From NCBI GenBank assembly GCA_006384855.1, contig VCJN01001070.1:1-64000 (forward strand): a DNA stretch of 64,000 nucleotides, read 5' to 3'. The position numbers were made by a program, and so were the translations under genes. The notes beneath the pieces are model-generated. The model saw only the letters and a program-made list of their open reading frames with translations. It was not told the DNA's origin and ran no database searches. Positions 1-64,000 of the stretch are shown in pieces; position 1 is the stretch's first letter, and each line of letters opens with the position of its first letter. This DNA comes from Tetraselmis striata (lineage: Eukaryota; Chlorophyta; Chlorodendrophyceae; Chlorodendrales; Chlorodendraceae).

Positions 1-294
1 ACCAGGCACTGGGTACCCACATGGGGATTTGTGTGGTACATATCCTCACACTCCACCCCCCTCCCCCCCCCCCCCCTAGGATGGAGGACCTCGTCCAGCA
101 ACGTTTCGGCTTGGATTCGGTGGCGATCCGCATTGACCGGGTCGTCCAACATTGCGGGATATCATATATTATGTGCGCGGGATGAACCCGGATCCAATGC
201 GTGCGTAGAAGCACCAAGTGTAAGGATACCTGTACCGCGCAAAACGCACCAGGCACTGGGTATCCACATGGGGATTTGTGTGGTACATTTCCTT
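1..294. repeat. Direct repeat pair, about 46-bp units 248 bp apart
   Basis: The first 46 bases recur almost exactly at 249-294 (one C/T difference in the first 41 bases). The unit contains GGGTACCCACATGGGG in the first copy. This is either a two-copy remnant of a satellite with a 248-bp period or part of an unidentified element. Because the window starts inside the first copy, further copies may lie upstream. Confidence 0.6.
80..185 (+). CDS. Possible last exon of a gene entering from the left
   Basis: A long C tract (61-76) ends in CCTAG, which reads as an intron tail with its acceptor. The following frame starts EDLVQQRFGLDSVAIRIDRV (after a Met codon at 81) and stops at 183-185. A TGTAA word, the usual chlorophycean polyadenylation signal, lies about 36 bases after the stop. 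The amino-acid mix looks like real protein, but about 34 residues are too few to assign a family. The rest of the gene would lie outside the window. It could also be a chance frame. Confidence 0.3.
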
Positions 295-1590
295 ACAGCG
301 CGGCAGCGGCTGTGCCAGTGCGCGTACAGGTGCCGCCGGGACCCGAAACCAGTACAGGTACCCGGTAGTCAGCTGCACATGGCCAGCATGCAAATGCGGG
401 CCGTAGTTTACATAAATCGTAATGTATGTTCGACGCTATTTGCACGGCGTGCAGACATTATTAAATACCGGACGGAACCCGCGTAGCCGCAGCAGATGCT
501 GACTACGGTACATGTATTGCTAAATGTATTTCATATAGACCGATGAAGGCGTGCTGAGTATTTCGTTTAGCAATAATATTTACTTGCTTTGAATAGATTA
601 TAAACTACAATCGCCCGTGCTCAACAACTGATTTACAACAAGCAGCACACATATACATCATGTTGATGTATATTATGTGGTATGATTTGGTATGGTGTTG
701 CTGAACACAACCAGCTCGGAGGCATGGGGGTAGCCTACCAATGTTGCGTTGATAGTACCCCTGGAGGTATTCAGTTCATGCTAAATAAATTGAATTAAGC
801 TTAATAAGTTGAATCATGGTGAACACTTGGCCTGAAATTTAGCCCGAAGTGTTCAATTCGGGTATGCAGGTCTTCAAGATGAATGCATGCCTGAATTCCC
901 CCCCTCCCCCGCGGCGCGGAGATCTCCGCATTTGCTACAAATCTACGGAATGAATATGCTCATGCAAACGTGCATAAGGATAAATGGGCGCCAAGCTGCT
1001 CTCTAGTTTCGCGACTTGCAATCTTATGTGAGGATCAATGCCTCTTGCGTACAAAAAGCAAGTGGAATGAGGTGGATCCCTTGTCACGTAGACCCGGATT
1101 TAAACCGTGAAGTTATGGTGGCCCTTATTGGACCGGGATGTGCCGCATAGGGTTGAGGCACTTGAAAGTGTACACAAGCTACATATATGTGTTGCAATTC
1201 GTTGCTTCTACGAGCGTGAGTGCTCTTAAGCTGAATGATAACATACTCAACGAAAATACAAAACGGAGTACGAGGATAGACGACGTCTATTCCCACATGG
1301 GGTGGATGAAGCCGGGAATGTGTCCAAACATGACGGATGTTTTTTGGAGACATAAATGCCTATGTATTCCAATAAACCGTCTAGCTCATTTACAAAATAT
1401 GAATTAGCTACATGATACTACTGGGCCACCGAGCTGTTCAGAGTACTACCTTGGCAAGTAGCGCCTTGGATCGTTTTGGTCGATACGTATATTATTACGC
1501 TCATGTCGTGGAAAGCCTATGGTGATCATTGTCCAACGTGTCGCAGGGTACGTTCTCAGCTTCCCATAACCGGCGGCAGCACCGACGCAA
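186..1590. other. Intergenic stretch without a supported gene
   Basis: AT-richer sequence. Open frames on both strands around 1084-1407 overlap each other and show no family motif or convincing splice context. Nothing further is supported here apart from the repeat at 249-294. Confidence 0.5.
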
Positions 1591-1599
1591 CCGTTACCA

Positions 1600-2400
1600 G
1601 TGCCACCACGTCCATGGCATTCGGTTAATTCGGATTTAATTACCTATTTACCTGTGAGTAAAGGTTTAGATGCAATGTCATTGGTTTTTGTATGTCTTTT
1701 AACCCGTCAAGCACATTTTATTCCGACGATTAAGACAATGACTGGTGAATACTCACCTGAATTATTTCTGAAGGAAGTATACAGGCTGCATGGTTTTGCC
1801 AAAGGTTCTAATTTTGATCGGACCGTGATCCTAGATTTATGTCATCTTTTGGCAGACTTTGTGGCGTGGCCTTGGCTGAATTAGATATATGTCTAGTGGC
1901 CAACATCCTGAAACGGGGGGTCTGACTGAAAGAGTTAACGTTATTGTATGTCTCGAGCGTTTGGCTCGAGCGTTTTGTTGCTTTGACCGGCAATTTATAA
2001 CCCCATTTTTGCCATCAAAAATGAAAGATTCGTATAATTGTAATCTGGCACTTGGCATTGAGCATACACCGTTTAAGGTCTATTACGGATTTAATCCTGA
2101 AACACCTCCTGACTTGTTTGCCATCAGGCCAACAATACTTGTATCACTCTATCAATGATCAACAGAAAATCCAAGATGTGAAAGACAGCATCCATGATTT
2201 AGTCAAATCAATTTTGGCAATTCATAAGGATGGGATGAATTGACTGTTCGTTCCGCGGAAAGGCAACAGAGGGATGTTCCCGTTTTCAATGTTGGAGATA
2301 CAGCGAGTATTGTAACTCGCTTGTTGAAAATCAGAAGCCATCCTGACCAGAAGTTCATGGATAGGCAGTTGAGTCCTTTTCCAATTATTGAGAAGGATGC
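1600..2400 (+). pseudogene. Decayed Ty3/gypsy integrase and chromodomain-side fragment
   Basis: Three plus-strand frames in succession read as a broken gypsy integrase. 1600-1884 resembles the start of the catalytic core (HSVNSDLITYLPVSKGLDAM, then HFIPTIKTMTGEYSPELFLKE and VYRLHG). 1889-2158 resembles the distal core (HPETGGLTERVN, then a TPFKVYYGFNPETPPDL stretch). 2160-2400 resembles the C-terminal strand region (VFNVGDTASIVTRLL). The sequence between HG and HPETGG, which should carry the second catalytic Asp, is lost or scrambled, and several stops and frame changes intervene. It is a dead remnant with no LTRs recognised nearby. Confidence 0.75.
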
Positions 2401-2509
2401 TATACCATGCTCAGAGGCAGGAAGGGGTTTAGGGTTTCTAAGTATACCATGCTGAGGGGCTATGTGCACCGAGTTTCAGCTTTGAATTCCGCGAAAATGC
2501 TTCGAGCAT

Positions 2510-2517
2510 GTTACTAC
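2510..2517. repeat. hAT target-site duplication, left copy
   Basis: GTTACTAC directly before the CAGGGTTGGGC terminus. The identical octamer follows the right end at 4418-4425. Eight-base duplications are the hallmark of hAT transposition. Confidence 0.9.
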
Positions 2518-4417
2518 CAGGGTTGGGCTGCAGTCCACTTTCCAATACTGCAGGCTGCAGTGCAGTGCAGGTTGCAGTGCAGGCTGTAGTAGCACTGCAT
2601 TTGCTGATTTTAGGGAAGGGAAGGGCGGGACAGTGAAGGGCAAACGGGCTGCCATGGCGGATGCTGAGGGGCAGCAATCGTGGTGGAAGTTGTAATACAT
2701 CATTCAATTGTTGTCTACAGAGGGGAAAGGCCTACTGTGTGTACATTTGTGTGTGTCCAACGATGATGTCCCAACGCATGCATAGTGAAACATGGGGAAA
2801 AAAGCATGATGGCATAAAAACCCCTCTAATCCCCCGCCTCCTCATCCGCTGGCTCGGCTCCATACTGCTCCAGCATGGACTCCGCCGCTTCCCATTGAAT
2901 GCGGCTGGCCTCCCCCTCGCACTCGCCATCAAGGACTTGGCTGGCCAGCCAATCCTCCCCGCATGGCTTGAGTAGATCCGCCGCCACGGCGCTGAAAGCA
3001 GCCTCCCCGTAGTACGACGCCAGTAACTCCTTGACCTTGGCATCCAAGTCCAGATTCTTCTGAATAAAGACGCGGGCACCCACGTTATCCAGGTTCATTC
3101 TATTTCTTAAGTGCATGGTGAGAACACGACCAGCAAGAGAGAACACGCGCTCGCACTCAATCTGTGAGCCTGGCACACATAAAGCAATCCTAGCTAATTC
3201 AGAGATGAGGGGGAAGGAAAAAGCATGCTTCTTCCACCACTTCAACGGGTCCTCTGTCCTCTTGGGGAGCATGTTGCAACAGCCGAAGGTGCGCAGCTCA
3301 GCCTCCGCAGCGGCCAACAGGGCGGCCTCATCGGCCTGGTTAGTGGCAACCCTCACGCCACCATCGTCATAATACAGGGCATCTCCATCATCGTCGTCAT
3401 CATCATAGTCTGAACCCGCAGAAACTTGCTCAGATGGAGCAGCAGCAGCAGCCGTCTTGGTCTGCATGTGCCGGCTCAAGTGGACCAGCGCGGGGAGGAG
3501 CGACTTGTCATCGTATTCCTTCATGCATCAACTCCCGGGCCTCTTCCTGCTTGCCCATCATCAGCTTGAATAGGTTGCCCTTGCAGTATCTAGGGTCCAG
3601 CTGCATGGCCATGATCTCGTGTGCCTTCTCAGGCACAAACTCGGTGAGCGGCCTCAGCATAGGCTGGATGTGCTGGGCAATGTGCTTCCTCATGTCCTTC
3701 CTCATCTCGTCCAGCTCGGACTCAAACCTGCAGAGGTGAAGGCGTAATATATTAAAAGTCAACATGATAATTGAGCTGGCACACATTCAGCCTGCGTTAT
3801 GATGGTAAGCTGGAAAGCGGCTTTGCTGAGGATAGACAGGGGGGGGGGGGCACTGGGGTTCATGCCTAAGAGTGGGTCATCTTCGTCGTTGTCGATGAGA
3901 ATATCGTCGGCTTGCGTCCCAAGTGGTGTCTGTGTCACTCGTGCTGAGCTGTTGGCGGCAGTGCTTACTGCTGCGGCGCCGGTGCTGTCCGCTGCCATCG
4001 CCTCGTCCGCCATCGCCGCTGCGCCTTGCTCCGCGGCAGACTGGTCTCCCTCCATGTAATTGACGAAGAGTGACGAGAGGAGGATGACAGCATGTAGTGG
4101 TGCCTGGGTGAGCGTGAAGTGAGGATAGGTTCGGCTGGTGTGTGTGGTCTACTGGTATGTGCCCCGATGCGGCGACGTGTGATGGTACATGCGAGTACGG
4201 TGCTATCCGCGGCGCTCGGACTGCCGGAACTGTCGCCATAAGGCTTGTTACCATTGGCGGGCGCCATCCAAACGCTATCCAGTAGTGAGATTTGGGCACT
4301 TTGGGTATCTGCACTGCAGTCCCTTTTCGGGAAGTACTGCAGGCTGCATTGCAGTAGGCTAACTGCTGGCTGCAGTTTCTGCAATCTGCAGTGCACTCGA
4401 TACTGCGGCCCAACCCG
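2518..4417 (-). mobile_element. hAT DNA transposon, 1900 bp
   Basis: The left end begins CAGGGTTGGGCTGCAGT. The right end, read on the other strand, begins CGGGTTGGGCCGCAGT, so the terminal inverted repeat is imperfect and one terminal base is missing on the right. Both ends are followed by CTGCAG-rich subterminal repeats (about 2526-2600 and 4310-4410). The 8-bp duplication GTTACTAC flanks it exactly. It holds a minus-strand transposase gene with the hAT dimerisation domain. The damaged terminus and broken transposase frame suggest it no longer moves on its own. Confidence 0.9.
2826..4055 (-). pseudogene. hAT transposase, frame-disrupted
   Basis: The C-terminal part (2826-3524) carries the hAT C-terminal dimerisation domain: WWKKHAFSFPLISELARIAL, then CVPGSQIECERVFSLAGRVL and LRNRMNLDNVGARVFIQKNL. 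Upstream, 3530-3750 encodes a preceding segment (FESELDEMRKDMRKHIAQHI, then LTEFVPEKAHEIMAMQLDPR) that begins after a good acceptor (CCTCTGCAG) near 3730. The two pieces are in different frames, meeting near 3525 without an intron, so a small indel breaks the gene. An Ala/Asp-rich N-terminal exon may start at 4055. The DDE catalytic core upstream is not recognisable, so this is a short, probably non-autonomous remnant inside the element at 2518-4417. Confidence 0.8.
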
Positions 4418-4425
4418 GTTACTAC
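4418..4425. repeat. hAT target-site duplication, right copy
   Basis: GTTACTAC, identical to 2510-2517, directly after the right terminus of the element. Confidence 0.9.
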
Positions 4426-4770
4426 GTACGGTCATGTTGTTGCATTTACCGTGGCAGATTGTCCCCAAAATATTCACCGCTTATAACATGACGTTCTCCA
4501 CTCGTTTGAAATTGTGTTTTTAATGCACAAATGACTAACACATGTGTAAGCGAAGTGTGGCGGATTATCCCGTCCTTTGTAGCGCCGTGAGCCGGGACAG
4601 CATTCACACTACAGCCAATTATCATTTTATGTATGAATATTACAACATTATATGATGCAGCCTGTAACATTGTTATTGTTGTGGAGGTGTATTGCACCGT
4701 AGTCCACTACAGGAGGGGGGGGGGGTTAACGTTAGTAGGGTGCTATATTCTGCTGGGGCATGCGGGGCTA

Positions 4771-4925
4771 TGCGTACTGAGTTTCAGCTTGAAATTCCGC
4801 GAAAATACTTTGAATATGTTCCTACAGTCATGTTGTTGCATTTACTGTAGCAGAATGTCCCACAAACTTTCACAGCTTGTGACATAACATTGTCCGCTCG
4901 TTGAAAATTGTTATTTCAATGCATG
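4771..4925. repeat. Empty-site paralogue of the hAT-bearing repeat
   Basis: This copy is continuous across the point where the sister copy (2446-2517 plus 4418-4560) is interrupted: it reads ATGTTCCTACAGTCATG, and the other reads ATGTTACTAC, hAT, GTTACTACGTACGGTCATG. It serves as an internal pre-insertion control. Confidence 0.8.
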
Positions 4926-6590
4926 AATGTCGGCGCCACATCGCCGCGGAACGCTGCCTGGCGGTCGCCCGTACGAGCCGCGGCATGTTGGGTCGTGCCC
5001 GCTTTGTGCAATTCATGGCTGCCGACTGCGTGTTCCCTTGCCGCGCTTTATGGCAGCTCCGGTATAGCGCGCGCCGTGGTAGAGGCGCATGTATAGATAT
5101 TGGCGCCATGCGGCTTGCGGCGCCAAAACGCGGCACGGCACCAAGCGGTCATCCGCAAGAGATGCGGCATGTCGGACGAGCTTGTCCGCGTCTATGAAGT
5201 AACATCAGCAGCATAAAGTCCGCTTTTATGAAAACATCAAGCGAGACGCCCCCCCCCCGCGCACTCGCGTGGCATCCTGGGAACCTGCAGGCGCCGCAAC
5301 GAGCAGCAACGCGGCGCTTGAATTCTCGCCTGCCTGGCTGCCGCGCGCCGACGAAGCGCGGACGATACCCCATCAGCTGAGGGGCAACGGTATAGCTTGC
5401 CTACCAGCGCACGCAGGTGACAGACCGCCGCTGTCTCCCTCGTGGAGCACGTCAATCACGTTGCTGTTCTGCAACCACTGGCAGGCTGCCCGCTGGCGGA
5501 GTCGCCCCCTAGGTCGTATGGTTGCGCAGCGCCGGGAGCTATTCGACGCCGCACAGCTCTCGCCAACGTGGTAGCATTCTCACACAGTTGGTTTTTGTTT
5601 TGTTTATTTAGGGGGGGGGGGGGGGGGGTTACGTCTACATCGGCGATTGCAGTCGAGACGCCATACGCAACGACGGAGCCCTGCAGCGCGTCGCTCGCCT
5701 CGGCGTTGTGCTTGCATGGGGGCGCAGGGACGTGGCCAACCCGCTGACAATGCGTTTATCTCCGAAAGCTCATTACTACGCTTGTCTAATTCGCTCGGAC
5801 GCTCCTCGCCAGTCGGGCTGAACAGCGTCCGCCCTAGCTGCGCTGATATGGCTGTACTGCTGCCAGGCTGAAAAAGACATCAGGCAGAGTGACGAGGCTG
5901 CTGCGGGTATGGTGGCCGTTGATGTGTGGGACTGCTGCTGATCTGCTGTGCGGTGAGTGATGATTGACCTTTCTCTGCAGGTTCAGCACGACGAGCAGCA
6001 GCAGCAGTGTGCGCATGCTCGTGGAGGCGCGCGCGGCTGCCCCCGCACACAAATCATATACCATGCCACATAAGTCTTGGCATGCAGAAAATTCGTGGCT
6101 GTCCTCGCCCTGACGCCCAAGAAACATGTTTTGGCGCCATGGGGAATTCTACAGTGTGCAAGCCTCTCATTGAGGAGGCGGCCGCTTCTTGCGGCTATCG
6201 CACGACCCGTTTTGTTTTCTTTCTTCAGCGCACTGGGAATCTCAAGCACAAGGCCAATGAAAAAATGGCAGTTTTTTTAAACTGCAGCGACTATATATCT
6301 ATGCGGGCCCCTATCGCATCCATTGTCTACTACTTTGAAGATGAATGCGTAGATTGTTTGGCCTAAGAATTCCTGCCGCCATATTAGGAACCGAGCACCG
6401 GTATTCTACCTGCATTTCCCCCCACCGCCCGCTGCTCCTCCCCCCCACCCCCACTCCCTCGGCCTGGCAATTATCGGCCCCGCGATGTTCACCTCACAAT
6501 ACACTCATGAAGCAGTGCTACGCGAGCTCTTCAGCGCACTCTAGTGTCAATTATCCATCTAGCGTTGTCTCATATCGTTTGGCTTCTGCG
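4926..6590. other. Intergenic, with G/C homopolymers
   Basis: GC-rich DNA with a C tract at 5250-5258 and a long G tract at 5610-5627. Open frames at 4901-5197, 5269-5747 and 6007-6366 overlap frames on the other strand and match no family I know. No splice-supported gene was found. Confidence 0.4.
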
Positions 6591-9500
6591 TCACGTGGTG
6601 CCAGGCTGCGTATCGGGGACGCTGCCGATCAGCAGCATGTCGGTATCCCAGCCCGCGCCTGGCTCCGGGGCAGCGTAGGTGTAACCGGAGAAGTCCGCCG
6701 AGGATCTGCGGTAACTGCTGCCTTTCGGGGTGCCGGGGTTGGTGGCCCGGGCGATTCCCTGCACAGGCGCCGCGCCACTCCCGGTGATCCGGGACGCCAT
6801 GTTGCTCAGTGATCTGCTGACCCGGGTGTACGTGCTGAGCAGCAGGCGCAGGTCTAGGGCGGCGCGCTCAAAGCCGGCGGTGTTGCCCGAGGTGCGCTCC
6901 GACACGTGCCTCACCAGCTCTATCAGCTCCTCCTGGCTCTCCACTGGGCGGTCCCACACCAGGGGGCACAGCGCTCGCGGCATGTCCGCCAGCTCCTCCG
7001 TGTGCAGCCGGCCCACGAGGTCCAAGTACAGCCGCTGCCGCCGGAGCACCTCCTGCTCCTCCATGGCGTCCAGGCCGTCGCCGTACAGCCAGAAGGGCTT
7101 CATGTCTGGCGCCTTCTGCAGCTTCTCCTCACGCATGCAGCGCGCCAGCTCGGCGTCCGCCTCGTTGAGGGAGGCGAAGCTGGACTCCAGGTCGGCGCCC
7201 TGCGCGTCCTGCGTGCGCACTATGATCTGCGAGGCGTTGCAGTACTCCTGCAATGTCCAGCCTGCGCCAAACCAGCCGGGCAGCCAGCCAGTCAGTGGTG
7301 TGTGGCAGGGGGGTTTTGGAACAGGGGGAGATACTCGGGTATGGGGCGTCACAGGATGGCTGGGCGTCACAATTGGCCGAAATGTTGACGACTTCATGCT
7401 GTTGTCCCACCCCATAACAGGCCACAGCATGCGCAGAAAATGAACTTTGTGTTGTATTGTTATTGGCCAGGCTTTCACCCGTGTACTTTGAATCGTGGTA
7501 TAGCTGAAGGGGCTTTGGCGTCAGTCCGGATCCTATACCGGTTCAATTCGCATCGCTGTGATGATTCTCAGGGATGGGGGGGGGGGGGGACCTCGCTGGT
7601 GGTAGCGCTCGCCCTCCAGCTCCAGTGAGCGCAGCACGAGCGTGAAGCCCGCGCTGGCGTAAACCGCCATCATGCGCGCCAGCAGCGTGCGCTTCATGGC
7701 GCTGAAGCCGCTCTGCGGGATACTGATGCGGTCGATCCAGGCGTACTGGCAGTTGCACTGCTCCAGAACGTCGAGCAGCTGCTCCATCTGCCAGCGCGAC
7801 ATGTTGACGCCCAAGTCGTCGCACAGATCGACCTGCTCGACTTGCCAACGATAGCTGATCGCCATCTGCAGATACATTGCAGGGGCGGGGGTTAATCATG
7901 GAGGAAAGCAGATGGGTGGCGGTGAAAGCCAAAAGGCTTTCCCGGAGTGCTAGTTTGAGTTGTATCCACAAACGTAGCAATAGCATCATAGCCATTCACC
8001 TCAGGCAGGTTGGTTATAAAATCCATAGAGATTATTTCCCAAGGCTTGGTTGCCTTTGGCAAGGGAAACAAAGAACCATAAGGCTTGGTGGTAGCCGCTT
8101 TGATTCTAACGCAAGTATCACAGTGTTTGCAGTAATGCTTAACTGTGGCATTCATGCGTGGCCACCAAAACATACGCAGTTTGTATGGTTGAGCACAAGT
8201 AAGCGCACTGCCCTAGGGATGAAGAAAACCACCGGTAAGTACAACATTACAGCAACTCAAGAGTGACCTGAAGCCACTCCCGCTAGGCTTTCTCGGAGTT
8301 GTAGTTTGAGTTGGTGGGGGGCTGACACTGTAGTTCCTGCATGACCTCCGCCACCAAATGTTGTGCTACAGGACAGGCACTCACAAACGCCCAGGCGCCC
8401 AGACCATCCCAATACGGATTGCAAATCCCGTTATATTTATTTGAATTTGGGGATGAAAATAAGTGTATCAGGTGAGGCGGTATGAATTTCTACCCGCGTA
8501 TTGAAAGTGAATGCACATATTTCAAGCGGTGGAGCCATTTCTATCGGTTTTGACAGCTGCTGCCCACGCAACATGGAGTTTCAGAAAGGCTAGGGTTGCG
8601 ATAGATAGTACGTTGCGGCTCCCTGGATGCTGCTGGGAAATATGGTCATCAAAAGGCTCATATGAATGCGATTCCCAGTTTCTGGTCAGTTTCTGGGTTG
8701 CGGACCATATAGGCAGTACTTTCTCTGTTGGCACGGAACGGGGGGGGGGGGGGGGGGGGGCTGAGGGGGACGGCGGCGCACCGTTTCTTGCATCCGCAGC
8801 GTGGAGGCCTTGTACCGGCGCACCGCCCCCGCGTACTCCTGCCCTGCGAGGCGAGCGCGCAGCGCGGCCAGTAGGTCGCGCTTGTCCGCCACGAGGCCGA
8901 AGCCCGGTTGGCCGGCCAGGTCGCGGAAGTCGGCGGGCGCGTCGCGCGTGAACACCAGCAGCGCGAGCGCCACGATGCGGCAGCCCCACATCACGACGGC
9001 GTACACCCAGGAGCTGCTGACGGCGCTAAAGACCCACAGGAAGACGAGCACAAGCAGGAGCACAAGGTGCCGGAAGCGCCGACTATCTTCGTACACCAGA
9101 AAGGCGCTCTGCCGGCCCGGCGGCTGCCATAGTCCCGCACTTAGCCGCGCCACGCGGCGGTTCGATCGCCAGCAGTAGGTCAAGCTTCCCGCCATGGCGG
9201 CCCCGGTCGACGCCACTGCGCGGCAGACTCGCGCTAGCCGTCCCGGGAACGGCCACAGCCAGTACAGGCCGTGGAGCCACACTATAACGCCGACCTCAGC
9301 GGACACAAGGCCGGCCGACGCCCAGAGGTAAGCCGCCATCTCGCCCGCCGACGCTTGCAGCGGCGCGACGCGCACGTTGAGATGCACGGCGCATCCCAGC
9401 GCGATGAAGCCAAGCCCCAAAAGCGCCCATGCGAACGCTGGGAGGCGTGCCAGCCGTGGGTCGCGCTCCTGCCGGGCGGCCTCCTGGAACACCGGCGACC

Positions 9501-10149
9501 AAGCGCGCGCGGGGGTGAACAAGAACGCGCCAAAGAGGTACAGCATGCCGCCAGATGCCACCATGATCATGGGATCGTACGACAGGTACGCCAGGTGGCA
9601 CTGGCTGAGAGCGGGCCCGCCGCAGATGGCGTCCAGCCGCGCCCAGACCTCGTCCCCCTGCTTATTGCCCTTCCCGCTCCTCGAACGATCCGCCAGGACG
9701 TCGGAAATCCGTACCGACGCGCTGAGGAGGGTAACCATGCCTATGGTCGCCAGCGCCGTGTCCTGCGCCGATTTGACCACGCGCGCACACTCTGCGAACA
9801 CGTCCCGGCTGCTGGCCATAGTCCAGTGGTCTGGGTGCTGCGATAGCCGCCGCGTAAGCGTCGTCTGGGCCACGAAGCGATACAGGCCCAGGGCGAATGT
9901 GGTGCCGTACACCGCGCCAAGCTGGGCGAGGTCCACCAGACCCACCAGCAAACCCGCGAGCGTGGGATCCTCGCAGGCGAGCCCTGTCGCCGCGCACGGG
10001 CTGAAAAGCCCCAGCAGCCTCTCGGTCGCCACGCTCAGAAGCAGGAACGTGACAAGACCCCACAGCACCCGGCGTGGCACCGTGCCCGGGACCCGGTAGC
10101 GCGGCACAGCGAGCCGGCTCATGGCGCCTGCATGATATGGTTTCGGCAC
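6591..10149 (-). CDS. Multi-pass membrane protein with C-terminal HET-like domain
   Basis: Three exons in consistent phase: 10149-8782, 7865-7592 and 7261-6591, about 770 residues (or 761 from the Met at 10122). Exon 1 encodes about eight hydrophobic helices (for example LWGLVTFLLLSVATERLLGL and HLVLLLVLVFLWVFSAVSSS) and ends at an ACG/GTGCGC donor. Exons 2-3 encode a domain with heterokaryon-incompatibility (HET) hallmarks: AISYRW at its start, YAWIDRISIPQSG, LARMMAVYASAG, and RGWTLQEY. The last motif is created exactly by joining exons 2 and 3. The C-terminal 150 residues are Ser/Thr/Gly-rich with no known fold. In fungi HET domains trigger allorecognition death; in algae the role is unknown. 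Intron 1 holds a gypsy fragment. Exon 2's donor GTCCCC is weak. Confidence 0.75.
7892..8173 (-). pseudogene. Ty3/gypsy integrase zinc-finger fragment in intron
   Basis: The minus strand encodes part of an H2C2 integrase zinc finger and the start of the core: WWPRMNATVKHYCKHCDTCV, then KPWEIISMDFITNLPEVNGY and DAIATFVD. The Cys pair CxxC is present; the upstream His pair lies at or beyond the edge. It sits within intron 1 of the HET-like gene, in the same orientation. A sequence containing CGGAGT and TAGTTTGAGTTG appears at 7930-7960 and again at 8282-8312, so the fragment is bracketed by a short direct repeat. It is too short to be active. Confidence 0.75.
8739..8760. repeat. G homopolymer (C on the gene strand) beside a donor site
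   Basis: About 21 consecutive G on the plus strand, some 20-40 bases inside intron 1 of the HET-like gene. It is one of many such runs placed close to splice donors in this window. Confidence 0.85.
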
Positions 10150-11640
10150 TAGTTTATCGCTACCCTATTAAATCCTTTGCCAGTAGTCGCTATGTGCGTT
10201 TGCGGGTACTGCATGTCCACATCCATCCCTGTGCAGTGACTTGGGCTGCTGCTGGGCGGCGGCGGTTATATAACCCGCCGCCGCCCCCATGCAATGTAAT
10301 CCGGCCCTGCTGGTACGATACATAAGGATTACGTGCTGTACTATCGAGGGTTTGGCCGCGACGTCCCAGTTTCGCGGTCGTAACCGCATTTCATGTAACT
10401 TTTCATACGGATAGCGACTACAGATTTTCTCGTACGAACCGCAGATTCGGGCGGTTTAGGGTTACGCGGCCGGCCGCGCGAAAAGTGACATCCCACTTAT
10501 AAAGTACTCCAGGCGTCAAAAGTAATGAACGAGTAGGTCTCAATCTGCACGCCACATGTCGTCACACCGATTGCTGCTTTGTAGACATTTTTCCGCCCCT
10601 GGGACAGGACTGGCACCAGTGAAACCCTTGCAGCGTCTCTACGACGGCCGTTTAAGCAGCGATCCAGTTAGGCGGGTCCGATTTAATTCTATGTTATAGA
10701 ACCCCTCCCCCCCCCCCCTCCACTTTCTTTATGTTGATCTCACACTACTTGGTAGAACATGCCCAAAGTTGCATGATAACCACCGATGGCATGAGTTTTT
10801 TCATGGTTTCTATGCATGGCTGTGTGCAGAAGGCTGTTCCCTGCCATATGCAAGCATAAAATGGAGAGGGGGTGGGGCACTTTTGGGAACCATCACCATT
10901 TCACATCGGCATCATGGCAACCCAACCATACGGTGGCCCTATCCACCCCTCCATGTATAGTGCTTTGATGTTGCTAAGCTGATGTATGCCACTGCTATGT
11001 GTTGCTGCTCGTCTCACCGCGATGTTTTTTTTCCCCGCCCCCGGCACAGGACTGGCAGTGAAACCGCAATGTTATGCCCTGCTGCGCAATGCGGCCTGCC
11101 TATCAAGTTATCGCATCTTCTCAGTACGGTACAGTTGGCCTTGGCGCCCCACACGAGCACTGATAGCTGGCACGCTCACAGGTTTTGCACAAAGGCAAAA
11201 CAGTGGTGTAGACAGTATGTAACACCTCATCTACTAAGGATTATGAGTCCTCCATCAAGCCTGGCCAAGCGCCGTCCAAGACTCCGAGCAAGGATGTGCC
11301 TGGCCTAGATATTAACGGCGGCGGCGGTGCGGGGCTGAGCCCCCAGCCGCTCATGCACCGCTCCCAGCCATTGAGTACTGCTTTAAAAGTACGTGAACAT
11401 GAAGTTGAGGCCACTAATAAAGTCAACCCCCCCTCTGTTCTCCGGAAAGTAGAGTAGTACTAAAACATCACATTACATCGAACCGGCCTAATCCTTACAC
11501 ATGACATATGACCTTGTCCGGTGCCACGTTTATCATGAAGGCTTTGGTGCCGAATGGTCAAATTCTGAAACCACAGCTTGCCGCACCTACACGTAGCGAC
11601 TAGTAGTGAGTTCATCACTGTAGGTCATTCTCGCTATATT
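10150..11640. other. Intergenic spacer between two minus-strand genes
   Basis: It lies between the 5' end of the HET-like gene and the 3' end of the Tectonic gene. It holds two copies of a dispersed repeat (10576-10665 and 11022-11068) and a C tract near 10705. No gene or RNA was recognised. Confidence 0.45.
10576..10665 (+). repeat. Dispersed repeat, copy A
   Basis: Contains GACAGGACTGGCACCAG, GTGAAACCCTTGCAGCGTCT and CTACGACGGCCGTTT. Relatives lie at 29275-29370 (close match), 11022-11068 (first half only) and 29707-29770 (second half only). Confidence 0.65.
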
Positions 11641-11660
11641 TACAAGGGTGGGGCGATGGC

Positions 11661-14600
11661 TTACAGCAGCACCGCGGCTGCAAGCGGCAACAGCAACAGC
11701 AGCGCCGCCAGGGGCACGGGCGCGCGCGGCGCCGAGTTGGTGAAGGGGTAGAACACGTCCGCGGGGAAGCGCGGCAGGATGAAGGGATTATTGCCGCGCA
11801 CCGCCTCCGCGGCCGGCTGCTCCTGCGCCACAAACTGCACGCGGCTCGTCACGAAAAAGTCCTGCGGCGCCTCGGGCTCCAGCTGGTTGCGGAATGTCCA
11901 GTCAGAGCGGAGGAACTGCACTCGCGCAAAGGCGACCTGCGTAGGTAACGAGAGGCGCAGCGTCAGTATTGCGAGTTGGCGTGCGGAGTCGCGGCAGCGC
12001 GAGGCAGCCTCATTCATGCTGGAACCTTGGTTCAAGAGGAACTGCCCAAATGATTTTTAAAACGCCCACGGTACTGGAACCATTCATCCTCTCAGTATAA
12101 AGAAGAGTGATAATTCTTGGTAAGGATTTACCAGGTGACGAAATCGAGTTTCTTGATAATGCTATCTGTCTCGGCATACACGGCAAACAAGTGCCACAGA
12201 CTGTTAAATACCGATCCGCGGGCCAGAAAGCGTGCTTTGCAGCTGCGTGTCGAGAATTCCGTGTGGCGTATTTGTGGTAAATGATTGACCACATCACCGG
12301 TTTCATGGTATTTTCCTATTCGCGAGGTCGGGCGCGGGGTCAAAGACGATATCCACCCGCGCAGAGTACGTGCCCGCCACACGTAATACTGCGTAGTTTA
12401 TTTACAACAGGGAGGGGAAAGTGGGCTCTGCCATATTCAGCCATGTTCAGCCAGCTCATGCGCCCTGTGTGAACCAAAGTGTCTCAGCCCAATTCGCAGT
12501 AACTTCACTCCATGCAGGAGCACAATGAACCCCGGTCTGGGAGGTGGTCGATGCGGGATGGTGCGGCCGCAGGGGGGGGGGGGGGGGGGGGGGGGCTGTG
12601 TCACCTGGCTCTGCGGGTTGTAGCTGGCGCCCACAAAGTTGGTCAGGAACTCGAACTGCAGGCCCGACAGCACGTTGGTGCAGGTCTTGGTGGCGTCGTT
12701 CCACCGCATCGCGGTCGCGTTGGCGTCCTGCACAACCTGGGGTCCGGGGACGCAGCGAGCAAAGGGTCAGGCGGTGAGAGAGTGGGGTGCGCGCCTCTTA
12801 GGGATCAAGTTGGATTTGCGGGTCCGAAACACAATCACTCGCTTTGCGTGGCGCATTTCGATATACCCATTTGATATTTCAACCACCGATGCCAACTTGC
12901 CAGTAAGAACCACCGTTAGCACAGGACCCAAAATGGGCTCGCCTGCAACCAACAAGAACATTTGATAGAAATAGTTCCGACATTGGTTCGCGTCGATTTG
13001 ACCTCTGGCAGGTAGGTCAGGTTCTCATTCGCAGGGTTTTCAGTACCGCATTGACACCCTGCACGTTTGGGCATCGTTCCGAGTGCGAGGAGGTGGGGCC
13101 GTGCGCGTGCGCGTGTGTGGGAGGGGATGAAGGGGGGGGGGGGGGGGGGGGGGCAATAATGCGCCAACCCACAGTGTGATTACAGCAGTGAGGCAAGCCC
13201 TGAAACTCATGAGGGCCAGCGGGGCGAGGTGGTCGGGGTAATGGTGGTGGGGAGCTGGGAGGGGGACGGGACGGCACCACCGGGGGGGGGGGGGGGGGGG
13301 GGGGAGGGCTGCCGCACCTCGATCCACTCGTTTACATTGTTGGCGTCCGAGTTGCCCCAGCGCCCCACCATGGTGGGCTGGTCCGGGTCCAGCAGCCCGC
13401 CCATCAGCTGCAGCGGGATGCCGGGGTTGGTGTCGGGCACGCCCGCCGTCCGCTGCCCCCTGCGGCCGCCACATCCAGGTATCAATACACAGCTGGTGCG
13501 GACCAGTACTGCCAGTACATACTCTGGAATTCGTAGAGACGGAGGGGGAGAGGGGAAAGGTGGGACAGAGGGAGAGCGTGAGGAAGGGAGAAGGACAACC
13601 GACACCCTGTAAAAAAATGCAGCGGCTGAGGGAAGATGACAATGAATTCAGCGCTTCGCGGCGTGTTGACACATTGACAGGAACCCATCTGGTGAGTGTA
13701 TCATTTGAGTCATACGGAAGCACCGATTTTGATCATTTGCGAGTGCATTGCAGTGACCGTCCTTTTGCATGGGAGCTCTGGACATCCCGAGCGGGCGGGT
13801 GAGATGTCATTTGGCATTCGATGCTCAGGCGTTGGCTGGCAACCGCATGTAATGCTACATTGCTGAGTGATCATGCAGACTGTCAGTACGCGATCCCCGA
13901 AGCTATTCTAGGGAAGCACAGCTTTGCACTGTGGAGGAGAGCAACGCATGTGAAGGGCCGAGGGGAAGGGGGGGGGGGGTTCTGAGCATCAAGCTGTGTT
14001 GGACTGCACAACAGCGCATGTACGGGAGCAGCTTGGGAATGTCAGCGGTTCCATGGCCCAGGATGCGGCGCACCGGCAGAAGCTCTCGAGCTGGGCGCTG
14101 GTGAGAGGGACCGCGCAGCTCGACACCCGGTTGGCGCCGAAGGTGATGGGCTGGTAATGCTCCACGCCTGCGATCGAGAGGGGGGAGGGGGGGCAAGATG
14201 AGGGTAAGGGGGGGGGGGGGGGGGGAGGCAGTGTCAGTCGGGATTAGGCTGCTTGGTGAGGGCAAGCAAAGGCAGTTGCGGGGGCAGCGGCAGCGGCGGG
14301 CCGGTGCTGCATACCGCAGGTGCCGTCCTGCGGGCTGCCCACGGAGAGGGGCAGCCCGTCCACGAGGCGGCGCACTGCCGTCCTGCCGTCCTCGTTGCTG
14401 GGGTTGGGCTCTTCCGCGAGAATGCCTGCCAGGAGGAGGTGGCCGGGGCGGTAGCCGGGCGATCCGCTGGCCGGGCGTCGGGTGGTCTGCGGCAGCACGG
14501 AAGGAGGGGGGGGGGGGGGGGGGGGAAGAGGGGGCAGGTGCCGCAACAGGGGGTGAGCTCACCCTCCATCCCAGCTTGACCCCCCTCCCCCTCCCCCTTC

Positions 14601-15403
14601 CGTCAGCGAGTATTATCGTCAGTGGCGCGGTCGCAATTCTGGGTAGCCTGTGTGATAATGTCGCAGGTACCTTGTGTAAATAAGCGCGCGGTGGGAGATT
14701 GCTGAACATCATTCAATTAGAGGTCCTGCATCCCACCGCCAACGACTTCGCCATCCATGACATGTTATCATTATAAGCACGACGCAATCACGAGGAGTAA
14801 TCGTTACCCGAAGAACATCCGGCAATACATGTGCATGACAGCGCAATGATAAACCCTGAGGTACGTGCGAAACTACAGAGGTTGAACTCTGAAAGGCCGC
14901 GACTATACTGCGTGACCAAGTGGAGAGGGGAGGGGGGGGGGGGGGGGGGGGAAGGGGCGCTCACCGCATCAGCGCTGTCTGTAAACTCGACGGAGAACTC
15001 CTGCAGCACCTGCGCGCTGCCGTCGGGGTTGCCCTCCACCGCCGCCACAGTCACAGCCGCCTCCACCTGCACGCGCCCCCAGGGGAAGCGGGCAGCGCGG
15101 CTGTTCAGGCGCAGGCTACCCCCCCCCCCCCCTCCCCCTCCCCAATCCTCTGCATGCCCCCATTCCGGGACAGCCGGGCACCGCTATGGAGCCATGTCCA
15201 CGAGACGCAGACATCAACGCAAGACACGTCCCTTTCATCACATAATGGCATCCGCAATTATACCAAAACATTCCCCACATTGAAGCAGACAGTCAGAGAA
15301 GCAGCGCAGTGCAACATTGCCTCAAAAGATGATGCAGCTGATTATCCACATTCAGGATGTTGCGACTCCCCTGGGCGATCACCACCACCCATAATCACAA
15401 GCA

Positions 15404-15481
<78 letters not shown>

Positions 15482-17923
15482 AGCAGAGTCTCGCTAGAAT
15501 GCCAACACTGTCGGGGGGGGGGGGGGGGGGGGGTTATCAGTATATAATTGGAATACCCATATTAGATCATCGCTACCATTCTGATAGCAATTCCCAGTTG
15601 ATGCACGAGTGCCTGCTCCATTGCATCCAAGTACTGGCAAAGGGGTGGGGGGGAGGTGCACCTGACTGATGTCCCCGGGTGCCTCATAGATGACGGTGTA
15701 GCGCACCGCCACCAGGGTGTTGTTGCAAATGTTGTTCCGGAAGGATAGGCTGGGCAGGCCACCGGCAGTCGCCAGGCGCGTCACGGTACCGTCGATGTTC
15801 CGGTACTGCATGCAAGGCGCGGCAAGAGTGCGCGGAGGGGAGGAGACAGGCCGCAAAGGGGAGGCGAGGTCGGGGGGGGGGGGGGTGTTCAGGGCTTGGG
15901 GAGGCAGGAATTGGGCTGGAGGCGGCGGGAGGAAGGCGCGGGTGGGAAGGAAGGGGGGGGGGGGGGGGGGGGGGGGTTACCTGCAAGTCCGCCAGCACCA
16001 CTGGCCGGCGCTGCGTACCCGTCTGCCGCACCGCTAGCTGCAGCGTGTTGACCAGCAGCGCGCCGGACAGGGCGGGCGAGCCATCCACGCAGGCGTCCGC
16101 CAGGCTGGGCAGCAGCTGCTGGCAGGTGTTGCCGCCCTGTGCACGCCGCCAGTGCCGCAGTGAGACAGTCCGCTCAGCGCCGTGCTCCCCCTGCACGGCC
16201 CTTTGCTGCCTGGGTGGCCTATTTGTGCGTGTGTAGCGGAGGGTGGGGGGGGAGGGGGGGGGGGAGGGGAGCTCCTCACCCTGGTGGAGGAGAAGGGCAG
16301 GCCGTAGCCGAATTGCACCGGGCGGGCCGAGTCGCACACGCGCGAGTACTGCGCGCTGGGGAGCGCAAACACCTGCCCCGGCACCGGCACCACCGCGGTG
16401 CCGTTCACATAGAAGGCGGGGATGGAGTCGCCCACCTGCACATGTCGCCATGCGAGGGAGGGAGGGAGGGGGGGCAATGCGCCTCAGGGGGGGCTGCCCG
16501 CATCGACAGGAGCTCTCATCGACATACGGCAACGATAGCTGCACCCACTGCTGATCATGCGCAGCTGTGACCCCCCTGGCCTTGTTCCCCGGCGGTTCCC
16601 AGCTCTCCGCACCTTGAAGCCCTCATCGTCAAGAGACAGCCTACTGGTGCTGGTGTCCGCGGTCCTGGTGCTGGTGCTGGTGTCCGCGGGCTCGTACTCC
16701 ACCGGCCACGATGGCGGAGGATTCTCCAGGTCCGCATCAGTTCCCGGTGGCGGATCTGGCGCGGCGCATGCGGCAGAGGAAGCCACAGAGTCAGTGTCAG
16801 GCCGGGTTCTATGGCTGGGCACGCATAAGGCAGCTCACCCATGAAGTAGACGCCCAGCGTGGGGTTGTTGTCGTCTGCGATGCACAGCAGCTGCTCCATA
16901 AACGACTCCGGATCCGCCGCCTCCTTGGTGACGGCCACGAGGCTGCTGCTGCTCGGCAGGTTCACCTGCAGTAGGAGAGTAAGGACGCCGGGCGGGGGGG
17001 GGGGGGGGGGGGGGGGGGGTGAGGGCTGAGGGGACGATGTGTGGAGCTTGCCGTGGCAGCAACAGCCCTCGAGAAGGAGCGACACCCCCTCCCAGCCAGA
17101 AGAAGGACCAGTGCTTTGACGTGGCCAGTGCTGCAGCGGCTGAAGAGCACGAAGAGGTTGGGGGACAGAAGAGAGGCCGCGGTGGTGTAGAGGTATTCAC
17201 CAGCGCGACGGAGGCATTCCGGATGCAGTACTCCAGGCTCGGCGGCTGCGGTCCCTCCGGCAGGCAGTACGAGAACATCGTGTCCACCACGTCCTCCGTG
17301 CAATCCGCATCGCAGCAGCAGTTGGCGTCGCAGCCGGCCAGCGTCATGTCGCAGGCGCAGGTTCCCACGGAGGTGATGAGCTCCGCCGCCTGCGGCGTGC
17401 CGTCGTCCAGCGTGGAGGGCACCGCCTCCCAGTCCACCGGGTACACGTACGCCGGCGCGCTGTAACTAAGCGTGCCGTCGCCCTCAATTAACTGGTCTGG
17501 CGGTGCCAGTTGCGGCGGCGGCGGGGGCGGCGGCGGGCTGGGCAGCGGCGGCGGCGGCGGGGGGGGCGAGGGGAAGGCGGTACCGGGGCCCGAGGGCAAG
17601 GCGGGGCTGCCGCCCCCGTCCACCGGCGGAGGCGGAGGCGGGGCGGAGGGCGGAGGCGGGGAGGGCGGAGGCGGGGAAGGGTCGAAGGCGTAGTCGTCGT
17701 CATATACGCCCCCATCCTGCTCGCCCTCGTCCTCCGGTGGTGTGGGCGTAGGCGTCGGCGCGGGGACTTCCGGTGTGGTAGTGGGCGTGGGGGCTTCCGG
17801 GGTGGGCGTAGGCTCGGCGGACTCATCCGGTGTGGATATCGGTGTCGGCGTCACCGTCTGCGATGCGCTGGCAACGCACATCGCCAGCAGCACCGCCGCG
17901 CACAGGGCCCTCGCGGCGCGCAT
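11661..17923 (-). CDS. TCTN: Tectonic homologue, ciliary transition-zone protein
   Basis: Twelve exons fit one frame with matching phases: 17923-17201, 16965-16839, 16755-16613, 16435-16280, 16136-15981, 15805-15662, 15066-14965, 14486-14315, 14167-14074, 13459-13318, 12736-12605, 11936-11661; 788 residues. A signal peptide (about 1-20) is followed by a Thr/Pro/Glu stalk and a poly-Pro stretch. Then comes the Tectonic cysteine signature CDMTLAGCDANCCCDADC. Later family features are GFKVGDSIPAFYVNG (formed across exons 3 and 4), SGSPGYRPG and DVFYPFTNS. The last 18 residues are hydrophobic, fitting a membrane or lipid anchor. Tectonics belong to the MKS/B9 transition-zone complex that gates cilia, so the alga is expected to be flagellated. 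The poly-Pro stalk is unusual and recalls algal wall proteins. Intron 11 and others contain long C tracts. Confidence 0.88.
15407..15481. repeat. Compound (CT)n(CA)n microsatellite in a Tectonic intron
   Basis: About 19 CT dinucleotides run straight into about 17 CA dinucleotides. They lie within the intron between exons 6 and 7 of the Tectonic gene. Confidence 0.95.
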
Positions 17924-20170
17924 CTTGCCTGCTACCCCCGGTGCTCGGCGGGCCCGCTCGCGGCTTCAGGTCAGCACTGGGATTGCTGCCTGTCTTGCGC
18001 CCGTCCTGCCCAGAGCGGATGAAGCTGCTTTTTGGACACTTGACTGTGCGCTCGCCCAGGGCAGGCGCTTCGCGCACCAGTTGCCAGCCAGCTACGCCGA
18101 CTCCAGATGTGCGCGCGCGCTGGGGAAGTGCCGGGCGGTGCGGCTGGCCATCTATCGTTCGCTTTACCTGCTGCCAGCAGCCCGCTCGTCGGCTCGTTTC
18201 GTCCCTGGTCTGCCTTGCTCGTCTGCTGGAGATTCCAAACTCGTCGCTGTTCGCCGGGGCGAGTTTGACCTTGGAATGGACGCCGTGACGACGCGACCTC
18301 CGGTCGTGGTAGCGACGAGGAGTCGCCGCCACATGTTGACACGTAATAACAATAATATATATGTATATATATACATTTGTATACATATGGATATGTATAT
18401 GTACATATGTGCACGTACACATACACGTCTGCGTATGTATTTAGGTTTACATACATTGTACATACAGATACATACCCACAAACATACGTGTGTAAATCCA
18501 CCTCTCCACAAAAGTGTTGCCCCCCTCCCCCCAGATCACAAAACACTCGGGAATTCACTGTTGCGCGGGCATACGGCAATATTATTGGATGCCATTAAAC
18601 CAACCGCAGGTACACTCAATAGCCACTTGGTGCATCGTCTTAAATTGGCCGTAAATGTCTGTTATTGTGGCGCGGAGAAGTGTGTGATAACGTGGTAGAA
18701 CAACCGCAACAGTGCCCCGCCATTTTCAGCATTGTAAGCTAGTTCGGAGCGAATGAGTTTATAATGGTTTTATTTATGGGCAATTGTAGGCGTAATTTTC
18801 TTCCAAATTCGCCGACATCGTGGTGTTGTGCGACTCCGTGGTTTTCATTGAGTAAAAATGAATCTCTAGGCGAGAGGGTAAAAGTAAAGTTAAGGGTACA
18901 CGCATACGAGTGGCGCCACTGAAATAAGATACAGCTGCAATTGCAGTTTTGGGAGGCGTGCCAAGAAAAATATCTTCGTAAAACGGTGTCAGATTGAGGC
19001 GCGCGAGATCGCGTTTATATTGCAAAGCGCATAGCAAAAGCGCTTGTCAAGGGACTTTTATTGGCCGGATTTTCGCGCTCGTAATTGGCATTTGCTAACG
19101 TTTAATAGGTCTGCGAGCCCCAAAACACGTTTTCAAACTTTGGAGCCCAATTTTCGGACACGTAAAGGGCGCCTATGTGCAGCTAATAGTGCCTCTAGAT
19201 ATCTATAGGTATCAAGTAAACAAACAACTCTTCATTATAACGTTCCTCCAAATCAACAGACATTTTTTTGCTCGCAATGCGTAGAAATTTCTGCGATTTC
19301 GCAGTAAATGGTGCGTTGGCACAATGCCTATCTTTCCTCCCCACATCCCGCGGTGGGTCGAGGCAGTAGTACATCGGAATGACTTTGATACGGGATATCC
19401 ACATGGTGAAGCTTGGGCCATATAGCGCGTCGCGTTTTATGTTACCAATGGATTGCAGGTTTAGTTTAGGCCCTTTCGATGAGCACTGACAAACTGTAAG
19501 GGCGGTATGTGCGCGTGCAAGGCTGCGATGCCGCTCCATTACCCAAATGGCACGACACTCCCACAAAAGCTGGGGGGCATGCGCAACCCCGTGAAGCGGA
19601 AACACGCTCAATCCGATTGTGCATTTTTTTTGAAAAGCAACATTTTTTCATTGTTAGCGGAAAACAGTTCCACATACAATGATGCATTAGCGCGACGTTT
19701 CGGAGGGTGCGCTGCAACCAAGTTCATGGAAGCCAAAGCTTCGATATATCTGAAATATTGCACGTGATTTTGGCTATATATGCTAGTGCGCAACGATGTG
19801 CCGACATGCAGATTCGTGTAGGGAGACTTTTGTGGGAGAGTATTTGTATGTAATTTGAAATTTGATAATTCTTACAACTTTGTTCCCGCGTATATAGTCT
19901 TTGATGCTACCCGGGCTACCTGACTTACGGCCCGACCACACGAACCCGCATAGGGTATGATGCCGGATGGCATAGCACGTAGCGTGTGCTTAGCGCGTTC
20001 TGTTACATGCAATAAAGCGCCCGGAGAATGCACAATATTAAGTATTGGGGAAGGAAAAAGCCTACATTAAGAAGAACAAACTAGCTCAGCGCCGGGCCGC
20101 GAGGTCGCGCGCGGTGGCTGGCAATTGGTGGCCAGCCGGCCTTAAAAACCTTCCGCCGAACCCGAGGGGG
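17924..20170. other. Intergenic, upstream of Tectonic
   Basis: The first part (17924-18300) is GC-rich and presumably holds the Tectonic promoter and 5' leader, but no defined element is visible. A microsatellite follows at 18345-18490. The stretch 18700-20050 is AT-rich compared with its surroundings. Its longest frame (19195-19611, minus, 138 codons) matches nothing known. Confidence 0.4.
18345..18490. repeat. TA/CA/GTA-type microsatellite tract
   Basis: Imperfect TATATG, TACATA and CACATA repeats over about 145 bases. They generate spurious Tyr/Thr/Ile-rich open frames on both strands. Confidence 0.9.
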
Positions 20171-20179
20171 CGGCTACCG

Positions 20180-22240
20180 GCGTGATGACAGAGATATTCG
20201 GCGAGTAGAATCAAGTGCAGCGCAATCAAGAGATATCTTCGCAGCATTCCACCACCGTATCCAGTGGGGGACCAAAGCGGCCGGTCGGATAAGCTTGCGC
20301 CATGACCCGGGTTGCTTCAGGTGGCCACTGGCCAAGCCTCGCTCGGCCAGCTCCTTAAGTAGTAGGACGAGAAGGTGCTCGCCCATACATGCGCCCGCCC
20401 TACTCCTCGATGACGCACGGCAAGAAGCGGTGCCGCCGCGCGTGTCAATAGGGTGGGAAGATCATGTGTCGACTCTGAATCTGCTTTACTCCCGCAAGTG
20501 GATGGCGATGCCTGGCTGGACCGCCGCCTGGGCCGCGACGGAGTTCCGGAAGACACATGTGACGGCGGTATCAAACACAAGGTGCACCCCATTGCCCGTG
20601 TAGTCGAGTTGGACCGCGTCGCCCGGGCGGGTAGTTGCATCCGCGGAGCGCATGCCGCGAACCTTGGTTCGTACAAAATCTCGCCGGCCTCCTGTGGGCT
20701 AAAAACGAGCGCGGAGGTGACGCGCACGTGCATCTCGTGCCACGCGCCGGCTCGGGGGCAAAGGACGATGTGACGTTCCAGCGCCTTCTCAGTAGCGCCA
20801 GGGACGGGTCGCAGTGCGGGCACGAGTCATCCTCGGGGCCCATCGGGCTGTCGCCGAGGGCGGCGACGCGCCGCAGCAATTGCGCAGCGCGACGCGGTGC
20901 GATTCGGGTTTCGCTGCGTAAGCGGCGGAGTGTCGGAGGTTAGGTAAGCACATGACCAGACCGGGACGGTAGACGTAGTATGCCTTCGGGCAGTGTGGCA
21001 GCCTTGTACATGTTGGAAAAGGCTCGCCACTTGCGCATGTGCGAAGTTTAAGAACCGCGGCGACTTTGCGCATGCACTTTGGTTCTTTGATAGTGGAGCT
21101 CAGAGGGGGCAACTCGCCGAGCGAAAGACTGCGCGGCAGGTCCAGCGTACCGGTGGAGTCGTCGCCGGCCTTATCGACGGGGTTTCCAAACGGTGCGATG
21201 GTAGAGACCCTGACGGTCTGCGCTCCCGCCGTTAGAACGAGTCCTCCGCAGCCTGGCTGAGTTGCCACGCGCGGCGCACCGCGGCGGCCCACGGGAGAGG
21301 GGAGGTTTCCGAGCTAGCAAGCTGCGCGATTCGTTGGGGTGCCTATGGACCGGACATCTTGCGTAGGTGTTCAACAAGTAGGCAAGCCATGGCGTATAAC
21401 GCGCCGAGGTAGGTGTTGCTCATGGGAGTTGTGCACCCACGAGTCGATGGCGATGCCGCCTATTAGCATCGTCGACAGGTAGGCCGGTGCGCGACAGGCA
21501 TAAGCGCGATGCAATTCCGTCGTCAGTGAGGTCCATCATGTGTGCGAGGGTGGAATGGACGGTAGCTAGCGGCCCTCTTGTGCATAAGTCCGATAGCGAT
21601 TTGGGGGACATGCCGCGCTGCAATTGGAGAAGCGCTTATTTATGGACGCCGCACATCTGCACTTGACGCATCGATACGCGAATGTCGCCCGCATCGGCTA
21701 TCTCGCGAGCAAGGGACATGGCGGTGTCATGCATTGTCGCGGGCCGTCTTAGCGCGTCGCGTACGGATGCGAGGTCGATATATCGGTGGCGCGGTACCCA
21801 TAGGCAGCGTTGGAAGCCGGTGACGAGGACGGGGAGAACAGCCGGGTCTCTGGCGCGCAAGAAGAGGGGGGTGTCCACTGTCCAGTGGGCCGAGCGGTGG
21901 GCCGGAGCGGGGGGGCGGGGCGGGGGGGGGGGGGGGGGGGGGGGTGTCTGCGGCTCGGGGTAGGAGGCCCTCCCATATTTCGGATGACCGCGCCAAGAGG
22001 TCGATAGGCCCACGGCTGCGAGGGCGGGCTGCGCTGAGTGTAGTGCGCACTTGCCGCGCCGAGAGCCATGCCTAGGAGGTGCAAGTCGTCGGCAAATGCG
22101 AGCCCGAGGCCCCCGATACCTAGTTGGGCAGTTATTGCTTGGTGAAAGATGGGGCCGATGGTGAGGCAGAAGAAGAAGATGGCGAGGTGCCATCCTTGGC
22201 GGATTCCGCGCAACTGCATGGGCACGCACATGCTGCTCAA
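20180..22240 (-). pseudogene. Decayed non-LTR retrotransposon (LINE) with RT and C-terminal nuclease region
   Basis: The minus strand from about 22240 encodes a reverse-transcriptase core: RGIRQGWHLAIFFFCLTIGP followed by GLGLAFADDLHLLGM, where FADD is the catalytic motif and the first stretch matches the GxxQGxxLSPxLF block. Further downstream (about 20830-20400), shifting frames resemble a LINE C-terminal region: HIVLCPRAGAWHEMHVRVTS, then a DYTGNGVHLVFDTAVTCVF stretch like the restriction-type endonuclease of some LINEs. A long G tract (21925-21944) interrupts it. Many stops and frameshifts show it is dead. The exact family cannot be set by eye. Confidence 0.55.
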
Positions 22241-22458
22241 GCGGGCCTCGGGGGGGGAGGGCTGCTGGACGGTGGGGGTGAGTAGATAGCATAAGCATCA
22301 TCGGGTCATGTGCCGTCACACTTGTCGGCGTGAAGACACCATTTAGCGACGTACTTCTCCCTTTCCCGCCGGCCCTTAACACCGGGCGAAGTACTGCGTA
22401 TGTACTAAATCCGGGCGAGCCGGCGCGGCTCTACTGGTGGTGATGGTAGTGTACTCCT

Positions 22459-22998
22459 GTGAAACGGTGGACCGGACGCCCCACCACCAGGCCAACTGCC
22501 GGCCAGCGCCCACAGCGGCGCGAAGAGCAGGCTCCACAAGAGGCCCTCACTACAACCACCATGGACATCACCAAACCTGAGAAGCAACAGAAGGCCGCGG
22601 TGGGCGCCACTATCGATGCGCCGCGCAGCGGCACGACCCAACCTCCCATGATCCGATCCGCCATCGCTGCGGAACAAATCTCAGGCACCAGACTTCCACT
22701 TGTTGCCCGCCCCATGCCAACTGCCGGCCAGCGCCCACGGAGGCGTGAAGAGCAGGCTCCACATGAGACCATCTCAACAGCCAACATGACCATCAACATG
22801 CCCGGGGAGCACCAGGTGGCCGCGATCGGCATCACTATCGATGCGCCGCGCAGCGGCAGAGCCGAACCCCTCAAGATCCCAGCGGGGAACCATTGCCGCG
22901 AAAAAATATACATACACCCGCCTCCCATCTACTGTCCGCCGTCTCCTCCGCGTTTCGAGCCGCCAGTCCCGTCAACCCCCAATCGATCTTCCCCTTGA
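22459..22998 (+). CDS. Open frame with two diverged 57-residue repeats, unknown
   Basis: A 179-codon frame holding two repeat units. Each starts TAGQRP.RREEQAP, continues through an M.I..P stretch, and ends ATIDAPRSG (unit 1) or GITIDAPRSG (unit 2). The repeated DNA is about 240 bases per unit. The units differ mostly in ways that keep the frame, which suggests it was translated. No known domain was recognised. A Pro/Arg-rich frame continues to about 23979 and ends in an A-rich tail (23961-23979), so the whole could be the ORF1-like part of a retroposon. It may equally be a chance frame in a duplicated GC-rich sequence. Confidence 0.3.
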   Translation: MKRWTGRPTTRPTAGQRPQRREEQAPQEALTTTTMDITKPEKQQKAAVGATIDAPRSGTTQPPMIRSAIAAEQISGTRLPLVARPMPTAGQRPRRREEQAPHETISTANMTINMPGEHQVAAIGITIDAPRSGRAEPLKIPAGNHCREKIYIHPPPIYCPPSPPRFEPPVPSTPNRSSP

Positions 22999-22999
22999 T

Positions 23000-25330
23000 A
23001 CCGACTGTGCCACGCAAGTCGCCCTGCTACTCAGCAATCTGGCGACCCGCAACCGTGCGACGGGGGTCGACCTGCGCCGCAGCTGTGCGTTCCAAAACCC
23101 GATCCGTACCCTCGGCCCCAAGCTCGGAGCATTCACATCCACTCACGACGTCCATGCAATGGCCCGACGCGCCCCTACGGACGCTATACCGGCTGCCGCG
23201 CGCCGCCGCTCCAGCTGGGGTGAGCAGAGTCGGACTCGCCACTACTAACACATGATCCGACGCGAAGCTCGTCGCAGCCAGTAGTATCACGCACCTATAT
23301 GGGCGGGAGAAGATCGCGACTGTTCACCAACCGGCGCCGCCTACAGCCGACAGTCGGCGATGCACCACGGCCAGCTCCCCCAAGAGCTCCAGACACCACC
23401 AACTACCAGCTACAAGCGGCCCACGCCCCGGCCGCGGCAGCCCCTCAACCCACGGAGATGGACGGCGACGACTCGCCACTGGCAGTCGACCAGCCGGCGA
23501 CATACAAGCGTCGGTCCAGCCCCGCACCCCGAGCCGTCTCCATCACCGGCCGCAGCCCATGTCCCCACCGCGACAGGAGAGGCCTCGGAGGCCACCGCCC
23601 CCCTCGAGCAATCCTACACAACCAGCACACCAGCCCAGGCGTCCCGCCTGGCCCATCTCGCGGCAAAGGCTCACCGCCCCCGTCGCCCCCCGCGCCGGAC
23701 GAACCCCTTGCAGTTGCAGGTAGGCCGTCTACCGACACCTTCCGCCGGCAAGGCGCCCAACCCCAAGCCGGACGCACGCCCGCGACTATCAGCGCCGCTA
23801 CCCAAGAACTACGGACGTTTCTAGTCGATACGCCCGGATGCATGTTTTCGAATTTACCAGCACTTTCCTCGCAAGTATTACATATAGTGTATTGCCCGAC
23901 CCGCGGGCTTGGTACAGGCACGAGAGTGAGTCATCATGTCATTAAACGCATTATACTGTGCAAAAAAATAAAAAAATAGAGATGGAGGGCATTGTAGCCC
24001 CCACCCCATCAAGCTAGCCGGCTCAGCGGTACATAAATACTGAGCACCATATAGCTATTCCGGTTGGCTCCCCTCCCCCATCACACCTCAATAGCAACAT
24101 GCGGGACGCCTCTGGCTGCCTTAGCGTGCCTGCTGACCTCTAAATGGAATGGGTCTGACTTAGGTAGGGACAACATGGAGGCGCTGTTGTCTTAGCTACC
24201 GCCCACATGAAGGAGGAGGGGCTAGGAAACATAGGAGGATGGCCGGTAGCTTGAGCAGTGATAACACTTCGTGTTCCCCACTGTGGTTAGAGATAGCGGG
24301 TCCTAAGAGCAACTCAATCTGGGCGAGTGGATGCAGCAGACTAGACGTTGTAACAAATTTCAATTTCAATTTCAATTTTAGCGACGTGAGTCACCATCTC
24401 ACCGCACGCAATCGCGTCCCCTCACGCCCATATCGAACGATAGCGTTGTCCATGTAGGTAGAGTTTGCATGCGGTGCTGTCCGGGGCAAATGACGCCGCG
24501 CCGTTAAAATACCGCTGAAATATCCGGATGTATTGCGGCACGAAGAACTGCTGGTTGTCGAGAAGCGAAATCACCAATTCCGGGATAATACCGTCAATAA
24601 TGCGGTAGTCGCTACATCATTATTGTTCCATCAGTTCTTCCGTCCACATTTCGATAGCGACTATATGTTTCACCCCGAACGCCGCGGTTCTGTCCCCTGG
24701 TACCTGCCCTGGTACCCTGTATTTATTTCCTGCACTACCGGTACCCGTAAATCCGTAATCCTTAGCGACCACTCTGGTTCATTTTTTCCAGTGTACCCTC
24801 GGGGTACCCTGTAATGATTACATAGTCGCTGTTCATTTTAGATGCTGGGTGCACTCTAACTAGAAGGATCTCAGTGGCGACTGGCGAGTGGGTACAGCCG
24901 TGCGGGGTAGTCCGACCCGCGCGCGCTGAGTCGTCGTCGTGTTGAGCGCTGAGCGCGAACAGTCGCTGAAATAAGCGACTACGCCAGTCCTCACCGGCCC
25001 ACAGCAAATGCCAACGGCGCCTCCAAGTTGCCTCGGCACACCAAGCGCGGAGTGCACCTCTTAGCAATACGTGTCGCCGGGAAAGGTTAGTGCTCCCACC
25101 ATCGCCTGCTCGCCTTGCGGAGAGCACTCCGTGCCTGAGACGGCATGTTCTTCATTGGCGAAGACCAAGTGAATATGAAAATAAAAAGAATCCGTCGCTT
25201 TCGAAATTTGCCATGTGCCTCGTCGACGAAGCGGAACGCACCGCCTGGTGGGCAGCGCACGGCGGCCGGCCTACCACCACCCGGTGTGGTGTAGCTGACA
25301 AGGTCCCGGCCGGCCCAGCCCCTCCGTAGG
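23000..25330. other. Intergenic, low-information sequence upstream of UBC9
   Basis: Overlapping Pro/Arg/Ser-rich frames to about 23980, an A-rich stretch at 23961-23980, a triplicated TTTCAA microsatellite at 24357-24377, and several GGTACC-bearing inverted motifs around 24697-24810. No supported gene. The 5' leader of UBC9 must lie in the last few hundred bases. Confidence 0.4.
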
Positions 25331-27212
25331 ATGACGATGCTGGGCGTGGCGAAGAACCGGCTGGCGGAGGAACGCAAGAGCTGGCGCAAGGACCATCCCT
25401 TCGGCTTCGTCGCCAAGCCGTCGCAGGGCGCCGGCGGGGAGGTGAACATGATGCAGTGGAAGTGTGTGGTGCCCGGCAAGAAGGGCACCGACTGGGAGGG
25501 TGGCCGGTACCCCGTCACACTAACCTTTTCCTCCGACTACCCGACAAAGCCGCCGATGGCCGAGTTTCCCCCACGTTTTTTCCACCCTAACGGTGCGGAC
25601 CCCTCCGGGGAATGTGTGTGTGTGTGTGTGGGGGGAGGGGGGGGGGGGGGGGGGGCGGTCGGTGCATGCCCCTGTTTGATGCTGCTCCCCAGTCTCCCCA
25701 CCAAAACATTGCTGCGGCAATGCAGGCTGATACTCACCCCCTGTCTCCTCGCACCCCATCGACCCCCATTACGCCATCTTGCCGCACCGGGCTACACAGT
25801 CTACCCCAGTGGCAAGGTGCGCCCCCTTACCCCCCCCCCCCCTCCTCCCCCCCCCCCCCGGGGGGGGAGGAGGGGGGCACTGGCGCATCTCATCCCTGCT
25901 GTCGCCGCCGCATGCCATGCGGATGCTGTTCCCATTGCCCTGCCTCCCCTGCCCTTCCCTCCCCGCCCTGCTCTGAACCCTCTCGTGCCGCTGTACTGGG
26001 GTTGCTTTAGGTCTGCTTGTCCATCATCAACGACCCCGGTACATGGAAGGTGAACCCCACCTCACCCCTACGCGGCGCCTTTTAATGCCATGCCATGCCA
26101 TGCCATGCCTGCTGCTTAGACCATAGCCCTGGTTGTTCACTCACTGCAGCTCACCCTCCTACTGCCCTGTGTGCCCCCTTGTTCCCCTCTGACTTACGCA
26201 GCCCTCCATCACGATCAAGGCGGTACGTATCCCCCTCCCCCCGCCCAATACGCTGACGACACCATAGCACCATCAGCACCTCACACCTCCGTTCCCGCCG
26301 CGCCCCAACCCCCACGCTCTGCCAAACCCCCAGCATTGCATCAGCAAATGCAAGGGCTGTTGCATCTGCCCCCTTGTAATGCCTGCCTGCTTATCCGTGC
26401 AGACAGGCACGTATGCGGCTGTTGTCCGGTCTGGTGCGCTGATGTGCGCCCGTGCTCTGGTATGCAGATCCTCACTGGCATCCAGGTCCGCCCAGCACGG
26501 CGTCCCCCGGGATGATGGCAAACCCCTGCTCGCCGGTCTCCCCCCCTACCCCTCCCTGCCCCTCCCGGATTTCTTAGGGCTCACCTCGCAGCATACCCCC
26601 ACCACACACCACCAAAATCCACTCCCATGGGGGCGTCGCCCACCCAACAGCGGGGAAACCATTCAGCCCGCGGTTGTGGTTGCACGTGGGACCCAACACA
26701 ACCACCACCCGGCCCACTGCAAACAACATCAACACCCATATAGGCGCTCCCTTATCCGCTGTATTGCATTGCAAGCCGCATCCAACCAGCCAGCCCAGGC
26801 CCAGGCCCAGCCTGCGGCACAGCGCCAACGCGAAGCACTCCAGCCAGTAAACCGCCGCGCGACGGTGACCCACGCCGCCGAGTGAGGTGCGACTGGCACG
26901 GCGTCTGCTGGCCTGCGCAGGACCTACTGGACACCCCGAACAACAGCGACGCGGCGCAGGAGGACGCGTTCTACTGCTACGATCGCAGCCCAGCAGAGTA
27001 CAAACGGTCCCCCTGCCCCCCCGCCCTCTCAACACCATTTCCCATGTCTTCCCCTTTCATCATCTGATGCCAGGCTAGCGCCCGCCGTTCCATGCGGCCT
27101 GGGTTGTAGCGGGGCTGGCAGGCGCTGACACCCGCCTCCGTCCCCGGGCGGCCGCAGTCGCGTGCGGCAGCAGGCTCAGAAATACTCGGACGATGACGAG
27201 ATCGTCCTATGA
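25331..27212 (+). CDS. UBC9: SUMO-conjugating enzyme E2 (UBC9 homologue)
   Basis: Seven exons join in phase: 25331-25592, 25800-25816, 26011-26049, 26202-26222, 26468-26485, 26921-27006, 27158-27212; 165 residues, close to the usual 158-160. It opens with NRLAEERKSWRKDHPFGFVA, followed by the insertion characteristic of UBC9. The E2 motif FHPNVYPSGK is assembled across exons 1-2, with the catalytic Cys about residue 95 in VCLSIIND. PSITIKAILTGIQDLL and the C-terminal helix EYKRRVRQQAQKY follow. The enzyme takes SUMO from the E1 and passes it to target lysines, mainly in the nucleus. The C terminus ends in an acidic DDDEIVL tail. Intron 1 has a GT/G-rich tract, intron 2 C and G runs, and intron 3 a four-copy TGCCA repeat. 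A TGTAA lies near 27837. Confidence 0.95.
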
Positions 27213-28586
27213 CGCAGCACGCACCGGCAGCCACCACATCCGCGCCCCAGCCTCTACCCACTAGCGAACGGCCGCCAGGCATGGCCAGCATGCCGCATCT
27301 ACCAATAAACCAGTTAACGCACGTATCTATCGCACACTTTGCCCCGCTGCTTCCCACCGGTGCCCACCAGCCCTTGCCTTGTCAACATGGCACCTGCATG
27401 GACTACAGTGGTAGCAGCGGCTACCTTGCCTTGCTTTGCCTCGCCCTGGGACATGATGCCCTGTCACTGACTCATTGCGCCGAGCCGCCAATATGGGAAA
27501 GTTGATTCTGGTCAGCAGGGTATATGCAATCCAATGGTCGTGTGGAAACGGCCGCTGCCATGTAGGGCAATCAAGACGATCGCGTCGCTCGACGCATGCG
27601 GCAAACATGACTGCCACACCACTGAGGGTTCCATCTGTGCTGGCTGGTCTGGCGAGGCGTTGCATCCCCGGTCAGCCCTGCTGTGCACGCATTCTGACAC
27701 AGAGGTACTCGCTCAGCGGGCCAATCAAAGAAAAAGCACTCTCCTCGGCGCCCTCAATTACCGCTATCCCCCATCTCCCTGATTTACTGTACTGGAACCA
27801 ATCGTATACAGGTACGCAACCCATGCAGGCGTCGGCGGTGTAAGGCGTAGTCAACACTACTGAAAGATGTTTGTGGGTTCTAACAGAGGGTGCAGTTGCA
27901 GGTTCATGACTGCACTGCCTAAACTTGAGGCACAACGGGCGCGGCGTGTTCTTGTCAAACTGCTCCTACTCAAAGCCTATCTTCCATGATGGGACCCGTC
28001 TGCACGCTGGCGATACCAGTACTAGTAGCGGCAGGCACCTGTTCTTGGGGTGGCGCCATCGGACAGAGGCTCTGAGCGCGGGAGCTCTGCTGCTAACGTT
28101 ACGTAGCTCCGCAGCTCCATCAGTATCACTGCCGAGCCTGACAGAAAAGCGCACATCCATGAAACGAGATATGTGATGATGATACCCACGCCTAACGGCG
28201 CCTCAGGGGTGCTGTGTCAGGGCACAGGATTACCCCCCCCCCCCCCCCCCCCCCCTCCCATCGCGCTTACTTTCCAACTGTGCATTTAGTGGCTCGCCGC
28301 CACACTACTGGGCAGTGCATACCAGCCGCGTATGTACTCAAGGCCCCCCTCGTCTGATGAGCCTGTTACCTATTTGCCTGGCGCAAACCTGCCCACCTCC
28401 CACACAAGTATCATGTCATGGCGTTCCCCCAGCCCCCGTTTCCTTTCCACTCCTTGCCTTCCAGTCAGGACGGACGAATGCTCAGCAGAATAACTATTTA
28501 CACGGCCGGGGAACCGACGGCCGACAAAGCGGGCGGGGATCTCCCTCAGGCCCCGACTCCCTTCGTCTGGAGCTCGCAGATCGGAC
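27213..28586. other. Intergenic between convergent genes
   Basis: Lies between the UBC9 stop and the stop of the minus-strand lumenal-protein gene. It contains the presumed UBC9 3' UTR, a TGTAA near 27837 and a C tract of about 24 bases at 28230-28254. No further gene is supported. Confidence 0.45.
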
Positions 28587-29198
28587 TCAGTACAGCTCGC
28601 CTTCAGCCTCGAGCTCCTCGTAGGCCTCGACCCCATCCGCGTCCGCCTCTCCGTACGCCCCCTCCTCACCATACGCCTCTTCTTCGCCGTAGGCCTCCTC
28701 CTCGGCCTCCTCCTCAAAGCCGCCCACCCCGTCCTCGATTTCCTGGGCCCCGTTCTGGGCCTCGAACTTGCGCAGCTCTACGCCGCCCTGGGGCATCACG
28801 AGGAGGGCACGCTGGGCCAGTGCTCCCAGCGGCGCCTCGGCCGGCATCTCGCGGGCCGCGAGGGCTGAGGAGGCGGCAAACACCACCACCGCCAGAGACG
28901 CCGCGAACAAATAGCCTGTAGGACGCCATCAGAGACACTGGAGGCTGGACAGCGAAACCGAAAGAGCGTGGGTGATATGTGGTGGCGGCAGGGCAGTTGA
29001 GCTGGTCGTTCCGGTTGGAGCAAAGTATCTGGTACCTGGCCGGCCTAGTGCTGTCGCGGCCTGATGACCGCGCCCTCACCTGCCTTGACCCCAGAGCGGA
29101 CGGACGGCGGGAGCGATGACCGCGCGCGCGCCGTGGAATAAAGGTTGGGAGCGCGCGGCGCGCGCCGTTTTGGCGAGATCGCGACTTCAAACGCGACC
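28587..29198 (-). CDS. Small acidic protein with probable thylakoid-lumen targeting peptide
   Basis: Two exons, 29198-29082 and 28918-28587, join in phase (donor GGCAG/GTGAGG, acceptor TCCTACAG), giving about 149 residues. Residues 1-38 are Arg/Ser/Ala-rich with almost no acid (SPKRRAPRAPNLYSTARARS), like a chloroplast transit peptide. A hydrophobic stretch, YLFAASLAVVVFAASSALAA, follows with an AxA-type cleavage site, the classic bipartite signal for the thylakoid lumen. The mature part has QRALLVMPQGGVELRKFEAQ, then a low-complexity tail of AYGEEEAYGEE-type repeats ending EGELY. The family is not recognised. A secreted protein is an alternative. An in-frame Met at 29269 could extend the start. 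A TGTAA lies about 90 bases beyond the stop on the gene strand. Confidence 0.6.
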
Positions 29199-29274
29199 AT
29201 CGACGCGCAGTTCGCAGCAGCCCCACCAAGAAGCAGGGATGTGGAGATATACTCCGTCGTTGGATTCAATGCAC

Positions 29275-29370
29275 TTGTTTTTTTCGTCCCCTGGCAGACA
29301 GGACTGGCAACAGTGAAACCCTTGCAGCGTCTCTATACGACGGCCGTTTTCACGTTTTGGCTGCTATCCA
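29275..29370 (+). repeat. Dispersed repeat, copy B
   Basis: Matches 10576-10665 through CAGGACTGGCA, CAGTGAAACCCTTGCAGCG and CGACGGCCGTTT. A half copy follows at 29707-29770. These are the only recognisable features of 29270-30608, which otherwise holds AT-richer intergenic DNA. Confidence 0.65.
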
Positions 29371-30608
29371 GTAACGGAAAGCCCTGGGTAGGCGACGCTC
29401 CGTTACGGCCAAACGCACAAACAAATTGCCGAAGCATTCCGCACAACCAAATGACCAAATCTAGGTCAGTAACAGAATTTCCAACACTGCTTTGGATTAC
29501 TGTCTAAAACACTGCCATCAAAATATCCGGAATTGACCCCGAAAGGTCTGCCCTTCCCGTTTGGGCTTCGGTCCATTCGAGTTGGGGCAAGCCCATCCCG
29601 CGGCTTCATTGCACTATACTACAGCACGTCCACAATCAACCCAGTGCCCTCGATTTTAGCGACTTATGCATTCATACTTTCGTTCGCCTCGCACGGAATA
29701 AGCGTAACGTGAAAACAACCCTTCTCCGAGCCTCTACGACGGCTGTTTCGAAGTTTACCGGCAGCAGCCCATATCAACCTACGACGGACCGCTTTGTGAA
29801 CGTAATAAAGCAGCTCAAGCTTTGTTTACGGTCATGAAGTGAAATCCAAGGCATTTCGAATATTAACAACTAATTAGCGGCCAATGACGACGAGTGAAGG
29901 TAACTCCCACACACTACCTCACATCATATCAGGCGTATTATTAACGATTTACAAGCATATATTCGTACAATCGCCGGGGCGCATCTATACCTTCTACTAG
30001 GCCCATTTTGTGATGCATGTGCATTATGCCCTCGTGTGCATAATTGCGATACAGTACAATCGCAGGGCTCCGCACTCTCTCAGCAACAGACATCACAAAT
30101 GCGCATGATACCTAATGTACCGTAGCACATACAGCAATGGACTGCTGTGGTACCAGGCGATTGCTACTGGCAGGAAGGCAGGAACATATCAACTTATTAT
30201 CATAGGGATGACACCATTTTATAAATAATTAAATACTACTTCTGCCTCACTGTAAGTAGCAGCCATCGAGCTCGCGATGGGGTGGGTCATCATGATTTAC
30301 GGGTGTCTATGACTTTTGCTGTACCTGGGCACAGTGTGTCATCGTCCGATTTCCAAGACAGCAGCCAACAGACTGCACGATGCTGCCACTGCATGATTCT
30401 CGGCCGAAGATGCTAAACCGCGGACTCGGATGACCTGGAGAAACCCTACAGACGACGACGCCAGCCGGCCGTGCCTAGCGTTGCTTATTCATTCCTGCTT
30501 ATTACACTCTGCCATGATGGACAATGAGCCATCCAGGAACTCTGCTACAACTAACGTGCACATTGCGAGCACCTTTCCAACTGATGGCGGGTCAGCTTCG
30601 GGACCGGC
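29371..30608. other. Intergenic between two minus-strand genes
   Basis: No gene seen. It includes the half copy of the dispersed repeat (29707-29770). A TTACA at about 30501-30505, which is TGTAA on the minus strand, probably marks the 3' end of the next gene's transcript. Confidence 0.45.
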
Positions 30609-33444
30609 TCAGAATTCATCCATGTCCATGGAGCTATCACGCGCACTCAACATCGACCGCCTAGCAGTGGACGCGCCACTGTGGAAGCTGTCTCCGGAGG
30701 TGCCGTACGCGGCCGTCAGCGGGTCCGCGGACTGGTAGCTCTGCCCGCTGCTGCTGGAGCTGTCCGGCTCGATCTGCATGGCGGCCGCCTCCTCCAGCTC
30801 CTCAGGGCTGAGCACGCGCTGCTGAACCCCCGCCGACGCCACCAGCTGCCGCAGTTCCGGGGGCAGAGCCTCCTTGTTCCCGCCCGACTTGTACAGGTGC
30901 CGGAGCGGCACTGGACTGCCAGTGCCGTCGCCGGTCTCAACCTGATATGTCACCTTGCTGGGCGACATGGGCGGGGAAGCGACGTCGAACATGTGCGAGT
31001 CAGGGGGTGCCCGCGCCGCGGGGCGTGAGACCGCCGAGGCAGACACCCCTGCCGCGCCCGCGCTGGATGGGGTGCTGCCCCACCAGCCCCTGCCCACAAG
31101 GCCGAGGAAGCCGGTGTCAGCCAGCGGCTGTGCAGCGGGTGGCTGGGGCGGAGCTCCGGGTGCCGGCTGGACAGCCGCTGCTGCCGCCAAGCTCGAAGTG
31201 GCGCCGCGGAGGCTTGACGGCATGTACGGCTTGACGGCCCGCGCTGAGTTGCGCAACGGACCAGCACCCGCAGCAGGAGCTGCTGCTGCCACTGGTGCTG
31301 CCTCGGTGCCGGCAAGGTCATTGGCATCCGGCCGTGCTGTCATCGCGGGCCGGTAAACCGCATGCGCGGCGGCGAGGCCAGCCGCAGCGACTCCCAGACC
31401 AGAGCGGCTCGTATCGCCGCCGAGCTCAGACAAGCTGTCCGCCTCACTACGGAACGTGGACGGCGGCTCGGACGCCTCACACGCCGTGCGGTACGTTGTC
31501 GCGGGCTCCGACGTTGCCTCCTCGCGCGCTGTGCGAAAGACTGTGTCTGCTGATGACCGATAAGTGGAGCGCACGGTGTCTCTTCCGCGCGGCGTCTCGC
31601 CCCGCGCGCCCGCACGCACCATGGACGCGTCGCGGCTGCGCTTGTTGGGGGAGTTTCCCACTCAAGCTTGACATGTCCAGCAGGGGAACAGGCGAAAGCG
31701 GCTTGGGCCTCTCGCCGGGCGGGGCGTTTGCGCTGCCTGTGACAGCCCGCGGCGTCTCCTCGTCTTCGCTGGCGCTTAGCAGGTCGACGTGGTGCGACGG
31801 CCCGACGCGGCCGCCAGTCAACTGGCCGGTTGCCAGGAGCGCCTCAGTGGTACCTTTAGCTGAGGCCGGGAGCGCGCTCGCCTCCAAATCGTCCTCTGCA
31901 GCTGCCGCGCCCTTGCTACTTCCCTGCTGGCGCCGGCGGTGGAGGTACATCAGTGTGCCCGCGAGCACGGCCGCTAGGATCAGGAGCGCAACGACGGTGA
32001 CGACAATGGCCCAGATAGTTGTGGAGCTGCCAGGTGACGGATCTTCCGGAGGCGGGACGCTGCCAAGGGAGTTTTCATTGACGGGGGTCGGCACCCCGCC
32101 ATCGACAGCAATGGGCGGTGGCGGAGCAGCGGGCGTCGGTGGTGCCACAAAGGCGGAGCAATCAATGATGCTCAGAGGCTGGCCAGTCGGCGCCGCCCCC
32201 GCCAGGCCGCTGAACAGCACCGGTCCGCGCGCTTTGCCGAATGCCGCGTCTGCGGCGCCGCAAGAGCTTGCCGGCTCGGTTAGTGTGTCCAGCAGCGGAC
32301 CTGGCAGCGACCCGGCCGCCAGCTCAACCTCGATGGGCACGACCACGCTGCCTGCGCGGGGGTCGCCCACCCGGACCTGCGCCACCTCAAAGCCGCCAGG
32401 GAGCGCTGACAGCATGCTCCGAACGCTGGCCTCCACCTCGGAGCGGAAGGCAGCGGTTGAGCCGTTCACGGTGACGTCCTCCAGGGAGAGGTCGGGGAAG
32501 GTGGTGTCGAAGCGGAGCGTCTGCTTTGGGTCTAGCGGCACCGGTGGGAGCGCCAGCGGAGGAAGTGGTTCGCCGGGGACCACGCCGAGGCAGCCCTCCG
32601 AGTCGGGGCCAAAGAGGCCCGGCAGCTGCGCAAACTGAGCCCAGGTGGCGACTGGCTCGCCGGCCGTGTCCGTCAGGATGACGTCCGCTTCCAAGCAGTC
32701 CTCCTGCATGGCGGCGCCGTGGCAGGTGGCGTCGCAGAGCTCCGACCAGCGCATGCTGAGCTGAGCGGCGTCGTACCCAACGCAGGAGGCGCTCAGCGCG
32801 GTGTGGCAGGCGTGCTGGCGGCACTCAGAGCCGCTTGGCCCCAGCCGCTCCCGGTATAGCTCGTACGCCGGCAGGATGGAGCCGACGCCCTCGCAGATGG
32901 GGGCATCCAGTGCCGCCTGGCAGTCTCCAGAGCAGGCCTTCTCGTGGTCGACGAGCACGTTGGAGGCGGTGGGGCCGCAGCTGGCGGCGACGAGGTTGGA
33001 GCAGTCGTAGCCGCCGCAGATCTGCCGCATCGTGTCGCGGAGCTCCGGCATGCTGGCGCAGGACTCGGACTCCGCAAGGTACGCGAGGCAGGAGGGGGTG
33101 CAGCTGCCCTGGAAGCTGTCCACCTCGAACACGCCCGCCTGGAAGATTATGGAGCCCAGCGGGATGTGCACAAAGCCGCATTCCAGCGGCGCGCGCGTCT
33201 GGCACTGGTCCGGCAGCTGCCCGCGGTATCGCGCCACAGCGTTGATGGCAACTGAGCCATCTGCGCTGCTGCGCTTCGGGACCTGCAGCTGGCCGATGCT
33301 TTCCAGCAGAGCGTCGTTGTAGCTGCGATAGCTGTCGCTCCCCGCAGACACCATTGTCAGTGCGTGACATAGCAGAGCCATGCTGAGGAGCACGGCGCCC
33401 GCTGCAGCTCTGCGCTGAAGACATCTTGTGCCCGGCTTTGTCAT
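30609..33444 (-). CDS. Cys-rich type I membrane protein with long cytoplasmic tail, one frame break
   Basis: Opens with a signal peptide (AAAGAVLLSMALLCHALTMV). Residues about 80-265 hold repeated cysteine clusters (for example CTPSCLAYLAESESC, CSGDCQAALDAPIC and CDATCHGAAMQEDC), suggesting three related disulfide modules. A beta-rich stretch follows (TVNGSTAAFRSEVEASVRSM, which resembles a region found in many membrane-anchored algal receptors). A transmembrane helix around Trp478 is followed by HRRRQQ and a Ser/Ala/Pro-rich tail. Near 31650 the frame must shift by one base (the run AAA in GGGAAACTCC, gene strand) to continue into a 350-codon frame ending MDMDEF at 30609. That is a real indel or a sequencing error; no intron fits. 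No family was recognised. Full length would be about 940 residues. A TGTAA lies about 100 bases past the stop. Confidence 0.6.
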
Positions 33445-33772
33445 TATTAACGCCCCAATGCCGTGTTTGTCCCTGAGCTGCCAGCAGAGCTAGCTTCTTT
33501 AGGGACTGTTAAAACGTGGGCAGTCCCACTGATGACCTGCGCAGGTGGGGCCGGGAGGCCGGTGATTAGCTGCAGCAGCAGTCCACAAACGTCTGTCATG
33601 ACGACAGCCCGTGCGACAGGTGAGAGCACGAGCACCGGGATTCGTCATCAGGTGAAATAGGCGTGACGAGGGGGATGGCAGGCAATTGTACGTATTGAGG
33701 TGAGGGGGCGAGCCTGTTCGTCTGATGGCGCCGGAACGATCAGGTCGAGGGGGCTAATAGAAGATACGAGCT

Positions 33773-34389
33773 CTAACGCGTGCCGAAGCGCTCGCCATAG
33801 CGACTAAACGTTGAGATGAGATATGCGGAGAAATCCTCGGAAATACAGAGACCGCCGTCGATCGTGCTGTTCAGAAACAGGACGAAAGGGAGCGATTTAC
33901 TGCTAAATGTTCGTTTTTGAAGCACCGCGCCGAGTGTTGGAAGTGCCGACTCCAGGTGTCGGGAGCTCACTGCGCAGCGCCGACACGAACTTGCCAAAGC
34001 GCTACGGGGCAGCTTAGGGTGATGTCGAGGCAGGAAGGAGGCCTTAGGCGCTGCCACCCCCCCGCCCCCCCGCCCCCCCCCCCCCCCTCCCTCTGGTGCT
34101 TACCTGCGCTGCTGATGCCGATGTTGGATCGCGTCCTCCACGCATAGCCGCTCCGGCCGCCGACAGTGGCAGAGCGGGCAAGACGCGCGGAGGCGCTCAC
34201 CGCCGTGCAAGTAGATGGAGCAAGGGCGCCCCGGGGATAGCCTACTGCAAGATAAAGTTTGGCCAGGTTCACTGTACGTACGTGCTCGTGCTGGCGGCGC
34301 GAACTCGGACGAGCAGCAAGCGGTTGCTGCGATGCCACGATTTCGGCGTGCTTGTCGGCGGTTTCGGCAGCGGTTTGGCCGCGATTCAC
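33773..34389 (-). CDS. Candidate two-exon gene, unknown protein
   Basis: Exon 1 (34389-34104) ends at a strong donor, GCGCAG/GTAAGC, immediately followed by a G-rich tract. Exon 2 (33969-33773) starts after CTGCGCAG. The split Val codon is restored in phase, giving about 160 residues. The N-terminal part is Arg/Ser/Ala-rich (RPSSRRQHEHVRTVNLAKLY). The C-terminal part reads KSLPFVLFLNSTIDGGLCIS then EDFSAYLISTFSRYGERF. No family was recognised. Support is splice phase and plausible composition only; no TGTAA was found close downstream. It lies upstream of, and in the same orientation as, the Cys-rich membrane gene. Confidence 0.35.
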
Positions 34390-34399
34390 TGTACCCGCA

Positions 34400-37320
34400 C
34401 CGCGGCTGGCTGTGTCACTGACGCAGCTGCTGCGCCACGCCTAATGGAACTGAGTGAGGGACGTGAACAAAAGCTCGATTCGAGTTGAGGATACCGGTAG
34501 CAAGCCGCCGTAGCCGCCGTCGACGACCACAGCGGAGCAGCTGCGACTGGTGATGACAATGATGGTGGCGAAGTTCGTTGAGGCCTGTCGACAGATTGCC
34601 CGCTGCTTTTTTGCGACTATTTCTTATATATATGCATCATCATAAAATATATGAGATATAATATAAGGCAGTTACGATTAAATAGTATGTTTTAAGTACC
34701 GGATTTCCGGAGAAACGTTTCTACAACTGAGAGGGGGGGGGGGGGGGGGGGGGGGGATCTTTAATTTGGGGTCGCAGCTCTCATTTCAGTACTTAAGCAG
34801 CGTTGGGCGGCTGGTGGCCTGAGCTATTAGGTCTCGAACCGCCGCACCGCGTGCGCCGGCAATAACGGTATCGATATCATCCAGGCAAACGATGCCGTAC
34901 TATGAAGCGGCGGCGGCGCTGCGCCAGGGTGCAGTCACGCGCTACCTCCCGCTGGCCCAACCTGGCCCGCCATCGTCGCCAAGGATGGCAAACGACGACT
35001 AAGTCAACATGCCTCTGACGGTGGTGTGGGAAGGCATGCTCTTGGGCAAGAGTGTCTTCGACTTCAGTAGGCATGCAGTGGCTAGAGTAGGTAGGGCTTC
35101 AAGATCGCAACAGCTCAACGCCTGCGTGGGGTGGTGCGCTGCAAGGAGCCAGACTGCCATGAGTCGAGGTGCATCTTTTCCGAGAAGACACCTGCCAACA
35201 TGGAGCTTCCAGCTCGGGCTGCTGAAGATCCGGTCACACCAGAGGAGACTGCCAACTGGCGGTAGGCTCCTCTTACCCCCTTGCATGCAACATGCCATGC
35301 ATTGATACATAAATCGCATGTGATGACATGGCACTGATCCTCGTGTGGTGCAAGTGGCTGGCTGCCAATGGCCTTGCAGATGCCCGGAACTGTACTATAG
35401 GTACATGTACATGTACTACATGTACCGGCGATGTACATTACGAGGGGTGGGCCCGCAACCCCGTGCGATGGCATCAGTGTACGGCCGCTTGTCATCACAA
35501 GTGGCGGTCGTCCCGTCATCTCGCATGAGGGGCGGCACCTGGAACGCACAACGCATCGGGGCGGGGCCACGTGGGAGTAATGTGGGACCAAGTGTGATCG
35601 TGCCGTACCGGTTCTTATGTGTGTCGGAGTCGGCTGAGCGACGTCGCTGAAGACCCGCCGACTAGTCAAGTTGTCGGCGCGGGTCTCGCATCGCGGCGTA
35701 GGTGAGGCGGCCGCCGCTGCTGCACCAGCGACGGTTGCCGACCACCTAAGAAGTCGCAGACCTACGACGATGATGCCACGCACGAAATGCATAAGTCGCG
35801 TTAAGTGGCGGAGCTGCTCCCCGTCGGGCAGCTTGTGTTGTCAAAGATGAGATGTCGTGACGTCGAGAACGGGTTGGCCGGCGTAGAAGCGTTGGTTGCC
35901 TACGGCGGCCCGTAACAATGCCAATGATGTCGGGGCGAGGATCAGGACGAGGCGGCCGTTTGTGGTTGCACCAGCGATGATGGTCGCCGAGGTTCCACAC
36001 CCGGATCGAGTCGGACATGGGTAGTTATGGTCATCACCACGAGACGTAGTCGAGCACGCCAGGTGGTAGAGCTGCCCCCCGGCGGGCATGTACATGTTGT
36101 CGTGGTCCTTGTGACGACGACGTTGCACTAGCAGGCGTTTAACAAGCCGCGCAAACGCCTCCCGCCACTGCGACCACGGCAAACGTTGTTGCAACACGGT
36201 TAGGGTAAGGGCAACGGGCCCTCTCAAAACACATGCGCATGAGCGGCGCCATCCCCGTAACGGACCAATTACGCGGATAGTTACGAAAAAATCACAACGT
36301 GTAATGACCGTCGATGCCACGACGCATGCTTGCTGCGAGGACACGCGGACCGGGTTGAAGTGTCTTGCAGGACGGCAAGCTACTGTCCCGACGACATGCA
36401 TGGACGTCCTTATTCTCCATCCGCGCCGATTTGTTGCGGTAGGCGTAGTTGTCGTCGTTGACAGCCTTGTCGAGCAGCGGCCATGGTGCCGAGCGAGTCC
36501 ACCTCACTTAACTTCAAGAGTTGACTATTGCGAGGGGGCGCTCCACTGCGGGAGCCCACGAAGGCCCGTAGTGCGACTTGACTTCGGGTGTTGAGGTTTA
36601 ACCCCCCCCCCCCCCCCCCCCCATCACCGAGGAAGTCCCAGCTCCAATTCCAAACCGTGCGCATCGCCACCCGAAAACGTCTCAGCTGCAAAGCCATGGC
36701 AAAGAACGGAAAATGCACGAGTCGGGAAACCCACACTCCCGAGGGGCTTGTCTATCGCTGCCTGATGATGTAACGCATGTGCGCGGCACGACGACTCACT
36801 ACTAACCGGGAAAAGGAACCTCGGTGCGGACTTTATCACTAAGCCTCAGCGACCCTCGCGCGCACAATCAAGTACGCGAAGCCGCTGCCCAAGGCAGAGA
36901 CCTGGAAGATGGCTAACGAGCTGCTGGCGGCTGTCTTAAGTAGCTCTCCGGCCGGGACCGCAGGGCTCGCAGGCGATGATGGGGCAGCCCATACTGAAAC
37001 ATATGATGGTACCGGTAACTTAACCGGTTGAAACCACCCACAGACCGTACGTCGGGTCGCGCTAGGACAATTGAATTGTTGGCAAACCCCATAATAAACT
37101 AGTTTAGATCGTTACTTACTTCATGCCACGTGTCCCATATTATTTTTAGACTCAAGGATCTATCCATCATGCTCACCGCTCCCTCTGATAGAGTTGGGTG
37201 TGGGAAACTGGATGTTCCTAATAAGGAGCATACCGATGTATCCTACGGCGCCACCCTAATTGTGCTGCCCAATGGGCGGGTGGTCGAGGGGCATGAAAGT
37301 CACGGGATAAAAGCAGAGGG
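34400..37320. other. Intergenic, with homopolymers and unassigned short frames
   Basis: Contains a G tract at 34732-34756 and a C tract at 36601-36621. Short coding-like frames are seen (34890-35001, plus, starting MPYYEAAAALRQG; about 35140-35270, plus, with CKEPDCHESRCIFSEK; 36588-36773, plus, ending LVYRCLMM). None could be joined into a gene by splice phase. Confidence 0.35.
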
Positions 37321-37330
37321 CGAGGGCAGC

Positions 37331-37432
37331 CGGCAAGACGACTGCATGGGCCCATTTTGACGTACCATTGCGAGCTTCCAGTTCGAATTCGCGCTCTCGA
37401 AACTATGGCAACTTCGTTCCATGGGCATCGTC
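37331..37432. repeat. Direct repeat R1, first copy
   Basis: Starts CGGCAAGACGACTGC, with CCCATTTTGACGTACC, then ATCGCGCTCTCGAAA-like sequence. A diverged copy lies at 38695-38790 in the same orientation. Confidence 0.65.
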
Positions 37433-37850
37433 GCGCGAGTTGAATACAATTACTTAAAGTACTAATACGACAGTCTTAAACACAACACCAAATATTATTG
37501 TTGATGGCCCAGCTCATATAATTTCTCGCGCGCGCACATAATCCGTGTGGGCCGGGGATCGACGCCAACATGAGTAGCGCGAGTAGCCGTCTTGCTCGCC
37601 GCCGAAGTAAGCATCAACGTTAACATATATGGCGCTCGCATAAGCTCCCGCCGAGCATATCAGGGAAACCTTCATTGATGGACGCTTCAACAAGTGCATG
37701 CACGACTTGACACCGCAGCGGCCTGATACACAACGGGTGGAAACAAAGCGCCCCTTCCTCCGCACCAAAGGGACATGAGGCAGCGCCACTTGCCACATGT
37801 GGTGCGGGCGATGGCGGCGGGGGGAGTTACAGTTTTACTGGGAGTAACGA

Positions 37851-38213
37851 GCAAAGCCCCACACCGTTGCGAAAAGGCATCAACTCAATCGATATCGCAC
37901 CGATTCCGACCGCCCCCGCCGCATTCAAAATGCATCTACGGTTAGGCTCAACAAGGCTACGTCTTCGTTATTTCTTCAAGGAGGGGGCGCTGCTGGGAGC
38001 AGTAGTGGGCCGGGCAGCGGTCGTGGGTGGCAATAGGGGGGAATAGAGCCCGGTGTGACTAGCAAAAGGGGCCCGATGCGAAAGGCATCAACGCAACCGA
38101 TATCGCCGCACCGATTCCGCCGTCGCCGCCGCTTTCAAAATGCGGCTATGGTTAGGCTTGACCAATTTTTGTCTTTGCTTTCTTAAAGGAAGGGCGCTAC
38201 TCGGACCAGTGGG
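37851..38213. repeat. Tandem pair of about 160-bp units
   Basis: Units 37851-38011 and 38061-38213 share GGCATCAAC, CGATATCG, CGCACCGATTCCG, TTCAAAATGC, GGTTAGGCT and a GGGCGCT tail. They lie between the two copies of repeat R1, suggesting a composite or satellite-like block from about 37330 to 38790. Confidence 0.7.
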
Positions 38214-38694
38214 CTTGTCTACGCTGCGGCTATTACGGCCATGGCTACGCAGTGGGTGGTGTCGATGCTCTCGCTAACCTCCGCTGTGGAATGCGCTGTC
38301 TCATCAAGTATCACAAAAGGTTCAGTGAGTTTTTGTGTCTTCATTTGCCTTGCGTTGATCCGGCTGCCATCTGGCGTCTTAATTGATACGAGGACGCATG
38401 ATATGTCCACAATGATTTTGTGAGTAAATCGCACCCGGTGTAATCTTACCGGCCCTCTCCCTCTGGAAAAAGTGTCACACTAAGGCTACGTCCGATACTC
38501 ATCCGCAGGCTACGCAGATTCTTGTCGGTGCTATTATTTTGTACCCCTACGGCAAGTTCAGGCTAATCCGCAGATATTCGCATATTCGGTTCGGAACGGT
38601 ACCCGTCCAGTAGTCCGCCACTCCGCCCGCATACGCACATTCTCCTACTCGCCGAGCGCGCTGATCATGCTCCATTATCAAAGGGCGCGAGGAC

Positions 38695-38790
38695 CGGCAA
38701 GACTGCACGACCCCATTTTGACGTACCCTCACAAGCTTGCCAACTCGAAATCGCGCTCTCGAAAAAACGGCAACTTGACGGACATCGTCC
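38695..38790. repeat. Direct repeat R1, second copy
   Basis: Diverged match to 37331-37432, sharing CCATTTTGACGTACC and TCGCGCTCTCGAAA. Confidence 0.65.
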
Positions 38791-39172
38791 ACTAGTCTAC
38801 CGGATCACCTCGTAATTAGCTTGTAATATGCCCTGTAATTACCCCGTAATCTTACTAGTATTAATGACACTCGTATGTAGTAATGTAGTCGTTCCGTGAC
38901 ATACAGTACTCGTAATAAACTCCATCAGGCGCACATCACACATCATCGCGACGCCATATCCGCGGTGAACTATTTTTGGCTGTGAGCTTATGGCTGTATC
39001 CGCGGTGAGCTTTTGGCTATAGAAGCCCGACAATCTCGCGTCCTGATGTTTTATATCGCCTGGCTCGCAATAGCGCTATAGCGCGATAGCCCGCGGTAGT
39101 GGGGTGGGAGGCGAGCCGCGCAGTGGGCGGGCGGAATAAAATATTTACATCCGGTTTCGGCCGAGATCGCCA

Positions 39173-39556
39173 CTATTGGTCGTACCACGGCGGGCCTGCT
39201 TGCGGGTGGCGGCAGTGACTACTGCCATGGCGGCCTGGCGGCTGTCCCGCGTCGTCCCGAACGGCCCACCGCCCGCCCAGGCCCCTAGCACCGTCCCGGC
39301 CCGCATGGGCCGGTACTCCAGCCGCCGCCTTGGTGGGCTGCTTGGCCTTTTTGGCCGGGGGCTCCGGGCTATTACCCTCGTCGACATTGTCGCTGGGGAA
39401 GTCTTGCGTGGCGGCCAGGTTTTTGACCACGTTGGTGTTGTGCTTGATGATGCCGCCCGCCTTCTTATAATACTGCTTCAGATCGCCCACAACGCGGTTG
39501 GGCTCAAGCGACATTGCCGTGCCCGCCAACGCTAGCGCCACGATCCGCTTCATCAC
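39173..39556 (-). CDS. Small hypothetical protein with hydrophobic N terminus
   Basis: A 127-codon frame. The first 75 residues look protein-like: MMKRIVALALAGTAMS (a possible short signal), then LKQYYKKAGGIIKHNTNVVK and a charged linker with PPAKKAKQP. After Gly about residue 80, a neighbouring frame (39145-39387) gives a more natural C terminus (GTVLGAWAGGGPFGTTRDSR, ending GRNRM, with its stop inside a TGTAA). So a one-base frame error near 39325 is possible. No family was recognised. The surroundings (repeats to the right and left) leave open that this is part of a mobile element or virus-derived. Confidence 0.35.
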   Translation of the reverse strand: MMKRIVALALAGTAMSLEPNRVVGDLKQYYKKAGGIIKHNTNVVKNLAATQDFPSDNVDEGNSPEPPAKKAKQPTKAAAGVPAHAGRDGARGLGGRWAVRDDAGQPPGRHGSSHCRHPQAGPPWYDQ

Positions 39557-39599
39557 GACCGGACATGGCGTATCCGGCGAGCGCGCTGACCACTCGATA

Positions 39600-42180
39600 C
39601 GATCAACTTCCCGCTCTACGACCTGGCGGCGGGGGTCTAATACAACAACTGCGAAAGTCGGTAACTATGCGTGTTGACTGCTTGTCGTGGCGATGGATGT
39701 GTAATCGAACAAGTGCAAAAACAAACGCGATGAATTACCTGCGGCTTCCGAGTGCGGCGTCACCACGCAGACCTCCTCCTCGCCCTTGAGCACCATGTTA
39801 GAAGGGGGGCGCTGGCCGGGTTTTTAGTATCTTCCTCTCTTGCCATGCCTCATAATTATGCAAGGTCGTGGGCCTTCGCGAGTCGGTCGTTGCTCGGCAA
39901 TGGTCCCTTCTTCCTACTAGCTTGGGCGTCCTTGCCTGGAAGTAGTGCCGAGCGAGGTAGTTCCTCACGTTCGCATGCTTCATGGATAGCGCAAAGTGCA
40001 CAGCCAGCACAACCCGCAAAGGATGGTCGCAATTGGGGTTGGGGGGAAGGAGGAGGGGGTGTACTATAGGAACGCGGCAATGCCGGTCTCCTTGGCGTAG
40101 CAATGGTTTCCGGCTGTGTAGCCGGCACGGAATTTGAAGTTGAGCTTGAAGTTGAAACTGAACTACAACGTGCGAATCCGCTGCTCTCTGCCGCCCGGAT
40201 CGAGTTGTTCCTAGGGCTTGGAAACCATAGTAGGGCGGATACCTACGTGTATTACAGCTCCGGCTACTGGCCCTCCTCTACTGTTTCCAGCCCCGCCTCC
40301 TTTCGTTGCAGCCTCGGGCTGTCCCGCGTGTCTAGTATCCCACCGGCTTCGCAGCTTCTCCGTCTTCCGCGTCTAGTCCGGCATAGAGCCCAAGGCAGTC
40401 CGCTGGTTGTTGGTCCGCTAGTCGCAGCATCGACCCGCTACGCATGTTGGCTAGGGCGGTGCTGTGTTACCGTCCATACCGACTAAGGCATATGTGTGTA
40501 CCGCCGCAGAGGATACCCAGCCGGACTAAGGCGGCCGGAGCGTCCCGCCCGCTCTAGGTATCGCGCGGGGGTCCCCATCCCGAAGCGGGCGCCATCGCGG
40601 ATGTTGTTAGATGGGGGAGTTGTTGGTTGGGCGGGTATGCTAGTTGTAGCGTCGGTATCAACGGGCAAGGAGCAAGTATTGCGCGTCGAGTGGCGGTTGT
40701 AAATGGGGGTAGGCGGGCCTGTTATCGCGGGTGCGAGAGGTCCGCTAGGGTGGTTATGTTGGTTTTGGGGGTTGGTACGGTAGCTAGGGGTGCGGGCGAT
40801 GGTGGCGGAGAGGTAGGTTGGGGAGTAGGACGGCGCGGCGGAGGAGTTTAAGCCCCTTGTGAGTCGTCGTCCATGGCCTACTCGCTCCCATATTCTTTCT
40901 CCTCTTCTTCGAGGTCGGGGTAATCCTTCCCGGAGGGTTGTGGGTCGTCTGCCATATGTTCGTTCTCCGCAGGGGGATCTGGCGAGGGTGTGCGTGTGAT
41001 GGGGTGTAGAGGGCCGTACGTGTCTGGGGCCGCAATCTTATTGGTGGCGAGGCTGTGGGGGTGCGTGCGGGGGGAGCGTCGGGTGAGCATGGTGGCGGCT
41101 GCCGACTTGAGCTCTTTGCGGAATCGGCGTCGGGGGAGGTGTCTCGGCCGGAGGGGTCCTCTGTGGTGCGGGTGCGGGCCGGGAGAGAAGACGTTGGCCT
41201 AGGGTTTTTTGCTGATGAATAAGGCGGGGTCTTGGACGCGGCCGGTGTGCGCTTGTGGGCCATTTGTTTTTGCCGAGGCGCAAGGCTACGGCCTCGGTCC
41301 GGGGACTTGCCGCCATGGGGCTGCCGTGACGCGATGGGTTGTCGTTGTCGTTGAGTGGAGATGCGGACGGGTCCACGGGAGGGTCTGTTTTTGGCCGAGG
41401 ATTGTGTTGAGCGGAGGACTTGGTAGTCCCCGCGGCCGGTCGTGCGTGGGTGGGTCGTGCGTGGGTGGGGGTGCTGTAGCACGCCGCGCGGTGGCTATGG
41501 CCGTGGCTGGCGTTCTGGCGCCGGCCCCTCAGCGTCGCATGCATTGTGTGACTACGGGTACTAGGGACGGCTAGCTCGGAGGATGAGGGTAGATGCCCAG
41601 GGCGGCAATCAGTTTGGCGACATGTGGCGTGCAGCCCGCGCACGGATTAAGACCCACCGGTTCATTACTTTTGACGTATGTAGTATTACTTTTTCTTCAT
41701 CAGACTCGCATCAAGAGCTTTATTCCCGTGTGTCCTGGGCGGTTTCTCCGGCTGATGCATTAGCCCCTCGGGGTTCGAATGGGGCAATGATCTACGGGCT
41801 ATGCCAGACCTACGACTGCACTTGGCGCACGAGGTCAAGTGCTGGGGCGGCTTCGGCCGATGTCCCGCGGGGCGAACTTTACTTTTCTTTTACTTTTTAT
41901 TCCCGTGTAGCCCTTACGGGCAGTTACCTCTATGAATATGTAGTTACATGAGCTATAGCTGCGAAGCCAAACCGACCCATCATCATCCTGATATCCCCTT
42001 CTGCTGCTCGCTTTTTTTTTCGCTCATGTAACTAATTAACCCATCATCAGCGCTAGTCACGGGCAAACCTTCACCCGCCCCAGATGAGCAAGAGGTCAGC
42101 TTTCCTCCCGGTCCTGCCGCCGTACTTCGTGCACAGCCGGATACCACTATATCTAGTTACGCTGCGGGCTTCCAGCCTGT
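39600..42180. other. Intergenic, Pro/Arg-rich open frames, unassigned
   Basis: The minus strand from about 41640 to 40483 has long overlapping Pro/Thr/Arg/Ser-rich frames (one segment ends DYPDLEEEEKEYGSE at 40878) that resemble the disordered ORF1 of non-LTR elements but show no diagnostic motif. A terminal-repeat-like sequence with CTTCTGCTGCTCGC and GCTCATGTAA at 41998-42033 resembles the inverted-repeat arms at 54944-55046 and 61696-61797. Confidence 0.3.
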
Positions 42181-42183
42181 GCG

Positions 42184-43395
42184 ATGAGCACTGCTGTGGA
42201 GCCGTCAGGGAGGGAGGGGGCAACGGGCGGGGGGCTGCCCGGCGCGGGCGCGGGGCGCTGCGGCGAGACAGGCGGCGACGACGCGGCGACGACTGCTCCG
42301 CCGGCGGGTGCTGAGGTGTCAGCGGGCGAGTCTCCCTTCCCCTGGGGAGGTGAGGGTTTCGCAGTGCCCTCGGAGGAAGCGGATGCATGGGTGGACGGTG
42401 AGGTGCTGCGTGAACGGCAGCGGGTGCACGGCGAGTACCGCCGCTGGATGCTGGCCAATAGCCGGTGCGGCCCCGGAAGCAGCGGGAACGACGCCGGCGG
42501 GAACGACACAGGTCGCGCGCCGCGGCCCGCTGGAGCACCGCCGCAGGGCCGCTCAGGGCGGCTCAACGCAGCAGGGGGGGGCGGACGGCGATGGCTCCGC
42601 GGCGGCCAGCAGCTTCGGTCAGGCGCACCACCTCACACCTTGTAAGCGCTCCCCCCCCCCCCCCCCCCTTGGGGCCTGGCTTCCCGCTGCTTTAGCCTCT
42701 CACCCTAGCCCTGCCAGCTCATCGGACACATTTGCCTGCCACTGACTGCCCTGGCTTGGTCTGCCCCGTTTGCAGCGGAGGCCTGGGAGCAGGGGCGCAA
42801 GGCGTGGCGGGCGCGCAAGGGCGGGTACAAGCGTCACCTGCCTTTCTCCGCCTCCAGGTGCTTGCACCCCCCCCCCCCCCCCCCCCTTTGCCAGGAGGTG
42901 CCTCTCTTCAGGATCTCATCGCAATACAGCTATGCTTCCCTATGGTAGCTGGCACGGCCTATTCGCTAACCGCGAACGCGCCCGGGGCTCGACACATGGG
43001 CATGAGTAGGCAGCAGTGCGCGCCTGAACCCATGCCTTTTGCCACTGTTTTCGGGCTGCAGCATGCGGGACTTCAACTTCGAGGACTACGTCCTAAGCCC
43101 AGGCCGCGAGTTCCCCGTCCCAATAGCGCTCCCGGTAAGACCCTGCTCTGCGTCCGAGCCAGAAAGAAAAGGCTCGGCAAACGACTGCACATTACTCCAA
43201 CAGGAAGGGCAGCCGGCGCACACGCTGCCTCCGAGCCGGAACATATTCTGGTGCTAAATGCAGGAGGGGTGCACAGGAAAAAGATGACCCTGCGGTACCA
43301 TGCTGCTGAATTTTGCGTCCGGCCGGGTACTGCAGGATGCGGTGGACATGCTGGTGGACATCTGGCTGCAGGACGGGATGTACGACAACTCGTAG
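42184..43395 (+). CDS. Plant-type DUF4050 family protein
   Basis: Four exons: 42184-42641, 42776-42857, 43062-43134 and 43336-43395. The last three are in perfect phase and give EAWEQGRKAWRARKGGYKRH, then a segment with DFNFEDYVLSPGREFPVPIA and LPDAVDMLVDIWLQDGMYDN at the C terminus. This order (AW..x..W, Y..LL-like, F..PIPL, MVDxLVDxWxxDGLYD) is that of the land-plant DUF4050 proteins, whose function is unknown. Exon 1 encodes a disordered Gly/Ala-rich N terminus with EEADAWVDGEVLRERQRVHG. Its frame reaches the donor only if the eight-G run at about 42574 is read as seven (or ten) G, so there is a homopolymer indel or error. C tracts follow the donors of introns 1 and 2. A TGTAA lies about 200 bases after the stop. 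Confidence 0.7.
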
Positions 43396-45157
43396 CATCA
43401 CCGCAAAGCATCAAGATGCCATGACCCCCACCCCGCCCCCTTCGATTCCCTGCCTGATTAGGTGGCTCATACACGCTTAGCCGACAGTGGGTCTCCACGA
43501 CTGAGCTGCTCAAGGATCAGCCAAGAAAAGTCGGTGCCAAAGACCCTCCAACCTGAGCCCCTGTGCTGCATTCGCGGCATCGGCTCGGGGGTGCGTGTAA
43601 TCACGGAGGGTGGATTCCGGGAGGGGCGCCTGTGCTGAGCTTACGCGCAGCGCTTTCTCCCTGTACAATTCCAATTGTTTTAAGGCCAGGCTGCATATTT
43701 TGCACCAGCTATGCACGGCTGCATGCCGCCCACCCTCCCAACTCACTGCCGCCGTGAGCTAATCTCTGAGAGTGGTCGTGCGCCCAACCCACAGTTGATG
43801 CTTCTTGGCTTTGTTGATTGACATGTGCCTTTGCAAATGCCCGCTATGTCACATACAATAAGGCGCCCGTGAACGCCAAAGGCATCTGCGTCATGCCTGT
43901 TGGGCAAGGGTATCAAAAGTCCTTGGGTGCATTAAGTCTAATTGCCTTCTCTAGCGATCAGCACGTCTGCGGCGCGAGTGAAGGGTCGTCATCCTGGGAA
44001 GACTACACGCCTCGGCTCAGAGCACGGCACCAAAGGAGTCCCCTAGCGGCAGTTTTCGCAATGTCAGTCTGCGTCAGTGTGTACGCCGCCAGTTTATGTC
44101 TGTTATTCGGGGGAGTGCGTGTGTTAAAATACAGGACTATTGTTTACCTCTATTTTACTATTTTTAAATGTTTATGATACGCGGACCAGCCACGAGACGC
44201 CTTGATGGACTGCCACCTATATACACTGTCTTTTTTTTCTGCCGAAATCGAAATGTCGATTGCAAGAGTAATTAGATCAGCAGCCAGATGGCATGGCGAC
44301 AGGCGCACATACATGGGTATTATTATCACGAAGCGGCAGTGTTGATTTCTGTAACAGTAGTAAATTGCAACAGCGCGTTTCCACGATTCTTCACTGCACT
44401 TTACTGTGTGTTGACGCAATCCAGGGTGCCAGCGGCACTTCTTGTATTCAACGCCTTCTGTCCAATTATCCATTGCCGGCAAGTTGGCACTAGATAACGC
44501 TCCACCCATAATTGTGGGCTGCGAGTGCATCATGACTGGTGTGTAGGGAACAGGCAGTGTGTTGCTTTAACGTCCATACATAAACCGCCAGAGCTGGCCA
44601 GACCGACACAATGCCGGCGACAAGGGCCCGACCTGTGGGCGGTAGCGACCAGCGACCCGGGAATAAATGATCTTATGGCTACTGCGTGTGTATTATAATG
44701 AATTACTAATGCACTAGCCTGGAGCAGCTTTATTTACCACGAGAGTACGGTGGTACCATATGTTGTATGAGACATACGGCGGTACCAGTACGACTCGTGG
44801 ATCCAACGACTACTCGTACTCTCGTATCACGTACAATATCATATCGGCGGAGAGATAGGTCATCCGGAAACAAGCACCGGATGTAACCCACAATACGCTA
44901 TGTTCATTTATAACTTTCCGGCTAACGCTAGATTGGTGTACCCGGGTTCACTAAACAGATACATGTCGTCGACCGGCCATATCACACTCAAGGTTTAATC
45001 GTTTTTCCTCGTCCTTCCAGTATGTTGATGCTAACTCATCTCTCTAGCTGCGGTAGAGAGTACAAACCCTAACAGGGTTTCTGGACCGTCATCTGGAAAC
45101 CCTAAAATCGGGATATCGGCCAGATTTCGGCGATAATCTCAGCGAAAAACTTTATGC
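43396..45157. other. Intergenic up to the piggyBac nest
   Basis: Holds the DUF4050 3' UTR (TGTAA near 43596). There is an AT-richer stretch with no coding frame of interest. A candidate transposon end (CTTTCCGGCTAACG at 44926-44939) is inverted relative to 54913-54926. Confidence 0.4.
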
Positions 45158-45178
45158 GCTGATTCCTCTATCACCCAG
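45158..45178. repeat. 21-bp sequence duplicated at a piggyBac deletion junction
   Basis: Identical to 53775-53795, starting GCTGATTCC and ending ATCACCCAG, and in the same orientation. The other copy sits exactly where the transposase core is missing. Confidence 0.75.
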
Positions 45179-45764
45179 GGGGAGTGCCGCACCCAAACCA
45201 CCATGATTCCCGGGCCTTTTGGTCCCTATTGGCCATGGAAGATGGGATGTTGGTACAGTGGGCGGGGTGGCGGCCATCGTCGGGGTCGACGGCGGCCGAT
45301 AAATTATCGACAAAAGACAGAAAAATGCAAAAAAATACGTAAAATATTTCTGAAAATGCAAGACACTCATATAATGATAACCATCAATGCCCAGAAAGAT
45401 AGGATTACACAGAGGGATGAGTTTACATGTCCAGTACACGGTTAGTGTTGATGGTGGGAGGGTTGGCGGGTCCAATCTTGGCCCATCCATCCGCCTGCAG
45501 GTGGGCTGCAACATGCTTGGCGAAGCATGGGCGGGTGCAGAGGGATGAGCACACAGGGGCGCCGCAGTCAGAGCAAATGCTACGGACCAGGTTGCGGCGG
45601 CATTCCACACACTGCCTACGCTTGGCGCGTTCTTTGCCATCCTTGAACTTGCTGGGGGTGTTCTCAGGGTTGGGAGCGGAGTACATCGTAGCTGTGCGCT
45701 TGGTGCCTTTTGTGCGCCAGCCCTCATCAAACGCGCGGGGCACTCCAGAGGGTCCGTCACCTGT

Positions 45765-45769
45765 CTCAG
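45765..45769. repeat. Copia target-site duplication, left copy
   Basis: CTCAG directly before the left LTR; identical to 53167-53171 after the right LTR. Confidence 0.95.
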
Positions 45770-46213
45770 TGTTAATGTTGACACAAGGCGGCTGCAGCTG
45801 ACAGACAAGCAGCAGCAGGTGAGTGTGAGTGCACAGGACGGCAACACGACCTTGCAGGTCGAGTGAGGAGCTGGTGAGAAGAACGAAGTGATTTACAAAG
45901 GCTAGGTTTCTCCAACTTGGCTGGTGGGCATGTTTGCAACATGCCTAGCCGGTCTGTGGCATCCTGGCCACTGAAATGGCCTCTAGTAGTTACCGTTGTA
46001 CCTTGGTTCTGGTACGTTTGATGTAATTTTTCTAGTACTTTATGCTTTGTTGGTGTGGACATGAATGGTCAACAGTCACTTGAGCCTGTTGCCCATCTGA
46101 GCGCAATCCTAAATGTACCCAGGTGCAGTACCACTGTGGCAGCCTGTTAGAGCAGCAAAAGCAGCTACAAGTCACAGCAGTTCAGCGCTCTCATCAGCAT
46201 ATTAATATCAACA
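45770..46213 (-). repeat. 3' LTR of the copia element
   Basis: 444 bp, TGTTAATG...ATCAACA on the plus strand. The polyprotein stop codon (TGA) lies a few bases inside this LTR, because the frame ends EEGC-stop at 46208. It differs from the 5' LTR only at about 46027 (T here, C at 52980). Confidence 0.95.
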
Positions 46214-49200
46214 CCCCTCCTCGATGAACTGCATGACCTTTGCAGCAAACTTGGCGAAGAGAGGGTTGCGTAGAGGCTTGGTGAACATGTCGGCGGCCAT
46301 CTCCATGGTTTCCACGTAGTGGATACTGATGTCGCCATTCTTGCATGCCTCGCGCACGAAGTGGTAGCGGATGTCCATGTGCTTGGTACGACTGGATGTC
46401 ACGTCATTGGTGGCGATAGCGATGCATGCTTGATTGTCCTCTCCGATAGGGGTAGGGCCGTCAAGTGCGAGTCCCAGCTCCTGCAACATCTGCCTGATGA
46501 ACATCACCTCCTGAGTGGCGATTGCCATGGCGACATATTCCGCCTCCGCAGTGGATAGGGTGACGATAGGCTGCAACAGCGACTTGTAGCTCACTGCTCC
46601 TCCGCAGATGGTGAAGTAGAATCCGCAGGTGGCCTTGCCTTGGCTGGTCATCGTGGCGTGGTTTGAGTCAGACCATCCAGCTAGCTGCAGCACGTCGCTC
46701 CCGCCGAAGGTGATGCCTCGATCAGGGTACTTCTTGAGGTAGCGCAAAACATGTTTTGCATCTTCCATGTGTGCGCGAGTTGGGGCTGACATAGCTCTGC
46801 ACAGGCGGTTGACGGCCTCAGTGATGTCAGGTCTGGTGGCAGTGGAGGCGTACAGCAGTCCGCCGATGAGGCTCCTGAAAATGCTTGGATCGTCTAGCGC
46901 AGGTGAGTCGCGAGCATCGTTGCCGACGCTGGGAATATCAGCAGGGTTGCAGTCTGTCATGTTGAAACGCTCCAGCAGGTCGGTCACGTACTTCCCTTGA
47001 TGTATCTTGATGGTGCCCGCGTCTCGGTCGCGCTCCACCTTCATGCCTAGAATCCAGGTGCAGGCTCCCAGGTCCTTGATGTCGAACTCGTCAGCGAGGT
47101 TGCGCTTGAACTGAACCACCCAGGTGGTGCAGTTGCTGCAGATCAGGATGTCGTCCACGTAGATCGCCACAATGCTGAAGGTGTTGCCGGATCGGTAGAT
47201 GTAGGCGCCGGGGTCGGTCTTGAGCTGAGCAAATCCCTGCCCCAGCATGTGCTCGCGCAGCTTGAGGTACCAGTCGTGCGGCGCCTGCTTGAGGCCATAG
47301 ACGCTCTTCTTCAGGTGGTAGACCAGCTCCTCTCCGTTGGGGCCTTGCTGTTCAAACTCAGGGGCTTTTGTCATGTAGATATCCTCCTCCAGGTCTGCGT
47401 AGAGGAACGCACAGTCGATGTCGGTCTGCTCGAGCTCCATGCCGTAATGGGCTGCCAGGGAAAATATGATGCGTAGCGTGGTGAACTTCACGGTAGGTGC
47501 GAAGGTGTCGTTGTAGTCGATGCCATGCACTTGGCTGAAGCCCTTGGCCACCAGTCGCGCGTTGTAGCGTGCCAGGCTGCCGTCGGCGTTGCGCTTGGTC
47601 TTGAATACCCACTTGCACCTGACTGCCTTCCAGCCGGATGGTAGGGTCACCAGTACCCACGTCTTCCTGGCTATGAGGGATCGGTATTCTACCCACATCG
47701 CCTCCAGCCAGTGTGGTGCATCTGGACCGGTCAGAGCTTCCGTGTGCGTCTGCGGATCGCCGGGTGCCTCGCCTGCCAGATGGGCATGATCTCGATTGCT
47801 CCATGCCTGGTGGCGGGCGCTGACGGGGTTGCGGTAGTCGATGCGCGGGCGGCTTGATCGGGACAAGCCGGCAGGCTGTGGCGGTCCGCTGGACATCGGG
47901 GCGGTTGGCACTGTAGGGCGTGCTGGACCAGGGACGGCAGGAGTAGGAGGCTGGGGAGTCACTGCTGGTGGCTGCGGGGCACCGGCTCCGGCCGGTTCGG
48001 GCGTCTCATCTCGCTCAGGCTGGGCGTTTGGGAAGAAATCTTCGTCGCTGTCGCTGGCATCACTGTCACTGTCGGGACGGCGCAGTGGGCGGGATGCCCC
48101 TCCTGAGGTCGATGCCCCTCCGGAGGTAGATGCCCCTCCTGAAGTTGACGCATGCCCTTCCTGCCACATCATCCCCTCCTGTGTGGCATGCCGCCACACA
48201 TCAGTGGCAGGTGAAGGGGTAGCCGGCAGGACCCGATGCTCGTTGAACGTGACGTTGCGCGTTGCCACGGTGGTGTTGGTATCAGGAAAATAGACGAGGT
48301 AGCAGTCGTCCGCATGCAAAGCGTCGTAGCCCACGAAGATGCCGAGGCGAGCAGAGGGGTCCGACTTGATGCGTTGAGCGCGCTGTTGATGAACGTACGC
48401 TGGACAGCCGAAGACGCGCAAATGGGAGAGATCAAGGGCGGCTGCGGCGACGATGGACATGGGTGCAGCGCCGGTGCTCCTAGGGGTGCGGTTGTGCAGG
48501 TAGGCAGCGGTAGCCATGGCAAACTGCCAGTACGGGGTAGGAAGGCCAGCATAGGCCAGCATGCAGCGGCCCCAGGTCCACAAGGTGCGCCAGGTACGCT
48601 CCATTAGCCCATTCTGAAACTGGCTGTAGGGAGCAGAATACTCACGTCGCAGTGCATGAGCGTCACACTCAGCGATGAAGGCGCGACTGTGGAACACGCT
48701 GTCGTTGTCGAGACGTAGGGCACGGACGGTGTGCCCCATGCTGCGGGCGATCGCCAGGACGCGGCGCAGGCAGTCGACAGCGGCGGCGCGGGAGCGGACA
48801 AATAGAATGCAGCACCAGCTGCTGGCGTAATCAACAGCTCCAAACACGTAGGAGTTGCCTTGCAGCGATCTGGTGGGGTTCTCCCAGAAGTCGCAGCCCA
48901 GCATGTGACATGGTGCATCTGGTCGAGGATGACAGGTGCGCGGTCGCGGGGCTGCAGTAGCCTTGATCATGGCGCAGGCGTGGCAGAACGGTAGACGCGT
49001 CTGCGTGGAGTAGTCAACCTGCGTGCCTGCGGTGCCGCGCAGAGCGTCCATGGCGCGCTCATGGATGTGACCGAGCCTGGCATGCCACAGATACTTGGAG
49101 TCTTGCTTCACTGCAGAGACGAGGGAGATGCCCGCTGGGGGTCCAGACCGCTCAATGCGGCTGTGCAGCACGTACAGGCGGTCGACGCTCTCCACCGGGA

Positions 49201-52200
49201 AGACGGTATCGCCCACTTCGAGGCGGCTGCCGCGGGAGTTGATGATGATATGGAGATGGGCATTCTGCTCCTCAGCTTGCCGGCTACTGAAGAGACGATA
49301 GATCTGGTTGTCAGAGCGGAACGCGAGATCTGGCACGTGTAACACATTGCGAAGAACGACTGTCTGAGCAGTGCCGTTGTCGTCGGGAATGGTGGTTCGC
49401 ACAGTGCCGATGCCGACGGCTCGTGCACACAGTCCGTGAATCCAGCGCGGGGAAATGGGCTTGTAGTCCGCGAAGTCAGAGATGTTGGCCACCATGTGAG
49501 AGGTGGCGCCGGTGTCAAGCACCCACGACTGCGGGAACGACTTGATGCTGGGGAGCGCAACCTCTGACGCACTGGCCTTAACGATGGCAAGTGCCAGCCA
49601 CCTGCCGATGTTGGCATCGATGCAGGCGCCCAGCATCATACGGCGCTGATCAAGCGAGAGACCAGGGATGTCCAATGTGTCAGCCGGGAAGCCCGTGCTC
49701 ACAGCCACGATGTCCAAACAGGGGGTTTCAGGCTCGCCGTCGAGTAGAAGCATGCTTTTGCCGGGCACTGCAGGTGCGTCTGTCGTGGCGGTGGTCATGC
49801 GGTAGGCGTAACTGTCCCGGCGGGAGACGAACTTCGAGAAGAGGCCATGCTGCAGATGAGAAGGAGCGGTCCACCGTGGAGAGAAGCCATGTGTGGTAAG
49901 GAGTTCCCCAACAGACAGCGGTGCCCGCTGGGCCTGCTGATAGTGAGCGCGAAAGAAATCGATGTCACGGATGTTGCTCCATACCACTGTATCGCGTCTG
50001 GCTGTTGACCCAAGCTCGTGCGCTCGGACCAGAATTGGCGTGCCCATAGCCTCAACGATCTCATGGCAGCGCGCAGCACCGGGGACGTTCTCGAGAATGA
50101 AGTTGACGCCACCAGACTGCATCGACGCCAGACGCTTGACGACATCAATAGAACCGTACAGCCCACCAGCACGCGGGTCGGCGAGCATGAGGCGGTGAGG
50201 GTTGGCGGCTGAGAACGGGGCGCAGGGCGGTGAGGCAATCACTAGGTCGACATGCCCAAGTGACGCCAGTTCGTCGTCAGTGATGGACTGGACATCAGGG
50301 TTGATGCGGCCGTAGGAGTCGTGGATGGCGCTGGCAGGGATCTGATGAGGATGGCGGGCTTGCATGCGCTCCTGCTCCACCCGGCCGGCCTTGCGCACGT
50401 GCTTGTCGGTCTCGCAGCAGATCATGTCGCCAATGGTGACACCAGCTTCGGCCAGGCCCTCCGCGATGGAGTGAAGGGCGCCAGCACACAGTGACAAAAT
50501 CCGAATCGGCTTGCCCTTGGTAAAAGCAGCAGGGTCGGCCTTGACATCAGTAACAGACGGAAGAGGCTGGAACGGCGTCGGCGAGCGGGCAAGGGCGGCG
50601 TGAGGCAATGGCGGTGTGGAGGCGATGTCCGGCAGCGTCTGGGCGGCAAACGCAGCAGTATATCCACATGGATGGAAGAAGGGAACGGTCTTGGTAGGAG
50701 TGAGGTAGGCCGGGTAGCACACACCCGGGCGATGAGACGCAGTGAGGCGCAAGTGGAACGCGCGCTCCAGAGCGTCATGCTCGCACTCGCTGTCACTGTC
50801 GCCATTGCCGTCATCACCATGGACATCCACATCGCTGGCGGTATCGCAGAGGTTGTCGACAGCAGTCATCATGATCAGTTGATCAATGGCATCCGGTGTA
50901 GACGGAGGGACGGCGTCCGGGTAGTCAGCGGCATCATGTGTGGGAGGGCGCTCCTGTGGCGGGCTCCAGTCACACGGTGTGCAGCTGCCGCCAGACGAGC
51001 TGTCAGTCACCGCGCCTGGCATGTTGTTGTCGCTCGAGGCATCGTAATCACCTTCGCTGATGCGTAGGAAGGCGCATGCAGCCTGGCGCGCCGCATGGTT
51101 GCGGCGGCGCACAACATGGTTGCGGCGGCGGCGCAGATGGCGGTTGCGGCGATGAGGTGACTTGGGCTCGGCGTCAGGATCCTCAGCGGACGCCTCCAGC
51201 GCGTCAGGCTCCGCGGCAGGCTCGCCTGACTCCTCGGGCTCCTTAGACTCATGACACGCCGCAGCAGACTCCACTGGCTCCGCGGGCGCCTTAGACTCAT
51301 CAGTCTCCTGCTCAGCACCCATGGCAGGCTCCGCAAGTGGCATGATGGATGTAACCACCACATCAGCCTCGGGGAGCATGGGACGCTTGCCATCCGCAAT
51401 ATCCGCCCGGAGCTTGTAGCACTCCTCGCGCAGGTGAGAGCGGCTCCAACAGAAGGTGCAATGGGTGATCACGTTGAAGTCGGTGGTGACGGGCGCCAGA
51501 CGTTCTGCTGATGTGGGGCAGCTGGGCAGGTTGAGGTGAGAGGTCGCCACAAAAGCAAATTCCTTGGCCACGTGGGCATGCTCCTTGTCGCCAGCGGCGT
51601 CAGGGCGGCCGCGGCCGTCTCCTGCAGGTGGGTTGCGATCAGGGTGAACACGGCCCGCGGCCTTGTCCCGGGCGTAGCTTCGGCAGTCACGCTTCGGGTG
51701 GCCAGGGATGCCACAGTAATAGCAGCGGCGCTTGTTGACGCCGGGACGGTCTGACGGCTGCGTAGACGAGTGGCCAGCGCCGCCGGACGCCAAGGAAGAC
51801 AGCATGGCGGCGAGCTTGGACATGGTTGCATCTTCAGCGCCGGGCTGAGGAGGAGAGAGCTCCTCTTTGAGTCTTGCGACCAGGGCAGTGAGATCAGCCT
51901 CACTCAATTTGCCATCCTTCACGGCGCTCGGCTGCGACGGGGGCGGCGCGGCCAGGAATGCTGCAGCAGTTGACTCGGCGGCAGGCGCACGGGAGGTGAG
52001 ACGGACAGCCTTCGCTGCCTCAAGGAAGGTGTCAGGCCTGCTGCGAAGAAGGTGGTCGTACTCAGACTTGAAGTCAGGTTGACGCAGACCATCACGGAAG
52101 TGGTTGATCAGCTTGGCGTCAGGGACAATCGTGCCGGCTCTGTCAAGCATCAGGCGGGCAAGCATCAGGCGGGCGATGAACGATTCGAGGTCCTCGTGAG

Positions 52201-52219
52201 GAGATTGCTTGGTAGACAT
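46208..52219 (-). CDS. Copia Gag-methyltransferase-Pol polyprotein
   Basis: 2003 codons without a stop. Gag: C166/C169/H174/C179 zinc knuckle (CYYCGIPGHPKRDC) and a second at C254-C267 (CTFCWSRSHLREEC). An acidic linker with an Arg-rich patch (RRNRHLRRRRNHVVRRRN) follows. Residues about 571-881 form a C5 DNA-methyltransferase: motif I ILSLCAGA, motif II Glu603, motif IV IASPPCAPFSAAN with catalytic Cys666, motif VI ENV at 710-712, motif VIII STARRDTVVW at 738-747, motif X LGACIDANIGRWLA. Protease WVLDTGA (Asp902); integrase HHCC from about 1046 and DDE core (GCDFW, LRLDNDS, QNGLMERTWR); RT with YVDD at 1687-1690; RNase H GWSDSNHA, STAEAEYVA, GEDNQA, ADMFTKPL. All catalytic residues that can be judged are present. 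The coding frame extends upstream of this Met to 52549, so the true Gag start is probably earlier. Confidence 0.95.
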   Translation of the reverse strand: MSTKQSPHEDLESFIARLMLARLMLDRAGTIVPDAKLINHFRDGLRQPDFKSEYDHLLRSRPDTFLEAAKAVRLTSRAPAAESTAAAFLAAPPPSQPSAVKDGKLSEADLTALVARLKEELSPPQPGAEDATMSKLAAMLSSLASGGAGHSSTQPSDRPGVNKRRCYYCGIPGHPKRDCRSYARDKAAGRVHPDRNPPAGDGRGRPDAAGDKEHAHVAKEFAFVATSHLNLPSCPTSAERLAPVTTDFNVITHCTFCWSRSHLREECYKLRADIADGKRPMLPEADVVVTSIMPLAEPAMGAEQETDESKAPAEPVESAAACHESKEPEESGEPAAEPDALEASAEDPDAEPKSPHRRNRHLRRRRNHVVRRRNHAARQAACAFLRISEGDYDASSDNNMPGAVTDSSSGGSCTPCDWSPPQERPPTHDAADYPDAVPPSTPDAIDQLIMMTAVDNLCDTASDVDVHGDDGNGDSDSECEHDALERAFHLRLTASHRPGVCYPAYLTPTKTVPFFHPCGYTAAFAAQTLPDIASTPPLPHAALARSPTPFQPLPSVTDVKADPAAFTKGKPIRILSLCAGALHSIAEGLAEAGVTIGDMICCETDKHVRKAGRVEQERMQARHPHQIPASAIHDSYGRINPDVQSITDDELASLGHVDLVIASPPCAPFSAANPHRLMLADPRAGGLYGSIDVVKRLASMQSGGVNFILENVPGAARCHEIVEAMGTPILVRAHELGSTARRDTVVWSNIRDIDFFRAHYQQAQRAPLSVGELLTTHGFSPRWTAPSHLQHGLFSKFVSRRDSYAYRMTTATTDAPAVPGKSMLLLDGEPETPCLDIVAVSTGFPADTLDIPGLSLDQRRMMLGACIDANIGRWLALAIVKASASEVALPSIKSFPQSWVLDTGATSHMVANISDFADYKPISPRWIHGLCARAVGIGTVRTTIPDDNGTAQTVVLRNVLHVPDLAFRSDNQIYRLFSSRQAEEQNAHLHIIINSRGSRLEVGDTVFPVESVDRLYVLHSRIERSGPPAGISLVSAVKQDSKYLWHARLGHIHERAMDALRGTAGTQVDYSTQTRLPFCHACAMIKATAAPRPRTCHPRPDAPCHMLGCDFWENPTRSLQGNSYVFGAVDYASSWCCILFVRSRAAAVDCLRRVLAIARSMGHTVRALRLDNDSVFHSRAFIAECDAHALRREYSAPYSQFQNGLMERTWRTLWTWGRCMLAYAGLPTPYWQFAMATAAYLHNRTPRSTGAAPMSIVAAAALDLSHLRVFGCPAYVHQQRAQRIKSDPSARLGIFVGYDALHADDCYLVYFPDTNTTVATRNVTFNEHRVLPATPSPATDVWRHATQEGMMWQEGHASTSGGASTSGGASTSGGASRPLRRPDSDSDASDSDEDFFPNAQPERDETPEPAGAGAPQPPAVTPQPPTPAVPGPARPTVPTAPMSSGPPQPAGLSRSSRPRIDYRNPVSARHQAWSNRDHAHLAGEAPGDPQTHTEALTGPDAPHWLEAMWVEYRSLIARKTWVLVTLPSGWKAVRCKWVFKTKRNADGSLARYNARLVAKGFSQVHGIDYNDTFAPTVKFTTLRIIFSLAAHYGMELEQTDIDCAFLYADLEEDIYMTKAPEFEQQGPNGEELVYHLKKSVYGLKQAPHDWYLKLREHMLGQGFAQLKTDPGAYIYRSGNTFSIVAIYVDDILICSNCTTWVVQFKRNLADEFDIKDLGACTWILGMKVERDRDAGTIKIHQGKYVTDLLERFNMTDCNPADIPSVGNDARDSPALDDPSIFRSLIGGLLYASTATRPDITEAVNRLCRAMSAPTRAHMEDAKHVLRYLKKYPDRGITFGGSDVLQLAGWSDSNHATMTSQGKATCGFYFTICGGAVSYKSLLQPIVTLSTAEAEYVAMAIATQEVMFIRQMLQELGLALDGPTPIGEDNQACIAIATNDVTSSRTKHMDIRYHFVREACKNGDISIHYVETMEMAADMFTKPLRNPLFAKFAAKVMQFIEEGC
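49577..50509 (-). other. C5 cytosine-DNA methyltransferase domain within the polyprotein
   Basis: About 311 residues lying between the Gag zinc knuckles and the protease. The order I-II-IV-VI-VIII-(target recognition region)-X is the standard non-permuted arrangement. SPPC supplies the nucleophile that attacks C6 of cytosine, ENV binds the base, and the RR of STARRD matches the QxRxR position. The stretch after motif IV (AANPHRLMLADPRAGGLY) recalls the N-P-R...GLY pattern of DNMT3/DRM-type enzymes rather than DNMT1, but this placing is by eye. The target recognition region of about 110 residues between VIII and X (RWTAPSHLQHGLFSKFVSRR) shows no family resemblance. Confidence 0.9.
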
Positions 52220-52529
52220 GGAGCCCTCAAGGGTGGAGATGTAGGTCTCAGGTGGCGGAGCAAAAGCGGCCTTGAGGGCTTGCAGGGCGTGGTAGCCCTT
52301 ACGGGTGTTGTAACGGTAGCTGACGTCCAGGAGGTGAGTCGCCGCGGTCCTGCCAGGAAGCAGGTTGAGCAGCAGGCGGAAGACTTGGGCGTGGCAGTCC
52401 TCAGAGGTTGTGGTGTCATCAGCGACAAAGATATTAGAATACCCCTCCTCGCTGGTGAGACGACTCTCAAGCTGAAACTGCCACAGCAGCCATGAGGCAG
52501 CATCAAAATCACCAGGACGAGCAAAGGAC

Positions 52530-52568
52530 TCATATATAGTCCTTGGTCTTCAAGCGCGCATGGGACAT
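52530..52568 (-). other. Likely Gag start with a frame break
   Basis: An ATG at 52568, 155 bases inside the 5' LTR, begins MSHARLKTKDYI, then stops at 52532-52530. The polyprotein frame is open from 52549 and reads YESFARPGDFDAASWLLWQF, a Gag-like continuation. A shift of one frame within the ATATAT run around 52535 would join them. It could be a recoding site, an indel or a sequencing error. Confidence 0.55.
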
Positions 52569-52709
52569 GGTAGCAAGGATTCCCACGAGGGGTGACGGAG
52601 GACGCCAGAGGACGACGAGGATGAGACGAGCGGAGAAACCCAGAGGTTGAGAAACCTAGGTGGAAGCGAAGACGAAAACAACGATGAGTGGCGCAGGGAC
52701 ATGCGCGAT

Positions 52710-52722
52710 CAGGCCTATAACC
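52710..52722 (-). promoter_or_regulatory. Putative primer-binding site (half initiator-tRNA type)
   Basis: Directly next to the 5' LTR, the minus strand reads GGTTATAGGCCTG. The complement of the initiator-tRNA(Met) anticodon region in plants reads GGTTATGGGCC, so 10 of 11 bases agree. Copia-group elements such as Drosophila copia and yeast Ty5 prime with a half-molecule of this tRNA. Position and similarity support it; the host tRNA was not available. Confidence 0.5.
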
Positions 52723-53166
52723 TGTTAATGTTGACACAAGGCGGCTGCAGCTGACAGACAAGCAGCAGCAGGTGAGTGTGAGTGCACAGGACGGCAACAC
52801 GACCTTGCAGGTCGAGTGAGGAGCTGGTGAGAAGAACGAAGTGATTTACAAAGGCTAGGTTTCTCCAACTTGGCTGGTGGGCATGTTTGCAACATGCCTA
52901 GCCGGTCTGTGGCATCCTGGCCACTGAAATGGCCTCTAGTAGTTACCGTTGTACCTTGGTTCTGGTACGTTTGATGTAACTTTTCTAGTACTTTATGCTT
53001 TGTTGGTGTGGACATGAATGGTCAACAGTCACTTGAGCCTGTTGCCCATCTGAGCGCAATCCTAAATGTACCCAGGTGCAGTACCACTGTGGCAGCCTGT
53101 TAGAGCAGCAAAAGCAGCTACAAGTCACAGCAGTTCAGCGCTCTCATCAGCATATTAATATCAACA
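52723..53166 (-). repeat. 5' LTR of the copia element
   Basis: 444 bp, same ends as the 3' LTR, one substitution. It should contain the promoter, but no TATA-type element stands out clearly enough to annotate. Confidence 0.95.
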
Positions 53167-53171
53167 CTCAG
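53167..53171. repeat. Copia target-site duplication, right copy
   Basis: CTCAG, identical to 45765-45769. Confidence 0.95.
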
Positions 53172-53774
53172 TATCAAAGGGACTAGGAGCACTGCAATGA
53201 GAGCTCTTTGAGCTGCGGGTAGTTGCACGGCTGCGGGGGACAGGCGAGGTGTTGTGCAGGCCAGATGCAGAGCCCATCATCTCAGCCCTCCCCTCCGCAA
53301 CCAGCGCGTCCACCATGGCGCACTTCCACTCATGACGCGTCATGTCCTTGTTGTTGGTGAAAGAAGTGTAGCACAGGTAGGCGTTGGATTCGGCCACTGC
53401 AGCGGTGTACAGCCAGAACCGGAGCACAGCACTACGGGGGCCCCAGCCAGTGGCAACATAGTGGGGGCCCACACTCAGCTTGTTGTTGATGTCCACCGCG
53501 TTGAAGTGCTGCCGATAGGTGGCGTGGCTCTCCCGTTGCTCCACCTCGTAGCGGTACTTGTGTACGCGGCCGTCCTTGTACTTGGACTTCAGTCGCTCCA
53601 CAGGCGGTGTGATAGCATCACTGCAGCATGTATGCACAAGGAGCATGGGTTGGGTATCCTGCCAGGCGGAGGCATAGACCATGCAGCGCTCACCAGGCTT
53701 GCCAGGAACATCATGCTCCTTTTGCAGTGACGCGAAGTTGATGCGCGCTCCTGCCACAGCAATAATGAGGCGTT

Positions 53775-53795
53775 GCTGATTCCTCTATCACCCAG
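53775..53795. repeat. 21-bp filler-like sequence at the transposase deletion junction
   Basis: Second copy of 45158-45178, located between the truncated N-terminal piece and the distal core of piggyBac copy 1. Confidence 0.75.
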
Positions 53796-54943
53796 TCCTG
53801 GCATGTCTGGCTCTAATGACTGTCAGGCAGGTCCCCAGGGTCGCCCCAGAAGCGAAAGTAGGCGCGCCACTCGTTGAAGCGGCGCTGTGTCATCAGCGCA
53901 GCGAAGCCATAGCGGGTGGGCATCGCCTTGATGGAGGGCACTGCAGGTTTGTCCCACAGCTCCTCCAGCGACACCGTCGAGTGAAGCGTCATCGCGAGTA
54001 GAACCGCCAGGAAGACCTTAAACTCCGCCAGGGAGAAGGGGACGACACTGCTCCCCCCCTTCTCGGTGTTGCGGCGCTGGTTCATGGCATCGACGGCGCG
54101 CGACATCGCGCTGAGGGGGAACCACTGCCAGAAGTGCCATGCCACGTCCGCCTGCGCCGCCTCACTGTGGTTGCGGCGGTAGTGGCCGGAACGTGGGGGG
54201 TACGCTCTGGCCTGCTCACGCTGACAGCGGTAGCAAGAGGCGGGTTCCCAGTCAGGCGGCGGAAGCTCGGTGGGGGTGGGGCGAGGGGTTGGTGCCGCGG
54301 GATATTCGTCGGGTTCGGTGGAGTCACCAGCGGGCTCGGCATCGGCGTCCGCAAACGCATCCAGCAGCTGCTGGTTGGCCGCCTGCACCTCCTCCAAGTC
54401 AACGGTGGTCGGACCCACCCGCCTGTGCTCCTCGGGGGCCGCTGCTGGGGCGGGGGGGACGAGGGCGGCAGCCTTGAGGCTGACCTCACGCTCTATCTCA
54501 GGGTGATCTTTGGCGAAAGTGACGCGATGCCACGCGCCAGAGTGGCCACAGACGACGCCGCGCAGCGTGACACCCGCCACGGGCTCCCCTGGGTGGGCAG
54601 CAACCCATACCTTCTTGGCGGCGTCGGTTGTATCACCGAAACGGACAGTAATGGCCGTTCCGAGGGGCAGCCGCATGGTGGGCAGGTGGTGGTGGTGGCG
54701 GCGGCGGAGCCCTCGATCTGCTGGGCCCATCGCATGCGCATTGTGGGTATCTGGCCCACCCCCGCCGCGAAAACTATATCCCAGCTGCCTTGGGGTGTCA
54801 GCTACGAGGCCTGACCGTTGGTTACGGTTGGGACGACCTCCGTTGCTCAGAAATTCTATTTAACTATTTAGTGCACCAAGGTGCACTATAGGTGTACCGG
54901 GGTTCACGTCCGTTAGCCGGAAAGATAATTAGCGACTAGCGAC

Positions 54944-55046
54944 TACATGAGCTAGCAGCAGAAGGCGATATCAGGAAATCACCACAAAAACCCACAATCA
55001 GAAAGGTCCTCTACAGCGACTGCGAGGTGGAAGCAGTAACATTATG
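54944..55046. repeat. Long inverted repeat, left arm
   Basis: Its reverse complement aligns with 61696-61797 through ATGTTACTGCTTCCACC, GTCGCTGTAGAGGACC, TTTCTGATTG, GGTGATTTCC, GATATCGCC and TTCTGCTGCTAGCTCATGTA. A second inverted pair lies inside: 55565-55601 versus 61312-61349 (GGTTAGGCGGACCCCGTTTC). They bracket piggyBac copy 2 and may be the ends of its element. Confidence 0.7.
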
Positions 55047-56053
55047 TTCATATCATACGGGTCGGGTGTCTTGTGAGGTTCCGCGCTTGTCACTTGCCAT
55101 GGCCCCACGTGTGGTATTGATCCCTTATGGCTTCGCTCTACGGATGGCTCGAACCGGAGCGCTACCTACGGATTTCATCGTGGATCATCTACCCATATGC
55201 CCCGTAGCGAACTACAAGCACCGCATGCATGCCGCTTTGAAGAATCTGTGGGCATCTGTGGCAATTGATGCGGGGGCGGTGCTTGACCGGGACCGCTCGG
55301 GAGCCGACGACTTGACCCTTGAGACGAGTGGGCTGCGCCCAGCGAACCGCTCGCGGCCGTCGGACCTGACGCTTGCGGCGGGGTGGGGGGGGGGGGGGGG
55401 GCGTACGATTACATGATCGACTTCACGTGCGTGTCCTCCACGACCCCCACTTGGAGCAACGACCCCCGCCGTGATTCCGGGATTGGTGATCCCGGGAATC
55501 GCGGCGACTGAGCCGGAGCATGCTAAGTTGGCAGCGGACCGGGCGTCTTCCGCCCCAGTGCAGCACTCGTCGAAACGGGGTCCGCCTAACCGCGACTAAC
55601 ACGGTACTTGTACTGTATCCGTACTCAATTTTACTGTACGATTACTGTATTCTGTATCACCCCGCGCCTTACCGCGCCTATATCCTCTTATCTCCGCCTA
55701 TCCGGCGGTGGTCGCGAGTACCCGCGCCGAGCCATGACTGCCATGGCAGTACCCGTACGCTAACGGTACGTGATATGAGTCCCTTGCGCACTTTTCGCCC
55801 CGCCGCCTCGAGTACCTGGGCGGTACCCGCTACACGGGCGCGCGAGGGCGCTCGGCGGGCGCGCGAGGGCGCTCGGTACCCGCTAAGAGGGCGCTGCGGG
55901 CGGGACCTACAGAGCATACCCGCCCACCACATCAGCCAGCTCAACTGGCAGGATATAAGCTCATACACCATCCCGCGGCCAGTGGCCCGGGTCAACTACG
56001 GGGATGGGAGTCTACAGGCGGTAGCCGGGGCGGCGGACTTGGGGTGTGCCGCC
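55047..56053. other. Left subterminal region of the piggyBac copy 2 element
   Basis: Contains a G tract (55383-55400) and a direct duplication of GGGCGCGCGAGGGCGCTCGG at 55838-55876. The open frames 55027-55416 and 55520-56380 (plus) show no known domain. Confidence 0.4.
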
Positions 56054-58489
56054 CTAGCCGGCGCGGGCGTGCTTCATGCGGCGGATGGCGGTCTCGTCGC
56101 AGTGGAGGTGGTGCTCCCAGCAGTCCCGGCTGTGCACCGAGCTGGGCATGCACAAGGTGATGCCGCAATGCACGCAGTAGAACGAGCTCCAGTGCTCCTC
56201 GCCCTCGTCACGGTAGCAACGGCAGCACCCTCGACTGCTTGCTGCGGCCGTTCGCGTATCGCCCGTGGTTGCCAGGGGTGTGCTGGTCGGTGGTGTCCAG
56301 GTAGCGCTTGGGCGCGATGGCGAGGCGGTGGCCGGGGGGACGGGATGGCGCCAGGTCGCCATCCAGCCCGTTGTAAATGAGGGCCTTCGCCATCAGCTCC
56401 GAGAAGTCCTTGATAGTCATGCTGGCGTAGGGGTGGGCATACGGGACGTGGAACTTGGTGATCTTCCAGCAGTCGGTGGTGACGATGCCACAGAGGGTAG
56501 TCGCGAGTCGGAACCAGCAGTCCTGGGTATTCCAGGCCTCCTCCAGCGCGAGATCATGCTGGCGCGACTGGTTGTGGTTGTCGACGCGGGGGCTGCGCTC
56601 AAAGTAGTTGGACAGCACATACGGGCGGGGGATGCTCCGAGTGACGGTGTTGCCGAAGTCGTCCGCCCAGCGCTGTATGTAGGGGTTGCCATCCTCCAGG
56701 GGGCTGGCACCAGCTGTGGCCACTAAGAACAACACCTTCCTCATGTTGTACTTGTAGCCCACTGCCATGAGATCCACACCATCCACTATCGCTGAGAGAG
56801 CAACCCTGCTGCCTGCCGGTGCTGATGTCAGGTGGCTCTTCAGGAAGGCCTTTGGGAACAGACCATGACCAGTCTTGACGACGCCGATGAAGTGGCGGCC
56901 CATCTTGCCCACCTGGACAGCGGCCTGGGGGACGGCATAGCAGGTAAGAAACATTAGTAATTGCATTTGCCCATCACAGCATGATAAACGCACGAGATAA
57001 AAGGACGAAGTTCATACCTTCACAGACCCGAACCACGCATCGCCCAGCAGGGTAGAGTCGGTGCTGGTGCAGGTCTCAGCCATGCGCATCACACAAGCGG
57101 TAGTCACACCGTGCTCAGCAGCATGCGGCTTCACACGCATAGGGTCCCTCCCCTCCTGGATCTCGATGTAGGTCATCACACCGGTGTCGCAGTCACATAC
57201 TGTCTTCATCTCAGTGCCCAGCGGCTTGGGCTTCCGGTAGATGAAGCTCAGGTTGGGGAGGCCGCCCAGCTTGGTTGCCCTGGGCTGGTAGGCGGACATG
57301 CTCTCATCCATAGTAGCAAGGATCCCGGCGTTCAGGATAGTCGCGCTGTTGGCGTTGAACTCGGTTGCAGCACGGCGAACCACGCCCAAGGATCCCTCAC
57401 AGTAGAGTCGAGGTCAGCCTTAGCATACTTGATTAGCGACCGGATATACTTGAAACGGTGAAGGGGCATGTAGCGCTGGAAGTTAGGCTGGTCACGAAGG
57501 CCATCAAACGTGATGTTGGTAGCCCACAGATTTCTGCCTTGCTGAGAGTACAGCGCGCCGGCGATGACCAGCTCCCAGAACCTCACATACTCATGCATGC
57601 TGATCAGCTTTTGTGTTGATGAACGGCGCAGGCCAGCAGCATTGACCTTCTCCAGGTCGGCAGACAGGTCGCATGGGTACATCATAACCCAGAGCTGAAC
57701 CAAGTCGACGCTGCCAACGCCAATGGGCAGCCCATCTCGCAACCCAACTGGCAAGGTACGAGCCGCCTCTCGCTGGGCAGTAGTGTCTCGCATCTTGGCC
57801 ATCTCCTCAGCGCTGTCTAAGTTAAACACTGACCAAGTTGCAATCTTGCTGCCTTGCTTCAGGACGACGGTGGTGCCAGGAGCGGGGGAGATCCAGGCGG
57901 CATCCTCGTGGCCGTCGTCGGGTGAGGCGCCGCCGACATATTGCTCTGGCGCCTCCTCGTCCCCGGAGCTATCGCCCAGCTCCTTGGCGAGTTCGACGCC
58001 TGGCTGGCTGTCTTGTGACTCGGCAGGCATGTCAAGGTTGTCGGCAGGCAGGGGCTGGGTCGCTAGGATAGAGGCTGGGGAAGAGGTCGCAGGGATGGAT
58101 GGGATCTCGGTGGGGGTGGGGGTGCCGGTGTCGGAAACGACACTGCCTGTAACGATCGTTCCACGACTGCCACCCAGCGCTCTGCACTCGCATCAGCAGC
58201 AGCGGCAGGGCGGGGCGGCACGAAAGGGCCGACGGCAGACCCTTGACCTCGTGGCGTAGAGGCAGCCGAGGGAGGGGTGCGACCAGCAGTAGCTTGCTCG
58301 CAGCGGAGTGCCTGGCCGGACGTCGGCCGGGGCGTCGTCCCAGCGGACCATCCATTTGCCCTCGCCGACGGACTCAGTAACGTTGCCGAACAGCCGAGCA
58401 CGCTGGCACCGACGCTGGTCGCCACTCAGGGGTAGCATGGGCCCTCGGCGGGCTGATACACGAGCGCCTTCGGTGACGGAGGTCCTCAT
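56054..58489 (-). pseudogene. piggyBac-type transposase (copy 2), several frame breaks
   Basis: Starting near Met 58489 (MRTSVTEGARVSARRG), successive pieces cover the whole protein. They are: an N-terminal Tudor-like stretch (NVTESVGEGKWMVRWDDAPA); an acidic linker; the start of DDE_Tnp_1_7 (FWELVIAGALYSQQGRNLWA, MPLHRFKYIRSLIKYAKADL); the first catalytic Asp (ILATMDESMSAYQPRATKLG); the second (LLGDAWFGSVK); and, after a clean 93-bp intron (57017-56925), the rest of the core and an in-frame run to 56208. The Cys-rich zinc domain (CCRCYRDEGEEHW, FYCVHCGITLC) lies in the next frame. Frame shifts are needed near 58325, 58140, 57380 and 56230. Unlike copy 1 the catalytic core is present, so it was lost more recently or the breaks are partly sequencing errors. 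Confidence 0.8.
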
Positions 58490-59951
58490 AGCGGCGGGTG
58501 GGTGGCTGAACAGGTGGGTGAGCGAGTTTTTTAATTTATTTATGAGCGTGACTTGGCCAGTCCTGGAGAGCATCACCTTGCCGGACTTGAGCAGGTGCTG
58601 GGGCTGTTGGTTGCTGCCGTTGCGGAGCCCTCCTTGATCTCCATGTTTGCAGTGCTCCATGCACTGAGCACTCAGTGTGTCAAGGTTGCCATGCACTTTA
58701 TCCATCGGGAAAATGCCGTCATGCAACTTCATGCACGGAGTGATGTCCTTTGCTGCCGCAATGTCCATGAAGGCTGCGAAGAATACCTCCGTAGCTGCCC
58801 GTAGCTTGTAGGTCAAGGTAACTTATTTGGTTGTCGCTGAGCGCCACCTCACAAACAGCGCGATGACCTCACCTCCCATTGTGTTTGCAGTTGGAGATGC
58901 GTGCTATCAACGCCTATGAGCACGGGAGTGTGGGAGGGCCCGATCAACACTGTCTTATAGCAGGACCTTGTCTTCCCGCCCAGGATTGTGCATGGCAGAC
59001 TTGTCACATATACATGGACAGAGGCCATCATCATTGCCGGCAGGGGGCGGCGGCAAAGGGCCGCTGGTGACGCTGTGCCGAGGCAGATGATCAGGTGATG
59101 GGCCACCTGTGTTATGTATTATTGCTGAAGCGTCTTACATGTTGTTGCTTTCCTGCACTTTGCGCTGATGCTGATAGTACAGCCCGGCACGGGTGGTGCT
59201 CCTACTTCAAGCACTCCCATGCCTACGACATCGCCGCCCTCGATAAGGATGATAGCGGTGTTGATGCCATGCAGTAGTAGCATATACGCAGCAACCGTGG
59301 CGTGTGTGAATTGAGCATATCCATATGTTGCGGGAGCAGTTGCGTAGTATGGCAGGCGCATGATACATATAGGCGTCGGTTGGGTCTGGGGTTTCCAAAT
59401 GTAATGTTAAGCAATACTCTCTTACGAAACATGGCCAATCTGCATTATGCTTGCACATGCCTGCTTCACTAATTTTCCTTACACACTCACAACATATTTT
59501 TTCTGATACTGACAACATGGGTCAATGTTACGTATGGATGCCGCGGTGTACTGCGGTATCGCCGCGAGCAGGTATTGTCAACCGATGTTGACACAAAAGT
59601 TTGCATTTATCTTTGCCGTTATACACATCTGTACTTTTGTGAATTTCATGTCATTTGTGGTATGTATGTTGATATGCATGTAATCTGTTCAGCAATAAGA
59701 TTAAGGTGAAACGCGTTGTGCATTACATACAACAGCAGATGCATCGTAGTGTCATTGATAATGTTATTGTGACGCCCCGGGTACCGAGGTACCATTACCA
59801 CTCGAGACTGATGCAATGATATAAAGTACGTGATTAGCCACCAGCCGCGCGCGCACTTTCACTCTTCGGCACTTTCTCGCTCGCTGCTTCGCCTATTTAT
59901 GCTGACCGCTTCGCATGAAGAGTATATCGCCCTGCTCGCCCCCGCGCCACC
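58490..59951. other. Region between the divergent frames of the piggyBac copy 2 element
   Basis: The transposase frame stays open upstream to 58816, but its first 109 residues (with KLHDGIFPMDKVHGNLDTLS) look less protein-like. The remainder, 58820-59950, is AT-richer and shows no gene. Confidence 0.35.
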
Positions 59952-60131
59952 ATGGCCTCCGTCAGCACCTTCCATGACGCTGCCGGGACGGATGACGCGT
60001 CGTGGGAAGATATCATGCTGCCGAGAGGAGCACGCGAGCCCCCGCCTGTCCCGCGCGGCCCGCCCCTGCGCTACTACCTCACGACAGTCAGCGCCGATGA
60101 CACGTCGAGCGTTTTTGACTGGTCAAGCTGA
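59952..60131 (+). CDS. Small open frame with ideal start context, possible first exon
   Basis: 59 codons starting in GCCACCATGG. It encodes an acidic/Pro-rich peptide (DDASWEDIMLPRGAREPPPV, then LRYYLTTVSADDTSSVFDWS). It lies on the strand opposite the transposase and inside the same inverted-repeat bracket, so it may be the element's second gene or an exon of it. Cys-rich and Arg/Ala-rich frames follow at 60222-60751 (CSSCSCRCCRCP; PAAAEPAGRRPGGAGTGRGR), but I could not establish the splicing. No family was recognised. Confidence 0.4.
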   Translation: MASVSTFHDAAGTDDASWEDIMLPRGAREPPPVPRGPPLRYYLTTVSADDTSSVFDWSS

Positions 60132-60221
60132 ACGGCCCGTCTGCCCACCCTAATTGACCGTGGAGGAGGAGCAAGCTGCCTTGCTTAAATCGATGAAGCC
60201 GACGCACGCAGCAAGGGTTCT

Positions 60222-60751
60222 TTGCATCCCCAGTGCAAAGGTGCGCTTGCCGGCCGGTTTGCCTGCTCATCGTGTAGCTGCCGATGTTGTCGCTGCCCGA
60301 GTGTCGGCGACTTAGTGTTTTTTCTTTCATCACTACCGCAGTCCGGAATCGACCAGAACGGCGCTCCGGTGCAAGACCTGTCTACCGGCTACAGCCCCCC
60401 TCCCCCGCTCGCTCGACGAGCTCATGTTCCCCGTGCGGCTAGATCCCCGGCGCTTCAGGACGCTACTGCGAGGATGCAGGCTGGACGCCAGGGGAAGCAA
60501 GCGCAACGGGAGCGCGCGGCGGCATCATGCCAGCCCCGTCAAACAAGCTCCTTAGCCGCGGGGCGCAGCAGATGGCAGCAGCTGCCATGAATAGCATGCC
60601 CGCAGAAGTATCTGTGGGCAACAAGGGGCAGTCAGCACCCGAGCCGACAGCGGGCATAACACCACAAGCCGGCGCCAGGAAGAGGCCGGCGGCAGCGGAG
60701 CCAGCCGGCCGCAGGCCAGGGGGGGCGGGCACGGGCCGGGGGCGGTGGTAG
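60222..60751 (+). other. Cys-rich and basic frames downstream of the small ORF, unassigned
   Basis: Two overlapping plus frames: one with CKGALAGRFACSSCSCRCCR near its start, one ending in an Arg/Gly-rich tail at 60751. A TGTAA-like TTGTAAT follows at 60757. They may be later exons of the gene starting at 59952. Confidence 0.3.
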
Positions 60752-61311
60752 ACCCATTGTAATTAAATTTCTAGTATTTCCCTAATACTTTACGCAGTTT
60801 CTGACCCCTCCGCCATAAATCCGAAAATGTCCGGTGCCTTGACGTTAAATTTGCCAGCTAGGAGTAGGCGCGCCCATGTCCGCTTAACCACACCCCGAAG
60901 CTCGACGCTCATTGGCCGCTGATCCAGCCTGACACCTCACCTTTATTAAATCACAAAACCAACCGTGACTACCGTGTAATGCATTTTTGCAGCCTTTGTT
61001 GTGTATCGACCAGTACCCTACTGCCCCGCCTGCTCGTCATCATCACTCGTCATCACGCGGGTATCTTCCGCGCGTACTCGTGAGGAGGCGCGCGCCTAAT
61101 AGCAGATATGAAGGGCGGCAATTCCCGTAAAGTACAGTGACTCGTGTACTCGTGTCGTACTTTGTGCACTCGTGACTACCGAGTACCCGCTACTCGCTAT
61201 AGTACTTTGATGCAGGGCTCCGCTGCCGTACTCATCCTTACCGCCAAGTTTAAAGTACTGTGACGCCTAACGTTAGGCGCGATATATACAGGCGACTAAT
61301 CGCGCGTGGTA

Positions 61312-61349
61312 GTCGTTAAACGCGGTTAGGCGGACCCCGTTTCGACGAG
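61312..61349. repeat. Inner inverted repeat, right arm
   Basis: Contains GGTTAGGCGGACCCCGTTTC and GACGAGTG; the reverse complement occurs at 55565-55601. Confidence 0.7.
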
Positions 61350-61377
61350 TGAGGGTGTTCACCAGTACTACCCTTTT

Positions 61378-62179
61378 GTGGTTGAGGACCGCGGCCGTCT
61401 CGGGAAGTCCGCTTTGACGGTGGTCTACATCTTCGCGGTGCTGTTAGCTGTGCGCAACATCCCTGGCGGTCCTTCCGCCCCGACCTCTTGCTTTCTTCGT
61501 GGTCAATCCGTTCAGGCACTTCGGAACTTTGTCGCCAACCAACCTGCTGAGTTCCGCTGTCACCTGTCGCGCACACGGCGGGGGCTGTTGCAACGGGTCT
61601 CGGCTTGCGTGCATGGTACCCTGGGCGGCATTCTCTCTGCCGGTGTGCAGATGGCCAAGTCTGATGCGTGTGCTCGTGCCCACTATGCGTCTTCTCATGT
61701 TACTGCTTCCACCCCGGTGTCGCTGTAGAGGACCTTTCTGATTGCCTTCTATTTTGGTGATTTCCGATATCGCCTTCTGCTGCTAGCTCATGTAAGTAAT
61801 ATAATATCCTCGGAAAATCCGCGTTCACGGGGTCTACATTTTCGCGGTGTTGCTTGCTGCTGTGCGCAACTCCCCTCGCGGTCCTTCCGTACCGACTTCA
61901 TGCTTCCTTCATGGTCAGTCCGTACAGGCTCTTCGGAACTTTGTCGCCAGCCAGCCTAGTACTGAGTTCCGCCAGCACCTGTCGCGCATGCGGCGGGGGC
62001 TGTTGCAGCGAGACTCTGCTTGCGTGCATGGTACCTTGGGCGGCATTTTCTCTGCCGGAGTGCAGACGGCCAAGTCTGATGCGTCTGCTCGTGCTCATTC
62101 CACACCCTCTTCTGTTGCTGCTTCCACCTCGCAGCAGTGGGTTGCTGCAGTGGACGTCTCCTGTTGCCTTTTCGGGTGA
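61378..62179 (+). repeat. Two tandem, frame-conserved copies of about 350 bp
   Basis: Copies 61418-61728 and 61836-62179 encode similar peptides in the same frame: VYIFAVLLA, GQSVQALRNFVA, GLLQR.SACVHGTLGGI, SAGVQ.AKSD. A length difference (QPAEF versus QPSTEF) is a whole codon. This keeps the coding frame through divergence. No known domain was recognised. The first copy runs into the inverted-repeat arm at 61696-61797 and the second ends in a related sequence. Confidence 0.6.
61696..61797. repeat. Long inverted repeat, right arm
   Basis: Partner of 54944-55046 in inverted orientation, roughly 85% alike by eye. Confidence 0.7.
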
Positions 62180-62752
62180 TTTCCTTATCGCCTTCTGCAG
62201 CTATCTCATATATTAATTTGAAATTATTTTTTCCTTACTGCTCGTCGCACATTTCAAATCCATCCCCCGCCCGAGCCGGATTTTATTCCTTCGCCCGCTG
62301 TGCTGCTAATCCTTACTACCAAAACGCGCGCTCGTGTTTTCACCTCCCCCACCTTTCACGTTGGTGGGGGGATCCGTTCGGGGTCGACAGTCGCGCGATT
62401 AGGCCGCCGAGCTCTCGCCGAGCTCTCGCATCTGGTCCAGGCCGTGTTTGCGGCTGGCAGTGTCGCGTGTTTCGACCACCCTTGCTTGCCATCAAGGTTA
62501 AAAGTTGCTGTCGCTGCCCTCTTGCTTCTCTGGCACAGCTTCAGCTCGCCATCGCACAAGGACAGAACAGCCCGCAGAGCACCCATCTGGATCCAGGCGC
62601 TAATATTGTCCCGCCTACGGCGCTCGCGGCTTCGCTCTCACTTTTTTAGTCCCTGCGCAAGCCCACTGTACTGCTGGGAAGGAGGCCCGTGCAACCTTCT
62701 CCGGGCGCCGCCGCGCATCAGCCCCGCGCTACACGCGCACATCCCTAGACTT

Positions 62753-64000
62753 ATGGCGGAGCAACAACGAGGCGCCCAGCACGAGCCGCCGCCACTGCCT
62801 ACCTGGGTAGGCAGCTTCCTCCGGTTTTTGTATGGCGGCTGCGTCCAGGACCAGGAGGATGCCCGTGCTCCGCCGCAAAACCGGGCTCCGCAGCCAGTGG
62901 TGGGTGCTGCCCTGGAGGCGCGACCAAAACACTCCAAACCCCCTATCCAGGCTTCGCCTGCACTTCACCCCTTTGTGTCACCCAAAATGCCTGAACATTG
63001 GCTGTCGCCAATCAACGCGTATCCCTTCACGTGATCTCAATTCGAGGCCACTGCACCGGACATGCACGCAACATCTCACCTGCAGTGAGGACGACTTGCG
63101 CAGGGGTAGTTGCACAGGGGGGATGAATAGTTTTGCTACTGAAGCTCATCTCTCGATCAAGATGTACGCCACGATTTTTCCTTGCACATATGCATCGCAT
63201 TACGGCCCTGCCGGTGGGGGCATGTAGATGAAATCTTCATACATGAGCATGCCACTTGCCATTAAGAGCAAATAATCTCCCCAGCCGTGCACACCCACCC
63301 ACCCACCCACCATAACACACCAGGCCACTTTACCACACAGGACAATCTACACATCATGTCATCCTGCTGCAGGTGCTGGAGGCGCCCAACAAGGTCGAGC
63401 AGTGGACGGAGGAGGACAATGCGGCGCTGGGCAACCTCAAAGCCCTAGAAGCCAAGCTCCAGCAGTGGGAGGCTGAATTGCAGCGCAAGGCAGCTGATAC
63501 CGAGTCGGCACACCGCAAGCAAAGGGTGCGCATGGTATGCTTGCACATTGCCATGCTTTCGTGTACTGTCTCTACCTGCACAAGCTTACTCGATACTGTT
63601 GGGCTTATCAGGCTGCAAGTGAAGCAGAGGACATCCGGCTGGCGGCACTCAAGGAGGAAGTCGCAAGGAGCGAAGCTGAAATCGCCGAGGTAGGACGCAG
63701 GCTGTTGCTAGGCATGATACTCTTGCCTGCGCATGGCAGAAGGGCCGGTGTTGTACTGAGCGGTGGCTTCATACAAATGCTTATCTGATCACTCGTGGAT
63801 AAGACCCATGGCGAATGAAAGGAATCATCAAGCGCAGTTCCCAAACTGTATCGCCTCTGGTATTGATGCGGTTGTAAAGCGCTGGACGCTGACACCAGTT
63901 GCCAACCTTAATGGGTTGCCGGATGTTTTGGTGCCGTCTCCAGAAGCAAGAGATGCTTCGGAAGAAGGAGGCAGCTGCGCATGAGGCTGCAGAAGCCGTG
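62753..64000 (+). CDS. 5' part of a coiled-coil protein gene, runs off the window
   Basis: Three exons are well supported, all phase 0: 63373-63525, 63612-63689 and 63944 to the window end. They encode a continuous heptad-rich helix: LGNLKALEAKLQQWEAELQR, DIRLAALKEEVARSEAEIAE, KQEMLRKKEAAAHEAAEAV. An upstream frame from the ATG at 62753 (AEQQRGAQHEPPPLPTWVGS, FLRFLYGGC) is the likely first exon, but its donor could not be fixed. The helix is Ala/Glu/Lys/Gln-rich, as in golgins, SMC-like or cytoskeletal proteins; the family cannot be set without the rest. Confidence 0.55.

Follow-up and report, generated by a model that had tools for sequence, protein, structure and literature searches.

How does a cytosine methyltransferase come to lie within the polyprotein of a retrotransposon, and what would it do there? 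The question is raised by positions 45770–53166 of the window, the 64,000-nucleotide stretch of Tetraselmis striata DNA that was analysed here. This segment is almost certainly a young, gag-damaged Ty1/copia copy on the minus strand, with a C5-cytosine methyltransferase in its Gag-Pol.

A copia element with an additional domain

Along the 2003-residue polyprotein, the Pfam models fall in the order zf-CCHC, DNA_methylase, Pol_BBD, gag_pre-integrase, rve, SH3 and RVT_2, of which zf-CCHC, DNA_methylase and gag_pre-integrase narrowly miss their curated cut-offs on the polyprotein. Two features assign the element to Ty1/copia: its long terminal repeats (LTRs) begin with TG, end with CA and are flanked by a 5-bp target duplication, and a copia-type reverse transcriptase (RVT_2, aa 1519–1764) lies 3' of the integrase (rve, aa 1102–1199). 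The domain order bears out the preliminary description of a copia element from a chlorophyte in which a methyltransferase lies between Gag and protease. The features are as follows:

45765–45769, unstranded: left target-site duplication, CTCAG
45770–46213, minus (as is the element): 3' LTR, 444 bp, CpG-depleted
46208–52219, minus: 2003-aa open reading frame (Gag without its N-terminus, methyltransferase, protease, integrase, reverse transcriptase, RNase H)
46214–46222, minus: polypurine tract GAGGAGGGG, directly 5' of the 3' LTR (from the sequence)
46235–46732, minus: RNase H region, limits approximate, STAEAEY at aa 1889 (from reading the sequence)
46928–47665, minus: copia reverse transcriptase RVT_2, YVDD at aa 1687 (Pfam E 4.1e-66)
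48233–48433, minus: retroviral polymerase SH3-like domain (Pfam E 6.2e-20)
48623–48916, minus: integrase core rve (Pfam E 4.6e-8)
48962–49177, minus: GAG-pre-integrase domain (Pfam E 6.5e-6; 26.3 bits, slightly below the 28.4 cut-off)
49322–49525, minus: protease region Pol_BBD, DTGATSH at aa 902 (Pfam E 6e-12)
49562–50566, minus: C5-cytosine methyltransferase domain, aa 552–886 (profile matches and predicted fold; PF00145 over aa 571–883)
49973–50011, minus: motif VIII region GSTARRDTVVWSN, Arg742 retained, Thr744 replacing the second Arg
50084–50092, minus: motif VI ENV, aa 710–712
50222–50230, minus: motif IV PPC, catalytic Cys666
50471–50509, minus: degenerate motif I PIRILSLCAGALH
51419–51460, minus: second CCHC knuckle, aa 254–267 (pattern match)
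51683–51724, minus: first CCHC zinc knuckle, aa 166–179 (pattern match; Pfam 18.1 bits against a cut-off of 20.8)
52220–52568, minus: N-terminal gag stretch outside the 2003-codon frame, frame-shifted near 52529, natural ATG at 52568
52710–52722, minus: putative primer-binding site GGTTATAGGCCTG, directly 3' of the 5' LTR (from the sequence)
52723–53166, minus: 5' LTR, 444 bp, single mismatch with the 3' LTR
53167–53171, unstranded: right target-site duplication, CTCAG

The Pfam search of the polyprotein returned no model over the RNase H region. The open reading frame extends through the polypurine tract into the 3' LTR. Of the first 11 bases of the putative primer-binding site, 10 are complementary to the anticodon arm of initiator tRNA, a match that 10 of 2000 random 31-mers from the window equal in score. 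Within the window we found no tRNA gene (ARAGORN), no second stretch resembling the element (blastn) and no further LTR-like pair of at least 100 nt (repeat search).

The element moved recently: its 444-bp LTRs were recovered with a single mismatch (0.2% divergence), as previously described, and CTCAG stands on both flanks. The accompanying description of the copy as intact must be rejected, because gag is frame-shifted soon after its natural start. Translation from the ATG at 52568 reaches a stop after 12 codons, the remainder of the gag N-terminus lies in a different frame, and the 349 nt between this ATG and that of the 2003-codon frame are not a multiple of 3; the long frame thus begins about 115 codons inside Gag. 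A sister protein, P0001, reads through the stretch that is broken here. The single 2003-codon frame does hold zinc knuckles, methyltransferase, protease, integrase, reverse transcriptase and RNase H, but it lacks the Gag N-terminus, and with a frame-shifted gag start the argument from recent mobility to two working parts is not supported.

The domain is a C5-methyltransferase with unusual motifs

Profile searches and the predicted fold agree with the original assignment to the C5-methyltransferases. PHROG_116 (E 6.7e-10, residues 12–165) and PHROG_363 (E 2.3e-7) match the domain. PF00145 is weak against the whole polyprotein (E 0.0011, 19.0 bits, cut-off 22) and only reaches its cut-off on the isolated domain (22.4 bits); it matches P0008, a protein of the same family, with E 3.7e-10. 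An AlphaFold model (pLDDT 86.9, pTM 0.88), built from an alignment in which 26 of the 31 rows are viral methyltransferases, has a DNMT3-like catalytic fold with a short target-recognition part; the element family's own eight rows alone gave pLDDT 40. Of 152 PDB matches with E up to 0.001, the best 50 all belong to the DNMT3 family (TMq 0.59–0.70, best E 2.4e-14), and DNMT2 is absent from these 50. On the strength of the PHROG profiles, the P0008 match and the fold, we rejected the proposition that the domain is not a methyltransferase.

The motif set originally listed stands in part. Motif IV PPC, motif VI ENV and the first motif VIII arginine (Arg742) are in place, as is a motif-X-like LGACIDANIGRW, and the catalytic residues are retained in all 26 viral homologues and in the family members that cover the sites. 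Motif I, on the other hand, is degenerate: it reads LCAGALHS, with Cys578 at a position that is Phe in 24 of the 26 viral homologues (the others have one Cys and one Tyr). The second motif VIII arginine, found in 26/26 viral homologues, is Thr744 here, and Thr occupies this position in 4/4 family members. The motif I Phe and the motif VIII RxR, both missing from the window domain, are common rather than universal features of C5-methyltransferases. A 180-nt GT-AG stretch, which may be spliced, spans motif VIII.

Bearing in mind these two departures, together with PDC in place of PPC at motif IV of P0008, activity could be altered or lost. We therefore considered a methyltransferase by descent whose catalysis is now absent or changed. 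Within Gag it might, for example, bind nucleic acid and aid RNA packaging or folding of the primer complex; that the domain adjoins the Gag zinc knuckles suits such a role. This reading we judge unlikely, at roughly one chance in five: the catalytic Cys, ENV and the first motif VIII Arg persist as identity drops to about 40%, one of the 26 viral homologues likewise has Cys in motif I, and Schizosaccharomyces pombe DNMT2, which has PSC at motif IV, bears the PDB molecule name tRNA (cytosine(38)-C(5))-methyltransferase.

Relatives retain the methyltransferase

Four sister gene models in Tetstr1 carry the methyltransferase in a retroelement coding region. The expectation that they would conserve Cys666 was borne out in the three of three models that cover the site; ENV is kept in 4/4 and Arg741-Arg742 in 2/2, so that these positions show conservation and not the random substitution that would have spoken against the original proposal. 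Two environmental proteins, P0005 and P0006, have the same methyltransferase fused to a copia protease domain. P0006 is 52.0% identical to the window copy in the methyltransferase (175 columns) and 44.6% in the protease (112 columns); for P0005 the values are 40.7% (204 columns) and 41.5% (53 columns). Because relatives that are 41–52% identical share it, the methyltransferase-protease fusion seems to be an ancient module, whose methyltransferase is about as conserved as its protease. As judged from these diverged sequences, the capture is one that extends beyond the source species.

Retroelements do pick up host sequence, and the domain might accordingly be a passenger, a host or viral gene acquired once and drifting without function. 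We consider this very improbable: one would not expect a neutral passenger to keep the fusion and the catalytic residues in relatives at about 40–52% identity, with the methyltransferase about as conserved as the protease.

The enzyme is not clearly a DNMT3

In a first tree, the window enzyme is sister to DNMT3 plus Vibrio-phage enzymes (support 78/79); in a second, it stands beside a long-branched phage row, L001 (support 94/91). Both trees were built without P0004, P0006 and P0007, and the second also without DNMT1. The second tree used 17 of 46 stop-free viral enzymes, 47 of 82 viral loci having been translated (one locus search contributing to the 82 kept 80 of 553), and it came with warnings of long branches (window, L001, HaeIII) and of an odd letter make-up in the window row. 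The nearness of the viral rows is partly a matter of choice, since they were found by their likeness to the window enzyme or to a close phage enzyme. A single clade with DNMT3A/B has p-AU 0.052. Given both placements, we rejected a clear DNMT3 assignment, and the earlier view of the element as simply another DNMT3 capture is not supported.

A clear viral or bacterial donor did not emerge within searches that covered short exact peptide patterns. Scans of viral contigs gave one matching stretch with the window domain, none with P0006 and 18 with P0008, without a relative in any of the three; alignment A1 gave 127 stretches and one distant phage enzyme, L001. A prokaryote genome scan with alignment A4 gave 16 stretches and no relatives. 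By tblastn against 50,697 phage records the domain found 72 (best E 3e-6), with 26–33% identity among the 30 matches listed.

A single clade with DNMT2 has p-AU 0.51 and is not rejected, and the best PDB match of the family profile is DNMT2, a tRNA methyltransferase (2.9e-6 versus 6.5e-5 for DNMT3A). The enzyme might thus target RNA, either the element's transcript or a half-tRNA primer whose anticodon arm pairs with the primer-binding site. The putative half-tRNA primer site would fit, and a half-tRNA-Met primer is described for Osser (PMC6317226). Against this, both the predicted fold and its short target-recognition part resemble DNMT3 entries, and DNMT2 does not appear among the 50 structure matches listed. 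The CFT motif, a hallmark of DNMT2 that is present in the DNMT2 sequence, is absent from the polyprotein, and initiator tRNA is not known to carry a C at position 38. We hold an RNA substrate to be improbable, at about one chance in seven.

A proposed model: self-marking of cDNA

The LTR has 10 CpG where 26.5 are expected (0 of 10,000 shuffles were as low), with TpG and CpA in excess, and CpG is as low in 3 of the 557 other 444-bp stretches, which overlap. The body of the element is not depleted: the CpG ratio is 0.38 in the LTR versus 0.70 or more in all 54 stretches taken from inside the element. The depletion was measured on one LTR sequence, and it would equally arise if the host methylated LTRs of any kind; the search for LTR-like pairs of at least 100 nt found no other in the window that could serve as a control.

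We hypothesize that the methyltransferase would be produced as part of Gag-Pol, between the zinc knuckles and the protease, and that the adjacent protease may cleave inside the virus-like particle, leaving the enzyme released or tethered. It would then methylate cytosines of the newly made cDNA, and mainly LTR DNA might be marked, before or just after integration; the element could benefit if its cDNA were protected, if it passed for methylated host DNA or if it restrained itself through silencing. We put this explanation as a whole, an enzyme made with Gag-Pol that acts on the element's own cDNA and is a long-standing part of the polyprotein, at even odds. Self-marking of cDNA, for which the CpG-depleted LTR is one indirect hint, we rate slightly below even. 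For the window enzyme we infer catalytic activity, packaging, DNA substrate, CG site and benefit alike, and the CG specificity that the preliminary description carried over from published enzymes is not supported.

As to those enzymes, SymbioDIRS-Dnmt3 domains are reported to methylate CG de novo in yeast, and cDNA is the target that the authors suggest (PMC5890265). In the 2018 tests, methylation by the KnitGypsy and SymbioLINE enzymes could not be detected, an outcome described there as inconclusive (PMC5890265); that result counts against self-marking.

LTR-specific depletion of CpG would also fit methylated promoters, and hence an element that marks itself for host silencing and so keeps its copy number tolerable, an idea raised in PMC5890265. 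We doubt it, giving it odds similar to those of an RNA substrate: the recent insertion means that the family is still moving, selection on the element itself would not readily favour such restraint, and host enzymes alone could suffice. With no greater probability, a copia lineage may long have carried, across hosts, an orphan C5-methyltransferase that was not captured from a host DNMT3. With motifs I and VIII re-tuned, this enzyme would work on the reverse-transcription complex within the particle, where its targets might include the half-tRNA primer or the nascent cDNA. If that were true, nucleic-acid methylation would be a built-in step of the element's replication.

Relation to known mobile methyltransferases

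Retrotransposon-borne DNA methyltransferases have been known since 2018; what looks new is the combination of copia with a position between Gag and protease. The window copy and its four Tetstr1 sister models share the features of the carriers in de Mendoza 2018: a coding-region methyltransferase, several copies and retained key residues. KnitGypsy-Dnmt3 of Klebsormidium nitens is likewise a C5-methyltransferase, key residues retained, within the polyprotein of a green-lineage LTR retrotransposon, but that element is reported as a Gypsy with the domain in Pol (PMC5890265), whereas ours is a copia (RVT_2, protease-integrase-RT) whose enzyme cannot clearly be called a DNMT3. In Symbiodinium, SymbioDIRS-Dnmt3 and SymbioLINE-Dnmt resemble the present family in placing a methyltransferase in many retroelement copies, yet belong to DIRS and LINE elements of dinoflagellate hosts (PMC5890265) and not to an LTR copia.

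A single sentence in PMC12344493 (2025) mentions DNMT3 members in "LTR Copia and DIRS" elements; it ascribes these to streptophytes and dinoflagellates after the 2018 report, in which the streptophyte element is called Gypsy. The word Tetraselmis was not found in its main text, and our literature search found no description of the window element. Osser-type Ty1/copia elements of green algae share the copia organization and have a half-tRNA-Met type primer site, comparable to the putative site here; the relevant passages of PMC6317226 mention no methyltransferase in them. Phage DNMT3-type enzymes and DNMT3A/B have the nearest fold and are among the closest tree rows, but are 17–33% identical to the window enzyme, which differs in motifs I and VIII. 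Algal Sola DNA transposons with a ParB-like and DNA methyltransferase protein offer another algal mobile element with proposed self-marking, although their enzyme is of N4-cytosine or N6-adenine type and encoded by a separate gene (PMC12477816).

The element thus extends the list of retroelements that carry cytosine methyltransferases to a chlorophyte copia and to a new position in the polyprotein, and its environmental relatives point to long retention of the enzyme. An alga that can be cultured and has recent insertions makes it possible to test what such enzymes do for their elements.

Element structure and sister copies

The element and its main frame occupy the following positions of the window.

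45770–53166, minus strand, Ty1/copia element with methyltransferase, bounded by two LTRs and a target duplication
46208–52219, minus strand, main open frame of 2003 aa (ORF call)

The LTRs (45770–46213 and 52723–53166) are 444 bp each, with one mismatch, outside CpG context, and CTCAG flanks the element on either side; this bears out the single LTR difference of the preliminary description. A polypurine tract immediately precedes the 3′ LTR. Immediately after the 5′ LTR comes a putative primer-binding site, of which ten of the first 11 bases (GGTTATAGGCC) match the complement of the anticodon arm of a plant initiator tRNA, a score equalled by 10 of 2000 random window stretches. According to PMC6317226, copia elements of the Osser and Bryco groups, and some of Gymco-II, have half-tRNA-Met primers.

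Pfam domains follow the order zinc knuckle, DNA_methylase, Pol_BBD, gag_pre-integrase, rve, SH3, RVT_2 (the scores of the zinc knuckle, DNA_methylase and gag_pre-integrase on the polyprotein lie slightly below curated cut-offs), in agreement with the one 2003-codon frame described earlier, its methyltransferase placed between Gag knuckles and protease. The polyprotein also contains the protease motif DTGA and the RT motif YVDD. A short tandem repeat, ASTSGG, occupies the linker between integrase and RT (ORF aa 1357–1375). Adjoining the element is a transposase fragment (53813–54730, minus strand; PF13843, PiggyBac-type, E 1.8e-6), and elsewhere an ORF at 16835–17923, minus strand, matches DUF1619_N (E 3.5e-9).

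This copy is young but damaged: of the preliminary wording, 'young, intact', the first part stands, with one LTR mismatch in 444, and the second does not. The Tetraselmis sister protein P0001 starts MSHARLKTKDY and reads through Gag in a single frame. The matching ATG in the window, at 52568, opens a frame that ends in a stop after 12 codons, and the remainder of the gag N-terminal stretch sits in a different frame; approximately 115 N-terminal Gag residues are therefore out of frame. This ATG lies 349 nt from the start codon of the 2003-codon frame, the Met of which is Leu in P0001 and in two further sister proteins, P0002 and P0003. The frame break may have arisen through an error in sequencing or assembly.

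In those parts of the methyltransferase domain that they cover, four sister gene models from Tetstr1, the eukprot protein set of Tetraselmis striata, are 95.6–98.0% identical to the window; the window copy is identical to none of them, and all four have Gly at its Asp802. The residues earlier proposed for comparison among copies are conserved in every model that covers them: Cys666 in 3/3, ENV in 4/4 and Arg741-Arg742 in 2/2 (the models not counted for Cys666 or Arg741-Arg742 omit those stretches). P0002 and P0003 omit the same 60 codons (ORF aa 731–790, minus strand), inside the methyltransferase and across motif VIII, and the GT-AG boundary of this gap is present in the window too; it is possibly an in-frame intron or a gene-caller artefact. 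P0002 (TSEL_017634) is probably a merged gene model, since PF02527 lies in its upstream part, ahead of the element sequence.

An orphan C5 methyltransferase

PF00145 scores weakly on the polyprotein (19.0 bits) and on the isolated domain (22.4 bits; cut-off 22), and the TIGR00675 match is also weak (E 1.1e-4, far under its cut-off). The profile check suggested in the preliminary description nonetheless came out in favour of a C5 methyltransferase, with PHROG_116 (E 6.7e-10) and PHROG_363 (E 2.3e-7) matching the domain. P0008, a diverged family member with 89% identity to another, P0005, across 54 shared columns, matches PF00145 at E 3.7e-10. In the PDB, the single window domain sequence found DNMT3A (E 0.0085), and a six-row family profile found DNMT2 (E 2.9e-6) and DNMT3A (E 6.5e-5).

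An AlphaFold model from an 8-row alignment gave no usable fold (pLDDT 40); one from alignment A6, to which 26 viral enzymes were added, reached pLDDT 86.9 and pTM 0.88. The best 50 of its 152 PDB matches with E no higher than 0.001 all belong to the DNMT3 family, and in a viral structure library most of its named best matches are C5 methyltransferases of phages and giant viruses. Since the viral rows shape this model, it demonstrates that sequence and fold are compatible but does not prove the point independently. Rank 42 in that library is a partial match (TMq 0.36) to a putative cytosine methyltransferase of Tetraselmis virus 1, which might have supplied such genes to a Tetraselmis host.

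In a 16-row tree the copia enzymes adjoin DNMT3 and Vibrio-phage enzymes (support 78/79). In a 32-row tree the three copia rows form a group (97/83) whose neighbour is the long-branched phage row L001 (94/91); the program flags this pairing as possibly false. Topology tests gave p-AU 0.052 for one clade with DNMT3A/B, 0.51 with DNMT2 and 0.13 with DNMT3 plus the phage set. Because of these placements and values, we class the enzyme as an orphan among C5 methyltransferases, with a fold like that of DNMT3. Two of its motif positions are unusual: motif I Cys578 (Phe in 24/26 viral homologues, Cys in 1, Tyr in 1) and Thr744 (Arg in 26/26), the latter being Thr in all four element-family members that cover it. 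P0008 has Asp directly before the catalytic Cys.

Fusion age and LTR composition

In two environmental proteins, P0005 (276 aa) and P0006 (460 aa), the methyltransferase is followed directly by the protease domain of a copia element. P0005 is identical to the window at 40.7% of 204 columns in the methyltransferase and at 41.5% of 53 in the protease; for P0006 the values are 52.0% (175) and 44.6% (112). Judged from these sequences, the fusion is old. Here the methyltransferase matches the protease's pace of conservation, which is not what one would expect of a passenger, and this shared pace is the strongest evidence for its function. Another relative, P0004, is 59.1% identical in the methyltransferase; the distinct protein P0009, which has just the protease part, is 71.7% identical. 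The searches detect proteins with shared exact five-residue words, the third of them among 8000 scored candidates, so that relatives number at least these.

The LTR has 10 CpG against 26.5 expected, with TpG (46 versus 31) and CpA (43 versus 24.5) in excess. CpG was as low in 0/10,000 shuffles, in 3 of 557 other overlapping 444-bp window stretches and, among the 95 with similar G+C, in 2; the CpG ratio is 0.38, against 0.70 in the lowest of 54 stretches within the element. CG methylation of the LTRs throughout the lineage's history would be expected to leave this footprint, but host enzymes could have produced it as well.

Relation to known carriers and proposed role

The methyltransferase carriers described in PMC5890265 are LINE, DIRS and Gypsy elements; this one is a copia element. 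The word Tetraselmis is absent from the main text of PMC12344493, which names LTR Copia carriers, and among the titles and abstract openings listed, from mostly open-access published papers, none concerns a copia element of a chlorophyte that carries a methyltransferase. For its transcriptome set, PMC9998398 reports no DNMT3 in green algae, and DNMT5a and DNMT6 in Tetraselmis.

The activity, substrate and benefit of the methyltransferase are what we infer here. Action on RNA is a possible alternative, in view of a family profile that scores nearer DNMT2, a tree that allows more than one placement and the putative half-tRNA primer site. As for cDNA, its methylation has been proposed for SymbioDIRS-Dnmt3 (PMC5890265). 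From its position in Gag-Pol, the methyltransferase is predicted to be packaged together with RT; the adjoining protease would then free it, placing the enzyme at the site of cDNA synthesis.
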